64,000 nucleotides of DNA from assembly GCF_018390735.1 (NCBI RefSeq), contig NZ_JAHBCL010000004.1:62001-126000 (forward strand), written 5' to 3'. Below, piece after piece: positions 1 to 64,000 of the stretch. This DNA is from Fusibacter paucivorans (lineage in GTDB: Bacteria; Bacillota; Clostridia; Peptostreptococcales; Acidaminobacteraceae). Made by a program: the position numbers and the translations under genes. Positions within the stretch are counted from its first letter, which is position 1. Each line of letters starts with the position of its first letter. The notes under the pieces were generated by a model, which saw only the letters and a program-made list of their open reading frames with translations, was not told the DNA's origin and ran no database searches.

Positions 1-741
1 TGCTATCGTCCTGAAATGAACCGCTGGCAAAAGCGACTCAAAATAATTTGCATTGCCGCCGATAGCTGTTTTGATTTCATTGGAGGTCAATGCTTTTAGC
101 GATGTATGGTGCATCGTATGGTTTCCAAATTCGTAACCGTTTTCCAGTATATAGCCAGCCTTTTTTGAAAATTCACTTGGCTGTCCAAACGGGTTGTCCT
201 TATTTAAATAAAATACGGCATGTCGCCCAAACGCTGGATGTGCCTCACTAAAGGCATTGATAATTCCAACCGCACAGTTGGGGTCAATGCTGCCGTCATC
301 CAAATATCTGAAATTACTGATGTCGCCATCATCAAAAGTTAAGATCACCGGCGTTCTGCCAAACGGCACTTCAATGCGCCCTGATAAATAGGACTGCATC
401 GACGCAAGTGAATAGCCTTCATCGTAAAGTCTTTGCAAATCAGCTTTAAACGCTTCAACGCTGCGCGTGTAATAAGAATTGTCATCGCCTATGCGATGAT
501 ACATGATGATCATCGTCTTTCCAAGCTCATTAACGCCTGCGCGCTCTGTGCGCCATGCTTTTAAATTTTTCCGATGTTTCTCAGCTTCCACAGAAGTCTT
601 CATCTGACTTTCAACACGAAATAATCTTTTAGCTGCTGTCAGTTCAAACTGCGGCAAGATTGTTTCAGATGATGCAAAGGTGCTCAAACTGCCTGCGGCT
701 ACAATCAGCCCCAGTGTCATTGACAATATTAATTTTCTCAT
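1..741 (-). CDS. Secreted polysaccharide deacetylase, partial (C-terminus beyond window)
   Basis: An open frame of 247 codons runs off the left edge with no stop, so the C-terminus is missing. It starts at ATG 741 behind GGGAGGTAGGC. The N-terminus (MRKLILSMTLGLIVAAGSLS) is a signal peptide, so the enzyme acts outside the membrane. A TFDDG motif near residues 134-138 supplies the catalytic/metal Asp pair of carbohydrate esterase family 4, and a later GNHTMHH motif supplies the metal histidines. The family removes acetyl groups from peptidoglycan or other N-acetylated glycans; the substrate here is not determined. The gene is divergent from the DUF4364 gene. The family call is firm, the substrate open. 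Confidence 0.9.
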   Translation of the reverse strand, partial: MRKLILSMTLGLIVAAGSLSTFASSETILPQFELTAAKRLFRVESQMKTSVEAEKHRKNLKAWRTERAGVNELGKTMIIMYHRIGDDNSYYTRSVEAFKADLQRLYDEGYSLASMQSYLSGRIEVPFGRTPVILTFDDGDISNFRYLDDGSIDPNCAVGIINAFSEAHPAFGRHAVFYLNKDNPFGQPSEFSKKAGYILENGYEFGNHTMHHTSLKALTSNEIKTAIGGNANYFESLLPAVHFRTIA

Positions 742-832
742 GCCTACCTCCCTGTTGTCTTTTTCATTATAAGCCCTAAGCACTGTTTTGAAAATGTATA
801 CGCGCATTTTTATTTCCGATAATTTCAATTTA

Positions 833-841
833 TGCTATACT
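833..841 (+). promoter_or_regulatory. Extended -10 promoter for the DUF4364 gene
   Basis: TGCTATACT gives a TGn extension plus a TATACT -10 element. It ends 30 bases before the TTG start. The region 17 bases upstream is only a weak -35 match, which fits an extended -10 promoter. Confidence 0.5.
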
Positions 842-871
842 ATTTTTTGTACACAGTAAGGGGGTTTCTAT

Positions 872-1411
872 TTGTTACAACAAAATTCTGATCGACAGTT
901 AAAGGCAAAAATTATATTGCTTTATTTAATCAATCAATTTTCTGTGCCGTTAACCAATCAGCAGCTGACAGATTTCGTCATGGAACATGAACTCATGAAC
1001 TATTTTGATCTTCAGCAATATTTAACTGATTTAGTCGAAACCTCAATGCTTGAGTACAGTGCCAGCGAAGGGGAAGATTATTATATCATTACCGAAACAG
1101 GCCGCGTCAGCTTGGATCTTTTCTCTGACCGCGTATCTCAGTCACTCAGGCGAACCATTAACGACAGCATTGATTCGAAAAAAAAATCGTTTGTCATTAA
1201 GACAAATGTCACCGCTGATTATACAAAAGAAGATGATAATGACTACGAAGTACATCTCACCGTCAAAGAAGGTATTTATACGTTGATGGATATTAAAGTC
1301 AATGTCGTCTCCAATAAACACGCAAAGGCCATCTGCGATAACTGGGAGAAAAAAGCACAGTATTTATATGCCGATATTCTCAACAAACTCGTCGATGATA
1401 CAGAACATTAA
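872..1411 (+). CDS. DUF4364 family protein, winged-helix-like
   Basis: 179 residues. The start is TTG at 872, fixed by AAGGGGG seven bases upstream; no ATG fits the conserved N-terminus. The opening (QNSDRQLKAKIILLYLINQF) and the segment up to about residue 75 resemble the clostridial DUF4364 family, which has a winged-helix-like N-terminal half and an alpha/beta C-terminal half. Such proteins are thought to be DNA-binding regulators, but no target is known and nothing in the sequence names one. The gene stands alone, with its own promoter and terminator. Family assignment is good; function is inference. Confidence 0.8.
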   Translation: MLQQNSDRQLKAKIILLYLINQFSVPLTNQQLTDFVMEHELMNYFDLQQYLTDLVETSMLEYSASEGEDYYIITETGRVSLDLFSDRVSQSLRRTINDSIDSKKKSFVIKTNVTADYTKEDDNDYEVHLTVKEGIYTLMDIKVNVVSNKHAKAICDNWEKKAQYLYADILNKLVDDTEH

Positions 1412-1428
1412 TGACATACTTCACTTGT

Positions 1429-1458
1429 TAAGATACAGCGTCAACTGTATCTTTTTTA
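1429..1458 (+). terminator. Intrinsic terminator of the DUF4364 gene
   Basis: An 8-bp stem AGATACAG/CTGTATCT (1431-1438 with 1445-1452) is followed by a run of T. It ends the DUF4364 transcript and separates it from the protease gene. Confidence 0.85.
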
Positions 1459-1517
1459 CTTCAAAGCCACTGCTTCACATATTGTAGAATTCAAACGATT
1501 TAATATAGGAGGTTAAC

Positions 1518-3296
1518 ATGCAAAAAAAAGCAGTTATACTATTGCTAACCTGTGTGCTCTCTTTTTTAGCGCTTCCGAGCTTCGCCATAAGCAGTCAGGA
1601 TGTGCAGATTGCAAAAGGTGACGTTACACTCAATGGTGTAGCCGTCGATAATCAGCTGATGCCCTATCCGCTTGTAATCTACAAGGATATTACGTACCTC
1701 CCAATGACATGGGATTTTTCAAGACTCTTAGGGCTAACACTCGATTTCAGTCCTGATGACGGCCTCCGCATTAACCCCAGTCCTGCAAGCAATCGTCAGA
1801 AACTGACCACTGTGGACACGCCTGAAACTGATTTCAATGTTTCACTCGTCAGTTATCCCCTGATCGTCAATGGCGTTCCCATTGATAATACCGTTTCAAC
1901 ATATCCATTGCTCAATATTAACGGCATCACATACTTTCCATTGACATGGGCTTATGCGGTTGATCTCTTTGGGTGGCATTACCATTATTCTGAAGCATCC
2001 GGATTGCAGATCGATCCCAAAAGTGATCCCGATGATGCTTTGGATTATATTCCTATTGAAACAACTTTTGACACCATTCAAAACATATATCCCCTTTTAA
2101 AAGTAGGACAGCTGCCATCACGTTATCGGACTTTTGACAGCAATGAAACTTTAAAAAAATACTTTTTACGCAATCAGGGAACTGTTAACACTTGCTGGGC
2201 TTTTGCCGCCAATTCACTTTTTGAACTCGCCGTTTACAAAAGCACTGGCGAAGTTGTCGATTTCAGCGAAGATCATTTGATTCATCACGCGCCAATTCCG
2301 GTTACTTATGATTCCGGCGGTTACTTTAAAATTGCTGCTGCCTATTATTCTAATGGCACAGGGCCCGTACGTGAAGCAGATGATCCGTACAGCGATGATC
2401 GCACCAATGATGCCGCAGCGCCTCAATATTTACTAACCGGCTATGCAGAAATTGTAAATGATCTCGATGAAACTAAATCGGCGATCTACAATTTCGGCGG
2501 TGCCGTTGCATCAATTTCTCTAAACGAAACGGGATTGACTTATTTCAACAATGCCAACAGCAGTTATTACAACAATGACCCCGAATCATTTGCAACACAT
2601 GAGCTCGTTCTCATTGGTTGGGATGACAACTTTGCACCGTATCATTTCGATCAAAAACCAAGCAGCCCGGGTGCTTTTATCGCTATGAACAGCTGGGGGG
2701 ATGATTGGGGGGATGATGGTCTGTTTTATATTTCATATGAAGATGTCAACGTACTCAAAGATGTCTATGCCATTACAGACTTTTCCGCAGCGGATGAGAC
2801 GACAACGCTCTACAATTATAACCCAACGGGCATCACACGCTATGAAGGCTACGTCGATTACAACTATGCAACTGGGATGAATGCTTTCACCGCTCAAGAT
2901 GATGAACGGCTTACAGCTGTCAGCTTCTATATCCCGGAACACGATACGCAATATACGGTAAAACTCGATCTTGTAGACGATGGTGAAATCGATCTAATAG
3001 ATGCCGTTTCAGGCTTTATCGGCACAAAAGGCTATTACACCGTTCATTTGCCAAAACCACTTTTGCTTCGATCCGGTCAAACTTTTTACGTTGCCATCAC
3101 GCTGGCGAGTGACTACTCCGACTTTCTTCTGCCAATTGAAGGACCATATCCCGGTATTGATTTCGAACTCACAGGGCATCCCAGCGAGAGTTTTATTACC
3201 TTAGATCCCGATCGCTTTGACTTCAAAGACTTATCGGAGCTCTATGAAAATGCCAACGTCGGTATTCGAGCTTTTACAAAGCCAGTCAGCAATTAA
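1518..3296 (+). CDS. Secreted papain-like (C1) cysteine protease with tandem copper-amine-oxidase-like N-terminal domains
   Basis: 592 residues, ATG behind AGGAGG. Residues 1-23 form a signal peptide. Two similar segments follow (about 35-90 and 105-165), each with an NGV..DN...YPL...I.YLP.TW pattern, resembling the copper amine oxidase N-terminal-like domains often seen on clostridial surface proteins. The protease domain carries the C1 triad: Cys226 in VNTCWAFA, His361 in THELVLIGWDD and Asn391 in MNSWGDDWG. The last 130 residues look like a beta-rich accessory domain. The gene is monocistronic. It probably cleaves extracellular or cell-wall proteins or peptides; the substrate is unknown. 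Confidence 0.88.
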   Translation: MQKKAVILLLTCVLSFLALPSFAISSQDVQIAKGDVTLNGVAVDNQLMPYPLVIYKDITYLPMTWDFSRLLGLTLDFSPDDGLRINPSPASNRQKLTTVDTPETDFNVSLVSYPLIVNGVPIDNTVSTYPLLNINGITYFPLTWAYAVDLFGWHYHYSEASGLQIDPKSDPDDALDYIPIETTFDTIQNIYPLLKVGQLPSRYRTFDSNETLKKYFLRNQGTVNTCWAFAANSLFELAVYKSTGEVVDFSEDHLIHHAPIPVTYDSGGYFKIAAAYYSNGTGPVREADDPYSDDRTNDAAAPQYLLTGYAEIVNDLDETKSAIYNFGGAVASISLNETGLTYFNNANSSYYNNDPESFATHELVLIGWDDNFAPYHFDQKPSSPGAFIAMNSWGDDWGDDGLFYISYEDVNVLKDVYAITDFSAADETTTLYNYNPTGITRYEGYVDYNYATGMNAFTAQDDERLTAVSFYIPEHDTQYTVKLDLVDDGEIDLIDAVSGFIGTKGYYTVHLPKPLLLRSGQTFYVAITLASDYSDFLLPIEGPYPGIDFELTGHPSESFITLDPDRFDFKDLSELYENANVGIRAFTKPVSN

Positions 3297-3346
3297 TTTT
3301 AGCTTTTCGCCCACTTTAATTGATTGCCAATTAACGATCACTAAAA

Positions 3347-3392
3347 TAAAGGACTGTTTTCATGATCTCATATGAAAACAGTCCTTTTTAGA
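3347..3392. terminator. Bidirectional terminator between the C1 protease gene and folC
   Basis: A 16-bp stem (3348-3363 with 3372-3387; core AAAGGACTGTTTTCAT) has A-rich sequence on the left and T-rich on the right. It lies between two convergent genes and can serve both. Confidence 0.88.
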
Positions 3393-3446
3393 TTGAAAGT
3401 GTTGTGTTAAATAGACCTTTTGAATACACTTTTCTAAATGCACTTT

Positions 3447-4718
3447 TTATAGATAAGCTCTTCGCACCTCTCCTAGAAAATAAAGCGAACCGAAATATAC
3501 AACGATCACATCTGAGTTAAAGTGCGATTTAACATAGGCAATTGCGTCGGAAACGCGTTCAAATTCACCCAATACCGGCGTCTCAAAATCACATTCAATA
3601 CGCATTCGCAGCGCCGCCGCATTCAATGCACGTTCACTGGTCGGCCGCGTTGTCACGATACCATCCAAAACAGGCAAGATCGTTCCCAACATCTCTTCTA
3701 CAGCCTTATCCGCCAAGACGCCCATTACCCCAATGATACGCCGATTCGAATACATGGCGGTCAGGCTTTGAGCCAGCGCTTTGATCCCATGCGGATTGTG
3801 AGCGCCGTCAATTAACGTCAGCGGTCTTTCTGCAATACGCTCCATACGCGCCGGCCATTTCACTTCGGATAGGCCACGCCTGTAAGCGTCAGCAGGTATT
3901 TGATAACCATAATGTGATTCTAGTTTTTCCAAAACGTTGACAGCTAAATTCGCATTATTTGCCTGATAAGCCGCGGAGAGTCCCAAGGCGATTTTCGAGC
4001 CACGATAATTGACAACAACCTTTTCATCCGTGATGTGATCAGTGATTAGGACATCTGGTGATGCCAAGTAAAGTGTATTGTCTTCCGTCTCAGCGGTACA
4101 TTTCAGTACGCGCATTACCGGCTCTTCCTGCTGACAGGTCACTGTAATGCCACCCGGTTTCATAATGCCGGCTTTAATGGACGCAATGGCTTCCAGAGAA
4201 TCGCCGAGTATCTGCGTATGGTCCAAAGCAATTGGCGTCATCACAGCAACGAGTGGCGTTGGTATCACATTGGTCGCATCTGCCAAACCGCCGAGTCCAA
4301 CTTCCAGTATAACGAGATCGCATGCTTTTGCAGCAAAATGATAAAGTGCCATTGCCGTTACCAATTCGAATTCGGTTGGTTTTACAGTCCCCATTTTGTC
4401 AACGGCTGCTTTCAACGGCATTACCGTTTCAACGATTTCACGATCCGTAATAGAGTTGCCGTCAATTTGAATGCGTTCATGAAAACCGTTAACAGCCGGT
4501 GATATATATACACCAACACGATAACCAGCCGCCTTTAAGACAGAAGCCATCATCATGCAGGTGGACCCTTTGCCGTTTGTTCCTGCTACGTGAATAACCT
4601 TTAGACAGCGTTCGGGATTTCCCAGTCTCTTTAAAAGTTCTGTAATGCTTTGAAGTCCCAATCGACTCCCATACTGCTCTGCATCTTTAATAAACTGCCA
4701 CGCTTCTTCAATACGCAT
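3447..4718 (-). CDS. folC: Folylpolyglutamate synthase / dihydrofolate synthase
   Basis: 423 residues, the usual length. FolC adds glutamate to folates, and in many bacteria also joins glutamate to dihydropteroate, using ATP in the cytoplasm. The P-loop of the Mur-ligase superfamily is HVAGTNGKGST (residues 43-53). The central ATPase region includes VILEVGLGGLADATN and MTPIALDHTQILG; the C-terminal domain holds LIDGAHNPHG. The ATG lies 6 bases after the valS stop, with AAGG inside the valS end, so the two genes are co-transcribed. valS-folC is a common Firmicute pair. Both inherit T-box control if transcription reads through. Confidence 0.95.
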   Translation of the reverse strand: MRIEEAWQFIKDAEQYGSRLGLQSITELLKRLGNPERCLKVIHVAGTNGKGSTCMMMASVLKAAGYRVGVYISPAVNGFHERIQIDGNSITDREIVETVMPLKAAVDKMGTVKPTEFELVTAMALYHFAAKACDLVILEVGLGGLADATNVIPTPLVAVMTPIALDHTQILGDSLEAIASIKAGIMKPGGITVTCQQEEPVMRVLKCTAETEDNTLYLASPDVLITDHITDEKVVVNYRGSKIALGLSAAYQANNANLAVNVLEKLESHYGYQIPADAYRRGLSEVKWPARMERIAERPLTLIDGAHNPHGIKALAQSLTAMYSNRRIIGVMGVLADKAVEEMLGTILPVLDGIVTTRPTSERALNAAALRMRIECDFETPVLGEFERVSDAIAYVKSHFNSDVIVVYFGSLYFLGEVRRAYL

Positions 4719-4724
4719 ATGTCA

Positions 4725-7370
4725 TCAGCCTTTCAACTTAGCTTCTACCGCAGTAAGACGAACCCGTACTTGTTCAAGCATTTCCGTAAACTTCACTTCT
4801 TTTTCACGCTCTGCTTCGATTAATGCCGCCGGTGCCTTTGCAACAAAGCCTTGATTTGCAAGTTTTGCTTTGACGCGCTTTACTTCATCTTCGAGTTTTT
4901 TGCATTCCTTTTCTAAACGTTCTTTTTCTTTTTCAAAATCGATAAGATCTTCCAAAGGTAAGAATAGTTCTGCACCATAAACGATGGCAGAAACAGCATC
5001 TTCGGGGATTTCCGCTTTTGTCGCCGCCATAACCACCTCTGAACAAGAAGCCAACGTAACGAGGTATTCGCTTTGCGTCATCATGATTTCGCCAATCCCC
5101 TCATCCGTTGCGAGCACGAGACACTTTGCTTTTTTTGATGGCACGACATTCATTTCAGCTCTGACATTTCGAATATTTCGAATCGCTTCCATCATAACAT
5201 CCATTGCCTTTTCTGCTTTTTCTGAAATCATGGCTGTATCCGCTACAGGCCACTGATCACGAATAAGCATACTGCCAGTTCCTGGAATCGACTGCCAGAT
5301 TTCCTCAGTAATAAAAGGCATAAAAGGATGCAGCAAACGTAAAATATCTTTTAAAACTTTGAGCAGTACGCGTTTAACCGTTTGCTTCGCTGCTTCATCA
5401 TTTCCATAAAGGCGCTTCTTAGCAAGCTCAATATACCAGTCACAGTATTCATTCCATGTAAATTCGTAAATGCGGTTCGCCGCAAGACCGAGGTCAAATT
5501 TTTCGAGTTGTGTTGTAATTTCAGCGACCGCACCATTAAGACGAGAAAGGATCCATTCATCCGCCAAAGTCAATTGATCTTCTGCCGTCAAATCACCGAC
5601 TTCACCATCAAGGCTCATCAGTACAAATCTAGAAGCGTTCCAAAGCTTGTTGGCAAAGTTCCGCGATGCTTCAACGCGATCGACTTGGAACTTCAGATCA
5701 TTGCCTGGGCTATTACCTGTCGCAAGCATAAATCGCAGAGCATCGGCACCATATTGATCAATGATCTCCAGCGGGTCAACGCCATTGCCAAGTGACTTAC
5801 TCATTTTTCGACCTTGACTGTCACGAACGAGTCCATGCAGAAATACGTGTTCAAACGGTGATTCTCCCGTTATCTCAAGCGCTGAAAACACCATTCTGAT
5901 AACCCAGAAAAAGATAATGTCATACCCTGTAACCAGTACGGATGTCGGATAAAAATATTCGAGCTCCGGTGTTTTCTCAGGCCACCCCAGCGTTGAAAAC
6001 GGCCACAGCCCTGAACTGAACCAAGTATCGAGTACATCCTCATCCTGTTTAAAATGCGTTCCACCGCAATCAGGACACACATCGGGCATTTCCTTTGCGA
6101 CGACAATTTTCGAGCAGCTTTGGCAATAATAAGCCGGAATCCGATGTCCCCACCACAATTGTCTGGAAATACACCAGTCTCTGATATTTTCAAGCCAGTT
6201 TAAATAAACTTTATTAAAACGATCCGGTACGATTTTAAGATCCTCTTTATCTAGAACATCTATTGCCGGTTTTGCTAATGCATCCATTTTTACAAACCAT
6301 TGATCGGAAATTCTTGGCTCAATGACAGTATGGCAGCGATAGCATGTACCGACGTTGTGTGCATGGTCTTTCACTTTGACGAGATACCCGCCTGTTTCAA
6401 GATCCTTTACCAGCACCTTTCTACATTCATAGCGATCCATGCCGGCGTATTTGCCCATGTCATCACTCATCGTCGCATCGTCATTCATACAGCTAATTTG
6501 TTCCAAACCGTGACGCAAACCGATTTCAAAGTCATTTGGATCATGTGCCGGCGTTACCTTCAGCGCACCTGTACCGAATTCAAGGTCAACGTAAGTATCG
6601 CCTATGATCGGCAATTCACGCCCAACGAGCGGCAGAATACAGGTTTTGCCAATGAGATGTTGATAGCGCTCATCATTCGGATTGACGGCGACACCAGTAT
6701 CCGCCAACATGGTTTCAGGACGTGTCGTCGCAATTTCCAGATAGTCATCGCTGTCTTTAATGGGATATTTAACATGCCAAAAGTGGCCTGGTTTTTCCTC
6801 ATGTTCTACCTCGGCATCCGATAGTGTCGTCTTGCAGTCAGGACACCAGTTAATCAGGCGATTGCCTTTATAGATAAGCCCTTTATCATAGAGCTTGATA
6901 AAGAACTCCGTAACGGCTTGATTGCAGCCCTCATCCATGGTAAAGCGTTCACGGTCCCAATCACAAGATGATCCCAGCTTCTTCATTTGATTGACAATAA
7001 TACGACCGTATTCATCGCGCCACGACCACGCGCGTTTTAAGAATTCCTCGCGTCCCAAATCCTCTTTTGTAAGCCCTTCTTTTTCCTCAATGCTTTTCAG
7101 GACACGCACTTCTGTGGCAATACTGGCATGATCCGTACCCGGCAGCCACAGTGCTTCATACCCCTGAAGTCTGCGCCATCGAATAAGCACATCTTGCAGT
7201 GTTTGATCCAGCGCATGCCCCATATGCAGCTGCCCCGTGATATTTGGCGGCGGCAATACAATTGTAAACGGCTTTTTATCCGGATTAACCGCGGCCTTAA
7301 AACTGCCGGTTTCTGACCACTGTTCATAAATTCGGTCTTCAAACGCCTTTGGATTATACTTGCTATCCAT
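4725..7370 (-). CDS. valS: Valine-tRNA ligase
   Basis: 881 residues from ATG 7370, chosen because GGAGGAAC precedes it; a longer frame to 7409 has no such support. It charges tRNA-Val with valine. Class I signatures are present: HMGH at residues 49-52 in [15 protein letters not shown], and KMSKS at about 522-526. Cysteine pairs (CPDC, CYRC, CQSC, CPDC) suggest zinc-binding inserts. The last 70 residues form the charged coiled coil that ValS uses to contact tRNA. The gene sits behind a T-box leader and is followed by folC. No missing motif seen. Confidence 0.97.
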
Positions 7371-7496
7371 TTGTTCCTCCCTATCTCTTTTAATCAAATA
7401 AATTTGCACTAATGATATCCATTTTATAATCTTGTTAATGCTTTTAGGATGCTCTCTTGGATGTTTTACGCTTATTAGGATCGTCTCTTTTCAAAA

Positions 7497-7765
7497 AATA
7501 AAAAGACCCATCCATCCCGTTAGGGACGAATGGACCGCGTTACCACCCTATTTTTACGGCAATTGCCGTAACACTCAAGCCCATTAACGGCGGGAACCGA
7601 GTTTTCCTAATTGCTCTCAGAAAACTGTCTCAGAAGCGACCTTCCGCATTAACAGCCAAACGGCATTTTCAGCACTCGTTCCATTGAAAGCATTCAACAG
7701 CTCCAGATCCCGTCTCTCTTATGGTGTATTTGCGTACTCCTCTTCGTCTCAGACACATATCAAAT
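7497..7765 (-). promoter_or_regulatory. T-box riboswitch leader of valS-folC
   Basis: On the minus strand AGGGTGGTAACGCGGTCC (7533-7550) is the conserved T-box that binds the uncharged tRNA acceptor end. Next comes a competing terminator, a stem of CCATTCGTCCC with GGGATGGATGG and then TTTTTATTTTTT. Upstream lies about 200 nt for Stem I, with AGAGAG-type bulge sequence. A GTC valine codon at 7638-7640 is a plausible specifier on the 3' side of Stem I; I did not fold it. In this family, uncharged tRNA-Val stabilises the antiterminator and allows readthrough into valS. Confidence 0.92.
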
Positions 7766-7772
7766 TAGCCTC

Positions 7773-7801
7773 ATTATAAATGAGATTCAAACGCTTGTCA
7801 A
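7773..7801 (-). promoter_or_regulatory. Consensus sigma-A promoter of valS-folC
   Basis: On the minus strand TTGACA (7796-7801) and TATAAT (7773-7778) are separated by exactly 17 bases, a perfect consensus. The T-box leader starts just downstream, which fits constitutive initiation with control by attenuation. Confidence 0.92.
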
Positions 7802-7920
7802 CTCTAGGCTTTGGACAATTTTTACAAGCACTTGTCAACAGGTGGACACCGTACAAAATCAAACGGCGTTCAACGGCTTTTCTCACCTTTTCTAATGCCG
7901 TTCTAACGACGTTTTAACTT

Positions 7921-7946
7921 TTTTCTGCGATAATGGTAGCAGAAAA
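7921..7946 (+). promoter_or_regulatory. Extended -10 promoter overlapped by an inverted repeat
   Basis: TGCGATAAT (7926-7934) is an extended -10 for the gene at 7964. It lies inside an 8-bp inverted repeat, TTTTCTGC (7921-7928) and GCAGAAAA (7939-7946). A repeat placed over a -10 could be an operator. Both roles are inferred. Confidence 0.4.
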
Positions 7947-7963
7947 GTACATAGGAGGCATTT

Positions 7964-8521
7964 ATGGACAAACATCGACACAGTGCGCTGGGGATTTTAG
8001 TAGTGCTGTTGGGGATTGTTTTAATCATGGATTATTACGGCATTATTCACTTTGATATTGGCAATTTATGGCCGCTTATTCTCATTTTCGTTGGTTATCG
8101 TGCTGAACGGGATTATTTCAATGGATATGCCGGCGCCAGACACCTGTTGCTGGGAACCACGCTTATCACTTACGGCATTTATTTTCAGCTCTCAGAACTG
8201 CCACTGATGCCATATCAGTTTGAAAACAAATTTTGGCCGATATTCATTATTGGGCCCGGGCTTGGTTTTTTGCAAATGTATTATATGGGACATCGGCCTA
8301 AAAAGAATTTGCGCACGGGCACCCTACTCGTTGGCCTAGGCAGCATCTTTTTAATCCAAGAGTTTATGACACTCCATATCCAGCTCTTTTTATATGTCGC
8401 CGTCGTTCTCTTTGGCATCTTCTTGATTTCAAAGGATCAGGCACAGCGTGACGACATGGATATTGATACCAAGCACTCTGAGAAAGAAACATCACCTGAC
8501 AACGAACGTGAGCGCTACTAG
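7964..8521 (+). CDS. Membrane protein with LiaF-like transmembrane region
   Basis: 185 residues, ATG behind AGGAGG. The N-terminus (GILVVLLGIVLIMDYYGIIH, then WPLILIFVGY) resembles the helix pair of the LiaI/LiaF-like transmembrane family. Two further hydrophobic pairs follow, giving about six membrane segments, and then a hydrophilic, charged tail from about residue 158. No DUF2154/LiaF sensor domain is present, and no lia two-component genes lie nearby, so a cell-envelope stress role is not supported here. Monocistronic, with its own promoter and terminator. Confidence 0.65.
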   Translation: MDKHRHSALGILVVLLGIVLIMDYYGIIHFDIGNLWPLILIFVGYRAERDYFNGYAGARHLLLGTTLITYGIYFQLSELPLMPYQFENKFWPIFIIGPGLGFLQMYYMGHRPKKNLRTGTLLVGLGSIFLIQEFMTLHIQLFLYVAVVLFGIFLISKDQAQRDDMDIDTKHSEKETSPDNERERY

Positions 8522-8616
8522 CTCAATCCACGCAATGCATTGACGAGAAAACGGTTTAGGATCTAAAAAAAAAGTTAAATTAAGCATTTGCACCTTTTGC
8601 AGGATGCGAATCAAAG

Positions 8617-8662
8617 AACCCCGAAGTTTCATGTTTTATCATGAGAAGCTTCGGGGTTTTTC
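8617..8662 (+). terminator. Intrinsic terminator after the LiaF-like gene
   Basis: A strong stem with core CCCCGAAG/CTTCGGGG (8619-8626 with 8649-8656), extended inward by CATG/CATG pairing, is followed by TTTTTC. Convergent genes lie on both sides, but the T run favours the plus strand. Confidence 0.88.
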
Positions 8663-8731
8663 GCTAGTTTTTTTATGATGATTTGCGCCGTTGTTCACGC
8701 AAATTCACACCTTATAGCCCTTCGTACGTCG

Positions 8732-10060
8732 TTAGTTGACACCTGCTGCAATACGGATTTGTTTTTGATGCCTTTCATCAATCTTATTGGTCGCATGTGT
8801 GCGGCTGTTTTTATAGTGAAGGTCGAGCACACCCGCCATACCGTTATCGCCAATGCGATCTAATGTTGAAGCGGCATGCGGCATGCCGGCTAATGAACCC
8901 GCGACAATATGATCCAAATAATAGACTAACACAGGACGCATGGTCCATGCGTAATTATAATCCCACAGCTTTTTAATCTTTTCAGTATCCTCTTTGGTCA
9001 ACGGTTCGATGTCCATATGATTGTGACCATAAGAGAACAGTGCATTAATTTTGACACCTGTGTAATAATCTTCAATCACAATTTTTATCTTACCGCGATA
9101 ATCTGCGCCGTAAATCGCTTCAGCCATCGGTAAAACTTCTTTAAACCAGTCGAGGTATTCCCCTGTACGCGTCGCGCCACGTGAAACGATTTCCGTCGAT
9201 TTAACCGTTAGCATGCCAAGCTGTCTAAAGACGCTAAAAGTCCCCGATCCAATAACACCGTCTACTTCAAGACCATAATGAGCTTGCAGCGATTTAACCG
9301 CATTAGCAGTCTCTTCTCCATAATACGTCGTGTACGTATCCGCATTCAAATAGCCCAAACATGCCAGCGCTTCCTGAATGACGGCAATATCGTCACTTGT
9401 ATCACCCTGTGCATAACTGGTCCGGGTGACTTCGCCGATATATCTCAAATTCTCTTCTGTACCGTCAGCATAAGCAATATCATCACTTAAGTTTTCTTCA
9501 TCAATCGCCGTTTGGGTTGATGTCTTAACATAGCCCATCGAAACGAGCTTGCCAATTGTGTCATTGCCGACGATCCCGTCGGCATCTAAACCATTAGCTC
9601 TTTGGAAAGCCTTGACGGCCGCTTCAGTCTTTGGACCAAAATTAACGGTCGGACGGTCAATTGCTAAGTAGCCTTCTTCAATAAGTGCTGATTGAATAAA
9701 CTGTATTTCTTCACTCTCATCATCATTTCGATAACTGGTTTTGGTCAGAAGTGGTAAGATATCCAAATTTGCCATTTTCGACATGGTGCCGTCACCGACG
9801 ACGCCATCCGCAGTCAAACCGTATTTTTCCTGAAATGCCTTGACGGCCGCTTCAGTCTTTGGACCAAATGTCGTTGCAAATTCTGATCCCGAGTAAGAAC
9901 CGTCTATATAGAGCGCAAGCTGTATCAGCTTCACATCTCTGCTTTCATCACCCTTCTTGTATGCAGATGCATCAAAATAGCTTGAATCGGCAAAAGACAT
10001 ACCTAGAAGGCTCGTCAAAGCCAATATGGATGTCAAAAGCAGTGTAATCCTTTTCCTCAT
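8732..10060 (-). CDS. Secreted protein with three peptidoglycan-binding domains and an uncharacterised C-terminal domain
   Basis: 442 residues, ATG behind GGAGG. A signal peptide (about 1-24) is followed by three PG_binding_1 repeats (about 30-100, 110-175, 215-285), each with FGPKTEAAVKAFQ..NGL..DG or a close variant. The C-terminal 150 residues hold conserved-looking His/Asp motifs: GHNHMDIEPLT, MPHAAS and SRTHATNKIDERHQ. I recall a similar NHxDxEPLT domain on other clostridial wall proteins, but it has no function I can name; the histidines suggest a metal site (inference). The protein likely sits in the cell wall. Confidence 0.82.
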   Translation of the reverse strand: MRKRITLLLTSILALTSLLGMSFADSSYFDASAYKKGDESRDVKLIQLALYIDGSYSGSEFATTFGPKTEAAVKAFQEKYGLTADGVVGDGTMSKMANLDILPLLTKTSYRNDDESEEIQFIQSALIEEGYLAIDRPTVNFGPKTEAAVKAFQRANGLDADGIVGNDTIGKLVSMGYVKTSTQTAIDEENLSDDIAYADGTEENLRYIGEVTRTSYAQGDTSDDIAVIQEALACLGYLNADTYTTYYGEETANAVKSLQAHYGLEVDGVIGSGTFSVFRQLGMLTVKSTEIVSRGATRTGEYLDWFKEVLPMAEAIYGADYRGKIKIVIEDYYTGVKINALFSYGHNHMDIEPLTKEDTEKIKKLWDYNYAWTMRPVLVYYLDHIVAGSLAGMPHAASTLDRIGDNGMAGVLDLHYKNSRTHATNKIDERHQKQIRIAAGVN

Positions 10061-10233
10061 AAATTTCCTCCGTTAGTTGCTTTTTTCAGTCATACGCCCC
10101 ATTGATACTGACTTTCATTCTGTTATCATTTGTGCATCTATGATTGCTAATTTTGCCTGTTATCTTTTTATCATATACCTAACAGCATTCTAACACATTA
10201 TGTTAACTAATTCAACCGCCTTCTGCCTTCATT

Positions 10234-10962
10234 TTACTGGGTTTTTGCCGTTAATCCCCTGACAACTGCCGATGCTAAAATCAGCCCCGCCGTCGAGGGG
10301 ACGAATCCCGTGCTTCCCGGCGGCTTTTTGCGTTTGTTTTCCAAAGCTTTCAGTGTCTCTTCCGGATAAGATGGCGTTATAGGACATTCCGGCGAATAAA
10401 CCACCTGCAAAGCCTTGATATCACGCTTTTTTAGTTCGTGGCGCATCACGCGCGCCAACGGACAGACAGACGTTTTATAAATATCGGTCAGCGTCAGCAT
10501 TGTGGGATCAAGTTTATTGCCGGTGCCCATTGAGGAAATAATCGGAATACCTTCACGTGTACATTTTTCGATAATGGCAAGCTTAGCACTTACCATGTCA
10601 ATGGCATCTACAACAAAATCGTAATCTGATTGAAAGAAATCTGAAAGCCGTTCCGGCGTTACCATTTCTGAAACAACTTCGACGGAAGCGTCGGGATTGA
10701 TCGCATCAATGCGCTCTGCCATCACTTCTGTTTTTAGACGCCCTATTGTCGAATGCAACGCATGAATTTGACGGTTAAGATTCGTGATATCCACTGTATC
10801 AAAGTCAATAAGCGTTAATTTACCAACACCTGACCGCGCCAGCGCCTCAACGGTGAATGATCCAACGCCCCCGATGCCAAAGACTGCAACATGTGCTTTT
10901 TGCAGTTTATCAAAACCGTCTTCGCCAATGAGATAACCCAATCGCTGAAACTGTTCCTGCAT
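10234..10962 (-). CDS. tcdA: tRNA threonylcarbamoyladenosine dehydratase (TcdA/CsdL-like, ThiF/E1 superfamily)
   Basis: 242 residues. Enzymes of this group use ATP to cyclise t6A at position 37 of ANN-decoding tRNAs to ct6A. The nucleotide-binding motif GIGGVGS (residues 29-35) opens a Rossmann fold, and LIDFDTVDITNLNRQ supplies the acidic and Arg/Gln residues typical of E1-like adenylation. DAIDMVSAKLAII and SMGTGNKLDPT match the TcdA branch rather than ThiF/MoeB, which carry zinc cysteines in CxxC pairs not seen here. The ATG directly follows the pepT stop, with GGAGG in the pepT end: one operon. Confidence 0.88.
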   Translation of the reverse strand: MQEQFQRLGYLIGEDGFDKLQKAHVAVFGIGGVGSFTVEALARSGVGKLTLIDFDTVDITNLNRQIHALHSTIGRLKTEVMAERIDAINPDASVEVVSEMVTPERLSDFFQSDYDFVVDAIDMVSAKLAIIEKCTREGIPIISSMGTGNKLDPTMLTLTDIYKTSVCPLARVMRHELKKRDIKALQVVYSPECPITPSYPEETLKALENKRKKPPGSTGFVPSTAGLILASAVVRGLTAKTQ

Positions 10963-12210
10963 CTATGCCTCCGACGGCATCGCCGCATAGCGCTTTGCGA
11001 TTTCAATAAGAATAGAGACGGTTTTCGTCATAGACTGAACGGGAATGTATTCAAACTTTCCGTGAAAATTATGCCCGCCCGTACAAAGGTTAGGACATGG
11101 CAATCCCATAAAAGACAGCCTTGAGCCGTCGGTCCCGCCGCGAATCGGCACGACGATCGGCGTAACGCCCTGTGTATGCATTGCTTCTGCTGCCACATCG
11201 ATCATGTGCATATGCGGTGCCACTTTTTCACGCATGTTATAGTAAGAATCTTTCAAATCAAGCACGATTGTCCCTTCGCCATATTCAGCGTTGAGATAGG
11301 CGGCAATCCGTTCAAAACGCGCTTTTTTAATTTCAAATTTTGCCATATCATGATCTCTGATAATATAACGCATCACAGCTTTTTCAACATTACCCTCAAA
11401 ATCATTGAGATGACTAAAACCTTCATAGCCCTCTGTGTAAGCAGGATTTTCAAATACCGGCAGCATTTCATGGAAAGCCATGCCGATAAGCAGTGCATTT
11501 TTCATTTTCAGCTTGGCGTAGCCCGGATGAATATTGCTGCCGTTAATGGTGACAATGGCAGACGCCGCATTGAAATTTTCAAATTCAATTTCTCCAATTT
11601 CACCGCCGTCAACGGTATAGCCAAAATCAGCCTTCAACTGTCCCAGATCGAATAAATCTGCACCGCGTCCAATTTCTTCATCAGGTGTAAAGGCGATTTT
11701 TATCGGACCGTGAACCGCATCCGGATCATTTAATAAACACTCCGCCATGGTCATAATTTCCGCAACACCGGCTTTGTCATCTGCACCGAGTAATGTCGTC
11801 CCATCCGTTACAATCAAATCTTGTCCAATATATTTTTCAAGTGATTCGAACTTCTTCGGCGACATAACAATGCCTTCTGCTTCATTGAGCACAATGTCGC
11901 TGCCATCATAGGCTTCAACAACGCGCGCCTTCACATCTTTTCCCGAAAAATCCGGTGACGTATCCATATGTGCAAGGAAAGCTACTTTAGGGCCCAAGCC
12001 GTCACAGTTTTTTGCTGGCAGCTCGCCGTAGATATAACCGTTTTTATCCATGGTCACATTCGAAATGCCAATCGCCTGCATTTCCGCTACCAGTGCATCA
12101 CCTAAAACGCGCTGTTTTGCAGAAGACGGACAGGTTTCCGATGTCGGATCTGATGTGGTTTCAATGGCAACATATTTTAAAAAACGTTCTTTAACTTTCA
12201 TTGTATTCAT
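10963..12210 (-). CDS. pepT: Peptidase T (tripeptide aminopeptidase, M20 family)
   Basis: 415 residues. PepT removes the N-terminal residue from tripeptides in the cytoplasm with two zinc ions. Metal and catalytic residues are visible: His81 and Asp83 in LAHMDTSPDFSG, GADDKAG (bridging Asp), PDEEIGRGAD (general-base Glu) and NFHGKFEY near the C-terminus. The start at 12210 is preferred because AGGAGG lies 5 bases upstream. Its ATG overlaps the aminotransferase stop by 4 bases (ATGA), and its stop abuts tcdA, so translation of the three genes is probably coupled. Confidence 0.94.
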   Translation of the reverse strand: MNTMKVKERFLKYVAIETTSDPTSETCPSSAKQRVLGDALVAEMQAIGISNVTMDKNGYIYGELPAKNCDGLGPKVAFLAHMDTSPDFSGKDVKARVVEAYDGSDIVLNEAEGIVMSPKKFESLEKYIGQDLIVTDGTTLLGADDKAGVAEIMTMAECLLNDPDAVHGPIKIAFTPDEEIGRGADLFDLGQLKADFGYTVDGGEIGEIEFENFNAASAIVTINGSNIHPGYAKLKMKNALLIGMAFHEMLPVFENPAYTEGYEGFSHLNDFEGNVEKAVMRYIIRDHDMAKFEIKKARFERIAAYLNAEYGEGTIVLDLKDSYYNMREKVAPHMHMIDVAAEAMHTQGVTPIVVPIRGGTDGSRLSFMGLPCPNLCTGGHNFHGKFEYIPVQSMTKTVSILIEIAKRYAAMPSEA

Positions 12211-13052
12211 ATAGCCTCCTCATTGTGTTCATATAGCCGCCTTGTTTCTTCAATGCTTTGATGGACTGTTTCACCAAACTTTTCAATTAATGCTTTAATC
12301 GTCGGGTGAGCTGCTGATTCAAATACAGCATTATCTATTTGGGCAATCGGCAGAATGTGTATGGATGTTCCTGAGATAAAACATGCTTCAAAAGCTGCAA
12401 TATCCTCTAAATACAAATCACTTTCAATCACATTAAGCCCCATTTTCGCTGCAAGCGTCAGCAGCCTTCGCCTTGTGATTCCCATCAGAATATCTTCTGA
12501 TTTTGCAGAATAAAGCGTGTTGCCCTTTACAAAAAATAGATTTGATTTACTGCCCTCCGCTATTTTATGCGCTTTATTCATAATAATGACTTCAAACGCA
12601 CCGGTTGCCGACTTCACTTGGTTAATATGTTCAACATAAGCCGTATTCACAATCTTTGCATGCGGCATCGAACGTACAATTTCCGTCGTCACCGTTTTAA
12701 TTCCCATTTGGTATTGCAGCACTTCAGGATAATACGACGGCACTAAATACAAGCGCTCCTGCCATGCAGACTTCCCTGCAATTTTACCAATTTCAAGGCG
12801 TATATTCTGTGCCGTGATGCCATTGACTTGCGCAAGATGTCGTATGCGCCGATACAGTTTTTCGGAAGATACATCGTAATCAGCTGAAACCAAGTCTAAA
12901 GAATGTTCAAGACGTGTCAGATGATCGTCAAAAAAGAGCGGCGTGCCTTCCATGAGCCGAATGACTTCATAGACTGGCGGGCATTCCCATATATCATCGG
13001 GAAATTTCGTTGTCAACTCACCATCTACATAAAGCCATAATGCTTCTGCCAT
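12207..13052 (-). CDS. Class IV (fold-type IV) PLP-dependent aminotransferase or aminodeoxychorismate lyase
   Basis: 281 residues, ATG behind GGAGG. The family comprises branched-chain aminotransferase, D-amino-acid aminotransferase and 4-amino-4-deoxychorismate lyase. The PLP lysine is Lys147 in NQVKSATG; EGSKSNLFF is the conserved cofactor-phosphate segment, and FISGTSIHILPI the usual C-terminal loop. At 281 residues it is close to Dat/PabC and short for IlvE (about 300-360). Its operon partners (pepT, tcdA) do not decide the substrate. Family firm; reaction unresolved. Confidence 0.82.
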   Translation of the reverse strand: MAEALWLYVDGELTTKFPDDIWECPPVYEVIRLMEGTPLFFDDHLTRLEHSLDLVSADYDVSSEKLYRRIRHLAQVNGITAQNIRLEIGKIAGKSAWQERLYLVPSYYPEVLQYQMGIKTVTTEIVRSMPHAKIVNTAYVEHINQVKSATGAFEVIIMNKAHKIAEGSKSNLFFVKGNTLYSAKSEDILMGITRRRLLTLAAKMGLNVIESDLYLEDIAAFEACFISGTSIHILPIAQIDNAVFESAAHPTIKALIEKFGETVHQSIEETRRLYEHNEEAI

Positions 13053-13137
13053 AATTATGCCTCCAATCCTAAAGCTTCTCTCCTTTAAGTATACGCTGTT
13101 TCACCGCATTAAAAAAGTAACAAAATATTAATGAACG

Positions 13138-13190
13138 CAAAAAAACAGCATGTGCAGCGCCCATTACATACGCACACATACTGTTTTTAA
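13138..13190 (-). terminator. Terminator of the MacB-like ABC operon
   Basis: A stem pairs the minus-strand sequence AAAAACAG.ATGTG (right side, 13172-13188) with its complement near 13141-13154. It is followed on the minus strand by TTTTTTT, just downstream of the permease stop. Confidence 0.75.
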
Positions 13191-13203
13191 ACTTTTTTCA
13201 ATA

Positions 13204-14547
13204 TTACTCAGTTCGAATTGCTTCAAGTGCGCTAAGGCGCGTCGCCCTAACTGCTGGATAGTATCCGGCAGCCAAGCCGATAAAGGTAGAGAATGCAATG
13301 CCGAGCAATGCCAGCCAATACGGAATATCCGACAAGAAACCTACACCGTAATAGCCGCCGCCCTCACTCATGCCGGAGAGGACGGAATTAATGAGAAATG
13401 AAATCCCATAACTGATGACAACGCCAAAGACACCGCCAAAGAAACCAATCATCGCTGCTTCAAACAAGAAGAGTCTTTTGATGTCTTTGAGTTCAGCGCC
13501 AATAACTTTCATGACGCCAATTTCTTTTGTCCGCTCGTAAATTGACATGACCATGGTATTGGTAATGCCAATCGCAGCAACAAATAGTGAAACGGCACCG
13601 ATCCCACCGAGAACTGCCTGAATGAGACCGGAAGTCTGCTTCATGTTCTCCAGTGCATCTGTCAGACTGTAGGCTTCATAGCCCATTTCCTTGACCTGCT
13701 CCTGTACTTCTTGGACATACTTGACATCATCAACACTTATTTTCATTTGATCGTATTTGTCTTGGTCTTCATTGCTGCGCGAGCGCTTGCGCCCGCCGTT
13801 GTCATCATCGTTGTTTTTATTGCGCCTGTCAAAATCAGCTTTAAGCTTGGTGAAGACATCATAATCAATGAAGATGTCCCAAGCATAATCCCAGTCTTCC
13901 TCAGAAGTTAACCCCGTTGGTGTAATGACAAAGCCGCGCGGGCGCTTGCCGTCGTAATAGGACGATGACGGCACAACTTCCAGTTTTGTATTCATAACGT
14001 CTACAGACGACTGGTTGCTGTATGGATTTCTGGAATTCGGATCGTAGAAATCCTCAGAAACGCGAAAACCCATCAGGACTTCATTGACACCGTCTGCCGA
14101 CGGCATCGTTCCTTCACTGAGATCAATGTCGAGCTTTTTAAATTTCTCGAGATCTACCGCCATAATGCCCGCCCAGCTTTGGAGTTTTCCGGCGTAAAGC
14201 GTACCGTCAAAACGCTTCATCCCCAAGGCGAACTCGACGTGTTCAATATTCTCAAAAGTACTGATTGTCTCGTCATTAAATGCCACTTCACCCTCAGGTA
14301 CACTGCTGCTTTCGCCTGAATCAGACATGACCATATAACCGCCGCGATTGTTGTATACTTCAATCATGGTGAGGCTGCCGTACTCCTCAAGCTGTTGCTC
14401 AAAGGCCTTGTTCATGCCCAGACCCAGTGAAACCATGACGACAATGGAAGCCGTCCCAATAATGACGCCAAGTACCGTCAAAATAGTTCGCGCTTTTCGC
14501 CGCAATAGATTCTTAATGCCCATTAGGGCTAATTCTAGACTATTCAT
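13204..14547 (-). CDS. ABC transporter permease, MacB/FtsX family
   Basis: 447 residues. An N-terminal membrane helix (about 20-45) starts within RTILTVLGVIIGTASIVVM, the hallmark of the MacB periplasmic-core family. A large extracytoplasmic domain (about 50-310) includes an odd charged stretch rich in Arg/Lys/Asp/Asn (about 245-265). Three C-terminal helices carry the FtsX domain, with a conserved ERTKEIGVMKVIGA segment. The start overlaps the upstream gene by 8 bases. It works with the ATPase at 16590, probably in mechanotransmission or export of peptides or lipids; the substrate is unknown. Confidence 0.9.
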   Translation of the reverse strand: MNSLELALMGIKNLLRRKARTILTVLGVIIGTASIVVMVSLGLGMNKAFEQQLEEYGSLTMIEVYNNRGGYMVMSDSGESSSVPEGEVAFNDETISTFENIEHVEFALGMKRFDGTLYAGKLQSWAGIMAVDLEKFKKLDIDLSEGTMPSADGVNEVLMGFRVSEDFYDPNSRNPYSNQSSVDVMNTKLEVVPSSSYYDGKRPRGFVITPTGLTSEEDWDYAWDIFIDYDVFTKLKADFDRRNKNNDDDNGGRKRSRSNEDQDKYDQMKISVDDVKYVQEVQEQVKEMGYEAYSLTDALENMKQTSGLIQAVLGGIGAVSLFVAAIGITNTMVMSIYERTKEIGVMKVIGAELKDIKRLFLFEAAMIGFFGGVFGVVISYGISFLINSVLSGMSEGGGYYGVGFLSDIPYWLALLGIAFSTFIGLAAGYYPAVRATRLSALEAIRTE

Positions 14548-16561
14548 CCAAATCCTCCATCGCCTTTAAAAGCTTAGCTTTTCTACGCTTTCTGACGACG
14601 ATTACGATGGCGACGACGGCGATCACCAAAATACCGCCGATAATAATTTTATTGAGACCTGTATCTGCCGGCTGTTCTTCCGGGAACATTTCATCTTCCA
14701 TCGGATATTTGTCAAAATCCATTTCCATTGCCGGCATAACCGTATACGTAAACGGCTCTTCGTGGGTTGATACATTGCCAAGTGCATCTTCGAAGGAATA
14801 GATGAGCTTGCCGTCAAATGATCCTTCTTCATATGCGTAAGACTGTGCACTGTAGTAATCGCTGTTGCCCGCTTCAAAATTGCCGACAAAATAGCTTGAT
14901 TCACTGGTTTCTACACCTTCTACTTTTACCATCATGTTATACATCGTGGACTTGCCCATATTGTAGAATTCCTGTTCGATATAGAAAGGCTGTCCCGCAT
15001 AAATTTCATAAGGAATGATGAGGTCTGCTGTTTCAAGTCTTACGGGCTGTGCAACCGCTATACTGAGGTTTTCAGTCTCGCTGTAAGGCGTTTCCGTTGC
15101 ATCGTAGGCATTGCCGTTGCCATCTTCGTATTCCATTTTAACGGTAAGCGAATAGATTTTAACGCTAGCGTCAATTTTTGTCTTCAAGACCACTTCGTGC
15201 TCATAAATCGCCCCCGGTGCAATGCTGTTGATAAAGAATGAACTTGAAGAATCAACAGGGGTAAACACACTCTCTTCGCCGGTTAGCGTCACTTTGATAT
15301 TGCGTGTATATTCCGCTGTACTGGTATTTTCAATGAAGAGTTTAAGGGTGTAGTTTTCGCCCGCCAAGACGTTTTCACCACCGTAATCGTAGTGATCAAT
15401 AATCAATTTTGGCTTGCTGCCCGATTCTGAATCCTCTACGAAAAAGCCCAAGTAACTGTTGATGGTCTGCATGTTTTCACTGGTATCGCCCTTTGCGTAA
15501 TAATTCACTTTTGCCCAGCCGTCATAATTTTGTTCTGACATGCTTGATTTCGACATAAGGGATACGGTAAACTGCTGCGCTTCGCCGGCTTTCATGCCCC
15601 TAACAACCTTTTTCGCAGGTGTCTTTGCGACGAAATCACTTGGATATTCAACGACGAATTCAGCATAGTCAAGATCAACACTGCTGTTGTTTTCTATCGT
15701 ATAGGTAACGTCAAAGCTTTGATTCGGCTTTAGTGATGTCGGATATTCAACATTGGTGATTTCAACGTTAACGCCAGTTGTATCAACACCGTCAACTTGG
15801 AAGTAAAGCGGTACTTCTTTGGTATATTCATTGCCGTAACTATCAATGTAAACGACGTTTGCCGTCAGCGTCTTCACACCTGTTGTAGCATTTTCTCCGG
15901 CTTTGATGCGATAACTTGCCAGTTCTGATTTATTGGCTTCAATGGATTGAATTGATTTTGTATCCACATCTTCATCTAGTAAGATCCCGGTATTGGAAAA
16001 ACCGCTCAGTGTCACGCGGACATCCTTCGCTGCAATGGTCCCTGTATTTTTTAGGTACATGACAATGCCGTCTTCAACGCCTGCTTGAATTGAATCATAG
16101 CCGCTTCGATATTCAACAATACCGACAATTGGTTCTACATTGCTGTTGATGACTTCAACATATGCTTTTGATGTCGTTGAATACGATGCGCCATAACGGT
16201 TCTCATAATCAAACTGAACGTCAAATTCATAATAGCGCTGTTCAGCAACGGGACTTACGTATAAATTAAAGGTGATGGTTTCTTTTTCTTTTGGGTTTAA
16301 GCGGTCAACTTTTTGCGACATGCTGCTGATATCTGATTTAAACGGATGATCACCTTTAATAGTCACACTAACGCTGTTTGCAACATTGGTTGAGTTATTG
16401 TAAACGGTCATTTCGTAGGTCGTCGCCTCACCAGCCGTAACGATCTGCGTTTCACCAGCTGTTACGATGCCTACCAATGGTTCAAGTGAATCCGCAAAGA
16501 CTACGGTTTGGCTCATCACCATCAGCAAGGCCATAATTAATAGGATATATCGCTTTCTCAT
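14540..16561 (-). CDS. Exported CARDB/S-layer-like beta-sandwich protein with C-terminal membrane anchor
   Basis: 673 residues from ATG 16561, chosen because GAGGAAAG precedes it and a signal peptide (MRKRYILLIMALLMVMSQTV) follows at once. The body holds about five repeated beta-sandwich segments of the COG1361/CARDB type, recognisable from recurring V...NTG.I.A..V.VTLSG, Y.I.NNS..D and LFIENTS patterns. Near the C-terminus a short acidic linker is followed by one membrane helix (IIGGILVIAVVAIVIVVRKR). It sits between the ATPase and permease genes, overlapping the latter, so it is probably an extracellular partner of this exporter. Function beyond that is not known. Confidence 0.8.
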   Translation of the reverse strand: MRKRYILLIMALLMVMSQTVVFADSLEPLVGIVTAGETQIVTAGEATTYEMTVYNNSTNVANSVSVTIKGDHPFKSDISSMSQKVDRLNPKEKETITFNLYVSPVAEQRYYEFDVQFDYENRYGASYSTTSKAYVEVINSNVEPIVGIVEYRSGYDSIQAGVEDGIVMYLKNTGTIAAKDVRVTLSGFSNTGILLDEDVDTKSIQSIEANKSELASYRIKAGENATTGVKTLTANVVYIDSYGNEYTKEVPLYFQVDGVDTTGVNVEITNVEYPTSLKPNQSFDVTYTIENNSSVDLDYAEFVVEYPSDFVAKTPAKKVVRGMKAGEAQQFTVSLMSKSSMSEQNYDGWAKVNYYAKGDTSENMQTINSYLGFFVEDSESGSKPKLIIDHYDYGGENVLAGENYTLKLFIENTSTAEYTRNIKVTLTGEESVFTPVDSSSSFFINSIAPGAIYEHEVVLKTKIDASVKIYSLTVKMEYEDGNGNAYDATETPYSETENLSIAVAQPVRLETADLIIPYEIYAGQPFYIEQEFYNMGKSTMYNMMVKVEGVETSESSYFVGNFEAGNSDYYSAQSYAYEEGSFDGKLIYSFEDALGNVSTHEEPFTYTVMPAMEMDFDKYPMEDEMFPEEQPADTGLNKIIIGGILVIAVVAIVIVVRKRRKAKLLKAMEDLDE

Positions 16562-16589
16562 CTCTTTCCTCCATCGTGTTTTCGTTTTT

Positions 16590-17381
16590 CTACAGCGCCG
16601 CACTGGCGGCTTCAGTAATATCGTCTGCTGTAATAAAGGATTCTTCATAAGGTTTTATAAATTTCTCGTAAACATCATCTTCCGGTCGCTCTTCGACGGA
16701 TTGAATGTCACCATCCCGTATGTTTACTACTTTATCAGCATAAAGCGCAACTTCCGGGTCATGGGTAACAATGACAATGGTCTGATCTTTTTCACGCGCC
16801 ATGCGCCACATAATATGCATGACTTCAATAGATGTCTTTGTATCGAGATTGCCCGTCGGCTCATCTGCAAAGACGATCTCAGGCGTTCCCACAAACGCAC
16901 GCGCAATGCCGACACGCTGCTGCTGTCCGCCGCTCATCTGCGTAGGCTTATGATGATACCGGTCGCCCAGTCCCACCATTTTCAAATATTTCTTAGCGCG
17001 TTTCTCACGCAGTGCCTTTGGCATGCCTCTAAAAATCAACGGCATTGCTACATTTTCGATTGCCGTCAATGCCGACAGCAAGTTGTAAGACTGAAAAATA
17101 AAGCCAATATTGCGCTGTCTAAACTTTGCCAGCTGCTTTTCACTCATTTTCTCAATGGCTTCACTCTTTATTAAAATCGTGCCCTTAGATGGCTTTTCCA
17201 GTCCTGCCATCATATTGAGCAGCGTTGATTTCCCAGAACCTGATGTTCCCAGAATACAGCATATCTCACCTCTGTGTATATCGAGGTCAATCTGTCTGAG
17301 TGCAACAACCTTTTCATTGCCAATACGATACACCTTTCTAAGGCCTTTGACACTGATCACAACTTCACTGTGTTTGGTCAT
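16590..17381 (-). CDS. ABC transporter ATP-binding protein, MacB/LolD type
   Basis: 263 residues from ATG 17381, set by GGAGGAGGTT just upstream; a TTG further out at 17399 has no such site. Walker A is GTSGSGKST, the signature [14 protein letters not shown], Walker [13 protein letters not shown], and the switch His lies in VTHDPE. This arrangement fits the type VII (MacB/LolD) exporter ATPases. It is the first gene of the operon, 28 bases before the CARDB-like gene. It energises the permease at 13204. A C-terminal extension of about 30 residues is acidic and Ala-rich. Confidence 0.93.
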
Positions 17382-17591
17382 AACCTCCTCCTTTCTCAAA
17401 TCTCAAAAATATGCCCCTTATTATCAATCGTCATGATGGGATCACCATTCTCTCTGTATGGTACTGCTGTGATCACATTCAATCCTTCTCATAAATACCC
17501 TTCAATGTTTTCTTTTCAGTGTGTTCATTACTTGCCGCATTGCCCAGTGCTTATGCCGCCTGTTCTCGCTGCATTTCGAGAAATAACAGCT

Positions 17592-17654
17592 TTCACACCA
17601 TATGTCGTATTTTGCACAGCTTTTATTTGTCCCAAATACGACATATGATGTGAA
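17592..17654. repeat. 21-bp near-perfect inverted repeat with 21-nt spacer, upstream of the MacB-like operon
   Basis: Arms at 17592-17612 and 17634-17654 match at 20 of 21 positions (core CATATGTCGTATTT). Their centres are 42 bp apart. Neither strand has a T run after the arms, so this is not a simple terminator. It lies in the 437-bp gap between the divergent ABC operon and the Y-family polymerase gene. The rest of that gap holds the LexA-controlled promoter and nothing else I recognise. Confidence 0.8.
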
Positions 17655-17750
17655 ACACACTTAGTAAACGCTTTAAGGTCTCTGTCCTAGGTTACCGAAT
17701 CGTTTTGTCCTTCCTGTGAACTTTCACAGAAATGTTATAAATACTTTATA

Positions 17751-17779
17751 TCGACAACCGAACACATGTTCTGTATAAT
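17751..17779 (+). promoter_or_regulatory. SOS promoter of the Y-family polymerase with LexA box
   Basis: TCGACA (17751-17756) and TATAAT (17774-17779) are 17 bases apart. Between them CGAACACATGTTCT (17759-17772) matches the Gram-positive LexA (DinR) operator, GAAC-N4-GTTC. LexA bound here would block the promoter directly. Confidence 0.9.
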
Positions 17780-17818
17780 GAAATTAACCCATCTGAAATA
17801 AAGAAAGAGGTACGCAAC

Positions 17819-19069
17819 ATGAAAACCATATTCCATATTGATGTCAACTCCGCCTATTTATCCTGGGAAGCCGTTTACAGACTGCAGCACGGCTTTCCTT
17901 ATGATTTAAGAGATGTTCCCTCCGTTGTAACGGGAAATCCCAAAGCACGCCGCGGCATTATTCTCGCTAAATCTATACCGGCTAAAAGATTTAACATTCA
18001 GACAGGCGAGTCGCTTTATGCGGCATTAAAAAAATGTCCAGCGCTCGAACTCGTCGGCCCCTCTTACGGCCTTTATATGAAAGCAAGTCAATCACTTGTC
18101 GACTTGCTTAAGACCTACTCACCAGATTTACAACGTTTTTCCATTGATGAATGCTTTCTAGAGATCACCGATGTTGAACATCTGTATTCATCACCAGTTG
18201 ATTTGGCAAACGCCATCCGAGACCGCATCAAAAGAGAACTTGGCTTTACCGTTAACATCGGCATTTCCAGCAATAAACTCCTCGCTAAAGTCGCTTCAGA
18301 TTTTAAAAAGCCGGATCGCGTCCACACACTTTATCCTGATGAAGTTCCCACTAAACTCTGGCCGCTTCCCGTAGGGGATCTCTTTATGGTTGGACGCGCC
18401 ACAACGCCCAAGCTAAATCAAATGGGCATTTATACAGTCGGTGATTTGGCAAAAGCCGATTTAACACTTCTCAGACATCATTTTAAAAGCCATGCAGACG
18501 TCATCTGGCAATATGCCAACGGCATCGAAACTTCCGAAATTCGCATTGGTCGTTATCCAGCTATTAAGGGCATCGGCAATTCTACCACAATCCCTTTTGA
18601 CGTTACTGACCGCCGCACAGCGCATATGTATCTTTTATCGCTGACGGAGATGGTTGGCGCCCGACTTCGAGCCGAGAACTTTCTCTGTGGTCTTATTGCT
18701 GTCAGTATTAAGTCAGATCACTTTAAGTACATTTCACACCAGAAAAAACTGCATTATTTTACAGATGTCACCTCTGAAATTTTTCACGAAGTCTGCCAGC
18801 TCTTTGACGTTCTCTGGGACGGCACCCCAATACGTCACCTCGGTGTCCGCGTCTCAATGTTTATCCCCATCGACATGCGCCAGATTTCCATCTGGGAATC
18901 ACCTAATCATGAATCCTTGAGGACATTGGACCGTACAATTGATCATTTGCGAACACGTTACGGTCCCTCCATTATCAGCCGCGGCACTTTTGCCAATACC
19001 GCCATCAAAGGTATTGCCGGCGGCGTTCCCGATCACGACGACTACCCAATGATGGCCAGCATGCTGTAA
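17819..19069 (+). CDS. dinB: Y-family DNA polymerase (DinB / Pol IV type)
   Basis: 416 residues, ATG behind AAAGAGG. This is a translesion polymerase that copies damaged templates. The palm has Asp8 in FHIDVNSAYLSWEA and the Asp110-Glu111 pair in RFSIDECFLE, the expected metal ligands. GISSNKLLAKVASDFKKPD and the helix-hairpin-helix GRATTPKLNQMGIYTVGDLA follow, then a little-finger domain. The opening DVNSAYLSW and LAKSIPAKRFNIQTGE resemble the clostridial/YqjW-like branch more than classical Pol IV. The promoter carries a LexA box, so it should be damage-inducible. A LexA-boxed companion gene lies convergent downstream. Confidence 0.93.
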   Translation: MKTIFHIDVNSAYLSWEAVYRLQHGFPYDLRDVPSVVTGNPKARRGIILAKSIPAKRFNIQTGESLYAALKKCPALELVGPSYGLYMKASQSLVDLLKTYSPDLQRFSIDECFLEITDVEHLYSSPVDLANAIRDRIKRELGFTVNIGISSNKLLAKVASDFKKPDRVHTLYPDEVPTKLWPLPVGDLFMVGRATTPKLNQMGIYTVGDLAKADLTLLRHHFKSHADVIWQYANGIETSEIRIGRYPAIKGIGNSTTIPFDVTDRRTAHMYLLSLTEMVGARLRAENFLCGLIAVSIKSDHFKYISHQKKLHYFTDVTSEIFHEVCQLFDVLWDGTPIRHLGVRVSMFIPIDMRQISIWESPNHESLRTLDRTIDHLRTRYGPSIISRGTFANTAIKGIAGGVPDHDDYPMMASML

Positions 19070-19160
19070 ATGTTTTATTGGATGAGATCAAAAGACTGCC
19101 GCTATGATTAGACGATTCCACCATTGAAAAAGTTCCGCATCTTTTCAAGATTTTCCGCAT

Positions 19161-19195
19161 AAAAGGAGAGCTCCCTTGTCATGAGCTCTCTTTTG
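19161..19195. terminator. Bidirectional terminator between dinB and its companion gene
   Basis: An 8-bp stem GAGAGCTC/GAGCTCTC (19166-19173 with 19183-19190) is flanked by AAAA on the left and TTTT on the right. It can end both convergent transcripts. Confidence 0.78.
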
Positions 19196-19231
19196 CCGTT
19201 TTTAGTGCCTTTCTGCGCCACAGTGGTCATT

Positions 19232-19495
19232 TCAAATTTTAAAGAGAATCCAACGGCAGGTATCAACCTCATATTTGAGTTCAAACCGCTTCATCTCACC
19301 TTCTATTTCACTTTGACACTGAAAAAGATACATGACATTGCCGGCAAATTTTTCTTTTTCAACAGCAATAATCTGATCGACTTTAACGACAGTCACCTCC
19401 GATTGTGCATCAGTCATTCTAAATTTTATCGGTCGGATATCGCCGTTTTCTTTAAACCATGCAATGACTTCAATGACTTTGGCGACAATTTTCAT
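19232..19495 (-). CDS. Small uncharacterised SOS-regulated protein
   Basis: 87 residues from ATG 19495, set by TGGAGG 5 bases upstream; a longer frame to 19549 would begin within the promoter. No signal or membrane segment. The sequence is mixed alpha/beta with VVKVDQIIAVEKEKFAGN and a C-terminal FELKYEVDTCRWILFKI. I recall similar small proteins near Y-family polymerases in Clostridia, but I cannot name a family. Its promoter has a LexA box in the same position as that of dinB, and the two genes converge on one terminator. A role in the damage response is inferred from regulation and position only. Confidence 0.72.
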   Translation of the reverse strand: MKIVAKVIEVIAWFKENGDIRPIKFRMTDAQSEVTVVKVDQIIAVEKEKFAGNVMYLFQCQSEIEGEMKRFELKYEVDTCRWILFKI

Positions 19496-19534
19496 AACAA
19501 CCTCCACCCAGCATTCAATTTGCGCTATAAGAAC

Positions 19535-19563
19535 ATTATAATCGAACATACGTTCTGTGTAAA
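19535..19563 (-). promoter_or_regulatory. SOS promoter of the dinB companion gene with LexA box
   Basis: On the minus strand TTTACA (19558-19563) and TATAAT (19535-19540) are 17 bases apart. The LexA operator AGAACGTATGTTCG (19543-19556) sits between them, mirroring the dinB promoter. Confidence 0.88.
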
Positions 19564-19593
19564 GGTTGTTTTCTTTTCAGTGTCCGAAAAGTA

Positions 19594-19881
19594 TTAGCGA
19601 AACCATTGAAGGATCGCAGGCAAATGAAACCAAATCGTTAAAAAAAGTGAAATAAAACCACAAATAGCACCTGCAATGCAAAAACGATCTTTAAGACGGT
19701 CTTTTCGATAACGCTCCAACTCATATTCCCATGCATACTTTTGATCGGCTTCAAGCATTTTCTGCGGCCGATCTGCATCTTGCCGTTCAGATCGCATGGT
19801 TTCCTGTTTTTCTTTTGCCGCTTTAATGAGGTCACGTTTGCTGCGTTCAAGTTCAAGTTGTTCTAAAATAGATTTATTCAT
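19594..19881 (-). CDS. Small hypothetical membrane protein
   Basis: 95 residues, ATG behind GGTGAGGAT. Residues 1-65 are highly charged and probably helical or coiled coil, rich in Arg, Lys, Glu and Gln. A single hydrophobic segment (about 69-92, FCIAGAICGFISLFLTIWF) lies close to the C-terminus, which suggests a tail-anchored topology with the charged part in the cytoplasm. It follows yhaN by 145 bases on the same strand and may be a weakly linked operon member. I do not recognise a family. Confidence 0.6.
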   Translation of the reverse strand: MNKSILEQLELERSKRDLIKAAKEKQETMRSERQDADRPQKMLEADQKYAWEYELERYRKDRLKDRFCIAGAICGFISLFLTIWFHLPAILQWFR

Positions 19882-20025
19882 ATCCTCACCTTATCGTTGT
19901 TAATTGATCGTCATCATCGTATGATCGTCATAAAATCATTTTTACGGTTTTGGCATCACTTCCATACCTTGCTGCATTTAAATCCATCACACCGTCGCCT
20001 ATTTTCAACCGCTTGTGGACACGAT

Positions 20026-22620
20026 CTAGTGCACTGCCTCAGCAGATTGAGTCTCCGGCAGCTGTACAAGATGGTAAGTCCGTTTCGGTTCATGGCATGT
20101 CATAATCAATATCTGATGCCGTTTCGCAAAATCCTCCAGAACCTTGTAAGTTGCAGTCAGACGTTGATCATCCCAATTGACAAAAGCTTCATCTAAGACA
20201 ATCGGAAGCGGTGGTTTATCCCGATTAATCATTTCGATAACGGCCAGCCGAAATGCTAGAAACAGTTGGTTAAGCGTTCCCTTGCTAAATGCCTTAGAAA
20301 TCGGCAGCACTTCATCCCCTACGAGAAACTGCAGTTCAAACGATTCGCTAATGAGCACTTTCTGATATTTGCCAAGTGTCATTTCGGCCATTAGCTCACT
20401 GACGCGATTGAGGATGTCAGGCTGATTTTCACGTCTGAATTTATCGTCGGCATATTGCAGCACTTCCATCATTACCATGAGCTGATCACGCCGAGCTACC
20501 AACGCCTCTCGCTCCGCCATCAGCATTTGATATTCACTGTCGAGTTCATCAAGTCGTACCGCCGCTTTAATGGATTCAATTTCCGCTTCGCAGGATGACT
20601 TTTCAGAAACAGCCTTCTGCCGTGTCTCTTCCAACTCTTCTCGAAGCTCTTCAAGCTCTTCAATATAGCGCTCGTTGATTAATTCCGGATTTTCATAATG
20701 TTTAAGGGCGTCGTAGAGCGCAATGTCCGAGAGCAGCTCTTCTTCAAAGATGCTGATACGCTTCCCAATTCCTTGATCGCGCTCGAAGATTGCAATACCC
20801 TCGTCCAAATTTCCCATACCCAAATTCAAGAATTTCAATTCAATTTCAGATAAATTTTCATTTAGTGCCGCCATCTTGATATCAAATTCATTGCAACGCG
20901 CTTTAAGCGTCATAATCTTGTCCTGCAACCGCTCATTCTCAATTTGAACTCTTGAAAGCGCTTTCAACTTTTGAAGGGTCAGCTGAAGGGTCAGCAAAAC
21001 GGGTGTATCACTTGCATTTATATCAGCCAGTGCATGTCTCATGACCGCTTCAAGTGCTTCACATTTTTCTTTTTCTGCTTCGATTCGCGCTGAAAGTTTA
21101 TCCGCTTCAAAAATCAGCCCCGCAGTCTGTTCAATGCGACCGGCAAAAATAAGCGAGGTATCCGTCCACAGATAAGCAGGTAGATTCAAAGGTGTAAACA
21201 TTGCCTCAATATTGGCCGCCACCGTTTCCAAATCGTCATCTTTAGCTTCGCTTTTGATTTGCCGCTGTAACAGGCCGCCAAGTGCAATGCCGAACAATGC
21301 CACGCTGAGCCATGCCAGCGGCCTGAAATCAGGCAAGAGCCACCCCGAGGCAATCCCCATGAGACTCGCCGCCATCAATATGCCATAGCGACGTTTTTTG
21401 CCAAGTGCCAAAGACCATGCTTCCACACGTGCCTTTTCACCTTTCTGTTTCAAGTCGAAATATCGGTACAGCGCTGTTTTTAGGGCAACGGGATTAATTG
21501 ACTTCACCGCATCATATGCTGCCTGATAAGGTGCTTCAAATAAATGATTCAATTCTCGCTCAAGCTGTTCTGTTTTCATTGAAAGCGCAGCAGACAGTTC
21601 GTGCAGCTGCTGGTCAGCGAGTTCGTAATGCCGCAATGCTTCAGATGCCTTTTCAAGTTCGGCGGCATTTGTCAAAATCAACTTTTCTTCCGCATTGAAA
21701 ACTTTCTTTTCCCTTTCAAGCGTTTCATATTCCCCACGAAGTGCTTCACGTTCAGCAGTCATCTCCTGCATTCTTTCTATTAGTTGATGGTATTTTACTA
21801 AAGAATCTTCTGGGATTTTCTCATAGAGTGCCAAATGCTGCTGTTCGCGTTTAAGCATCTCGATTTTTTCATGTTTCTGCTTGACCGGGAGCAGTTTGTT
21901 TAATTCCTGTGCCGTTGCAATACACCATTTTCGCTGTTGATCAATGCGTTGGATTTGATGCATCAACGCTTCGGCATTTTCAATGAGCCCTTTAAGATTG
22001 TCATATTGCTGTTCACCTTCTATCCGGGATCGCGTCAGCTCACGCAGTCTCCGTTCAATTTGAGCCAGCCTTGGCGTTCCGCGCCTATCCGGACGCCATA
22101 TGCCGTTAAGGTCCTGCACCATTGCTTGTATAACGTCAGATGATTTATTTAAATAATCCATGCCGTAATTAAAAATGAGCCGCTCCTGAATGCGTTCCCA
22201 TGAACTCGCCTCTAGGTCAATCAGCATTTCTGCCGTCAGATGATAGATGGATTCATACAGCGAATCTGTAATATCGGAAACCCACGGCAAGGCATCATTG
22301 CGCTTGCTTTCCGTCGTCCCGTTCACTTCATCCAAGATCATAAGTTTCGGCGAAGACTTTAACTGGCGTATCACGCGAATCGGCATCCCGTCAACCGTTA
22401 GTCTGCCTTCAAAATCAATTTCTCCACGCGTCCAGTTTACATAGGGGTGCCGCTCTCGGCTCGCGGGTGAAAAGCCATACAGCAAACTTCGAATACTGTT
22501 AAAAATAGTAGATTTTCCCGATTCGTTGCCACCGTAAATCGTATTAATACCTTCATCCAGCGTAAGCGTATAGTCATTTAATTTTCCATAAGTTCGATAG
22601 TGTATGGCATTAATCTTCAT
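20026..22620 (-). CDS. yhaN: YhaN-like AAA ATPase (SbcC/Rad50-related, coiled coil)
   Basis: 864 residues. The P-loop is GGNESGKST (residues 30-38), the opening of RecF/SbcC/Rad50-type ATPases. Long coiled-coil regions (about 180-350 and 480-700) flank a hydrophobic stretch (about 415-455, ILMAASLMGIASGWLLPDFR onward) that resembles the membrane hairpin of YhaN. Near the C-terminus LSKGTLNQLFLAFRLAVIE-type signature sequence and LPIVLDEAFVNWDDQRL (Walker B) complete the ATPase head. It overlaps yhaO by 11 bases; together they form a nuclease-ATPase pair like SbcD/SbcC. The role in DNA repair or end processing is by analogy. Confidence 0.85.
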   Translation of the reverse strand: MKINAIHYRTYGKLNDYTLTLDEGINTIYGGNESGKSTIFNSIRSLLYGFSPASRERHPYVNWTRGEIDFEGRLTVDGMPIRVIRQLKSSPKLMILDEVNGTTESKRNDALPWVSDITDSLYESIYHLTAEMLIDLEASSWERIQERLIFNYGMDYLNKSSDVIQAMVQDLNGIWRPDRRGTPRLAQIERRLRELTRSRIEGEQQYDNLKGLIENAEALMHQIQRIDQQRKWCIATAQELNKLLPVKQKHEKIEMLKREQQHLALYEKIPEDSLVKYHQLIERMQEMTAEREALRGEYETLEREKKVFNAEEKLILTNAAELEKASEALRHYELADQQLHELSAALSMKTEQLERELNHLFEAPYQAAYDAVKSINPVALKTALYRYFDLKQKGEKARVEAWSLALGKKRRYGILMAASLMGIASGWLLPDFRPLAWLSVALFGIALGGLLQRQIKSEAKDDDLETVAANIEAMFTPLNLPAYLWTDTSLIFAGRIEQTAGLIFEADKLSARIEAEKEKCEALEAVMRHALADINASDTPVLLTLQLTLQKLKALSRVQIENERLQDKIMTLKARCNEFDIKMAALNENLSEIELKFLNLGMGNLDEGIAIFERDQGIGKRISIFEEELLSDIALYDALKHYENPELINERYIEELEELREELEETRQKAVSEKSSCEAEIESIKAAVRLDELDSEYQMLMAEREALVARRDQLMVMMEVLQYADDKFRRENQPDILNRVSELMAEMTLGKYQKVLISESFELQFLVGDEVLPISKAFSKGTLNQLFLAFRLAVIEMINRDKPPLPIVLDEAFVNWDDQRLTATYKVLEDFAKRHQILIMTCHEPKRTYHLVQLPETQSAEAVH

Positions 22621-23848
22621 TTGGCACCTTCAACATTCTGTCAACGAGTTCATCGCGAACAGAATCCATGTATTCCCGCAGCAAAGTCTCACGAGACTGA
22701 ACGGTTGTCGTGGTCTTAAACATTGGGAGTCGATACAGCCGCGTCAAGAGTTCAGGATGCCGCTCAGGCGCATCCATTATTTCAAGTGCCATTGCTAAAA
22801 CCGTCTGTTCTCTGGCAAGCGCTTTTAAGTCATAATCATTTGCCAGTCCAATGTCCTTAAGATCGACATTTAAAAGTTTGAGCCTCTGACTGATTGCCGT
22901 TTCGAGATCAGCAAGCGCCTCTGCATCGCGAAGCGAATGGTAGCACTTGCTCCTGCCATAAAGGTGTACGCGCACAATCAAGCGTTCCGGCGGATAACCC
23001 AAATCTGAAATATGCTCTGCAATCGTATCCGTCAGCGCCGTCTCCAGTTCATAAAGGGTACCGACCTCTTCCGTCACCTCAAAGTCGATGGCTTCCCATT
23101 GAATCTCGTTAAAGTCAACCGACTCAACAGAAGTACCTCTTTCTGAGAGCGTAACCAGCAGCCCGCCCTTTCCGCCAATTTCCTTGTAGTTGAGTCCCTG
23201 TAAATTCCCAGCGTATGCGACGCGTTCCGAAAGCTGCTGGCGAATGTGAATATGGCCAAGGGCAAAATAGTCGTAGCCCAGCGATTCGATCTGCGGCAGG
23301 GTCGTTCCCATATAAGCAGTTTTTTCACCTGTTGACTGTGCATTCACAACACTGGCATGTGCCATCCCCACCCAATAACAGGCATTTGATTTCACTGGGT
23401 AATGCTTTACCAAATCACGCTGTTCTCCTCTATAAGCATGGCCACTCGCAATGAATTCGCCTGTCTCGCCGCTTTCAAACGTCACGGTTTGCCTTTTGAA
23501 GGTGTCGCTGTCGAACGCATGAAAATAGCGATGATCTGCAAATGCGTTTAAAAGGGTCATTGCATCAGCCGGATCGTGGTTGCCGTTGACGTAAAAAATA
23601 TGAATGTCATGATCTAGCAGTTTCGTCAATTGCTGCTTAACAAATCGCTCAAGTGCATAATCCACTTGCGGACGGTCAAAAAAATCGCCAACAATCATCA
23701 CGCCGTCAATTTTATGCGTGACAGCATAAGTAACGGCGCACTCAAAACTCTTGTTCAGATAGAGTTTTAACTGTTCTCTAATATAGGCGCTCTTATTTGC
23801 AAATCCAGCATTTATATGTAAATCAGATAAGTGAAGCAATCGAATCAT
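22610..23848 (-). CDS. yhaO: YhaO-like metallophosphoesterase / DNA nuclease (SbcD-related)
   Basis: 412 residues from ATG 23848, where GGAG lies 9 bases upstream and MIRLLHLSDLH matches the family start; a longer frame to 23863 has a poorer site. The five metal motifs are present: DLH, GDFFDRP, NGNHD, MAHAS and LGHIH. The C-terminal 150 residues form a capping or partner-binding domain. SbcD/Mre11 relatives are manganese-dependent nucleases. The overlap with yhaN implies co-translation and a complex. Confidence 0.88.
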   Translation of the reverse strand: MIRLLHLSDLHINAGFANKSAYIREQLKLYLNKSFECAVTYAVTHKIDGVMIVGDFFDRPQVDYALERFVKQQLTKLLDHDIHIFYVNGNHDPADAMTLLNAFADHRYFHAFDSDTFKRQTVTFESGETGEFIASGHAYRGEQRDLVKHYPVKSNACYWVGMAHASVVNAQSTGEKTAYMGTTLPQIESLGYDYFALGHIHIRQQLSERVAYAGNLQGLNYKEIGGKGGLLVTLSERGTSVESVDFNEIQWEAIDFEVTEEVGTLYELETALTDTIAEHISDLGYPPERLIVRVHLYGRSKCYHSLRDAEALADLETAISQRLKLLNVDLKDIGLANDYDLKALAREQTVLAMALEIMDAPERHPELLTRLYRLPMFKTTTTVQSRETLLREYMDSVRDELVDRMLKVPNED

Positions 23849-24065
23849 GCAGCAAAACTCCATTCGTTATTTGACATTCCATTACAATTATAGTGGATTA
23901 TATACCAAATCGCCATAGGCATTCCGTACTAACACGGCATTTTTACAAAAAAATACTATATCTTGTTGTTTTTTTTCTATTTTCACTACTTAAATCCCCA
24001 TATCTATTATATAATGAAAAGTAGTTAAGTTTTGATTAAAACCTATTCAAAACAGGGGGAATTTT

Positions 24066-25769
24066 ATGATACTCAATGATCTCATCGTCAACAGAGTAAT
24101 GATGGACGATGCTTTCCAGTGCATCTCAGAGGGGACCATCAAGGCAACTGATGAAGAAATCATTCTCATAACGGTCAGAAGACCTGAAAAAATCAGCAGT
24201 GCCACTAAACATGTACTGCGAAATCGTCTTCATAATCTCAAAGATATATTCGAATTCAACCAGCAGCTTTTCGTCGTTCTTAACAATCTACAAGGCTATG
24301 AACTTGATCAATATCTCGATAATCAACAGCTTTCCTATGATCGCCGAATCTATTTGTGTTATGAAATGCTGAAAGTCATTTACAGATACGATGCTTTTTC
24401 TGATAATATCAAGTATCAGCTCATCGCCCTGCCGCAATGGCGCGTCGCTGACGACGTTCTAATGCTTCGGGAAATTATCCATTTGGGTGAAGAGGGGAAC
24501 TATACGCCTAGACATTTCTACGCTCAAATTGGGCTGTTGATGGAAAAAATATTAGCCTCCAAGAATGAGCATCACCGTCAGTTCATGGATAATCTCATAT
24601 TGGGAAATGTTTCATATCCATCTCTCGACGTGCTCATCCGGCATTTCAAGGATATTTTTATCTATGAGAAACCTGAGGCAATAGAGTCCATTCCATTTGA
24701 ATATCATCTCACCTTTTCCGTCTCCAACGACAGTGTCATCGCTGAAAGCGCTTCGCTAAATGACAGGTCAGACACTATCAATACAGCAATCACGGGGATA
24801 GATGAATCCAGCGATAATACCGTGATGCAAGATGGCTCGGAGGCAGAGGCAGTTAACGATGACAGCGTGGAGCAAGATGTTTTGGAGGCAGAGGCAGCTG
24901 ACGATGACAGCGTGGAGCAAGATGTTTTGGAGGCAGAGGCAGCTGACGATGACAGCGTGATGCAAGACGTTTTGGAGACAGAGGCAGCTGACGATGATAC
25001 CATGTTGCAAGATGTTTTGGAGGCAGAGGCTGCTGACGATGATACCATGCTGCAAGATGTTTTGGAGGCAGAGGCTGCTGACGATGATACCGTGAGGCAA
25101 GATATTTCGGAGACAGATAAAAACGATGAAGGTGCCGCAGTTTCTGACACGGATGAGATCACCACCAACACCGTCTTCTCAACGGGCAGTACAATGGCTA
25201 AAGCTGAAACAGCGACGGCATCGCTTTCATGTGATAGCATAGAAGAATCTGAACCTGTTCTAGACTTCCTAAGTACCGAACTTCCCGATTTCTGCGAGCT
25301 CTCACCTGCCGAAGATCCTTTTGAAGCATCTGCTAAACCATCCTATGATGCGCCACTCAAGCAGAAAAACAGGCCGGAGGAAATGCAAACATCTGAACCC
25401 GAAATGTCAAAATCTTGGCAAGCCTTTATTTTTCCAGTTGCAATGACGCTGATTTTTATCGCAGTAATCGGTTTTGGCATTAAAAGTTTCTTTTTTAAGC
25501 CTGAAATTTTTGAAGCCTCTTATCGTATCGAAACACTTTCTGATGATCGTGTCGCCTTTATTAATACCAGTGCGTGCAGCAAGCCAATCGAATCGTGTGA
25601 ATGGTCTGTCTATTACAACGATCAGCTTATTCAAAGCTTTATCACTGATAATCTTTATCCAATATTTGATACTGTCGGTGAATATACGATTTCACTTCGC
25701 ATCATGGATTCCGATGGCAACTGGAGTGACACCTACACCGAAGTTTATCCATATGACCGCTCGCAGTAA
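24066..25769 (+). CDS. Membrane protein with acidic tandem repeats and extracytoplasmic PKD-like domain
   Basis: 567 residues, ATG behind AGGGGGA. Residues 1-210 are cytoplasmic and alpha/beta; their order (FNQQLFVVLNNLQGYELDQYL, then a helical part) loosely recalls a protein-kinase fold lacking catalytic residues, which I offer only as a possibility. Residues 253-357 are seven acidic 15-residue repeats. One membrane helix lies at about 451-477. The last 85 residues resemble a PKD/Ig-like domain (VAFINTS, GEYTISLRIMDSDGNWSDTY). With no N-terminal signal, the N-terminal part is in the cytoplasm and the PKD-like part outside. Partner and function unknown; monocistronic. Confidence 0.72.
   Translation: MILNDLIVNRVMMDDAFQCISEGTIKATDEEIILITVRRPEKISSATKHVLRNRLHNLKDIFEFNQQLFVVLNNLQGYELDQYLDNQQLSYDRRIYLCYEMLKVIYRYDAFSDNIKYQLIALPQWRVADDVLMLREIIHLGEEGNYTPRHFYAQIGLLMEKILASKNEHHRQFMDNLILGNVSYPSLDVLIRHFKDIFIYEKPEAIESIPFEYHLTFSVSNDSVIAESASLNDRSDTINTAITGIDESSDNTVMQDGSEAEAVNDDSVEQDVLEAEAADDDSVEQDVLEAEAADDDSVMQDVLETEAADDDTMLQDVLEAEAADDDTMLQDVLEAEAADDDTVRQDISETDKNDEGAAVSDTDEITTNTVFSTGSTMAKAETATASLSCDSIEESEPVLDFLSTELPDFCELSPAEDPFEASAKPSYDAPLKQKNRPEEMQTSEPEMSKSWQAFIFPVAMTLIFIAVIGFGIKSFFFKPEIFEASYRIETLSDDRVAFINTSACSKPIESCEWSVYYNDQLIQSFITDNLYPIFDTVGEYTISLRIMDSDGNWSDTYTEVYPYDRSQ
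24822..25136 (+). repeat. Seven tandem 45-bp repeats in coding sequence
   Basis: Each unit encodes a variant of VEQDVLEAEAADDDS. The outer copies have drifted (for example VRQDISETDKNDEGA), and the inner five are nearly identical in DNA, a sign of recent expansion. Length changes keep the frame. Confidence 0.92.
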
Positions 25770-25895
25770 ACAAAGCGATGCCATCTCCTGACCTCAAAAG
25801 TGAGACTTGATTTTTGCATGGAAATGCGTTTTAATAGAAGTCAACTGGCATTCACCACTTTGTCCGTGCACTGTTTCATATAATGTTTATACAAT

Positions 25896-25930
25896 GAAGG
25901 ACCTATGCGTTTACATAGGTCCTATTTTAT
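25896..25930 (+). terminator. Intrinsic terminator after the repeat-protein gene
   Basis: A 10-bp stem AGGACCTATG/CATAGGTCCT (25898-25907 with 25914-25923) is followed by ATTTTAT. It lies about 130 bases after the stop. Confidence 0.75.
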
Positions 25931-26013
25931 GATGTCCCTATAGAAAATAAAGCAATTGACAGATGACATGCCGTTTTAATGTTGTACAATTTAAATAATA
26001 TGAGAGGTATTTT

Positions 26014-26769
26014 ATGACTAGCCTTTTAGGCATTATGCGAAAAACAATTCAAGACTATGCGCTTATTCAGGAAGGAGACCGCGTCGCCGTCGGCCTTTCA
26101 GGCGGCAAAGACAGTATGGCGCTGCTTTATTTACTGGCGCGCTTCCAGACCTTTAGCCCCTTTAAATTTCATCTTGAAGCGATTACAGTAGACATGGGTT
26201 TCAACAACTTTGACCTGTCAGGCGCTAAATCATTCTGCGAGAAGCTCGGCATACCCTATACGGTTGTCGAGACAGAGATTGCCAAGGTCGTCTTCGAGAT
26301 TCGCGATGAAAAAAATCCCTGTGCACTTTGTGCCAATATGCGCCGAGGTGTACTCGCCGACACGATGAACCAACGTGGACTCAATATTTTGGCGTTAGGA
26401 CATCATGCCGATGATGCACTGACCACACTTTTTCTAAATATGCTCTATGCGGGAAAACTCAATACGCTGGAATACAAATCATATCTCTCACGTACAGATG
26501 TTCACGTCATTAGACCCTTCTTAGATGCTTCTGAAGCCCAAGTCATTAGTACGGTCCAGAAAGAGCATATTCCCGTTTTTAAAAGTCCCTGTCCAGTGGA
26601 CAAACATACAAAGCGTGAAGAAATCGGTGATTTTCTTAAAACAATTTACAAGGATCTCCCGCACAGCCGAAAAAATATTTTAACAGCAATGCGCAATGAA
26701 AACCAATGCAACCTTTTTAAAAACAAAAAAATACCTTCACCTAAAAAGACATCAAAACCAACAGCATAA
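26014..26769 (+). CDS. TtcA-family tRNA sulfurtransferase (PP-loop ATPase)
   Basis: 251 residues. The PP-loop is SGGKDS (residues 29-34). Two cysteines in CALC (Cys103, Cys106) and one in SPCPVDKHTKR match the three cysteines that hold a [4Fe-4S] cluster in TtcA-type enzymes. LGHHADDALTTLFLN is the second conserved motif. TtcA makes 2-thiocytidine at position 32 of tRNA; related enzymes thiolate other positions, so the exact site is not certain. Spacing to the upstream gene and a terminator between them suggest a separate transcript. The C-terminus is Lys-rich. Confidence 0.86.
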   Translation: MTSLLGIMRKTIQDYALIQEGDRVAVGLSGGKDSMALLYLLARFQTFSPFKFHLEAITVDMGFNNFDLSGAKSFCEKLGIPYTVVETEIAKVVFEIRDEKNPCALCANMRRGVLADTMNQRGLNILALGHHADDALTTLFLNMLYAGKLNTLEYKSYLSRTDVHVIRPFLDASEAQVISTVQKEHIPVFKSPCPVDKHTKREEIGDFLKTIYKDLPHSRKNILTAMRNENQCNLFKNKKIPSPKKTSKPTA

Positions 26770-26775
26770 CTTAAC

Positions 26776-26820
26776 TGAAAGAGCCTCCCTAGTAATATCC
26801 TGACTAGAGAGGCTCTTTAC
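26776..26820. terminator. Terminator after the TtcA-family gene
   Basis: A stem AAAGAGCCTC(C)CTAGT with ACTAG(A)GAGGCTCTTT (26778-26793 with 26803-26818) follows the stop by about 10 bases. The T run is short (TTT), with AAA on the other side. Confidence 0.75.
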
Positions 26821-26838
26821 GCCGTTGATTCAATTTGC

Positions 26839-27228
26839 ATTTCTGGTGGAATCACCCTTTCTGTTTAATCATTTGTAAAAGTTCCGAAAACAATGTTCCC
26901 AACATAATCTATATCAATAGATCATCTAAGTGCTAAATCTAAACTTTAGCAATAAGTCTTAAGCGATTTCACCTACCTTCCCTCCTGCCCGCAAGATTTC
27001 AGTATTTTATTCGGTCCTTGTGACCGTATACATCAGGCATTGATAAGGGTTAACATAACTCACGAAACCCTCAAAACTCTTTTTTCCATTTCAATGTTAA
27101 AAAAATCATTTTCCTCGATAACACTTAATTTCTTGGTGGACTCACCCTTTCCTTGAAAATCAATACGTTTCTCAGTTTCTCTTCATTTTTCAACCTGTTG
27201 TAGAACTTGTTTTCTTACTCTTATTATA
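26839..27228 (-). ncRNA. Candidate structured noncoding RNA, unassigned
   Basis: This 440-bp gap has no convincing gene. On the minus strand TGGTATAAT (27223-27231) is an extended -10. Downstream, two nearly identical 23-24-base segments (27128-27151 and 26839-26861), each a GGTG-N4-CACC hairpin, bracket 265 bases. Between them I find stems GGGTT/AACCC (27047-27070), CGGTC/GACCG (27012-27026), GCTAAA/TTTAGC (26932-26950) and ATCTAT/ATAGAT (26907-26922). It matches no RNA class I can recall (not T-box, RNase P, tmRNA, SRP). Existence as a transcript is inferred. Confidence 0.35.
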
Positions 27229-27258
27229 CCACAGAATCTATTTTTTAAAAGTTGTTTT

Positions 27259-28320
27259 TTACGTTTTAGTCATATTTTTGTACATATTTCCATGCATTAT
27301 GTCGACATAACTTTCTATACGCTGTGACAAATCATCGTATTTTGCCAAGTCATTCGGGTGATTGGCCAACAGTGTAAATGCAAACTGCGGCCAAAGCCTA
27401 AATCCCTTATTAACGTTGAGCGCACCGATTAATTGTCCCGCAACAGCATCATTGCCGGAATTGGCAGAGACAATCACGGCTGCAAGATATTTATCATAAA
27501 ACGACATGTTACGGTATAGCGCCGTCATTCGATTAATAACCGCCATCAGCTTTGCAGAGATCGAATCATTGTAATTTGGGCATACCCAAAGGACAACATC
27601 AGCTGCTTCAAGCGCCGGAAATAGGTCTTCTACAACAATTCCGCCATAAAAACATCGTTTCTCTTTCGCAAAATACAGACAGGTTTCATAGGGACAGCCA
27701 TAACAGTCATAGATTTTGCCCTCATCTACATGAAGCTCATCAATGATGAGTCGATCGCCCATTTGTGCTGTTAACTGCTGTCGAATCGCATGCCAAAGCC
27801 TCAGTGTCGTAGACATATCAACCTGTCCGGCGTGAAGCGCCAACAATTTAAGCGTTTTCTTCTGAAGCATCTGATAATCACCCAGTCTCTGTGTTAAACG
27901 CCTCAACTGTCCTTCACAAGCCGCCTCAAGTGTACAATTTTCCGCTGTGCTTCGCGTTTTAAAGTTTACTAGACCAGGCAGAATCTCCACTGCAGGATGG
28001 CCAATAAAACTGCCCCCCATGCGGTTAACCGTATAAATAAACTTTTTAATAAAAGTTTTCGTATAGTCAATGCTTTGAGCATAAACAACCAAAGCACAGA
28101 CACTGCTTTCAAAGGCCCGTTCACCATTGCGCTGAAATGCCTCGCATAAGCGTTCATGAACCGCTGTATTCTCACCAAGCGCATCCAGTTCAACAAAAAA
28201 CAGTCGTTTAACCATGCCGCTGTCGTCAACAGTGTTAGCCATTGCTGCATAATTTGCCAGCAATTCATGATACGGTATTGTTTGATCGTTTATAAATCGC
28301 TCATACTGTATTGTTCCCAT
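27259..28320 (-). CDS. Flavodoxin-like / NAD(P)H-dependent FMN reductase-like protein
   Basis: 353 residues. The C-terminal 200 residues resemble the FMN_red/flavodoxin-like fold: LKLLALHAGQ, then CYGCPYETCLYFAKEKRCFYGG, then VVLWVCPNYNDSISAKLMAVINRM and AVIVSANSG. The Cys cluster (CxxCxxxxC...C) recalls iron-sulfur flavoproteins. The N-terminal 150 residues form a second, unassigned domain with IDYTKTFIKKFIYTVNRMGG. The start overlaps the dehydrogenase-like gene by 31 bases, with a weak site (GGGA); a later start cannot be excluded. It is the last gene of the three-gene operon and probably a redox partner or quinone/flavin reductase. Confidence 0.7.
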   Translation of the reverse strand: MGTIQYERFINDQTIPYHELLANYAAMANTVDDSGMVKRLFFVELDALGENTAVHERLCEAFQRNGERAFESSVCALVVYAQSIDYTKTFIKKFIYTVNRMGGSFIGHPAVEILPGLVNFKTRSTAENCTLEAACEGQLRRLTQRLGDYQMLQKKTLKLLALHAGQVDMSTTLRLWHAIRQQLTAQMGDRLIIDELHVDEGKIYDCYGCPYETCLYFAKEKRCFYGGIVVEDLFPALEAADVVLWVCPNYNDSISAKLMAVINRMTALYRNMSFYDKYLAAVIVSANSGNDAVAGQLIGALNVNKGFRLWPQFAFTLLANHPNDLAKYDDLSQRIESYVDIMHGNMYKNMTKT

Positions 28321-29573
28321 AAATGTCCCAGCCTTTCATAAGCCGTTTCCAAACGCGTCATCAAAGCTGCGGGTACTTTTTGCATTTCAATTTCCGTCCC
28401 CGCTGCCGTCAGTCTATTGCGACAACCCCAGTATTGACCGCCTAAAAAGACCGCACTCTCATGCCATTCTCCCGCCAGTGTTTTGACAATACTGTAAGCT
28501 CCTGAAGAAATAGCTGGTGCCATAAACGGCTTATAACCTAATTCTCGAACAGCGAGATTGGCCTCGACAACTTCACGTGTCAGCGTTCGCGAATAAGTAT
28601 CATTATAAGCATTAATGTTATCTGCTATAACCAAATCCTGTCCATGCGGGCCAAAAGCTCTGCCCTCTTCAAACGCTGCACCGCCATAATGACGAGCACG
28701 CGCATACATGACGCCCAATCCATAACCACGAATCTGCTCCGGCAATAAACGAAAGCCGTATTGATCGTTCATATTGGCTTCAAAGGCAGCTTTGCATAGC
28801 AAATCAACGGGATCAGAAACAATACAGAAAAGGCCTTGATAGGCTTTCTCGCGCGCCTTATTCAGGTACATTTGAACCAGCGGTGCATTCTGCGAAAGCT
28901 GTATCATACGCACGTCCTGAACCTTCTCGCCTACTGGCGGCACATACTTCGATGCACAAAAGACAAAGACATCACTGTCAAAGAGTGCGTCAGCTTCAAT
29001 GGCATTGACTTTGATCGACGGATTTGGCAGCATTTGATTCAGCTCTGTTTCATAACGTTTTGCCTGTTTGGGATTTAAATCCCATATATTAAGGGTATGG
29101 ATAACATCGCCGCCAAGCAATTTGAGGCCGATTGCCAATGTCCCCCCGACATCTCCAAGTCCGAGCAGTGCGACGCTATATTTTTTTTTCGGAGAAAAAA
29201 CGGCACGTTCTAATGCCGCATGCGATAAAACAGCATCAGTCCCCATTGCCGTCAACCAGTTCAAGTTGACCGCACTCTGCCACTTTAGACACTTTAATGC
29301 AAGCCAATCGGATTCATTGACGTCGGGGAAGTAAGCGCTATCGATTATAAAGTCATCCACCGCTCCCACATGATAGCGCGCAATGCGCTCGTGGTTGAGT
29401 GCATTGGCAAAAACGGCATCAACTGCCACTTGACATTTGCTGCGGCAAATGTCGTCACGATAGAGCAAAATACTTGGCTTTTCTAAATCAACCGTTTGGG
29501 CACGCCTATCTGCCAGTCCGGCAATTGCCTCACTCGAAACCCACTGCAAGTCCATTAATTCATAAACGAACAT
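28290..29573 (-). CDS. Lactate/malate dehydrogenase-like NAD-dependent protein with N-terminal extension
   Basis: 427 residues, ATG behind AGGAGG. The Rossmann motif ALLGLGDVGGTLAIGL begins near residue 138, after an extra domain of about 130 residues not found in normal LDH/MDH (310-330 residues). Family features follow: VFVFCASKYVPPVGEK, IVSDPVDLLCKAAFEAN (compare TNPVD), and FGPHGQDLV in place of GEHGDS, keeping the catalytic-type His. Substrate residues differ, so the reaction is uncertain; a 2-hydroxyacid is the family expectation. It lies 8 bases after the giant fusion gene and overlaps the flavoprotein gene. Confidence 0.72.
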   Translation of the reverse strand: MFVYELMDLQWVSSEAIAGLADRRAQTVDLEKPSILLYRDDICRSKCQVAVDAVFANALNHERIARYHVGAVDDFIIDSAYFPDVNESDWLALKCLKWQSAVNLNWLTAMGTDAVLSHAALERAVFSPKKKYSVALLGLGDVGGTLAIGLKLLGGDVIHTLNIWDLNPKQAKRYETELNQMLPNPSIKVNAIEADALFDSDVFVFCASKYVPPVGEKVQDVRMIQLSQNAPLVQMYLNKAREKAYQGLFCIVSDPVDLLCKAAFEANMNDQYGFRLLPEQIRGYGLGVMYARARHYGGAAFEEGRAFGPHGQDLVIADNINAYNDTYSRTLTREVVEANLAVRELGYKPFMAPAISSGAYSIVKTLAGEWHESAVFLGGQYWGCRNRLTAAGTEIEMQKVPAALMTRLETAYERLGHLWEQYSMSDL

Positions 29574-29581
29574 AGCGCCTC

Positions 29582-32500
29582 CTATTTTCCGATATAAAAG
29601 TTTTTGAGCTTTCGAAGCTGCTCCAAGTCGTCCTTGAGGTATTCCGATGGCTTGACATTATTGGCATAGATAATATGATTCCCCTTATCCGGATAACGCG
29701 GCGTATTGAGCACCTCACCCAATCGGTCGATGGTCAGCAGTCTGTCATTTTCATACTCGTAGCCAACTTCTACTGCCGTCATAATTTCAATGGCATTCAT
29801 CAGCGCCACTTCCGAGAGATTATAAATCGCCTCCTTTGTCGTGCCGGCAATATAAGAAGCTGACGCGTACGGCAAAATCAAATTCACTGAATTGATCAGG
29901 TTGCTTTCGAGCATCTTTCCACGCCAGATGGCATCGCCATCAATGAACGGATAAAGTTTGCTCTCATAAAACCAAACTCTGATTTTAGGAATAAAGTATG
30001 CAGCATCGCAGTTCAATGACATTTCTTCGGCAATCTGCTTGCCGCTGCCCGACATGATGCCCACAATAAACTTTTGAATGTTCACGTCATTTGATCTAAA
30101 ATGCGGCTCCAGTGCCTTAATGCGATAGCCTTTGTTTAAAAGGTCATCCACTAAAATAACCGGACGGTTAAACGATTTAATCATCTTAATCTGATTTTCA
30201 ATGTCCAAGTAAAACGGATACTCCATGATATGGTGTTCTGAAAGGTCCGGCAGAAAGTATTTTTCCGCATGCAGTGCCTTGGTTACAGTATTCGGTAAAA
30301 TCGACTGTCTAAAGACGGCCCCAAACGGCACGCACATGGCTTCTCCCAATCGCCTTGGCTCTTGTGGAATCGGTGAGACAGCATTTTCATCACACACTTT
30401 CTTAATCAGCGTTTCATAAATCATCGCCCGGTCAAAATTTAGCACCAGATTGCCGGGATAGAGTTCAGTAAACGCTTTTTGAAGCCGTGCACGCGTCCGG
30501 CTCATCGCTTGCTGCACCTCTGGAATATTGCGATAGGGTTCTTTAAACATTGAATGAATATCGAGGTTTACCGTACAAGGTGATGACATATTCACGGCAA
30601 AGACGCTTTCCCCCGTCTTTTGTGATGAAATATTAACGAATCCCTGGATCTGCAAAACATCTACAATTTCTTTTGCTACCTGCGGCTTTAATGATTCCTT
30701 GTAAATGCAATAGGTGTAGTCTTGAGCCAGTGCATGCGCCAGCGTTTCTGTTAGAACAATTTGTTCCAAATTGCGCACATCCGCCCCTTTTTTCTTAACG
30801 ATACCATCAATCACCAGAATACGACCGACAGCATCATCACGGATATACTTGATAATGTGATTATCCTTGAACTCATTGTGAATGCCCGAAGCTCTCAGCC
30901 AGTGGCTAATCGCATAGGCAATGACTTCCTGACCCTTTTCGGCTCGTCTCAGCACAATGGCCCGAAAACCTTCCCGTTCGCTTAAATGCTGATATTTTAT
31001 CAGTTGCTCACTTCCATTGTCGTTTGTCGTCTCACCAATTAAATCTTTTAGGAACGCCGGTGACATCTCATCATAAACTGCCAGATTAATCGCCTTGCTG
31101 GACATGACGCGCTTGTACATGGGTTCGCGCTGGTAAAGGCTTTTTTCATAAATGTAATTCTGCGCCAACGGTTCGATCAGTGATGAAATATCCCTTTTTT
31201 CATCAATGTAATCGCGAATGAGCGTTGAGCTGATACTTTCGTAAACCTTTGGCAGCGTAACAATTTGAGAACTTGGATGCAGTCGCTCTAAACGTTCTTT
31301 TAAGCGCTTTTTCGCCTCTTTCGCGTAGTGAATACCCCCGCGTTCGTAAATGAGATGCGGGATATCATTAATCGTTGTATGTTCTTCGTAGCCATAGGCA
31401 GACGCATAAATAATGACATCGCTTCCCACGACGAGAAAGACTTCCGATTCCGGGAAAAGCTCTTTCAACAGTGCAAGATCATGCGGATTGGCAATGTTGA
31501 TTGAAATATCCCTTGGGAACGGAAAAACATCTATTTCACTGGCGACAGATTTCTTAATAATATTGCGTCGAATAAGATTTGGCTGTGTGTGCTTTGACCA
31601 AGAAAATTCGTCAACATAGAGCAGTACTTCAAAACCCTTGTCGCGAATATCTGTTGCTATTTGCTTGTGACTCAGTGTAAACGGATCAAATGCACCAGGG
31701 AAAAAAGCAATTTTATTGTGCGGCTTCAACGTCATTTTACCGTAAACATGCTGGTATTCATTGACAAAACGGTAAATATACTTGAGGCTCGCCGCGTTAT
31801 TATAAAAAATAATATCTTGTTCTTCGTCGGTATTGACCATCAGTGACATAATTTTTTTAATCGTAACACGGTAGAGGTACTCTTTTTTACGGAGTGCCAG
31901 TACGGGATCGTTAAAAATAGATTTTGCAATGACGTTAAACGCCACTTGGTTCACAAATCCCGAAGGATGGACAAAACCCGTAAAGAGAATGCCGAACATC
32001 CTGAGCACACGATGATCATGCCCTTCTTCCGTCTCTTCAAAGGCGTATTTATAATCTGCATAGCGACTAATGGCATGGCCAATCGTCCGTTCTATCAGCG
32101 ATATAAGTTTTTCATTGTTGGTGCTCATTTTCTTCTCAAAACTTTCGAGAATTTCATCCAGCTCTTTTGGTTTAATATGTAAAATGATCTTACCAAGATA
32201 GGGCGGGATGTATTTTGTAAATTCGTAGCTCTCCATTTCCAGTGCTCTCAGCAACTCAATGGTAATATCGTTTTTCTGTTCAAATGTCAAATGCGGTATC
32301 AATTCCAACAGCATCTTCCCCGCCGTATTGCGAACCGATTCGAGCGCACTGACCTTTAAGAGATTGCAGAGGTGCATCGCCATATAAAAATTGTTTTCAT
32401 AATCGTATAACAGCGTATTGCGAATCAGCAGTTCAATCTGAAATCGTTTGGCAATATCTAAAGTTGCCGTTTTGAGATTGCTCAGAAAGATATTAGACGT

Positions 32501-34483
32501 CAGCTGTAAATCACTCATGCAGATTCCCTTGAGCACTTCAACAGTCTGTTCATCTGTCCTAAGCTGTTCAGCAAGTTTCAGCCTCGCATAATTATCAGCT
32601 GGATTATCGTAAATTGCCGGAATATTTTCAAAGACGCGCGTAATATGGCACTGGGCAATCAGCGTTTCCGAAGCATAAGGCAAAATCGTATAAATCAAAT
32701 TATAAGCCCGTAAGCGCAACTTCATATCAGGATGATCCAAAAGACCGGATACAAAATTGAGTATTAGGAAGCGCTGTGCTTCATCAAATTCTTTAAACGG
32801 TAGAACGCGCGCTGCTTTGACGAGGTAAAACCGAATTTGTTCATCCTCGTTGTATGCCTCAAAATATGAGATAACAGTGGCGATGGCATCTTTGCGCTTT
32901 TCCAGTCCCTCAAGGGATTCAAAAAAGGTAAAGAGCATATCACGCAAACTGTAGCTGATGTATTTTTTGTGACGGTCAATAATTTTATTTTCTGGAAACA
33001 GAAAGCGTCTGACATAGGTATCAAACAATTTTAAGGCATCAAAATCCGTAGGCTTAATCATAACGCTTGGCGGCGTCTCCTTGCGAATTTCTTCATCGTA
33101 ATGCGCAATAATGACACCGATGAGTTCCGCACACTGTTTGCGAATATCTTCTTCCGGCGAAACCAGTTTTTCATATAAAAAATTAATGACAATCTGCTTT
33201 TGTTTTTGCGTCATGTAATTAAAGTACTCTTCTAAAATACCAATATATGCCCTGAGATTAGTCATATCACGGCTATTGCGCACCGGTTCCAGCATTTTGT
33301 TGAGTGACGTTTCATCTCTCAGTCGATGCAGCAGATTGATATTGTGTTCAATAGAGCTGTAGATAACGCTCTTCGTCACGGCAGCGCCCTGCAGCAATGC
33401 GAAATATTTTCGGTTTGGCCTGATTTGAGGATTGAGCGCCATAAACATCTCGCGTGAAATATCGACGCCTAGATCAATTAAATAATCTTCAAAATCCTTT
33501 AAGTAACGGTAAACACGCCTGTAGCGATCTTCTTTCGCTGCGTCGACGTTGTCGAGCTTCTCTAGAATAACATCGAAGGAAGCCTGTAAATCGTAGATTT
33601 TCATAACGCTCTTATTATCAACCTTCGCCGCTTTCACGCGAAAATCACTGTAAATGAGAATAAGCGATTCAATCGGCAGCGCCTCAAGCTCCAAATCCCA
33701 TGTGGAGTGGTTGATCGCCACATTCCGAATATAGACAATATCGTGTTTTTCAAACCACTCACCTGTATAGAAATAATGATAGTAGGCAACGCGCTTCATT
33801 TCGTCTGCTTTACAGCCGAATTTACCGATATCATGACCTGCTGCAGCGCCGGCAACCCTGCCAAGGTCAATGGGAAGTCCCGCATTTTTAAGCTGTCTCG
33901 CTACTTTCAGCGCCATAAAATGTACACCACAGATGTGGTCCAGCGTCGAATAGCCAATCACTTCTTGATTGAGCTTCATCATTTCATAAACAAACTCTTG
34001 ATAAAACGCTTTTTTAAACTGCAGATACTCACGCGGATCTTCCAGCGCTTGCGTTTCCTCTTCCGTCAATAATGTCAGCGGATATTTGCTTTGCCATGTT
34101 GAATCTGTCCCGCGCTGCTGATACTGCGATGCAACGCGCAGAATACGCAGGTATATCTCAGCCACGGGCGTAAACGCCGGATCAAGTGTTATCGAAACGG
34201 CTTCAGGAAATGAATAACTTAAACTATGATAATAGAAATATTGCAGCCACGGCACTTTCGGCAATGATTTACAAAGCATTGGCACGAGCGGTTCCATCAA
34301 CGCAAAAACATCTTTTGCGTGATAACGCTTCTCCCTGAGCATGTTATCGAGTCCCTTTTTAAAATGATTGCCCATGACATAGGCTTCGAGAACATCTTGA
34401 TTAAGTGCCATTTTCTTGATGAAACTGCGGTTTAATATCTCATGTGTAATATCTTCAAAGAATTGCTGTCTTAATGTCTGCAT
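29582..34483 (-). CDS. Giant multidomain protein: HD domain, helical region, NMNAT-like nucleotidyltransferase, GNAT-like and phosphoribosyltransferase-like segments
   Basis: 1633 residues, ATG behind AGAGGTGAGG, one uninterrupted frame. An N-terminal HD phosphohydrolase-like domain (about 180-320) has H..H217-D218 in AGHDIGKFG and NHSTWD. A long alpha-helical, HEAT-like region follows (about 380-900). FFPGAFDPFTLSHKQ (about 925-940) and ISSTLIRDYI (about 1083) are the motifs of NadD/cytidyltransferase enzymes, with LVVGSDVIIYAS between. About 1110-1300 resembles a GNAT acetyltransferase (tentative). VILVDDLLNKGYR (about 1440-1453) is a PRPP-loop motif of phosphoribosyltransferases. It may act in NAD or nucleotide metabolism; the true reaction is unknown. 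Confidence 0.75.
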   Translation of the reverse strand: MQTLRQQFFEDITHEILNRSFIKKMALNQDVLEAYVMGNHFKKGLDNMLREKRYHAKDVFALMEPLVPMLCKSLPKVPWLQYFYYHSLSYSFPEAVSITLDPAFTPVAEIYLRILRVASQYQQRGTDSTWQSKYPLTLLTEEETQALEDPREYLQFKKAFYQEFVYEMMKLNQEVIGYSTLDHICGVHFMALKVARQLKNAGLPIDLGRVAGAAAGHDIGKFGCKADEMKRVAYYHYFYTGEWFEKHDIVYIRNVAINHSTWDLELEALPIESLILIYSDFRVKAAKVDNKSVMKIYDLQASFDVILEKLDNVDAAKEDRYRRVYRYLKDFEDYLIDLGVDISREMFMALNPQIRPNRKYFALLQGAAVTKSVIYSSIEHNINLLHRLRDETSLNKMLEPVRNSRDMTNLRAYIGILEEYFNYMTQKQKQIVINFLYEKLVSPEEDIRKQCAELIGVIIAHYDEEIRKETPPSVMIKPTDFDALKLFDTYVRRFLFPENKIIDRHKKYISYSLRDMLFTFFESLEGLEKRKDAIATVISYFEAYNEDEQIRFYLVKAARVLPFKEFDEAQRFLILNFVSGLLDHPDMKLRLRAYNLIYTILPYASETLIAQCHITRVFENIPAIYDNPADNYARLKLAEQLRTDEQTVEVLKGICMSDLQLTSNIFLSNLKTATLDIAKRFQIELLIRNTLLYDYENNFYMAMHLCNLLKVSALESVRNTAGKMLLELIPHLTFEQKNDITIELLRALEMESYEFTKYIPPYLGKIILHIKPKELDEILESFEKKMSTNNEKLISLIERTIGHAISRYADYKYAFEETEEGHDHRVLRMFGILFTGFVHPSGFVNQVAFNVIAKSIFNDPVLALRKKEYLYRVTIKKIMSLMVNTDEEQDIIFYNNAASLKYIYRFVNEYQHVYGKMTLKPHNKIAFFPGAFDPFTLSHKQIATDIRDKGFEVLLYVDEFSWSKHTQPNLIRRNIIKKSVASEIDVFPFPRDISINIANPHDLALLKELFPESEVFLVVGSDVIIYASAYGYEEHTTINDIPHLIYERGGIHYAKEAKKRLKERLERLHPSSQIVTLPKVYESISSTLIRDYIDEKRDISSLIEPLAQNYIYEKSLYQREPMYKRVMSSKAINLAVYDEMSPAFLKDLIGETTNDNGSEQLIKYQHLSEREGFRAIVLRRAEKGQEVIAYAISHWLRASGIHNEFKDNHIIKYIRDDAVGRILVIDGIVKKKGADVRNLEQIVLTETLAHALAQDYTYCIYKESLKPQVAKEIVDVLQIQGFVNISSQKTGESVFAVNMSSPCTVNLDIHSMFKEPYRNIPEVQQAMSRTRARLQKAFTELYPGNLVLNFDRAMIYETLIKKVCDENAVSPIPQEPRRLGEAMCVPFGAVFRQSILPNTVTKALHAEKYFLPDLSEHHIMEYPFYLDIENQIKMIKSFNRPVILVDDLLNKGYRIKALEPHFRSNDVNIQKFIVGIMSGSGKQIAEEMSLNCDAAYFIPKIRVWFYESKLYPFIDGDAIWRGKMLESNLINSVNLILPYASASYIAGTTKEAIYNLSEVALMNAIEIMTAVEVGYEYENDRLLTIDRLGEVLNTPRYPDKGNHIIYANNVKPSEYLKDDLEQLRKLKNFYIGK

Positions 34484-34602
34484 ACCTCACCTCTTGTCGC
34501 ATGTCTTAATGTTATTATCACATATCCAAAAGTCGAATGCAATGCGGCGGCACTTAACTCAAAGTGCAATTGTGCCGATATAAATACAAAGGAGGTGTTA
34601 CC

Positions 34603-35202
34603 ATGAGCCCAAGCATCGAGCGCTATCAGCGAAAAAGCGCCGGTATTCAGCCGACGATACGCGTTAAGAAACCCATTTACGTTTCTGCCACAGCCCAAAA
34701 ATCCGAATCGCATTTTTCACCGGACGAACATGCCGGCAATGAGCAGCGCGCCATGGATCATTTTTATGAACAAGTGCACAATCTCATGGCCTCCTACCTG
34801 CGTCTGGACGAAGCCGGCGAACGAAACACCTACTATAAGAACCATAAAGCAGAGGCACTGGCAGGCGGCAATGAACTCGTAAATGCCATCAATGACCTTT
34901 TAACCCGCGCTTCAGAATATGACCGACAGCACGACACGTATTATAATTTTCTCATCATGAGCCTCCTGCACGATAATACAGGCAGTCTCACTGCCATTGG
35001 TATTGAAATTAATCGTTATGAACGCGTTTACTTGCTCAAACACACTTTTTATAACGCCTTGACGACTCAACCTGATCTCTTTGAATTCCTGTTTAAACCC
35101 CATGACGGTCTCATTGATCGCTTAGATCAATTAAATCTTAAACTGCTTAAGACAAACGATTCATCAATGCGTTCCGGGCAAATCATTGATCTAAAAGGTT
35201 AA
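34603..35202 (+). CDS. Hypothetical protein, unrecognised
   Basis: 199 residues from ATG 34603, set by AAAGGAGGTG; a longer frame to 34564 lacks a site. No signal peptide or membrane helix. The first 50 residues are basic and probably disordered; the rest is helical, with a repeated pattern of Leu and Tyr (VHNLMASYLRLDEAGERNTY, later FYNALTTQPDLFEFLF). I do not recognise a family. It is divergent from the giant fusion gene, about 120 bases away, and ends in a strong hairpin. No function is proposed. Confidence 0.6.
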   Translation: MSPSIERYQRKSAGIQPTIRVKKPIYVSATAQKSESHFSPDEHAGNEQRAMDHFYEQVHNLMASYLRLDEAGERNTYYKNHKAEALAGGNELVNAINDLLTRASEYDRQHDTYYNFLIMSLLHDNTGSLTAIGIEINRYERVYLLKHTFYNALTTQPDLFEFLFKPHDGLIDRLDQLNLKLLKTNDSSMRSGQIIDLKG

Positions 35203-35245
35203 TAGGCAATCAGTAAAAGTGCTGAACGGCCTTCCTTAAAAAACG

Positions 35246-35320
35246 AAAAACGCCGCAGGCATGTGCAGTGCAAGCGTCCATTCATTGGTGCTTGCCATAT
35301 CACGTGCTTGTGGCGTTAAT
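35246..35320. terminator. Long two-part hairpin between convergent genes
   Basis: An outer 16-bp stem with G-U pairs (35250-35265 with 35301-35316; ACGCC.../...GGCGT) encloses an inner stem GCAAGC/GCTTGC (35270-35275 with 35290-35295). A-rich sequence lies on the left. It is likely the shared terminator, although the right-hand T run is weak. Confidence 0.55.
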
Positions 35321-35336
35321 TGTTTCTCAGAATTTG

Positions 35337-36560
35337 TTAGTCGACGCGCTTACCATTCTCTAAACCTGCGATTTTATAATTCTTTATAATTTCATCGCCA
35401 TCTGTGAGACCGCTAGTGACAACCATTTTTGAATCCGTTTCCATGCCGGTTTCTATCTTCGTCAGCACAGCTTTGCCCTCTACTTTTTTAAACACAAACG
35501 CATCATCACCTTCATAAAAGATAGAAGTCTTCGGGATCGCAATGGCATCCAGCTGAAATTCTGAAATAAATTTCACCTTGACGTCATAGCCAACTTTGAC
35601 ATCTTCAGCCAGTGTATCCGGGGAAATCAGCACTTTAACCCGTTTTTCTGCGAGTCCAAGCGCTGAAACTGTTTCTACGGCATTCGGTGCAACACTGTAT
35701 ATTTCACCTTTGTAATCAAAGTTTTCACCGTTGCGCTTGATGACGAGATCCACCGCATCGCCTTCTTTTAAGTTATAGGCATCTTCTGTCAATACATACG
35801 TTTCAATTTTATAGGCATCGGGATTGACAATTGATGCAAGCGGATAGGATGCAGTGACATAATCGCCAACGTGAATGTCAAAATTCGTCAGAAGCCCCTC
35901 GGCATTTGCCTGTACAGCCGTATAGCTCTTTTCCAGTTCCAGCGATGTCAATTGTGCCTCCAGCGTCGCAATGCCGCTGTTTGCGTTTAATATCTCTGAA
36001 TACTGTGCCTGCAGTGATGCCAGCGCCGTGCTGTTTTGTTTTGTCGTCAGCTGCAAGCTGTCATAACGCTGTTTCGCATCTGTCAATGCCGTTTCGCTGA
36101 TCGCACCCGCTGTGTACAGCGCCTGAGCCTGATCATACTGTGAACCCACATAAGCAGCTTCCTCTTTTAATTGATCGACAGCGATTTTTTGCTGGCTGAT
36201 CTGATACTTTAGAGAAACCAAATTGAAGTCTTTATCTTCAGACATCGCTGAAATTTGGTGCGTCACTTGATCAATTCGGGACTGAATAGCGGTATCGTCA
36301 AGGATTAGAACTGTGTCACCCTCACGTACCAAATCCCCATTTTCAAAATTCGCGGCGGAGACCTGCGCCGTCGTCTTTGCAGAAAGCGTCACGGATTGAT
36401 CAGAGACAATGGCGCCGTCTTCCTCAACATAATCGTAAATGTCCGCCTGCGTCGCCTTCAAAATATCAACTGTCAGAGGCTTCATCGCATAAGCGATTGC
36501 CACTGCGATGCAGATGACACCAAATACTGCAATAAGCCCTATTCTTACCTTTTTTTTCAT
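35337..36560 (-). CDS. HlyD/RND-type membrane fusion (adaptor) protein
   Basis: 407 residues from ATG 36560, preferred over a GTG at 36569 because GGAG lies 8 bases upstream. An N-terminal membrane helix (about 6-26) is followed by a biotinyl-lipoyl-like part (VREGDTVLILDD), a long coiled-coil hairpin (about 85-205, including the paired QISQQKIAVDQL and ALASLQAQYSEI regions) and a beta-barrel, with DAIAIPKTSIFYEGDDAFVF near the end. In Gram-positives such adaptors pair with FtsX-type ABC exporters. The operon order is ATPase, permease, adaptor. Substrate unknown. Confidence 0.9.
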   Translation of the reverse strand: MKKKVRIGLIAVFGVICIAVAIAYAMKPLTVDILKATQADIYDYVEEDGAIVSDQSVTLSAKTTAQVSAANFENGDLVREGDTVLILDDTAIQSRIDQVTHQISAMSEDKDFNLVSLKYQISQQKIAVDQLKEEAAYVGSQYDQAQALYTAGAISETALTDAKQRYDSLQLTTKQNSTALASLQAQYSEILNANSGIATLEAQLTSLELEKSYTAVQANAEGLLTNFDIHVGDYVTASYPLASIVNPDAYKIETYVLTEDAYNLKEGDAVDLVIKRNGENFDYKGEIYSVAPNAVETVSALGLAEKRVKVLISPDTLAEDVKVGYDVKVKFISEFQLDAIAIPKTSIFYEGDDAFVFKKVEGKAVLTKIETGMETDSKMVVTSGLTDGDEIIKNYKIAGLENGKRVD

Positions 36561-36572
36561 ACAACCCACTCC

Positions 36573-38930
36573 TTATTCCCGTTCTTTTAAGACTTCGACA
36601 ATATCCAACCGCTTTATTTTCCGTTTGACATTCAATTGGGACAGCCATATAAAAAGTGCTGTTCCTAAGACCGATAAGACAAATGCAAAATTGCCAATTG
36701 ACGACGGCATTGCGTAAATATCCGTCTGATATGCAGACGACATGCCCTGCATCATTAAAATCGCCGTTGGAATACCCAAGATAATCGCAACGAAACCCAA
36801 AATCCATTGCTCGAATGAAACGATTTGAAGCACTTCATCAATACTCATGCCCAGCACGCGAAGCGAGGCAAGTTCTCTTTGCCGCTCTGACAAGGAGATC
36901 ACGCTGGAATTATAGACGATAGCAAAACCCACGACAATGGAAATCATCGCCATAATGTAGCTCATGTAACCGTAAGAATCCAACAAATCCCGGTATTTTT
37001 TCAGTGTTTGCGCTTCAACTTCTATAGTGCCGACATTTTCAGCATCTTCAAGCTCATGGCGGATGGCATCGGATTTTTCAGGGGAAACTTTGAGGTAAGC
37101 CGTCGTCGCCACATTCTCATATCCGGTTTTGGCTTCGAGATACTGCATATTGGCGTAACCGTTTGAGCCAATGTACTGCGGTATAATGCCAATGACTTCC
37201 ATGGTAATGTAATCATCGACAAATGGCGTTTCAACCCTTAATATATCCCCAACGTCAACATCCATCTGAACCGCGAGGTTTTCTGAGAGATATAGACCGT
37301 CTTCCGAGAGATCTACCGTGCGCTGATCAGCATCCAGCACGCGATAGAGTTCAATATCATCGGAAAGTCCCATGATGATGGTGTTTTTTTCGTAGATGCC
37401 CTTTTTAATCTGAACAGGTACTTCAACCATGGTTTCCACATAGGAAACACCCTCCAAATTATACAAAAGCGACTGCGCTTCTTTTGCCGGGATCAATCCT
37501 TTAAAGGTCACTTTCATATCGTAGAGCTGTACTTTATCAAACTGGTCAAAAATCATCGTATCAATTAGCGTATCATAAGACCAGGCGACAACCATAATGC
37601 TAAAGGCAAATAGGAGTCCTAAGACAGTAAAAATGCTTCTTCCCTTACTTCGCACCAAATTGCGGACTGCCATTTTCCCCTGCATCGTAAGACTATTCCA
37701 AAATGGCTTAATCCCTTCGAGGACACTCCTTTTTGCAATTTTGGGTGCTTTGGGACTCATGGCCATGGATGGCGTCAGCCGCAATATTTTTTTCGTTCCT
37801 TGATACCCTGCAAATAAGCTAAAGACCACTGAGATCATCAGGCCATAAAACGTAAACTTATAGGTAAATGCGTTTTCAATATCCGGAAACGAGAAGAATT
37901 CTTTATAGGTTTCCGTATAAAATACCGAAAGCTGTGTGCCTAAAATACCTCCGGTGATGCCGCCGATGATGCCGATCACCAGCGCATAGGACAAATAATG
38001 CGCCTGAACTTCATAATTATGATATCCCAGTGCCTTTAGAATGCCAATTTGCCCGCGCTGTGTCTCCGTAAGACGTTTCAGCATAATATAGAGGATAAAG
38101 CTCGATATGCCGAGAAAGAGAAACGGCATACTTTTTGCCATGCTCTCAAGGCCTTTCAGTTCTTCTTTCAGAAAGGCATTACTGGACTGATGTTCCAAAT
38201 CCGTCAGACTGATCAGCCCGTAGGATTTCAAATTGCTCTTGAGCTGTTCCCTAACATCATCGTAAACAGTGCCATCCTCAAATGTTAAATTAATATAATT
38301 GACTTCATTGGAGCGGCCAACGAGTTTTTCCATGACGGGTTTTGAAATATAGGCAATATCAAACGTCTTTGGGGAAGGCATAAAATCATAGCTGTTCCGT
38401 GTTACATAGACGTATTCTGGACTTAACACCCTGCCTGCAATGGTAAAAGTCGTCACTTTGCCATTGACGACTAAATCAATGGTATCGTCTATTTGGAGTC
38501 CATTTTCATCAAAAAATTTATCGCCAATCCAGATGAGCAAGCTGTTTTCATCCAATTCATAGCCTTCGCTAAGGTAGACGTCATTTATTCGCGCCGAATC
38601 ATCAATGGCATAGGTATTCAGTCTCAAATACACATTTTCGTCACCTTCGAAATCAACCCGGACATCTTGTTTTAAAATACCCCTTGCCGATTTAATGCCC
38701 GGTATACTCTCTAGATCGTCTATGCGATTTAGCGGCATCGACTGCACATTGGCAAAGGCGTCGGCAATATTGTAATCCTCATAAAAGGTATCTCTTGCGT
38801 TGTTGAGATTCACCATGACGATAGACATTGCCGAGTACGTCATGAGCCCCATGCTCATCACGATGATACAGGCGAGATAAGCCAGTTTGTTTTCCAGCAT
38901 ATCCCGAAGCATTTTTCGCAGCAGTATCAC
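36573..38930 (-). CDS. ABC transporter permease with two FtsX domains
   Basis: 785 residues, starting at GTG 38930 behind GGAGGTGAG; the GTG overlaps the ATPase stop by 4 bases. Membrane helices lie at about 20-40, then three at about 255-375 (first FtsX domain, with ETQRGQIGILKALGYHNYEV), one at about 430, and three more after 660 (second FtsX domain, SERQRELASLRVLGMSIDEV). Extracytoplasmic domains lie between. It is one half of the exporter with the ATPase at 38927 and the adaptor at 35337, and may export lipids or peptides. Confidence 0.9.
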   Translation of the reverse strand: MILLRKMLRDMLENKLAYLACIIVMSMGLMTYSAMSIVMVNLNNARDTFYEDYNIADAFANVQSMPLNRIDDLESIPGIKSARGILKQDVRVDFEGDENVYLRLNTYAIDDSARINDVYLSEGYELDENSLLIWIGDKFFDENGLQIDDTIDLVVNGKVTTFTIAGRVLSPEYVYVTRNSYDFMPSPKTFDIAYISKPVMEKLVGRSNEVNYINLTFEDGTVYDDVREQLKSNLKSYGLISLTDLEHQSSNAFLKEELKGLESMAKSMPFLFLGISSFILYIMLKRLTETQRGQIGILKALGYHNYEVQAHYLSYALVIGIIGGITGGILGTQLSVFYTETYKEFFSFPDIENAFTYKFTFYGLMISVVFSLFAGYQGTKKILRLTPSMAMSPKAPKIAKRSVLEGIKPFWNSLTMQGKMAVRNLVRSKGRSIFTVLGLLFAFSIMVVAWSYDTLIDTMIFDQFDKVQLYDMKVTFKGLIPAKEAQSLLYNLEGVSYVETMVEVPVQIKKGIYEKNTIIMGLSDDIELYRVLDADQRTVDLSEDGLYLSENLAVQMDVDVGDILRVETPFVDDYITMEVIGIIPQYIGSNGYANMQYLEAKTGYENVATTAYLKVSPEKSDAIRHELEDAENVGTIEVEAQTLKKYRDLLDSYGYMSYIMAMISIVVGFAIVYNSSVISLSERQRELASLRVLGMSIDEVLQIVSFEQWILGFVAIILGIPTAILMMQGMSSAYQTDIYAMPSSIGNFAFVLSVLGTALFIWLSQLNVKRKIKRLDIVEVLKERE

Positions 38931-39631
38931 CAGCTCACCTCCTCCGGTTCCAGAGGTTTTTCATTTTCCTGTATGCGTTCAATCCGACCGTCTTTTATAT
39001 AAAAGACCCTGTCGCCAATCTTACCGATCCCAGCATTATGTGTAATGATAATCACCGTTTTTCGGTAAGTCTTATTAAATTTTTTAAGAAGATTCAGCAC
39101 TGAAAGTCCCGTTGTAAAATCCAGCGCACCCGTTGGTTCATCACAGAGCAGTATATCAGGATTCTTGGCAATCGCTCGCGCAATGGCCACACGTTGCTGC
39201 TGCCCTCCGGAGAGTTGAGATGGAAAGTGATCAGCCCTATCCAAAAGGTCCACTTCTGCCAGTACTGTTTTGGCATCTAATGGATGGTCACTGAGCTCCG
39301 TCGAAAGCATAACATTTTCAAGCGTATTAAGATTCGGAATTAAATTGTAAAACTGAAAGACAAAACCGATAGCATTGCGTCGATACCATGTTAAGCGTCG
39401 TTCAGTTGCTTCATGGAGCGGTTCATCGCGATAGTAAATTTCACCTTCAGATGCCTTGTCCATGCCGCCGATCATATTGAGCATGGTACTCTTGCCGCTG
39501 CCGCTTGGTCCAAGTACGACGACAAATTCACCTTCGTAAATTTCAAAGGACACGTCGTTAAGCGCCTTGACCGTAATTTCACCCATTTGGTAATGCTTAG
39601 ACAATTTGTTTGCTGTCAATACCGTTTGCAT
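38927..39631 (-). CDS. ABC transporter ATP-binding protein, LolD/MacB type
   Basis: 234 residues, ATG behind GGGGG. Walker [10 protein letters not shown], signature [14 protein letters not shown], Walker [13 protein letters not shown] and His in ITHNAGI are all present, so ATP hydrolysis should be intact. The LSx[18 protein letters not shown] opening is typical of the LolD/MacB group. It precedes and overlaps the FtsX permease gene. It is a second copy of the exporter type seen at 13-17 kb, but this operon has an HlyD-like adaptor and the other has a CARDB-like protein. Confidence 0.93.
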
Positions 39632-39661
39632 AATGCCCCCTATTGTTTTCAGGTGTTTTGT

Positions 39662-40534
39662 TCAACGCTTCTCTTTCTTCACCGCACTTTTGAAATACAC
39701 GGGCGGTAACGATTGATATGCCCAAATCATCGCGTTAATTTCTGCACCTATCATTATAATAATACCCAAAACATACAACCATATCATAAAAACAATCACA
39801 ACGGACAGCGACCCGTAGAGAACCGCATAACTTGTCAACCTTGTAACAATGGTTGAAAAAGCGATATTTTCCAATACCGTTCCCACGAGCGCGAAAATCG
39901 CACCGTAATAGGCATCCCTAAATCTTATTCGCTTATTCGGCAAGAAACTGTAAATCGAACCAAAGAGTAAAATATAGAGTGCCGCCAAAACGATCATACG
40001 CACCAATGACCACAATCCAATCAGTTCGATGTCTAATTTTATCGGTAAAATAGCCTGCAGCCATTCGACCACATGGTAACCGACATTTGGGATCAGGAGT
40101 GTTATAATAATCATCAGTGTCAATAAGAAGGTATAAAGCATGCCGGTAAGCCGCGTTACAATAAAACTGCGCGTCTCTTCAATTTCATAAACGGCATTCA
40201 TTGCACGCTGTAATGCTGTAACGGCTCTAGACGCCGCATAAAGCGTACCAATTCCCGCAACGGAAAGTACGGCATTGCCATTGGCGTACTTCATTTGATT
40301 TACAAATCCCGTGAGAAATTCTTGAATTTCTTTGGGAATATTTAAAAAAATTTCATTTTGCTGTAATGAGATGACCACATCCAATCGCGCACCGACCATC
40401 AAGACAAAGATTAGCATCGGAAAAATAGAGAGCATGAAGAAATAGGCCATCTGTGCGCTAAATGCTGTAATGTGGTGGCGCTGATAACGCAACCTTAAAT
40501 CTTGTATCCACAATAACCACTGTCTGGTCTTCAT
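39662..40534 (-). CDS. YihY/BrkB family membrane protein
   Basis: 290 residues from ATG 40534, set by AGGAGG; a longer frame to 40636 lacks a site. Six membrane helices: about 27-60, 100-125, 140-165, 175-205, 210-235 and 245-275. The family signature HHITAFSAQMAYFFMLSIFP lies at the start of the first helix; RDAYYGAIFA and a hydrophobic tail follow. The family was once called ribonuclease BN but is now viewed as a transporter-like or envelope protein of unknown role. It lies 30 bases after the ABC ATPase gene on the same strand, and could belong to that operon. Confidence 0.87.
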   Translation of the reverse strand: MKTRQWLLWIQDLRLRYQRHHITAFSAQMAYFFMLSIFPMLIFVLMVGARLDVVISLQQNEIFLNIPKEIQEFLTGFVNQMKYANGNAVLSVAGIGTLYAASRAVTALQRAMNAVYEIEETRSFIVTRLTGMLYTFLLTLMIIITLLIPNVGYHVVEWLQAILPIKLDIELIGLWSLVRMIVLAALYILLFGSIYSFLPNKRIRFRDAYYGAIFALVGTVLENIAFSTIVTRLTSYAVLYGSLSVVIVFMIWLYVLGIIIMIGAEINAMIWAYQSLPPVYFKSAVKKEKR

Positions 40535-40665
40535 ACTGCCTCCTATGATAATTGTACGCCGAAGGCGATGGCTCCGCAACGGCATCCGCCTTGATTTAAT
40601 GCTTTCATAATACTTTTTTAAGCACTGATACAGCATTTGAAACTTTGATTTAATCTTTTGTTAAG

Positions 40666-40694
40666 TTGAAATTTACGTCTGAAACGCTTATGAT
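40666..40694 (+). promoter_or_regulatory. Promoter of hflKC
   Basis: TTGAAA (40666-40671) and TATGAT (40689-40694) are 17 bases apart and lie 37 bases before the start codon. A good sigma-A match. Confidence 0.72.
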
Positions 40695-40730
40695 AAAAGC
40701 ATAGACAAGATCAATTTAGGAGGCAATTCT

Positions 40731-41666
40731 ATGAAATTTGCAAAATTATTTGTCCTAGTCCCCATCGTTCTCGTTGTGGTGATTGGACTTTACAGCAGTT
40801 ATTTCATGCTCGATAACGCCGAAGAAGCTGTTATTGAGCGGTTTGGCAAGCTGAATCAAGTTGAATCAGAAGCTGGACTGCACTTCAAAGTACCATTTAT
40901 TGACCACGTCACTATCTTCAATACCAATGAAGTCATTTCACTACAATACGGTTACAGACCTGCGTCTGATCCGACTACAACTTCATATGCTACATATGAC
41001 AATGTCGAAAGTGAAGCAATCGTCTTGACGAAGGGGTCTTATCTCGTCAATATCGGCGCCGTCATTCAATACCGCATCACGGACCCAGCGGCTTATTACT
41101 ATAATGTCGATGACCAAGACGGCACCATTCGACTTGCATTTGAAAGTGTGCTGAGACGCAACATCCAAAATCAGGATCTCGACAGTGCCTTGATCAACAA
41201 AGACAGCATCGCACGAGAAATTTTACCGGACTTAACGCAAAAGCTCAATTCATACGATCTCGGTATTACCATTACAGAAGTAAAGCTTACCGATGTGCTC
41301 CTGCCGGACGATGTTCAGTATGCTTATGACGATGTCAATATCGCCAACAACGAAAAAGAATCGTATAAGAGCCAAGCAGAAAAATATTCAAATGAAATGC
41401 TCCCGAAAGCGCGTGCAGATGCTTACCAGCTCATTCAGGAAGCAGAAGCCTACAAAGCCGAAAAAGTCGCTCAGGCAAAAGGTGATGTCGAAAACTTCAA
41501 TCAAGTATACGAAAAGTATAAAGTCTCTAAAGATATCACAAAGACAAGACTCTATATTGAAACCATGGAAAAAATCCTTGGCAAAGTTTCTGACAAATAT
41601 ATCGTCGACATTGACAGCGACAATATTCTGAAGTTTTTACCGCTTGAAACCAACGGAGGTCAATAG
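40731..41666 (+). CDS. hflK: HflK-like SPFH/band-7 protein
   Basis: 311 residues, ATG behind AGGAGG. One N-terminal membrane helix (about 5-25) precedes an SPFH domain (about 30-190: EEAVIERFGKLNQVESEAGLHFKVPFID) and a coiled coil. LRRNIQNQDLDSALINK and LTDVLLPDDVQYAYDDVNIANNEKE match HflK rather than HflC. In other bacteria HflK/HflC form a large membrane complex that modulates FtsH. The next gene, hflC, starts at the base after its stop, so the two are co-translated. Normal gene order (K then C). Confidence 0.9.
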   Translation: MKFAKLFVLVPIVLVVVIGLYSSYFMLDNAEEAVIERFGKLNQVESEAGLHFKVPFIDHVTIFNTNEVISLQYGYRPASDPTTTSYATYDNVESEAIVLTKGSYLVNIGAVIQYRITDPAAYYYNVDDQDGTIRLAFESVLRRNIQNQDLDSALINKDSIAREILPDLTQKLNSYDLGITITEVKLTDVLLPDDVQYAYDDVNIANNEKESYKSQAEKYSNEMLPKARADAYQLIQEAEAYKAEKVAQAKGDVENFNQVYEKYKVSKDITKTRLYIETMEKILGKVSDKYIVDIDSDNILKFLPLETNGGQ

Positions 41667-42722
41667 ATGAATATCAATCAAGGTGAACCAAAACAAGATG
41701 CATCACAAGAATCATCCACAAACAGAACACGCCAAAGAAGCCGCAGAACAACGCGAAACTTCTCGCCCGGCGATTATCAAAAGAGTATCAAAAATGGACT
41801 CCGCGGCAGTATCGGTCTCATCATCGTTATTGCAATTCTCGTTGTCATCAGCAATTCAATTTTTATTGTCCGCGAGGATGAAGTCGCAACCGTACGTGAG
41901 TTTGGCGAAATTAAATCCATTATCGTGGATGCCACCAACTCGCAAGCACAAATTCAAAATGACTTAGACCCTCGCTTCAAAAATGTCAAAGTCATTACCC
42001 AGAAGGGGCTTCACTTTAAAACACCATTTATCACAACAGTGGATAAAGACACCAGCAAGCTCCTCACCTATATTTCAAATCCTGCAAAGATCAATACACA
42101 AGATAAAATCAAATACGAAATCAACATGTTTGCTCAGTGGGAAATTATTCATCCGGGTATATTCAGAACATCACTCGGCAGTATTACCAAAGCAAACTCA
42201 AAAATCGACGAAGTCGCCTATGCCGCTGTTATTGAAAAAATCAATAGTGTTTCCAGCACGCAGTTCTTAACCGATAAAGAAGTGCTCGCCGGCGTTTTAG
42301 ATGACGCCATTGTTGAACTCAATGCAAATCTGGCAACCCAAGGGATCATGCTTCGCGATATTGAAATCTACCGTACGATTTTACCGGTATCCAATATTGA
42401 ATCAACATATAAAAAGATGATTGCCGAACGTGAGGCGATTGCCCAACAAGCACGTTCCGAAGGGATGGAAATCTATCAGAACACGGTTGCTGATACAGAC
42501 CGTCAAGTCGCTGAGATTAAAGCTTCTGCCATTGAAGAATCTGAAACGGTCAAAGGTGAAGCCGACGCAACCGCACTGGAAATTTATGCAAACGGTTTCA
42601 GTAAAGATCCGGAATTCTACGAATTCTGGCGTACACTCAAATCTTATGAATCGACCATTGATGAAGATACGACACTCTATCTAGATCGCAACAACGACTA
42701 CCTGAAATATTTTTCTCATTAA
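41667..42722 (+). CDS. hflC: HflC-like SPFH/band-7 protein
   Basis: 351 residues. A charged, Arg-rich N-terminal extension (about 1-48) precedes a membrane helix (about 49-70). The SPFH domain follows (VREDEVATVREFGEI, GLHFKTPF), then a coiled coil rich in Ala/Glu. IYRTILPVSNIESTYKKMIAERE and DPEFYEFWRTLKSYE are the HflC signature segments. The start directly adjoins the hflK stop, with GGAGG inside the hflK end. It is longer than E. coli HflC (334) mainly because of the extra N-terminus. Confidence 0.9.
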   Translation: MNINQGEPKQDASQESSTNRTRQRSRRTTRNFSPGDYQKSIKNGLRGSIGLIIVIAILVVISNSIFIVREDEVATVREFGEIKSIIVDATNSQAQIQNDLDPRFKNVKVITQKGLHFKTPFITTVDKDTSKLLTYISNPAKINTQDKIKYEINMFAQWEIIHPGIFRTSLGSITKANSKIDEVAYAAVIEKINSVSSTQFLTDKEVLAGVLDDAIVELNANLATQGIMLRDIEIYRTILPVSNIESTYKKMIAEREAIAQQARSEGMEIYQNTVADTDRQVAEIKASAIEESETVKGEADATALEIYANGFSKDPEFYEFWRTLKSYESTIDEDTTLYLDRNNDYLKYFSH

Positions 42723-42757
42723 TCGTATTAATGTAATACAAATAAATACAAATTATG

Positions 42758-42793
42758 AAAAGGTCAACGGCACATGTGCCGTTGATCTTTTTT
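42758..42793 (+). terminator. Intrinsic terminator of hflKC
   Basis: A perfect stem TCAACGGCAC/GTGCCGTTGA (42764-42773 with 42776-42785) is followed by TCTTTTTTT. Confidence 0.92.
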
Positions 42794-42838
42794 TAATTGC
42801 AAAACAGCGCTTGCCTACCCCTCTGCAATAAAAACCTA

Positions 42839-42890
42839 TTGACAATATTGTTCATCAAGTGTATAGTGTGTATGCTGACACATCACACTA
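42839..42890 (+). promoter_or_regulatory. Promoter and candidate operator of the GntR-ABC operon
   Basis: TTGACA (42839-42844) and TATAGT (42862-42867) are 17 bases apart. A perfect 7-bp inverted repeat, TAGTGTG (42864-42870) and CACACTA (42884-42890), overlaps the -10 and the start region. Its size and place fit an autoregulatory operator for the YtrA-type repressor encoded just downstream. Confidence 0.8.
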
Positions 42891-42905
42891 ATAGGAGATG
42901 TTATC

Positions 42906-43280
42906 ATGAAAATTATTATCACCAATCATTCTGATGTTCCTTTATATCAGCAGATTAAAGATCAGGTAAAAGAAGCAATCTTTAGAGGCGAGCTCGTCGA
43001 AGGCGATGCACTGCCATCTATAAGAGCATTTGCAAACGATTTAAAAGTGAGCGTCCTTACCATACGCCGTGTCTACGAAGACATGGAACAAGAAGGCTTT
43101 ATCATCAGTCAAGTCGGCATCGGCACCTTCGTCTCAACCGGCAACCTAGATCTTTTAAGAGATTCGAAGCGCAGGCTGGTCGAAGAGCAAATGCAAACGA
43201 TGATAAAAACGGCAAAATCACTGGATATATCAATAGATGAATTAAATGCCATGATGGCAATTTTATACGAGGAGGCATAG
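42906..43280 (+). CDS. GntR-family transcriptional regulator, YtrA type
   Basis: 124 residues, ATG behind AGGAG. A winged helix-turn-helix domain (about 8-75) has the GntR pattern DQVKEAIFRGELVEGDALPS, then VSVLTIRRVYEDMEQEGFI and GIGTFV. The C-terminal tail is short, with no large ligand-binding domain, as in the YtrA subfamily, which usually controls its adjacent ABC transporter genes. It is first in a three-gene operon and probably represses it through the inverted repeat over the promoter. Confidence 0.9.
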   Translation: MKIIITNHSDVPLYQQIKDQVKEAIFRGELVEGDALPSIRAFANDLKVSVLTIRRVYEDMEQEGFIISQVGIGTFVSTGNLDLLRDSKRRLVEEQMQTMIKTAKSLDISIDELNAMMAILYEEA

Positions 43281-43282
43281 CA

Positions 43283-44149
43283 ATGAACAATATACTGGAA
43301 GTTCATGCCCTAAATAAAACTTATAAAAACTTTGCACTGCAAGATGTAACCTTTTCATTGCAGGAAGACTGTATTACCGGTTTCATCGGCATCAACGGCG
43401 CCGGTAAAACGACGACCATCCGCTCCATACTCGGTCTTGCACTTAAAAATTCAGGCAAAATTAAGGTTTTGGGAATGGATGTAGACACACATGAACGGGA
43501 AATAAAAGATGCTTTGGGCGTGGTAATGGATGAAGGCTGTTTTTACAATCAATTAACGCTCAATGAAATGAAAAGCATTATTGCACCCGCCTACACAAAA
43601 TGGAGCGATAATGACTATCGACACTATTTACAAGCGTTTGATCTTGATCCCAAGCAAAAAATTGCGACACTCTCAAAAGGGATGAGAATGAAATATTCTT
43701 TAGTACTGGCATTATCCCATCAAGCACAGCTGCTCATCATGGATGAACCCACCAGCGGCCTTGACCCATTGGTGAGAAGCCAGCTTTTAGAGATCATGGC
43801 TGATTATATGAAACAAGGCGGAAAAGGCGTTTTTTTCTCGACGCATATTACGTCAGATCTAGATAAAATTGCAGACATGCTGATTTTAATTGATCACGGC
43901 AAAATCGTCTTTGAAAAGAGTAAAGACGAACTCCTTGATCAATACCGTTTAGTCAAAGGCGATCCATCATTATTAAGCAATGAACATAAAAAACACCTCA
44001 TGAACCTCGAACTAACAAGCTATGGTTTTAGCGGCATTACAGCTGACTGGTCAAAAATTCAAAAAAGCATCCCGGACATCGTATTGGAAAAGGTAGATGT
44101 TGAAGCCATCATGCTCGCCTACCTGAAAAGGAGGAATTCAAATGCTTAG
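43283..44149 (+). CDS. ABC transporter ATP-binding protein
   Basis: 288 residues, ATG behind GAGGAGG and 2 bases after the regulator stop. Walker A GINGAGKTTT, signature-region LSKGMRMKYSLVLALSHQ, Walker B LLIMDEPTSGLDP and STHITSDLDK (switch His) are present. The C-terminal 70 residues extend past the core ATPase, as in YtrB-like and other ABC-2 ATPases. It pairs with the permease that overlaps its end by 8 bases. Such systems often answer to cell-wall-active peptides; the substrate here is unknown. Confidence 0.92.
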   Translation: MNNILEVHALNKTYKNFALQDVTFSLQEDCITGFIGINGAGKTTTIRSILGLALKNSGKIKVLGMDVDTHEREIKDALGVVMDEGCFYNQLTLNEMKSIIAPAYTKWSDNDYRHYLQAFDLDPKQKIATLSKGMRMKYSLVLALSHQAQLLIMDEPTSGLDPLVRSQLLEIMADYMKQGGKGVFFSTHITSDLDKIADMLILIDHGKIVFEKSKDELLDQYRLVKGDPSLLSNEHKKHLMNLELTSYGFSGITADWSKIQKSIPDIVLEKVDVEAIMLAYLKRRNSNA

Positions 44150-44783
44150 CCTTATTCGAAAAGATTTTCTAATCGTCAAAAAACTCACGTTTATTACAAT
44201 GGCACTCATCGTCCTCGTTCCAATATTCATCAGTTTTATCGCCCCAGAGATCCCAGGTATTTTCACTTTTTTGTACATGCTTATCTTTGGCACTTTAATG
44301 CTGTCTCAAGCGATATCCCAAGAAGAGGCAAGGTATCCCAAAGCCATCTCGCTGCTTTGCGCTGCACCTTATTCTCGCAGCGCATGTGTCGCCTCAAAAT
44401 ACTTTGTATTTATTGCAACTTTTGCATACTGCTATCTTGTCGATACACTTGTAAAACTACTTATCAATCCAAGTGCAGTCTTAGGTATGACATCGGTTCT
44501 CTTTGTCCTTTTAATTGGCGTCATCATATTTGGCATCTACATGCCAATTGAATATCAATTCGGTGCTGTTAAAGCGCGCTTTATGTTTTCTACTGTGATT
44601 ATACTGTTTTCAATGGGCCCTTCAATGATTTCAAATTTTGATCCCAATTTTTTGTCGGCATTTTCTGTTTTCAACCAGTATCCTTCAATGATGTTAAACA
44701 GTATTTTAGCCGCGATGAGCATTACATTATTTGCAGCATCTTTAATCATTTCTACTAAAATTTTCTTAAGCAAAGAGCTATAA
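44142..44783 (+). CDS. ABC-2 type membrane permease
   Basis: 213 residues. About six membrane helices with short loops and a final Lys/Glu tail. The start (MLSLIRKDFLIVKK) is typical of ABC-2 permeases; AISQEEARYPKAISLLCAAPYSRSACVASKYF contains the usual coupling-helix segment. AGGAGG lies in the end of the ATPase gene. It completes the YtrA-type operon and is followed by a terminator. Confidence 0.85.
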   Translation: MLSLIRKDFLIVKKLTFITMALIVLVPIFISFIAPEIPGIFTFLYMLIFGTLMLSQAISQEEARYPKAISLLCAAPYSRSACVASKYFVFIATFAYCYLVDTLVKLLINPSAVLGMTSVLFVLLIGVIIFGIYMPIEYQFGAVKARFMFSTVIILFSMGPSMISNFDPNFLSAFSVFNQYPSMMLNSILAAMSITLFAASLIISTKIFLSKEL

Positions 44784-44852
44784 AAGCAATCCTAAATCGG
44801 CATCTTAGCGACCGTACTTTTATGGTCGAAGGTTATTTACTTCTTTTTGCAT

Positions 44853-44892
44853 AAAAAAATCGCTACACAGCCATCGTGTAACGATTTTTATT
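44853..44892. terminator. Bidirectional terminator after the GntR-ABC operon
   Basis: AAAAATCGCTACAC pairs with GTGTAACGATTTTT (44855-44868 with 44876-44889), with one mismatch. A run on the left, T run on the right, between convergent genes. Confidence 0.85.
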
Positions 44893-44913
44893 TACCATAA
44901 CGAGAAATGCCCC

Positions 44914-45423
44914 TTATTTGCGAATCATGCCAAATCCACCGTAAATCGGCTTCTTATCGGATACGGTGATGACTGCATTTTCCTGCGTCTCTTTAATCAG
45001 TTCGACACAGCCCTTCACTTTTTTTCGCGGTACATACATCATCAGCACAAATCTCGGATGACTTTTCCCCTCTCCATGAATCAGCGTCACAGCATAACCT
45101 TTTTCACGCAACTGTGTCGCCAGAGGCAAACCATGTTCTTCCCTGACGATAACCGTCATTTCTGACATGCCGATGCCGATACGCTCTTCCAGCACACTGC
45201 CTAAAAAATTGCCAATGGCAAAGCCCAGTGCATACGCAATAATTTTCAACGGATTTTCTGCAATGTTATTTAGAACCGTACTAACGAGTATCACCCAAAG
45301 CGATACTTCAAAGAAAGCGATAAACGCCCCTATTTTGCGCTCGCCCTTGGTAATTAAAACGATGCGCACTGTCGATATTGACACCTCGACAATCTTGAAC
45401 ATTACAATGAATAAATAAATCAT
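44914..45423 (-). CDS. UPF0316 / DUF2179-type membrane protein
   Basis: 169 residues, ATG behind GGAGG. Three membrane helices in the first 85 residues (DUF5698-type: VSISTVRIVLITKGERKIGA, WVILVSTVLNNI, ALGFAIGNFLGSVLEERIGIG) are followed by a soluble DUF2179-type domain (about 90-160: GLPLATQLREKGYAVTLIHGEG). The family is widespread in Firmicutes, with no established function. Monocistronic. Confidence 0.88.
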   Translation of the reverse strand: MIYLFIVMFKIVEVSISTVRIVLITKGERKIGAFIAFFEVSLWVILVSTVLNNIAENPLKIIAYALGFAIGNFLGSVLEERIGIGMSEMTVIVREEHGLPLATQLREKGYAVTLIHGEGKSHPRFVLMMYVPRKKVKGCVELIKETQENAVITVSDKKPIYGGFGMIRK

Positions 45424-45565
45424 GCTGCCTCCTGTTTAACTCAATTCATTATAGCTTGTTCCCGAAAATCTGTTGATGTCAATTTCATGACATCTTTATT
45501 ACCATTTTGAGAGCATTTTAGTGCCGCATTCCACAACACTGCCATACTGTTTTACCACGGCTGAT

Positions 45566-47305
45566 CTACGCCAGTACGTCAGGTATATACCCTCGAAATT
45601 GCGCTTTATAGAGTTTTGCATAGAGGCCGTCGGCATTAAGCAGCTTATCGTGACTACCGCGTTCGGCAATGCCCTGATCTGTTAATACGACGATTTCATC
45701 TGCACTGATAACGGTTGAGAGTCTGTGAGCAATTACCAGCGTCGTTCGGTCTTTTGAAAGAACTTCAATTGACTTTTGAATGGCAAATTCATTTTCACTG
45801 TCAAGTGCTGACGTGGCTTCATCCAGTATTAAAATCGCAGGATTCTTTAAGAACACACGTGCAATGGCAATACGCTGTTTTTGACCGCCGGATAATTTAA
45901 CCCCGCGTTCACCGACAAATGAATCATACCCCTCATCAAGACTCATAATAAATTCGTGAATATAGGCAGCTTTCGCAGCTTCAACAACTTCCTCTATTGA
46001 GGCGTCCGGTCTGCCGTAGAGAATATTATCCTTAATCGTACCGTAGAATAGAAACACATCCTGTTGGACAACGCCGATATTTTCTCGGAGTGATGAGAGT
46101 TTTAATTGCTTGATTGGCTGATTATCAATGTAGATCTCACCACCTGTCACATCGTAATACCGCGGTATCAATTGTGATATTGTCGTTTTGCCTACTCCCG
46201 ACGGTCCTACCATGGCAACGGTCTTGCCTGCCGGCACTTCAAAATTAAATTTGTTCAGCACAGGATCGTCGTCGGAGGTATAAGCAAACGTCACATCCTC
46301 AAAACGGATGATTCCTTTGACATCATCAAGCGACTGTGCGTCGAAGACATCTTTGATCGTCGGCTCAACAGCCATCGTTTCTGCAAAGCGTTCGAAACCA
46401 GCCATCCCCGATTGGAGTTGCTGCGTCAACTGAATCAGTGATCGTATCGGCTTTGTAAAATAGGCAATGTAAAGCAGAAAAGCCACCAGATCACCGTAAT
46501 CTATTTGTCCGTTGAAGACGAAGACACCGCCTGCGATCATTGATGCCAAACTCATCATATCCAGAAAGAAACTGTTTCCGGAAGTATAGACGGCAATCGC
46601 GCGAAAAGCATCTTTCCGCGATTCAAGATGTGCACGGTTAGTTCTTAAAAATTTCTCGTTCTCATAATTTTCATTGGCAAAACTCCTCGCGAGACGAATA
46701 CCGGATATACTGCTCTCAAGCTGTGCATTGATATCCGCTTGACGTTGTCTAAGCTTTCGAAAACTCGTCATCATCTGCTTGCGCATCACAATGGAAAAAT
46801 AAATGGTCAAGAGCACAAAGACAAAGACGATTACGGTGAGCTGCCAGTTAATGGTCATCAGAATAAAAAAACTGCCAATCAGCATTATCACAGAAATAAA
46901 GAGATCTTCAGGTCCGTGATGCGCCAATTCTGCAACTTCATTGAGGTCACCTGTCAGTCTGTTCATTAATTGCCCCGTTTTATGGTTGTCAAAAAAAGAA
47001 AATTCAAGTTTTTGCAAGTGTCGGAACAGATCGTTTCGCATATCGTGCTCAATCCGCGAGCCAACGACGTGTCCATAATAACCCACAAAATAATTGCAGC
47101 CAATTTTAATCACATAGAGTATGACAATCACCGTCGAAAAAACAATCATGGCATGAATACTCCGATTGGGTATAAAATCATTAATAAATTGCCTTGAAAA
47201 CATGGGAAAAATCAAATCGATTACCGCCATGATAAAAGCAATGAACAAATCCATGAAGAACAGAAAACGATGCGGCTTATAATAACTAAAAAATTGTTTG
47301 ATCAT
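45566..47305 (-). CDS. ABC exporter, fused membrane and ATPase domains (multidrug/lipid type)
   Basis: 579 residues, ATG behind GGAG. Six membrane helices span about 1-310, with the RTG-type region NHKTGQLMNRLTGDLNEV. The ATPase domain has Walker A GPSGVGKTT, signature LSGGQKQRIAIAR, Walker B ILILDEATSALD and VIAHRLST. This is the BmrA/MsbA half-transporter architecture, which works as a homodimer to export lipids, drugs or peptides. No partner half-transporter is adjacent, which supports a homodimer. Substrate unknown. Confidence 0.93.
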   Translation of the reverse strand: MIKQFFSYYKPHRFLFFMDLFIAFIMAVIDLIFPMFSRQFINDFIPNRSIHAMIVFSTVIVILYVIKIGCNYFVGYYGHVVGSRIEHDMRNDLFRHLQKLEFSFFDNHKTGQLMNRLTGDLNEVAELAHHGPEDLFISVIMLIGSFFILMTINWQLTVIVFVFVLLTIYFSIVMRKQMMTSFRKLRQRQADINAQLESSISGIRLARSFANENYENEKFLRTNRAHLESRKDAFRAIAVYTSGNSFFLDMMSLASMIAGGVFVFNGQIDYGDLVAFLLYIAYFTKPIRSLIQLTQQLQSGMAGFERFAETMAVEPTIKDVFDAQSLDDVKGIIRFEDVTFAYTSDDDPVLNKFNFEVPAGKTVAMVGPSGVGKTTISQLIPRYYDVTGGEIYIDNQPIKQLKLSSLRENIGVVQQDVFLFYGTIKDNILYGRPDASIEEVVEAAKAAYIHEFIMSLDEGYDSFVGERGVKLSGGQKQRIAIARVFLKNPAILILDEATSALDSENEFAIQKSIEVLSKDRTTLVIAHRLSTVISADEIVVLTDQGIAERGSHDKLLNADGLYAKLYKAQFRGYIPDVLA

Positions 47306-47547
47306 GCGTGCTCCTTTAGTGTCGTTCGCTTGAATGACATCATTTTTTAAGGTATGATAATTGAGAAAATGGCATCATTTAAATTTTAACCCTTCCACGA
47401 GGACATGTAATCTTTTCATAATTCGAAAATTCAACTTATTGACGTGAAAGATCAACAAAAGGTAATGATGCAATTTCTTAATTAAATATTCTAACATATT
47501 TTTTCAAAGATAAATATTTCATTTTTATAATGAATAGCGGAGGCCGT

Positions 47548-48207
47548 ATGAATTCTAAAATCATTGAAACACTCAAACAACACAAAGCAAATATAACCGG
47601 TGTCAAGCGCGAATCGGCAGTACTCATTCCGCTCGTCCTAAAAAACGGCGTCTGGCATCTAATGTACGAAGTTCGCGCAGCAACACTAAAATCTCAGCCC
47701 GGAGAAATCTGTTTTCCCGGCGGCAAACTTGAATGCCATGAAGATTCGGAAAGTGCCGCCATCAGAGAAACATGTGAAGAGCTGAATTTAGAACCGTCAG
47801 ATATTGAAGTCATCGGGCGCGTCGATTCCATTCTTACGAGTTTCAATATGTTGATTCACTGTTTCGTCGGCATTATTGACAAACCTTTTGAATCCATTCA
47901 CTTTTCAAAAGACGAAGTGGATCACGTTTTTTTAGTGCCCGTGCCGCATCTTTGTGAGAATGCGCCGGATACTTACGAAATTCAAACGCAAATGAATATC
48001 CCTGAATCGTTTCCGTTTGAAAAGATACCAGACGGCAAAGATTATGACTTCAGAACGTCGAAGTACCCGGTTATTTTTTATCATTACAAAGACAAGCACA
48101 TATGGGGGCTTACTGCACGCATGACGCGCAATTTCGTAGAGCTTCTCAGTCCGCACTGTGATCATTTTGATCAAAGAAGAAAACAAATGCATCAAAAGCC
48201 GCTTTGA
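47548..48207 (+). CDS. Nudix hydrolase, CoA pyrophosphatase type
   Basis: 219 residues from ATG 47548, set by CGGAGG 4 bases upstream; an earlier ATG at 47530 lies too far from a site. The Nudix box is GGKLECHEDSESAAIRETCEEL (Gly, Glu, Arg-Glu and Glu-Glu at the expected spacing). The preceding LKSQPGEICFPGG matches the UPF0035/CoA-pyrophosphatase signature. Such enzymes split CoA into 4'-phosphopantetheine and 3',5'-ADP. Monocistronic, with a terminator downstream. Confidence 0.87.
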   Translation: MNSKIIETLKQHKANITGVKRESAVLIPLVLKNGVWHLMYEVRAATLKSQPGEICFPGGKLECHEDSESAAIRETCEELNLEPSDIEVIGRVDSILTSFNMLIHCFVGIIDKPFESIHFSKDEVDHVFLVPVPHLCENAPDTYEIQTQMNIPESFPFEKIPDGKDYDFRTSKYPVIFYHYKDKHIWGLTARMTRNFVELLSPHCDHFDQRRKQMHQKPL

Positions 48208-48277
48208 AATAGATAAACCGACCTTTGCTTTTCATGCATAAAAATTTTCATCACCACCAATATCGATTTTAGACATT

Positions 48278-48317
48278 AAAATGGACCCGCCTTTTCATTA
48301 AAAGCGAGTCCATTTAG
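48278..48317. terminator. Terminator after the Nudix gene
   Basis: AAATGGAC pairs with GTCCATTT (48278-48285 with 48307-48314) and continues inward through CGC/GCG and TTTT/AAAA, with one mismatch. The downstream T run is short. Confidence 0.7.
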
Positions 48318-48638
48318 TCAGTTTCAGCACATTGATTCAATTCATATTCAGTTTTGATAAACGTAAAGTCGTCTATAAGCATGCCTCCTAACGAAAGTAA
48401 AAAAAAAGCATTTTTAAAAACAACAGTGTTAAGAGTTTGTTTCTTTTTAGGGTCTATACCCTATATAAATGTCCTGAACTGACCTCTATAAAAAAACCAA
48501 TTTGGTTTTATTATATTATTATGTTACCCAATTGTACGGGTTTTGAAACATTTTTTCAATAAAATTTATTGCTTTAATCATTATCAAACATTTACGATAA
48601 TAGCGGGATTGCATCGCCGTCTATCACAGCGCGCTACT
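48318..48638. other. Intergenic gap with small hairpins
   Basis: This AT-rich stretch has no convincing gene. It holds a small palindrome TAGGGTCTATACCCTA (about 48448-48463) and a hairpin AAAACC-AATTT-GGTTTT (48493-48509) that has T-rich sequence on both strands and could end a minus-strand transcript. A 22-codon minus-strand frame (48314-48382) with GGAGG one base before its ATG is noted but not called. Confidence 0.5.
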
Positions 48639-48666
48639 TTGAGCAGCAAGCGTCCTATGCTATAAT
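48639..48666 (+). promoter_or_regulatory. Promoter of the PilZ gene
   Basis: TATAAT (48661-48666) is preceded by TTGAGC (48639-48644) with a 16-base spacer. The start codon is 30 bases downstream. Confidence 0.6.
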
Positions 48667-48695
48667 AAAAGTAAGATGAAGCAGGAGGTAATCAT

Positions 48696-49814
48696 ATGGA
48701 TTTATCGGAATACTTATTGCCCTCGTATTCAGTGGATCTATCTGTTTCCACTTTAGATGAAGCGCAAAATCCAACAATCCTAAAACTTAAAACCGTCATT
48801 GAAACAGGATACGATAATGGCTTTTTTAAAATTGTATCACCGATGCATCGCGGCAGAATGTATGTCCTGCATGACGACGAGTTAATTACCGTTACTTTCT
48901 ATGCTGGCGAAGAACAGCAACGTTCTGCTTATGAACTCACCTGTAAGGTCATTGAAAAAACACATAAAGGCGGCAATTACACCGTTACCTTAAGGGCGAC
49001 ATCACAGCCAAAAAAAGTACAACGACGGCAAGCCTTTCGCGTCAACGTCTTTAATGATTATAAAATTCCGTTTAAAGGCAAGCAAATTACAATTACAACA
49101 AAAGATATCAGCTCTACGGGCATGCGTGCACTGAGTCCCGTCCAAATGGCAAAAGATGATGTTTTTGAAATTATGTTTGATGCAAACGTTATCGACCCCG
49201 AAGCTTATGAAAATAAACCTGATCCAAAACGCAGGTTTAAAATCAACTGTCGGGTTATTGATGCTATGCCGCAGACTGAAATCAGACGTTATATGCTGCG
49301 CATTCAATTTCTCGATCTCAGCAATGAACAGAGTAAAATGCTAATCCAATACCTTTATGCCAAACAAGCTGAGGTCATCGCCTATGATACATCGTTAAGC
49401 GCTCAGCGCGATCAGCTGGAACGTCTCATAGAAGGCAGTGATGATCGACGCCGTGGCGATGATAAGATTATCAAACGTTATCAAATGATTGGTTTGCTCA
49501 ATGTCGTCGTGCTCTTTTTCGCATTGATGTTCATTCTGTTTGCACAGCCAAAACCGCTTTATTCGCTGGATAAGTTCTTTAACATCAGGCGTGCTAAATA
49601 CTGGAATCCTCATTATTTTACCCTATCAATGGTATTGACGCTCGTCGCCATTAGCTTTGGCAGCTATGGCCTTATTCTCAATGGTACGCGCATGAAACGC
49701 CGTACAGACCACTTCAGCACGACGCTGATCGTCACCATAGGCATCGCCGTTATCATGCTCTTTGTCAGTATTTATCTTCTCTCGACGCAAAACATTTACA
49801 ACGTCGTTGCTTAG
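48696..49814 (+). CDS. Membrane protein with PilZ cyclic di-GMP binding domain
   Basis: 372 residues, ATG behind CAGGAGG. An N-terminal YcgR-like beta domain (about 8-105) leads into a PilZ domain with the RxxxR motif (Arg111 and Arg115 in RRQAFRVNV) and the DxSxxG motif (Asp137 to Gly142 in DISSTGMRAL). These bind cyclic di-GMP. Residues about 262-372 hold three membrane helices, an unusual C-terminal addition that would place the PilZ part in the cytoplasm at the membrane. GGDEF and EAL genes lie 8-12 kb away. The output is unknown; no flagellar genes were seen. Confidence 0.87.
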   Translation: MDLSEYLLPSYSVDLSVSTLDEAQNPTILKLKTVIETGYDNGFFKIVSPMHRGRMYVLHDDELITVTFYAGEEQQRSAYELTCKVIEKTHKGGNYTVTLRATSQPKKVQRRQAFRVNVFNDYKIPFKGKQITITTKDISSTGMRALSPVQMAKDDVFEIMFDANVIDPEAYENKPDPKRRFKINCRVIDAMPQTEIRRYMLRIQFLDLSNEQSKMLIQYLYAKQAEVIAYDTSLSAQRDQLERLIEGSDDRRRGDDKIIKRYQMIGLLNVVVLFFALMFILFAQPKPLYSLDKFFNIRRAKYWNPHYFTLSMVLTLVAISFGSYGLILNGTRMKRRTDHFSTTLIVTIGIAVIMLFVSIYLLSTQNIYNVVA

Positions 49815-49901
49815 CACATTGCATCCATCTAATCCATCTACTGAAGCATTTCTTACACAGCATATACTAAGGCAGTGGATGCACCTTATAAGTACAAAAT
49901 T

Positions 49902-49950
49902 AAACCCCAGCCATCCCGGTGTATTGTTAAACAGGGTGCTGGGGTTTCTC
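49902..49950. terminator. Bidirectional terminator between the PilZ gene and yhcC
   Basis: AAACCCCAGC pairs with GCTGGGGTTT (49902-49911 with 49938-49947), extended by CA/TG and CCC/GGG inside. Confidence 0.88.
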
Positions 49951-49952
49951 TA

Positions 49953-50891
49953 TTACAATGCATGCCATAGGCAGCCTTGTACAATTGACCGTTCCCGCAG
50001 TTGTTTCTCAATGCCATTGAGCACCACGCGTTTATCACGTATCCACGTCGGTCCAATCAGCAATTCTCTAGGCCCGTCCCCCGTCAGCCTATGAATGGTA
50101 ATATCCGGGCGTAGATGTGCAAGCGCTTCAACGATAAAATCAATATAGGCGTCGCGTGAAAGCAATTCAAAAGGTGCGGTTTCATAGGCGCGTGCCAATG
50201 CTGTTCCCTTTAAAACATTTAACATATGCATTTTAATACCAAAGGGCGCCAACCGATTAATAAAGGTGATTGTCGCCATAAAATCCGCTTTTGTTTCACC
50301 GGGCAGTCCGGCAATCACATGAAGGACAACGGGAATCTCAGCTTCTTTAAGTGCCTTAACACGAGATTCGATTACTGAAAGCGATTGGTGAAGATTCAGC
50401 CGCTCTCGCGATTCGTATTTCGTCGTCTGGACGCCAATTTCCACCCAAAACACCGGCAAACGCCGATATGTTTTAAGCATTTCGATCGTGTTGTCGTCAA
50501 GACAATCTGCACGCGTTGCAATTGCAAGGCCCTGCACTTCCGGTTCTGCCAGTGCACTGTCATAACGCGACTTTAAACGTATCGGCGAATCATACGTATT
50601 CGTAAAACTTTGAAAATATGCAATATAATGACGCGCAGCCCACTTTTGACGCATAAGTTCTTTCTGAGCTTCAATCTGGGCACGAATAGATGCTTGCACT
50701 TTTTCAGAGTTAGGAGAGATAACACCTGCATAATCTCCGGAGCCGCGTTCACTGCAAAAAAGACAGCCCTCACTGTCAAGGGTGCCATCGCGATTCGGAC
50801 AGGTAAATCCCCCATCGATAGAGAGCTTAATAAATTTTTTGCCATACTTCTGTTTTAAAAATGAATTGATTGATAAATAACGTTCGGACAT
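49953..50891 (-). CDS. Radical SAM protein, TIGR01212/YhcC family
   Basis: 312 residues, ATG behind AAGGATG. The radical SAM cluster is Cys31, Cys43 and Cys46 in TCPNRDGTLDSEGCLFC, the wider-spaced Elp3-type motif. IATRADCLDDNTIEML and VEIGVQTT are conserved family parts. YhcC proteins are widespread and poorly characterised; some work suggests RNA or metabolite modification, so I assign no reaction. Monocistronic, convergent with the PilZ gene. Confidence 0.87.
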   Translation of the reverse strand: MSERYLSINSFLKQKYGKKFIKLSIDGGFTCPNRDGTLDSEGCLFCSERGSGDYAGVISPNSEKVQASIRAQIEAQKELMRQKWAARHYIAYFQSFTNTYDSPIRLKSRYDSALAEPEVQGLAIATRADCLDDNTIEMLKTYRRLPVFWVEIGVQTTKYESRERLNLHQSLSVIESRVKALKEAEIPVVLHVIAGLPGETKADFMATITFINRLAPFGIKMHMLNVLKGTALARAYETAPFELLSRDAYIDFIVEALAHLRPDITIHRLTGDGPRELLIGPTWIRDKRVVLNGIEKQLRERSIVQGCLWHAL

Positions 50892-50954
50892 GCTGCCATC
50901 CTTTCAACAAAATGGTGACACAGTCGTTGCGCCTTGTCAAGTGAGAAAATTATA

Positions 50955-51347
50955 TCAAACGAGATTCAATTTTTTCAGTACATCGACAAATTTATCGACA
51001 TCAATTGGCTTTACAGCAAATCCTTGTGCGCCAATTTCAAAAGTCGACTGTACTTTATCAGTGGAATTTAGTGCTGTTGTCATAATAATCTTGCACTTCT
51101 TCTCTTCCGGTACTTTTCTTTCTTGTTCTAAAATTCGGATGGTTTTAAGCACATTGATCCCATCCACTTCCGGCATCATAATGTCAAGACATACGAGATC
51201 GTAGTATATGCCTTCATCAAGTGCCATCATAAAGACCTCTAATGCTTCAATGCCGTCTACGGTGACGTCACATTCACCGTATTTGTTCAAAAATTTGTAC
51301 AAAAAAGTACGACTGACGTAATCGTCTTCGGCGATAAGAATCCGCAT
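50955..51347 (-). CDS. Stand-alone response-regulator receiver domain
   Basis: 130 residues, ATG behind GGGGAGG located in the kinase end. A CheY-like fold has the acidic pair in LIAEDDYVSR, the phospho-acceptor Asp55 in CLDIMMPEVDG, Thr in MTTAL and Lys in VKPID. No output domain. It lies 2 bases after the hybrid kinase gene, so it is probably a phosphotransfer partner or output of that kinase. Confidence 0.92.
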   Translation of the reverse strand: MRILIAEDDYVSRTFLYKFLNKYGECDVTVDGIEALEVFMMALDEGIYYDLVCLDIMMPEVDGINVLKTIRILEQERKVPEEKKCKIIMTTALNSTDKVQSTFEIGAQGFAVKPIDVDKFVDVLKKLNLV

Positions 51348-51349
51348 AA

Positions 51350-54300
51350 CTACCTCCCCAGGTTCTCTTTAAAATTTTGAAAATATGTTTCAAATGCTTC
51401 AATATTTTCTTTGCGTATGGCAAGTTCCATCTTTAGAACAATGCGCCGAAGCGCAGTATGATTTTTGACTAAGTGCTTTAACTGTCCAGAAATCATTTCA
51501 ATAGCAGCAAAGTTGCTCGCTGTAATGGCGTCGTCAATGGCTTCAATTTTTTCCTGAATTGCCGTTAATGCCAATTCACCAAGCGCCTCCTCTTGTTGAA
51601 TACGAACCATTATTTCGTCGACATTAAAACGCTGTTCTTCAAGCATGCCCGTGTTCTTCATAATCACACGAAAGAAGTTTTTGAGCGATACAGGTTTCGC
51701 AATATAATCGTCAAAACCTGCCACTTTCAGCTTTGCTTCATCTTCAGAGAGTGCATGTGCCGTAAAAGCAACTATCGGAACACTGACGCCTTGTTCTTTA
51801 CTAATGCGCCGCATCGCTTTCATTGCTTCGATGCCATTCATCGTCTTCATTTGAATATCCATGATGACAAGATCGTAATGCTGATCTCTAAACAAGTTGA
51901 CAGCATCCCGTCCATTGCTGGTAATGTCCGCTTTGTGTCCTTGCAAATTGAGAAGCTTGCTGACGACGATTTGATTGACTTCATCGTCTTCCGCCACAAG
52001 CACACTTAGTTTTTTCGATACTTCCGGTATCTCAATTTTCTGATTATCGCCAATTGGCCCAAAGGCATTCCCGATAACCATTGGCAGATCAATCACCATA
52101 GTCGTTCCCTTACCGAGTTCACTCGACATCGTCAATCGACCACCGAGCAGTTCAATCAATCCCTTTGATATGGAAAGCCCCAGACCCGTGCCGCCATATT
52201 TTCGGGTTGCACTTGGATCTGCCTGGTTAAAGCTTTCGAAGATTTTTGCCTGATTTTCCTCAGAAATACCAATGCCTGTGTCTTCGACACATATCTTGAG
52301 TTTAAAAACCATCCCTTCCGTGTTGACACCGCTAATTTTAACGGCAACATGTCCCTCGTCAGTAAATTTAATGGCATTGTAGATAATATTATTCAAAATT
52401 TGTCTGATCTTAGCGGCATCGCCAATCAGAAAATCTGGAATTTGCGTCAACCTCTCGAATTCAAATTTAATGTGTTTAGCCATTGCCTGAATTCTAAGCG
52501 GCATTAATGTTTCATTGATAAAGGATGCAAAATTGAAAATATGTTCATCCGCTTCCATTTTGCCAGCTTCAATTTTGGAAAAATCCAGAATGCTGTTGAT
52601 AATATTGAGCAGTGACGTGGCACTGGTCTTAACCATCTCAAGGTATTGTTTTTGAACTGGTGATAATTCAGTCATCAGCGTTAATTCCGTCATGCCGATA
52701 ATACCGTTCATCGGCGTGCGTATTTCATGACTCATATTTGCGAGGAACAAGCTCTTCGCTGCATTTGCTTCATCCGCAACGTTTTTAGATGCTTGGAGCT
52801 TTTTCCGATATTCAACTTGCTCCGTAATATCTCTGATAACAAAGACATAGCTGACATCTTCTTCATATTTTAAGATACTGCCGACAGACTGCGACCATCG
52901 CTCCTCGCCGAATTTCGTCTCAATCTGAAATTCCGCGGTGGTATTCGCTTGAAACTCTTTCGTGATTCCCTCTCGAACCTCATGGGATTCGAGATCTTTT
53001 TCAATAACGAATTTTCTAAAATCTCGTCCAATGATTTCGCCGACATCATAGCCTGTCAGTTGTTTAACCGATGGCGAAGCGTACGTAATAATATTATCGC
53101 TGTTAATCTGTACAATCGTATCCAACATACTGTTTGTTATCATGCGCAAATGCCGTTCACTGTGAATAAGCTCCCGAGACATGCGCTTCATGTCGGTAAT
53201 ATCCTGAAGTGCAACCAAAATGTGCTTCTGCTGATTGATCACAGCCGGCGATGCATTCATCCGCAAATAACGCACAGTCTTTTCATCGTTTTTGCTATCC
53301 TTATGCCCCGCAGCATAAATGACTTCTTGACCGCGTATGGTCATATCTTTTTCCATGACGCGCTCAAGCGTTTTGGCAATAATGCAGTTTTCACAATGAT
53401 TGCATTTATAATGAACTGTATCTGAATTTTGTGTGCAAATAAATAAATTGTAAAAAGAGGCATTGACAATCTTTTGTATTTCCGCATTAAAAATTCTAAG
53501 TGCTTCCATATTCGTCTTTAAGATAATGCCGCGTTCATCAATGATCAAAAGTCCTACGGTCGTATTTTCAAAAATGGCTTCAAAGGTCTGCTTTTCCTGT
53601 TCTATGTAAAGCTCTGTATGTTTGCGATTTGTGATATCCTTCATCATAATTGTGTAGTGCATCATATTACCGTATGAATCTCGAACCGCTTGAATTTGAA
53701 TTTCTTCCCACGCATATTCATTATTTGCCAAATCAAAACGCTCCTCGGAAGTCCAACTTCCGAGCTGTTCAACGTAGAAGACGATCATTTCTCTAAAATC
53801 TTCATTGGCATTTGGAAAGAGACGCTCTAAAATATCATCCCCGTTAATTTGGTTGCGCTCTCCTAAGTATTTATACTGATAATAAGGATTGCAATACTGG
53901 ACGCGCCATCTCAAATCTGTAATAATCATGGAGATATGACTTTGTTCGACTAAGTTTGAATACATATCGGCATTTGCACGCGCTTGATGGAGCTTCTCGA
54001 TATTTTTTATAATGACGATTGCATAAGTATATGCCGAACAGTCCTCATCTGACACAGAAGCCGTCACGGTTACATGCGTACGTTCACCGCTGCTGCTTTC
54101 AAGCTCTATACCTTCTAAGAGCTGAATATTTTGGCGTCCTTCAATGGATTCGCACAACTTAATGCGCCCTGTCCCTCTATAGAGGCGCGTCATATCATCC
54201 AATTTGCTGCCAACGGCGATTTCCCGCTCAACACCTACAAGTTTTGAAAATTCATTATTGCAATATGCGATACGCGCTTCTGAGTCACAAATGGTAACCG

Positions 54301-54355
54301 CATCACCTGCATTATCCATCAAACTGATAAAATTGGCTATTTCAATCTTTTTCAT
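51350..54355 (-). CDS. Hybrid sensor histidine kinase with multiple PAS domains and a receiver
   Basis: 1001 residues, ATG behind GGGAGCG. About four PAS-like domains (5-120, 130-250, 255-390, 395-520) precede HisKA with His543 in ANMSHEIRTPMNGIIGM. The ATPase domain follows (ILNNIIYNAIKF, EDTGIGIS, GTGLGLSISK), then a receiver with Asp833 in IMDIQM. The last 100 residues are helical and Hpt-like, but at the usual His position the sequence reads SGQLKHLVK, so the phospho-His seems missing. There are no membrane helices, so sensing is cytoplasmic, perhaps of redox or a small ligand. A CHCENC-like cysteine cluster (about 320) lies in PAS3. Confidence 0.88.
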   Translation of the reverse strand: MKKIEIANFISLMDNAGDAVTICDSEARIAYCNNEFSKLVGVEREIAVGSKLDDMTRLYRGTGRIKLCESIEGRQNIQLLEGIELESSSGERTHVTVTASVSDEDCSAYTYAIVIIKNIEKLHQARANADMYSNLVEQSHISMIITDLRWRVQYCNPYYQYKYLGERNQINGDDILERLFPNANEDFREMIVFYVEQLGSWTSEERFDLANNEYAWEEIQIQAVRDSYGNMMHYTIMMKDITNRKHTELYIEQEKQTFEAIFENTTVGLLIIDERGIILKTNMEALRIFNAEIQKIVNASFYNLFICTQNSDTVHYKCNHCENCIIAKTLERVMEKDMTIRGQEVIYAAGHKDSKNDEKTVRYLRMNASPAVINQQKHILVALQDITDMKRMSRELIHSERHLRMITNSMLDTIVQINSDNIITYASPSVKQLTGYDVGEIIGRDFRKFVIEKDLESHEVREGITKEFQANTTAEFQIETKFGEERWSQSVGSILKYEEDVSYVFVIRDITEQVEYRKKLQASKNVADEANAAKSLFLANMSHEIRTPMNGIIGMTELTLMTELSPVQKQYLEMVKTSATSLLNIINSILDFSKIEAGKMEADEHIFNFASFINETLMPLRIQAMAKHIKFEFERLTQIPDFLIGDAAKIRQILNNIIYNAIKFTDEGHVAVKISGVNTEGMVFKLKICVEDTGIGISEENQAKIFESFNQADPSATRKYGGTGLGLSISKGLIELLGGRLTMSSELGKGTTMVIDLPMVIGNAFGPIGDNQKIEIPEVSKKLSVLVAEDDEVNQIVVSKLLNLQGHKADITSNGRDAVNLFRDQHYDLVIMDIQMKTMNGIEAMKAMRRISKEQGVSVPIVAFTAHALSEDEAKLKVAGFDDYIAKPVSLKNFFRVIMKNTGMLEEQRFNVDEIMVRIQQEEALGELALTAIQEKIEAIDDAITASNFAAIEMISGQLKHLVKNHTALRRIVLKMELAIRKENIEAFETYFQNFKENLGR

Positions 54356-54661
54356 AGGCGCTCCCTCATACTAGTCCTACAATATTTTTAACCAATTTGC
54401 AAATTCCTAAACAAAAACCATGGCATAAAGCGACTTTGCGCCAATTTTCGCCATCGGTTTCGACAATGTCAGTCGATAGTCCTATAGTCCTGCCCCAACG
54501 CTCTGTACCGCTGTTTGAACGCTGAACCTTTTGATATATCATTGCTTCATCATGCGACTTACGGTATTCATACCTATTTTAAGGTTTCATTTTCTTTAAA
54601 CAGTCTATGCCGTATCACCCTATTACTGTCTCGAAATGATTTTCACAATTGTCTTATTCAA
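54356..54661. other. Intergenic gap upstream of the hybrid kinase
   Basis: No gene is visible on either strand. It must carry the kinase promoter (minus strand), for which I find only a weak TTGCAA element near 54390, and I see no clear operator. Confidence 0.4.
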
Positions 54662-54706
54662 TAAAAAATCGGTATGTACATGCACGCATGTTCTCATACC
54701 GATTAA
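54662..54706 (-). terminator. Terminator of the TM1266-hydG operon
   Basis: On the minus strand ATCGGTATG...CATACCGAT (54695-54703 with 54668-54676), with an inner ACATGC/GCATGT stem, is followed by TTTTTTATTG. It lies about 80 bases after the hydG stop. Confidence 0.85.
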
Positions 54707-54731
54707 TGATTTGATCGATTTCATTGTTTTG

Positions 54732-54781
54732 ATTGCATTACTCTTATTGCATTACTCTTATTGTACTCTTATTACCCTCTT
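54732..54781. repeat. Short tandem repeats at the 3' end of hydG
   Basis: ATTGCATTACTCTT occurs twice in tandem (54732-54745, 54746-54759), followed by two shortened copies (ATTGTACTCTT and ATTACCCTCTT). They start 5 bases beyond the stop codon in the direction of transcription. Confidence 0.8.
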
Positions 54782-54785
54782 TTGA

Positions 54786-56180
54786 TTATAGAAAAATATC
54801 ACGTTTCCCGTTTGAAAGATCTTCCAGCCCCTTTATGATAATGTTGCGTGTCTTATCCGTTTTAACGTGCGTGAGCTGCGATGCGATAAATGCGTCTGCC
54901 ATGGTTTGAAGCTCTTCATCGCCGTAATCAATGGCATATTCTTTAAGCGTCATCATGGCATTGGGCTGACAGACATGCTGAATTTCACCTGTCTTCGCCA
55001 ATTTCATAAATCGATCACCCGTTCTGCCCATACGATAGCAAGAAGTGCAAAAGCTTGGAATGAAGCCGTCGCGAATAAGTCCTTTGATGACATCAATTGT
55101 CGGTCGATCATCAGAAATGGCAAACTGTTGAACGTCATTGCCGAGCTCATTGGCTTTATAACCGCCAACACCGGTACATGAACCAGCACTGAGCTGCGTA
55201 ACACCGTGATGAATCAGTTCATTGCGCGTCGCTTCACTTTCTCGCGTTGAGAGTATAATACCGGTAAATGGCACGGCAAGTCTTAAAATTGCGACTATTT
55301 TTTTGAAAGTTTCATCATCCAGAATGTGCGCATAATCTGATAAGTCCACGCCTTCTGCCGGTTTAATCCTCGGCACTGAAATCGTGTGAAAACCAACGCC
55401 GAAAGTATCTTCAAGATGTTTGTTGTGCATCATCAGCGCCAACACTTCAAAGCGATGATCGGAAAAGCCGAACAGCACGCCAGCGCCTACATCATCAATA
55501 CCACCTTGCATCGCTCTGTCAAATGCCGTCAAGTGATACAAATAGTCGCCTTTTGGACAATGCGGATGCAATTTTTCATAATTACTTTTTTCATATGTTT
55601 CTTGAAAGAGAATATAAGTACCGATTTCTGACGCCTTTAGTTTTTGATAGTTTTCTACAGTCGTCGCAGCAATATTGACATTAATGCGCCTGATATTGCT
55701 TTTTTCGCTGACGGTTTCATAAATCGTTTTGATCGTATCTGTTATATAATCAATATCACAGTTGACAGGATCTTCCCCCGCTTCTAATGCAATGCGCTTA
55801 TGACCCATTTTTTCAAGAATTCTAACTTCTTCTTGAATCTCTGCCTTTGTCAATTTTTTTCGTGTAAATTGATTGTTGCGCTTGTAGCCGCAGTAGGAAC
55901 AATTGTTAATACAAAAGTTGCTGACATATAGCGGTGCAAACATAACCACGCGATTACCGTAAATTTCACTTTTAATTTCAGATGCGCGCTTGTAAATGCG
56001 TTCGATATGCGCCGGCTTTTTAGCCTGCAATAAAACAGCGACATCTCTATAAGACAGTGTTTCTCGGTTAAATGTCTTTGACAGCACCGCTTCAATTGCC
56101 TCGTCTGTCACCGCTTTTGTTTCCTCTAAAATTTGATAAATAAGTGCATGATCAATAAAACCTTCCATTTTTTGTGCCAT
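54786..56180 (-). CDS. hydG: [FeFe]-hydrogenase H-cluster radical SAM maturase HydG
   Basis: 464 residues, ATG behind GGAGGG. HydG cleaves tyrosine to give the CO and CN ligands of the H-cluster precursor. The radical SAM motif is Cys90, Cys94 and Cys97 in CINNCSYCGYK. The C-terminal auxiliary cluster motif CxxCx22C (CTSCYR...C) is intact, which distinguishes HydG from ThiH. IAATTVENYQKLK and the tyrosine-binding region also fit. hydE, hydF and hydA are not in this window; only the TM1266-type gene lies upstream, 20 bases away. The organism should therefore carry a hydrogenase elsewhere. Confidence 0.95.
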   Translation of the reverse strand: MAQKMEGFIDHALIYQILEETKAVTDEAIEAVLSKTFNRETLSYRDVAVLLQAKKPAHIERIYKRASEIKSEIYGNRVVMFAPLYVSNFCINNCSYCGYKRNNQFTRKKLTKAEIQEEVRILEKMGHKRIALEAGEDPVNCDIDYITDTIKTIYETVSEKSNIRRINVNIAATTVENYQKLKASEIGTYILFQETYEKSNYEKLHPHCPKGDYLYHLTAFDRAMQGGIDDVGAGVLFGFSDHRFEVLALMMHNKHLEDTFGVGFHTISVPRIKPAEGVDLSDYAHILDDETFKKIVAILRLAVPFTGIILSTRESEATRNELIHHGVTQLSAGSCTGVGGYKANELGNDVQQFAISDDRPTIDVIKGLIRDGFIPSFCTSCYRMGRTGDRFMKLAKTGEIQHVCQPNAMMTLKEYAIDYGDEELQTMADAFIASQLTHVKTDKTRNIIIKGLEDLSNGKRDIFL

Positions 56181-56200
56181 AAGCGCCCTCCAGTAGACTG

Positions 56201-56461
56201 TTACCCCGAAATCGTCTTTTTCGATATTGAGGTCTTCACAGATACATTTTTAATATTGCCGAGTTTCCCGGTTAAGCTGTTAATATCATCAACCGTGCCT
56301 ATGACGATAATTGTCACAACCGACATGCCATACTGGTCAAAGGGGATACCCGTTCGACCTTTGACAATGTGTTTAAAGGCTGCAACGATCTCGTTAAACT
56401 TTCCCTGTACGTCTTGAGCATCTTCTAAAATTGCACTGATTACGCCTACTTTCATCTCCAT
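56201..56461 (-). CDS. TM1266-family protein (iron-only hydrogenase system regulator type)
   Basis: 86 residues, ATG behind GGAGG 8 bases upstream. An ACT-like ferredoxin fold: MKVGVISAILEDAQ, FNEIVAAFKHIVKGRTGIPF, GMSVVTIIVIGTVDDINSLTGKLG and VSVKTSISK. This family is annotated as a putative regulator of the [FeFe]-hydrogenase system because of its constant proximity to hyd genes, as here with hydG. No experimental role is known to me, and it has no DNA-binding domain. Confidence 0.88.
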   Translation of the reverse strand: MEMKVGVISAILEDAQDVQGKFNEIVAAFKHIVKGRTGIPFDQYGMSVVTIIVIGTVDDINSLTGKLGNIKNVSVKTSISKKTISG

Positions 56462-56765
56462 GAGAAGGCCTCCTTTGTTTACTGCATCAAAAAACCTTCT
56501 CCAATAAGATCTAGACCGCCATTTCGCGATGTTCTAAATCGATTCTCACAATCGTATTTTTTACAGTAAAAGCAACTGCAAAATACCCAAAAGTTCAAAT
56601 CTTCTTATTTTAATAAGAGAAGGCAAACTGCAACAAATATTCTTTTGCCCTTTCAGATCAGATCCCTTTTCCGTTAGGTATTAACAATAAGACACGCACA
56701 TGAAGCAAATCGCTCAACGTGCATGAAACTCTTTGTGAATATTTTATCAACATGTTAATTATTTG
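56462..56765. other. Intergenic gap upstream of the TM1266-type gene
   Basis: No gene is visible. It contains CTTATT-TT-AATAAG (about 56602-56615) as a small palindrome and must hold both the end of the GGDEF transcript and the hydG operon promoter; I cannot place the promoter with confidence. Confidence 0.4.
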
Positions 56766-58895
56766 TCAATGTTTTTCTTTTGGTACATCATACACGATAT
56801 GGGCAATGCCGTTACGACCATTTCCCTTGGCTTCATAAACAGCATTGTCCGCTCCTTTTAAAAGCACGTCTTCGCCTGCTTCTAGGTATGCATTTCCATA
56901 AGAAGCAATGCCGATACTCAGGGTAACAATACCATTAATGTTTGAATCATCATGTCTGATTGATAGCATTCTAATATCCCTTAAAATCATCTCACAAACG
57001 ATTTCAATAATTTCAAGGGGCACTGCTCTGGCAAGAATGAGAAATTCATCACCGCCATAGCGATATGCCCTTGCGTCAAGGTCGTCTATATGCCGATGTA
57101 TAATTTCTGCCGTCTTTCGTATGACCATGTCACCTTCGAGATGACCATAGCGGTCATTAAATTCCTTAAAAAAATCAATATCGATCATAATAACACTAAT
57201 GTGATTCTGTCGCATCGAAGGCGCAAAATACGTTTTGAGATCTTCATTGAGGGCATGGCGATTGGCAAGGCCGCTAAGACTGTCACGTCGGGACAGCGCT
57301 TCCAGTGCACCGTTTAACCGCTTGAGCTCTTGGGTTTTAAGGGCATTGGTAATCGCGATGGCAATGTAGGCACCAATGGTGCGAATCATTTCCAGTTCAT
57401 AGTGGTTAAAGCCATCCCGTTCAAACTTTTGTAGGGAAAAAACGCCAATAATTGTTCCTTCATCGTATAGCGGCAAGTAAAAGACAGATTCGTACGGCAC
57501 TTCAAGATCTGGAAAATTTAATTGAAGCGGTTCAAAATCGTCCAGTTTTAAATGGCTATTAAAACCCGTGTAAATTTCCTGACTATGTCTGATGCACCAC
57601 GTCGCCAGACTGCTCTTATTGTGAACACTAACGTCGTACGATCTCGTTATCGTCTGACGATGATACATCATGCGATTATAAACAACTTGGTTTTCAGCAT
57701 TGTAAAGCCCAATGACCAATGCATCAAAGTCCATGAAACTGACTAGTTTTTGGATAATCAGTCTAAAAATTTTATCGTAATCCTGTTCTTTTGTAATTTC
57801 CTGTGATATTTCGTAAATCATTTGCATATTCTTGAGGAGTTTAACCGCATTTTCATTTAATCTATTTTCGATTTTAACAGCTGACTTCTCTCGAATTTGA
57901 AAAATCGTCATTTCATTCATTCGCGCAATAAATGTCTCGTCTAGTGTAATGAGCTGTTTCTGATAGGCTGCCGTTATTGCCGTATTCCCCATGGCAGTTG
58001 CAATATCACAGAGCATTTGCAGCACTTCACGTTCGAATTCAAATTCTTCCGCTTCGACAACCTGCGTCAGCGCGATCTTTGCTTCATGCAATGCGATCTC
58101 ATACTGTTTATCGGCATAGGCACAAAGTGCCTTCTCAATATAGCACTCCAAACGCGTCACGGGATCTTCTTCGACTGCCAACAATGTCAGAACACTTGCC
58201 AGCAGTGCCTGTGCAATATAGATATCGCCATTGATTCTCGCATGTTTCGCCGCCAGCAGCTTATATAAACCGAGGTAGAAAGTTCCCTGACAGGTTGATT
58301 GTGTCATCTGCATCAGCATCTGCTCGGTTTCTGCCAACTGTTCAGCCTGTCGCTGACGCGCATATATATCGCCTAAATTATAATAAATCAGAAACTGCGC
58401 TTCATAATTGCCTTCTTGTGCGGCGAGCGGCAAAGCATCAAGATAATACTTGACGGCTGAATCATACAATTTAAGCGATGCGTAAAGCGATGCGATATTA
58501 TTAATGAGCATACTTCGATAATGCGTTCTAAGCGCATGCGTTTCAATCACTTGAAGACTTTGATGATAATAATCGAGCGCCATGGCATAAAAGCCCTTTC
58601 GCGCAGAAATGTTGCCGAGCAAATTACAGCAGAGCATATGCAGCTCATCAAATGATTCTTTTGAAGAAACTTGATACATCTCCGATGCAATTTCACGAGC
58701 TGCCTCATTTTTCCCAACTGCATAAAGTTCTTTACCGTAATTAATCAGCGTCCGCACTTTCAAATAAACATCATCAAGTTCGCGAATAGTATTAATGCGA
58801 TTCTCAACGGCTTCAATCTTCTCAGCATGGGAAATCTGCTGGTTCGCTTCCATTAAATCATTCAATTTTTCAAGGTCAATATCGACACTGATCAT
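56766..58895 (-). CDS. Diguanylate cyclase: TPR-like region, GAF domain, GGDEF domain
   Basis: 709 residues, ATG behind GGAG. Residues about 20-330 are tetratricopeptide-like repeats (paired helices with A..YY..AL), a GAF domain follows (about 345-510), and a GGDEF domain ends the protein. The active-site motif GGDEF is intact at 614-618, so it should make cyclic di-GMP from GTP. The usual RxxD inhibitory site upstream is not preserved (HIDDLDARAYRY). It lies 3 bases after the EAL gene, so the two are co-expressed. It is cytoplasmic, with the TPR part a likely protein-interaction module. Confidence 0.93.
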   Translation of the reverse strand: MISVDIDLEKLNDLMEANQQISHAEKIEAVENRINTIRELDDVYLKVRTLINYGKELYAVGKNEAAREIASEMYQVSSKESFDELHMLCCNLLGNISARKGFYAMALDYYHQSLQVIETHALRTHYRSMLINNIASLYASLKLYDSAVKYYLDALPLAAQEGNYEAQFLIYYNLGDIYARQRQAEQLAETEQMLMQMTQSTCQGTFYLGLYKLLAAKHARINGDIYIAQALLASVLTLLAVEEDPVTRLECYIEKALCAYADKQYEIALHEAKIALTQVVEAEEFEFEREVLQMLCDIATAMGNTAITAAYQKQLITLDETFIARMNEMTIFQIREKSAVKIENRLNENAVKLLKNMQMIYEISQEITKEQDYDKIFRLIIQKLVSFMDFDALVIGLYNAENQVVYNRMMYHRQTITRSYDVSVHNKSSLATWCIRHSQEIYTGFNSHLKLDDFEPLQLNFPDLEVPYESVFYLPLYDEGTIIGVFSLQKFERDGFNHYELEMIRTIGAYIAIAITNALKTQELKRLNGALEALSRRDSLSGLANRHALNEDLKTYFAPSMRQNHISVIMIDIDFFKEFNDRYGHLEGDMVIRKTAEIIHRHIDDLDARAYRYGGDEFLILARAVPLEIIEIVCEMILRDIRMLSIRHDDSNINGIVTLSIGIASYGNAYLEAGEDVLLKGADNAVYEAKGNGRNGIAHIVYDVPKEKH

Positions 58896-58897
58896 AT

Positions 58898-61285
58898 CTA
58901 CTCCAGCCGTCCCGAAGACTCAGTTACACGCATAACACCGCTGTTTAAAAGTATATCAGATATGACCTGTTTGTCTACAGGTTTGCTGTAATAATAGCCT
59001 TGAATAAGTTCAACATTCAGATTTTTCAGATAGATGACTTGCTCGTGCTCTTCAACACCTTCCACCACGACTTCCAACGACATGTGATGCGCCATAGAGA
59101 TAATAGAATCAATCAAGTTGTGTTTGCCTACCTCAATAACCATCTCAGATAAAAAATCTTTGTCAATTTTTAGTTTATCAATATTCAGCTTTCTTAAGTA
59201 ATTCAAAGACGAATAGCCCTTGCCAAAATCGTCCAGTGCAATGGTCAGACCCATGGCTTTCATCTGTTTCAGCAAGTCATTAGCACCGTCAATATCTTCA
59301 ATTAGGCAGGTTTCAATTATTTCGATGCATACTTTTGAAGGGTCTACCGGATAACGCGCCAGCATCGTTCGAATAAAATTTAAAAATTCCGGATTCGTAA
59401 ACCACTTTGGCGAACTGTTAATGGAGACGAAAAAATCATAAGGGTAAATATCTGACCAAAGCTGAAGCATGCTGATCGCTTTTTCAAATACAAATTGATC
59501 CAATTCATGAATAATGCCAAGCTGCTCGGCGACTGGTATAAACGTATCGGGAAATACTTTTCGCCCGCTCCCGGGCTGCCATCTAATCAGCGTTTCAACA
59601 CCCTTGATAATGTTTGTATTTGGACAGACCACCGGCTGAAAAACCACTTTGATCTCATGGTTGACCAACGCCTGCTTTAATTCATTCTCGAGCGCAATAC
59701 GATCCAAATACTCATCTTTAATGCGCTGAGAATAGAAGACAATCTCCTGATCTTGCAGCATTTGCTGAGCCAAGTCAATATTTTGAAGCAGTATTTTGGG
59801 TGTTTCGCCATCTTCCGGATATTTCGCAACAATAAATCTCGGCTCAATGGGCACCTCGAGCTTAAGCGTTTTTAATTCGTTTCGAACCGTTTCAATTTGT
59901 CCACTTACAGCAGTACGATCCTCATCTGAATAAAGAACGGCAAAGGCATAGTCCGACTTTCTATAAACGGCTTCACGGCCAAAGACACTTTGCAGCAGCG
60001 CAATAATGTTGGCGTAGACAAGATTCATCTTCCCAGCGCCATAGGCTTCAAACTGCGCTTGAATATTACGAATTTCAAAGACAATGAGAAAATGACCATT
60101 GCGTTCAGAAGGATTCTGATAAGAGGTTTTGAGTTTCTCCTCCAATAAATAGATATTGCCAACGCCGGTAACCGTGTCGAAATACGACATTTCGTCAATA
60201 AAGCGAACGCGTTCGAGCATTTCTTTTCGAATATGTTCGAAGTCATTTGCAATATCGCCCAAACGACCAACTGCTTTTATGCCTACTGGCAGCAGATAGT
60301 TTTGTTTAACGGATTCTGTCACATTATCATGCAGTGCTTCTATCCTGTCAAAGATTTCATTTTTAATCACTTTGTAACTGATCGTGCTAAATGCTATAAA
60401 TAAAACGACAAACATCAACGTCAGTCCAATGACATACTGCATAAAAAAGCGAACGATTTCATTGTTCCGATATGTATTTGAAATCAGTACACTTGCCGGC
60501 AGTATCCAGTTTTCACGGTTGATCTCCAGAACTGCGTATACCGTTTGTCCCGTTGCCTCCTTTTGCACGATAAAGTCGCCGCTCTCCAGCGTCTCGAGTT
60601 GTCGCTCGGTAGCATTCGGCAGATATGCGGCTAATGTATCTGTCATAAACGTCTTTTGTCTTAAAATGAGAATATTATCCATTGCAACTTTTTTATTAAA
60701 GAGCGATATATATAGATTCTGATAGAGATCCGATGGAATACTCGTTAAGATTTTATTGGTCAAATTGAATTGATAAAAATAGCCTTTTTGTGTTTCTGGA
60801 TTTATGAGCAGCACATTTAGGTACAATTTCCCATTGGATTCATTTAAACACATACCTAAGTTCTCAATAGTAACTTTAGTGAGCTCATCCGGCCAATTTG
60901 TCGTCACCAGCGATGTCAGCGCATCACGCATTGAATCCTCAAGGTCAACACTGGCATAGGCCAAGTTCGCTGCTGAATCAAATACAAAATAATTTTCCAG
61001 CTGATGCTGTCCTTTTAGCACCATATTAACAGAACCCGTATTAAACGTGCGCTCTGACAAATAACGATTCAATGTTGTCTCAATTTCATCAAATGCTTGG
61101 AATTCAAGTAAATCAAGTAAATTGAGATAATAATTCACATCATTTTTGGCACTCTTCATTTCATGAACAATCAGCTGTTCCATAAATTGCTGATAAAGCC
61201 AGATCTGACTGTAAAGAAAAAGCGATGTAAAGAGAATTGCAAACGCAACCGTTGTTTTTATTAATTTCATTTTCACCTGTCGCAT
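58898..61285 (-). CDS. Membrane cyclic di-GMP phosphodiesterase: degenerate GGDEF plus EAL
   Basis: 795 residues from ATG 61285, set by AAAGGGGA; a longer frame to 61351 lacks a site. A membrane helix at the start, an extracytoplasmic sensor (about 35-285), a second helix (about 300-325) and a HAMP-like linker lead to a GGDEF domain whose active site is lost (RKSDYAFAV). The EAL domain has the variant ETL with Glu564 in GVETLIRW; DDFGKGYSS, KIDKDF and EVVVEGVEE are kept, so it is probably an active phosphodiesterase. First gene of the operon with the cyclase: a synthesis/breakdown pair. Confidence 0.9.
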   Translation of the reverse strand: MRQVKMKLIKTTVAFAILFTSLFLYSQIWLYQQFMEQLIVHEMKSAKNDVNYYLNLLDLLEFQAFDEIETTLNRYLSERTFNTGSVNMVLKGQHQLENYFVFDSAANLAYASVDLEDSMRDALTSLVTTNWPDELTKVTIENLGMCLNESNGKLYLNVLLINPETQKGYFYQFNLTNKILTSIPSDLYQNLYISLFNKKVAMDNILILRQKTFMTDTLAAYLPNATERQLETLESGDFIVQKEATGQTVYAVLEINRENWILPASVLISNTYRNNEIVRFFMQYVIGLTLMFVVLFIAFSTISYKVIKNEIFDRIEALHDNVTESVKQNYLLPVGIKAVGRLGDIANDFEHIRKEMLERVRFIDEMSYFDTVTGVGNIYLLEEKLKTSYQNPSERNGHFLIVFEIRNIQAQFEAYGAGKMNLVYANIIALLQSVFGREAVYRKSDYAFAVLYSDEDRTAVSGQIETVRNELKTLKLEVPIEPRFIVAKYPEDGETPKILLQNIDLAQQMLQDQEIVFYSQRIKDEYLDRIALENELKQALVNHEIKVVFQPVVCPNTNIIKGVETLIRWQPGSGRKVFPDTFIPVAEQLGIIHELDQFVFEKAISMLQLWSDIYPYDFFVSINSSPKWFTNPEFLNFIRTMLARYPVDPSKVCIEIIETCLIEDIDGANDLLKQMKAMGLTIALDDFGKGYSSLNYLRKLNIDKLKIDKDFLSEMVIEVGKHNLIDSIISMAHHMSLEVVVEGVEEHEQVIYLKNLNVELIQGYYYSKPVDKQVISDILLNSGVMRVTESSGRLE

Positions 61286-61367
61286 TGTCAGTCCCCTTTC
61301 TATAAGATCGTACGCTAATATGTTACCCATTTCACCATGTAAATCACACATTTTGGGGGATCACGCC

Positions 61368-61403
61368 ATGTAAAAAGCCGTTAATAATCCATTAACGGCT
61401 TAG
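61368..61403 (-). terminator. Terminator of the alr-M20-dppA operon
   Basis: A perfect stem AAGCCGTTAAT/ATTAACGGCTT (61375-61385 with 61391-61401) is followed on the minus strand by TTTTTA. It lies about 65 bases after the D-aminopeptidase stop. Confidence 0.9.
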
Positions 61404-61465
61404 TGCAATCACTTATGACCTATCTTTTACTGCGGCAACGCATCCTACAACAAATGGCGCGCCTC

Positions 61466-62275
61466 TCAACATGCGAAGAAAAACATTTTCAACAATTCAA
61501 AAAAATCCTCGGTTTTGAATTTGACCGCATGAGCATCAATGCTTTCAACGCCTGTGTAATAACCCGCACGATAAGCATCTACATGACTGGTAAAACACAC
61601 TTCCAATACAAAGCACTCTGGCAGATTAAGCTTAAACTGTTCTGGATCTTCTTTTAACAGTTGCATTGCCTCTTTCACTTCTGCTTGAATAACTTCCACT
61701 GCCCGATCTGGATGCATGGTTGTACACCCACCGCCTTCACCCTGTTTGACAGCGATCGCCTTTACATTTGGCATCAATTGGCTCGCACGACTGCAAATTG
61801 CAGCGTCGCCGGTCACGGCAATCACCGGAACCCCCTCATAGGCTGCAATATAGGCATTCATCATCATTTCACTCATCAAAACACCATTCAGCTTGATCCA
61901 TTGGTATTTAGAAGCATTCATGGTGTGTGCCAACGGATTGCCATTGCCGTAAGTCGCATCGTGATAGCCTGTTAAAATACAAGCATCAAACGTGCGGTCC
62001 AATCCCATCATCATCACATAAGGATGTTTTGACCACGCTCTATGAATGTCGACATCATGCGGCAATTCACTGATAATGAGATTGCGCCCTGAATCGTGCG
62101 CATCTTTCACAAGCACTTCTGTGGCACCAGCCGCTTGAACAGCTTCACAAATTGCAGCCACTTCTCTGGTCATTTGCCGTTGTGCCTCTGTATAGCTGTT
62201 GCTGCCAAGTTCAACTTCCGGCCATGAAACGACGCCGGCAACACCCTCCATATCGGCACTGATATATATTTTCAT
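61466..62275 (-). CDS. dppA: D-aminopeptidase, M55 (DppA) family
   Basis: 269 residues, ATG behind GGGGG. The zinc motif is Asp8-Met-Glu10 in ISADMEGVAGV; further family residues are KDAHDSGRN, LTGYHDATYG and the catalytic region GNPLAHTM. DppA relatives split D-amino acid containing dipeptides, such as D-Ala-D-Ala, in the cytoplasm. It lies 1 base after the M20 amidohydrolase gene and downstream of alanine racemase, which supports a role in D-Ala or cell-wall peptide reuse. The name is by family; the D-peptide substrate is untested. Confidence 0.88.
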   Translation of the reverse strand: MKIYISADMEGVAGVVSWPEVELGSNSYTEAQRQMTREVAAICEAVQAAGATEVLVKDAHDSGRNLIISELPHDVDIHRAWSKHPYVMMMGLDRTFDACILTGYHDATYGNGNPLAHTMNASKYQWIKLNGVLMSEMMMNAYIAAYEGVPVIAVTGDAAICSRASQLMPNVKAIAVKQGEGGGCTTMHPDRAVEVIQAEVKEAMQLLKEDPEQFKLNLPECFVLEVCFTSHVDAYRAGYYTGVESIDAHAVKFKTEDFFELLKMFFFAC

Positions 62276-62276
62276 G

Positions 62277-63470
62277 CTATATGCCCCCTTGCAATAAGTT
62301 TAGTATAATATTCATTTGCAGCCCCACGCCGACAATAAGCGCACGCTCATCAAGGTCAAAGCATTCTGAATGAAGCGGGTGTACAATTTCTTCGGCAACG
62401 TTGCCGCAGCCAAGATGATAAAAAGCACCTCTCGCATCATCCAAAAAAAACGAATAATCCTCGACGCCTAATGACGGTGATTCCTTTTCAAAAATAGCAC
62501 CAGCGCCCAGAACTTTACGTGCGACAGCTCTGACCACTTCATTAACGCCCTTGTCATTAATAAGGGCATTATAACCGGGCTCAAACTTGATAACGCCCTT
62601 GGCGCCATGTGCCGAAGCTACTGCTTCCACATAATTCATCATCGCGTCCTTCAAGTGTGCTCTAAGATTCTCATCGGTGGTACGCATGATTCCTGTCGCT
62701 TTTAAATGATCGCATACAATATTGTCCTTTGATCCGCCGTTAATTCGACCAAACGTTACCACCGCCTGATCAAGCGGCGACTTTTGACGCGTCAGAATAG
62801 TTTGAATGCCCTGTAGAATTTCAGCGGCCACAAGTCCTGCATCAACGCCCTTTTCCGGATAGGCGCCATGCGCCGCTTTACCATAAATATCAACCGACAC
62901 CATATCAGATGCAGCATTGAGTTTCCCGTCGCGAACTTCAATCGTCCCGACGGGAAGATACGGCATCACATGTAAACCGAGCATATAATCGACATCAGGA
63001 TTTTTCATACAGCCCTGTAATACCATGCGCTTTGCGCCGCCTATAGTTTCTTCTGCAGGTTGGAAAAACAGTTTTACAACACCGCGAAACGTGTTTGAAA
63101 GTGCTTTCAACTTTGCCGCACAGCCAATGAGAATTGTCGTGTGCGCATCATGTCCGCAGGCGTGCATAACACCTTTTGTCTTTGATGCATATGGTCGCCC
63201 GCTGTCCTCGACGAGCGGCAATGCATCAATATCCGCACGCAACCCAACGCAAGTCCCATCGCCTTCGCCGCGGATGATCCCCATTACACCCGTGTCCGCA
63301 ATGCGAACGTGTTCAATCTCAAGTTCATCCAAAACGCCTTCAATGATCAGCTGAGTCTCAAATTCTCGTTCGCTGAGCTCGGCATGCTGGTGCAATTTTC
63401 GTCGTATGTCGACAAGCCATCTTTCAAAACCATTATCATCACTGTAATCTACATATTTAACAATTTCCAT
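62277..63470 (-). CDS. M20-family amidohydrolase / N-acyl amino acid hydrolase
   Basis: 397 residues, ATG behind GAGGGAG. GLRADIDALPLVE, HACGHDAHTTILIG and FQPAEETIGGA are the metal motifs of the M20D group (HipO/IAA-amino-acid-hydrolase-like), with a dimerisation domain between and GVEDYSFFLDDARGAFYHLGCG at the C-terminus. Members hydrolyse N-acyl or hippurate-type amides and small peptides. It overlaps the alanine racemase end by 14 bases and precedes dppA. The substrate may be an N-acylated amino acid derived from wall turnover, but this is inference. Confidence 0.87.
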   Translation of the reverse strand: MEIVKYVDYSDDNGFERWLVDIRRKLHQHAELSEREFETQLIIEGVLDELEIEHVRIADTGVMGIIRGEGDGTCVGLRADIDALPLVEDSGRPYASKTKGVMHACGHDAHTTILIGCAAKLKALSNTFRGVVKLFFQPAEETIGGAKRMVLQGCMKNPDVDYMLGLHVMPYLPVGTIEVRDGKLNAASDMVSVDIYGKAAHGAYPEKGVDAGLVAAEILQGIQTILTRQKSPLDQAVVTFGRINGGSKDNIVCDHLKATGIMRTTDENLRAHLKDAMMNYVEAVASAHGAKGVIKFEPGYNALINDKGVNEVVRAVARKVLGAGAIFEKESPSLGVEDYSFFLDDARGAFYHLGCGNVAEEIVHPLHSECFDLDERALIVGVGLQMNIILNLLQGGI

Positions 63471-64000
63471 AATCTCCCTCGCCTAACAAATAATCCACAG
63501 TCGCAATCACTTCACCGTCTTGGACAATGCGTCTTGGTACACGCATTGCCACTCGACTCAGCAGTTCATTACGATTAGTGCCTGCCATCACCGCCACATC
63601 GCTAAGCGAAGCCGCCTCTCCAAACAGCTCCACTGAATCGCCGATTTGAATATTCGCTGCTCCTGTAACATCCACCATACATTGATCCATGCAAATCAAA
63701 CCCACAATAGGATAAATCTTTTCCTGAATCAAAACGACACCGCCCTTCGATAAATTTCTCGGTAATCCATCCGCATATCCGATTGGCAATGTTGCAATAA
63801 GCGCCCGAGAATCCGCGGTAAAAAGCCCATCATAGCTAACCGATTCACCCGGTTCAATCCATTTCAAATGACTGACAGATGTTTTTAGCGACATCACTGG
63901 CCGCAGCTTAAATGGCACCGGGCGGCTACAGTAACCATACAGCGCCGCGCCGAGCCTAACCATCTGATAAGGCGCATCAGGGTAAATCATCGCACCAATC
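63457..64000 (-). CDS. alr: Alanine racemase, partial (C-terminal portion)
   Basis: The frame enters from the right edge and stops at 63457, giving about 180 C-terminal residues; the N-terminal PLP-lysine half lies outside the window. The C-terminal beta domain is clear: VSYDGLFTADSRALIATLPI, GYADGLPRNLSKGG, GLICMDQCMVDVTG and ELLSRVAMRVPR. Alanine racemase converts L- to D-alanine for the cell wall using PLP. Its stop overlaps the M20 gene, and dppA follows, so the three probably share a transcript. I infer the intact enzyme from the part seen. Confidence 0.92.
   Translation of the reverse strand, partial: IGAMIYPDAPYQMVRLGAALYGYCSRPVPFKLRPVMSLKTSVSHLKWIEPGESVSYDGLFTADSRALIATLPIGYADGLPRNLSKGGVVLIQEKIYPIVGLICMDQCMVDVTGAANIQIGDSVELFGEAASLSDVAVMAGTNRNELLSRVAMRVPRRIVQDGEVIATVDYLLGEGDYGNC

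Follow-up and report, generated by a model that had tools for sequence, protein, structure and literature searches.

The window, that is, the whole 64,000-nucleotide stretch of Fusibacter paucivorans DNA analysed here, carries three consecutive genes on its minus strand, which we call A, B and C. The genes, followed by the parts of A, are as follows.

29582..34483, minus strand: gene A, a 1633-aa HD-HEAT-NMNAT-GNAT-PRTase fusion (single ORF; full-length homologues)
28290..29573, minus strand: gene B, an LDH/MDH-superfamily oxidoreductase of 427 aa with an N-terminal extension of ~130 residues (PF00056; residues kept in 64/64)
27259..28320, minus strand: gene C, an FMN_red flavoprotein of 353 aa with the cysteine motif CX2CX4CX8C, its N-terminal half conserved and unmatched (PF03358; four Cys)
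33464..34066, minus strand: HD phosphohydrolase region of A, ~residues 140-340 (PF01966, NF045665, TIGR00295; six residues in 67/67)
31754..33241, minus strand: HEAT-repeat helical region of A, residues 415-910 (PF02985)
31127..31726, minus strand: NadD/NMNAT-like nucleotidyltransferase of A, residues 920-1119 (NadD profiles; model; VIA)
30581..31099, minus strand: GNAT-fold domain of A, residues 1129-1301 (VIA; consensus)
29966..30595, minus strand: type I PRTase-fold domain of A, residues 1297-1506 (model; Foldseek; VIA; PF00156)

A and B are separated by 8 bases and B and C overlap by 31 bases, which bears out the initial annotation's description of three tightly packed ORFs with an 8-base gap and an overlap. 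The motif sites that it had reported in A also check out: H217-D218, the NadD-type motifs GAFDPFTLSH (930-939) and ISSTLIR (1084-1090), and the PRPP loop VILVDDLLNKGYR (1442-1454). Each of the HD, long helical, NMNAT-like, GNAT-like and PRTase-like parts that it had distinguished has profile or fold backing; domain search and structure prediction of A in pieces found both the NMNAT and the PRTase fold, and a survey across Clostridia found the link to the redox genes kept, nearly always for B and mostly for C. Because the named domains are all present and this link is conserved, neither of the outcomes set against the original proposal (no NMNAT or PRTase fold, or fusions with no conserved link to the redox genes) was observed.

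Homologues of A span its whole length at 32-67% identity and keep the motifs, so the motifs are not chance occurrences. H217, D218, F932-D933-P934, H939 and D1446 are invariant in 67 aligned sequences. A turned up in 131 of the 247 genomes sampled from the window organism's order and in 32 of 391 from its class; another count gave 62 A-bearing genomes among 225. Of the 32 class genomes with A, 30 also contain C, and no genome outside these 30 has a C match at E below 1e-20; the counts for A and C apparently cover the same 391 genomes (same handles). A search for a description of the gene set or its parts found none in open-licence PMC text, which does not show that none exists.

Of the 42 loci in the first set, 37 have B after A on the same strand, with gaps under 25 bp in 31 of the 37; the remaining five comprise two contig ends and three second copies of A. 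B adjoins A on the same strand in all 20 later loci; C adjoins B in 12 of these and is not beside it in 8. In three genomes A and B-C are on different contigs and all three genes persist, and the neighbours around A-B-C differ between lineages. Mirror-distance Spearman values over 39 loci were 0.83 for A-C, 0.63 for B-C and 0.51 for A-B, the last perhaps low because of the variable, untrimmed N-terminus of B.

The HD region of A carries the H..HD..D metal-ligand pattern of HD phosphohydrolases, and its metal-type residues H183, H217, D218, H236, H259 and D280 are kept in 67/67 homologues. At E up to 0.1, PF01966 detects 36 of 38 relatives (best 2e-7), with the window protein itself at 12.5 bits, under the Pfam cut-off of 22; NF045665 matches 37 of 38 members (best 4.7e-7) and TIGR00295 29 of 38. 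Searched against PDB, the HD profile had no significant match (best E 0.13). Identity with YqeK is unsupported by hhalign, which gave a probability of 1.3% against a single target sequence, the genome's own YqeK. PF02985 HEAT recognises the helical region in 30 of the 38 members, the best at 3.1e-7.

Window A matches CTP_transf_like at E 2.8e-5 and the NadD profile at E 1.6e-10. The NadD-like domain was modelled at pLDDT 88, and the model aligns with NadD 4rpi at VIA Z 19.6 (187 aligned, 2.5 Å); S1085, S1086 and R1090 are kept in 65 of 67 homologues. The GNAT-fold model likewise aligns with 1wwz (VIA Z 14.8, 146 aligned, 2.8 Å). GNAT proteins bear the acetyl-CoA motif (Q/R)xxGx(G/A), which is unrecognisable by eye in a 47-sequence consensus of this domain.

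For the PRTase domain, a model at pLDDT 91.7 aligns with OPRT 4rv4 (VIA Z 11.1, 116 aligned, 2.7 Å), and the 50 Foldseek matches listed are PRTases or PRTase-fold regulators, plus a few uninformative titles. Sequence comparison detects less. With an E limit of 0.1, PF00156 picks up 16 of the 38 members (best 0.0034), it does not match window A at E up to 1, a profile of the region searched against PDB gave a best match at E 0.16 and a best PRTase at 0.26, and hhalign to single PRTases gave 1-17%. No stand-alone PRTase module was found besides the fusions in 299 genomes of the phylum at E up to 0.01. A canonical PRPP loop consists of two acids followed by T-G-x-T. In A, the first acid, D1446, is kept in 67/67 homologues, position 1447 is D in 49, E in 1, N in 13 and T in 4 of the 67, and the loop goes on as K-G-x-R. 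Given N or T at the second acid in 17/67 and K-G-x-R in place of T-G-x-T, phosphoribosyl transfer by A is uncertain, and binding of PRPP or a nucleotide may be all that the domain does. This weakens the phosphoribosyltransfer proposed by the initial annotation.

B matches PF00056 at 31.5 bits (cut-off 27) and scores 32.4 bits against the L-LDH equivalog, far under its cut-off of 303.6. Gly 140 and 143 of its NAD-binding domain are present in 64/64 homologues, as are R222, R292, H310, D254 and M289. With positions mapped by alignment to the LDH residues R109, N140, D168, R171 and H195, B keeps the equivalents of R109, R171 and H195, while N140 is replaced by D254 and D168 by M289 in 64/64; it does not carry the full catalytic set (N140, the D168-H195 pair, R109 and R171). 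No relative of its N-terminal part was found among the other parts of the set. C matches PF03358 at 56.6 bits (cut-off 24), a match found in 33/33 members, and has four Cys in 52/52 homologues. Iron-sulfur flavoproteins have CX2CX2CX4-7C, a motif that the CX2CX4CX8C of window C does not fit. A profile of C had no match in PDB at E up to 0.1, and no internal duplication was found within C.

Many anaerobic Clostridia carry this giant enzyme, whose key active-site residues are strictly conserved, together with its dehydrogenase-like and flavin-protein partners, and the set suggests an as yet undescribed pathway related to nucleotides or cofactors. Specifically, A-B-C may be one system in Clostridia for making, editing or recycling a cofactor-like compound linked to a nucleotide (a cofactor, its precursor or a damaged form), a tentative reading to which we give a probability of roughly 0.42. 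What has been observed in its favour are the domain folds and profiles, the conserved residues, the co-occurrence of the genes and the presence of a NadD apart from A in almost every carrier. The NadD-like domain would use an NTP to nucleotidylate a phosphorylated acceptor that is not NaMN, and the HD domain would hydrolyse the same class of product, either to proofread it or to turn it over, in the manner of NadD-YqeK fusions. The PRTase domain would make or bind a PRPP-derived nucleotide, and the HEAT and GNAT parts would hold the catalytic parts together. B would be an NAD(P)-dependent oxidoreductase whose target is a group resembling a 2-oxo or 2-hydroxy acid (or an imine/amine), and C, a flavoprotein rich in cysteine, would donate or accept electrons; both would work on the compound itself or on the acid portion of it. 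We infer the substrates, the order of steps, catalysis by the PRTase domain and the sharing of one pathway by B and C with A. In a narrower version, which we consider unlikely as it stands, the product would be an undescribed nucleotide-containing coenzyme for redox or one-carbon chemistry, resembling a nicotinamide, flavin or pterin cofactor and used by many Clostridia; the PRTase and nucleotidyltransferase domains would assemble it, HD would edit it, and B and C would reduce or employ it.

Alternatively, A could be a sensor or regulator that, in response to NAD, PRPP or some other nucleotide, governs B, C or the wider redox state through opposed nucleotidyltransferase and HD activities, its PRTase and GNAT parts being ligand-binding remnants. 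GlnD and RelA/SpoT, with their opposed activities, are the model for such a protein. The atypical PRTase loop, the unrecognisable GNAT motif and the long HEAT scaffold are consistent with this, as are the solo second copies of A in three genomes and the occasional separation of A from B-C. Counter to it, the Pfam matches of A include no DNA-binding or receiver domain, the NadD-like and HD residues are kept as in an enzyme, and the A-B(-C) order is tight. We regard regulation as somewhat unlikely.

The neighbourhood raises the distinctly less probable case that the role of A-B-C is to make or repair a modified coenzyme of the pterin or folate type. In methanopterin and F420, a PRPP-derived part and a hydroxy acid are joined to a nucleotide or pterin. 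Folate genes (folE, folP, folB, folK, DHFR or folD) occur in the fetched flanks of 10 of 53 A/B/C loci, from five genera, and in 0 of 60 control windows, a weak excess; a later test, for which 60 new loci were planned and 20 included, gave 3/20, all 20 from a single order in which positives had been seen before. DHFR directly follows C in four loci of one genus, and in L044 the genes right after C are MoeA, a second moeA, MoaA and MoaC. Against this, 43 of the 53 loci have no folate gene, including all seven Fusibacter-type loci (L006-L012), the last of which is from Fusibacter bizertensis, and glutamate, serine, riboflavin or CoA genes are among the remaining neighbours. The folate pattern was noticed post hoc, and the loci are not independent, as related genomes share synteny. 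Scanning of 32 loci found no shared riboswitch or leader, the only hits being tRNAs and an FMN riboswitch in L013. L042 also has an FMN riboswitch and tRNAs; both riboswitches lie near ribU-like genes upstream of A. The RNA scan of the window gave only a T-box at 7519-7759.

That A serves ordinary NAD biosynthesis or salvage, in the form of a variant NadD equipped with a PRTase, is largely refuted and very improbable, even though its best profile matches are to NadD and the fold agrees at Z 19.6. A separate canonical NadD above the curated cut-off is encoded in 32 of 34 A-bearing genomes (the misses are G350 and G581), and the window genome also carries an ordinary nadD-yqeK pair; A is therefore not the cell's NadD. 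Window A scores 41.4 bits against the NadD profile (curated cut-off 112.45), and A-type proteins score 31-60 bits among the matches listed (cut-off 112). NadD has the pattern P-P-H-R/K at its substrate loop, a region occupied in A by an invariant 958-DEFSW-962 (A consensus and NadD alignments). Furthermore, the PRTase fold of A is type I, and nicotinate PRTases are type II. The link to NAD that the initial annotation offered as one option is thus not supported as a role in ordinary NAD synthesis, while its wider idea of an undescribed nucleotide-cofactor pathway remains, we infer, the best reading.

A defence or mobile-element system, suggested by a large multidomain protein with nucleotide-active domains and a patchy distribution in the class, is barely credible, given that A, B and C match nothing in PADLOC at E up to 0.01, that phage records gave no match, that one scan of viral contigs confirmed no relative, and that A is present in so many genomes of the order.

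With five folds in 1600 residues, carried by about half of the sampled genomes of the order, A marks a sizeable blank in clostridial metabolism. Compared with known systems, A shares with NadD (TIGR00482, PF01467) the fold and the motifs FDPF...H and ISSTxIR, and differs in its substrate-loop region, its low NadD score and its co-residence with a separate NadD. It shares with type I PRTases (APRT, OPRT, UPRT; PF00156) the fold and the first PRPP-loop acid, and departs from them in the rest of the loop. B has the Rossmann domain and the three retained residues of L-lactate/malate dehydrogenase (PF00056), and is set apart by its two invariant replacements (N140 to D, D168 to M) and its N-terminal extension. 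C has the FMN_red domain and four conserved Cys of NADPH-dependent FMN reductases and iron-sulfur flavoproteins (PF03358), with another Cys spacing and an extra conserved N-terminal half. The DVU_1551 family (NF045665) also joins an NTP transferase to an HD part, the former having a different fold from the nucleotidyltransferase of A. In NadD-YqeK fusions (NF005519), as in A, a nucleotidyltransferase and an HD hydrolase share one chain; in A, however, the HD part sits ~700 residues upstream, PRTase, GNAT and HEAT parts are added, and the window protein scores 33.7 bits against NF005519 (cut-off 315). PMC9426524 reports, for a minimal mycoplasma, that the HD domain fused to NadD proofreads the NadD product, and with this precedent the HD-plus-NadD pairing gives a concrete activity to assay for A.

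The genes for A (a 1633-residue fusion of HD, HEAT, NMNAT, GNAT and PRTase domains), B (an LDH/MDH-superfamily oxidoreductase with an N-terminal extension) and C (an FMN_red flavoprotein with four cysteines) form a real, conserved system assembled from known folds, whose mechanism we in part infer. Searches of open-licence literature for the gene set or its parts returned no description of it. Translation of the window's open reading frames returned the three genes exactly where the initial annotation had placed them, with 8 bases between A and B and an overlap of 31 bases between B and C:

29582-34483, minus strand: ORF of A
28290-29573, minus strand: ORF of B
27259-28320, minus strand: ORF of C
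34564-35202: gene divergent from A, another transcription unit judged by strand
26014-26769: PP-loop ATPase gene convergent with C, another transcription unit judged by strand

Elsewhere in the window, a 567-residue ORF (24066-25769) carries near-identical acidic repeats (AADDD..QDVLEAE) in a row and a hydrophobic segment near its C-terminus, and a T-box leader (7519-7759, minus strand) scores 99.4 bits against an Rfam gathering score of 93.

B follows A on the same strand in 37 of the 42 loci of the first set, within 310 bp in 35 of them; in the remaining two, glutamate-synthase-type genes separate A from B. C follows B in 36. The five loci without B comprise two contig ends, at one of which (L045) the N-terminal 94 residues of B remain, and three second copies of A, in genomes that each have another A with B and C (that of G488 spans two contigs). 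Genes around the trio vary by lineage. Of the 391 class genomes, 30 contain C (E below 1e-120), every one with A, and two more give weak matches only (E about 7e-15). Two A genomes lack C; they are 84% and 82% complete, and A is cut at a contig end in both. In a distant family, B and C accompany A in seven of eight A-bearing genomes, the eighth being 79% complete, and three genomes hold A and B-C on separate contigs with all retained. Among six A-negative genomes of this family, B was found in none and a partial C in one (68% complete). The 20 later loci, each from a different genus of one order, all have B next to A, but C adjoins in 12, which speaks against full coupling.

In L041 (7918-13236) and L042 (12243-17446), an ammonium-transporter gene accompanies the glutamate-synthase-type genes between A and B, and a ribU-like gene with an FMN riboswitch lies upstream of A. 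The solo second copies of A (L052, L060 and L070), with B and C absent nearby, are each divergent from a gene of one cluster (c29); in L052 this gene encodes a phosphotransferase of the APH family (PF01636, E 9.3e-20).

Counting the window's own genome in the phylum, class and own-order figures, A is present, at E up to 1e-20, in 4 of 299 genomes sampled across the phylum; the class sample has it in 32 of 391. In the window's order it was found, at E up to 1e-100, in 131 of 247 genomes, which represent 75 of the 122 genera. It also occurs in 62 of 225 genomes of a second order and in 8 of 46 of another class, within one family only. Named carriers are Fusibacter bizertensis and Acetoanaerobium noterae; the remainder include metagenome bins. 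The A. noterae trio lies on a 2.63-Mb record labelled plasmid but chromosome-like in size (NZ_CP154629.1). A few copies of A contain in-frame stops (16 in G891:C1:2256535-2260539; one or two each in G810, G904, G988, G1049 and G1100), reflecting either decay or sequencing errors.

Profiles identify the parts of A with differing clarity. The NadD-like nucleotidyltransferase matches TIGR00482 (E 1.6e-10 in the window protein) and is found in 36 of 38 relatives, as is HD (E up to 0.1; best 2e-7), for which the window protein taken alone gives only E 0.04-0.19. HEAT is matched in 30 of 38 (best E 3.1e-7) and PRTase (PF00156) weakly in 16 of 38 (best E 0.0034). The PRPP-loop region reached 65.7% probability over 37 columns in a profile-profile test, with five decoy profiles below 1%, and 1-17% only against single PRTase sequences. 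Profile searches of the PDB returned no PRTase below E 0.26 for the PRTase region and nothing significant for HD (best E 0.13). Two AlphaFold models settle the predicted domain identities of the C-terminal half. Residues 905-1633 (pLDDT 88, pTM 0.86) match NadD (Z 19.6) and GNAT (Z 14.8). For residues 1296-1633 alone (pLDDT 91.7), the 50 Foldseek matches listed (E from 1.6e-5) are uracil, adenine, xanthine, orotate and related PRTases or PRTase-fold regulators, save a few uninformative titles; the top structural match is OPRT (Z 11.1, 116 residues, 2.7 A).

In an alignment of 67 A proteins (the window's, 46 others and the 20 later loci), the HD residues H183, H217, D218, H236, H259 and D280 are invariant, as are F932-D933-P934, H939, D958, E959, W962 and D1446; S1085, S1086 and R1090 are kept in 65, and at position 1447 D occurs 49 times, N 13 times, T four times and E once. 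PRPP loops usually read T-G-x-T; because that of A is K-G-x-R, catalysis by its PRTase-fold domain is uncertain. In 64 B proteins, mapped to LDH through an hmmsearch alignment, the equivalents of R109, R171 and H195 (R222, R292 and H310) are invariant. Equally invariant are two departures, N140 to D254 and D168 to M289, which suggest that B acts on something other than a simple 2-oxo acid. The four cysteines of C (CX2CX4CX8C in the window) are invariant in 52 proteins. Its N-terminal half (27862-28320), which spans some 150 residues and in which K88, G102, E112 and N119 are invariant, gave nothing convincing in Pfam, PDB or internal-repeat comparison.

Could A be the usual adenylyltransferase of NAD synthesis? 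Almost certainly not, because a separate NadD above the curated cut-off is present in 32 of 34 A genomes (exceptions G350 and G581), the listed matches of A type reach 31-60 bits where the cut-off is 112, and the window's genome has its own nadD followed by yqeK. No match emerged to defence systems (PADLOC, searched for A, B and C at E up to 0.01), to phage records or among the viral contigs scanned.

The neighbouring genes give a hint, no more, of a pterin or folate link. Queries (folE, folP, folB, folK, DHFR and folD) were chosen after DHFR and fol genes were noticed in several loci. They detected folate genes in 10 of 53 A/B/C loci (mean length about 16 kb, some being two places in one genome) versus 0 of 60 control windows (19.5 kb each, at fixed coordinates in 14 A-bearing genomes). 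The positive loci span five genera (L044; L055; L056-L057; L054, L074; L105, L127-L129). With identical queries and threshold, 3 of the 20 later loci were positive (L200, L202 and L206), where inherited synteny is possible because all 20 share the order of L055-L057. In four loci of one genus, the gene immediately downstream of C, on the same strand, encodes DHFR; in L127 and L128 the two overlap by 4 bases. In L044 C is followed by MoeA, a second moeA, MoaA and MoaC genes. Folate- or Moco-type neighbours were found in none of seven Fusibacter-type loci (L006-L012), one with a gene 96% identical to the window's. In other lineages the adjoining genes are those for glutamate dehydrogenase (six loci) or serine dehydratase, a CoaBC-like gene, or a ribU-like gene accompanied by an FMN riboswitch. 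Within the folE/folB cluster of L056 lies a small HD-domain gene (16471-16944; PF01966, E 1.2e-14), with relatives in L055 and L057.

We propose that A would make and edit a nucleotide-linked compound and that B and C would be redox partners of A, because of an experimentally tested HD plus NadD-type precedent, the matching motifs of A and its PRTase fold. That precedent is the minimal mycoplasma JCVI-Syn3A, in which the NadD-fused YqeK domain hydrolyses NaAD, as well as the corresponding C and U analogues, and reportedly has a proofreading role (PMC9426524). By motif, A shares both types of active site with this NadD-YqeK protein, but its substrate loop is different and a PRTase fold is added.
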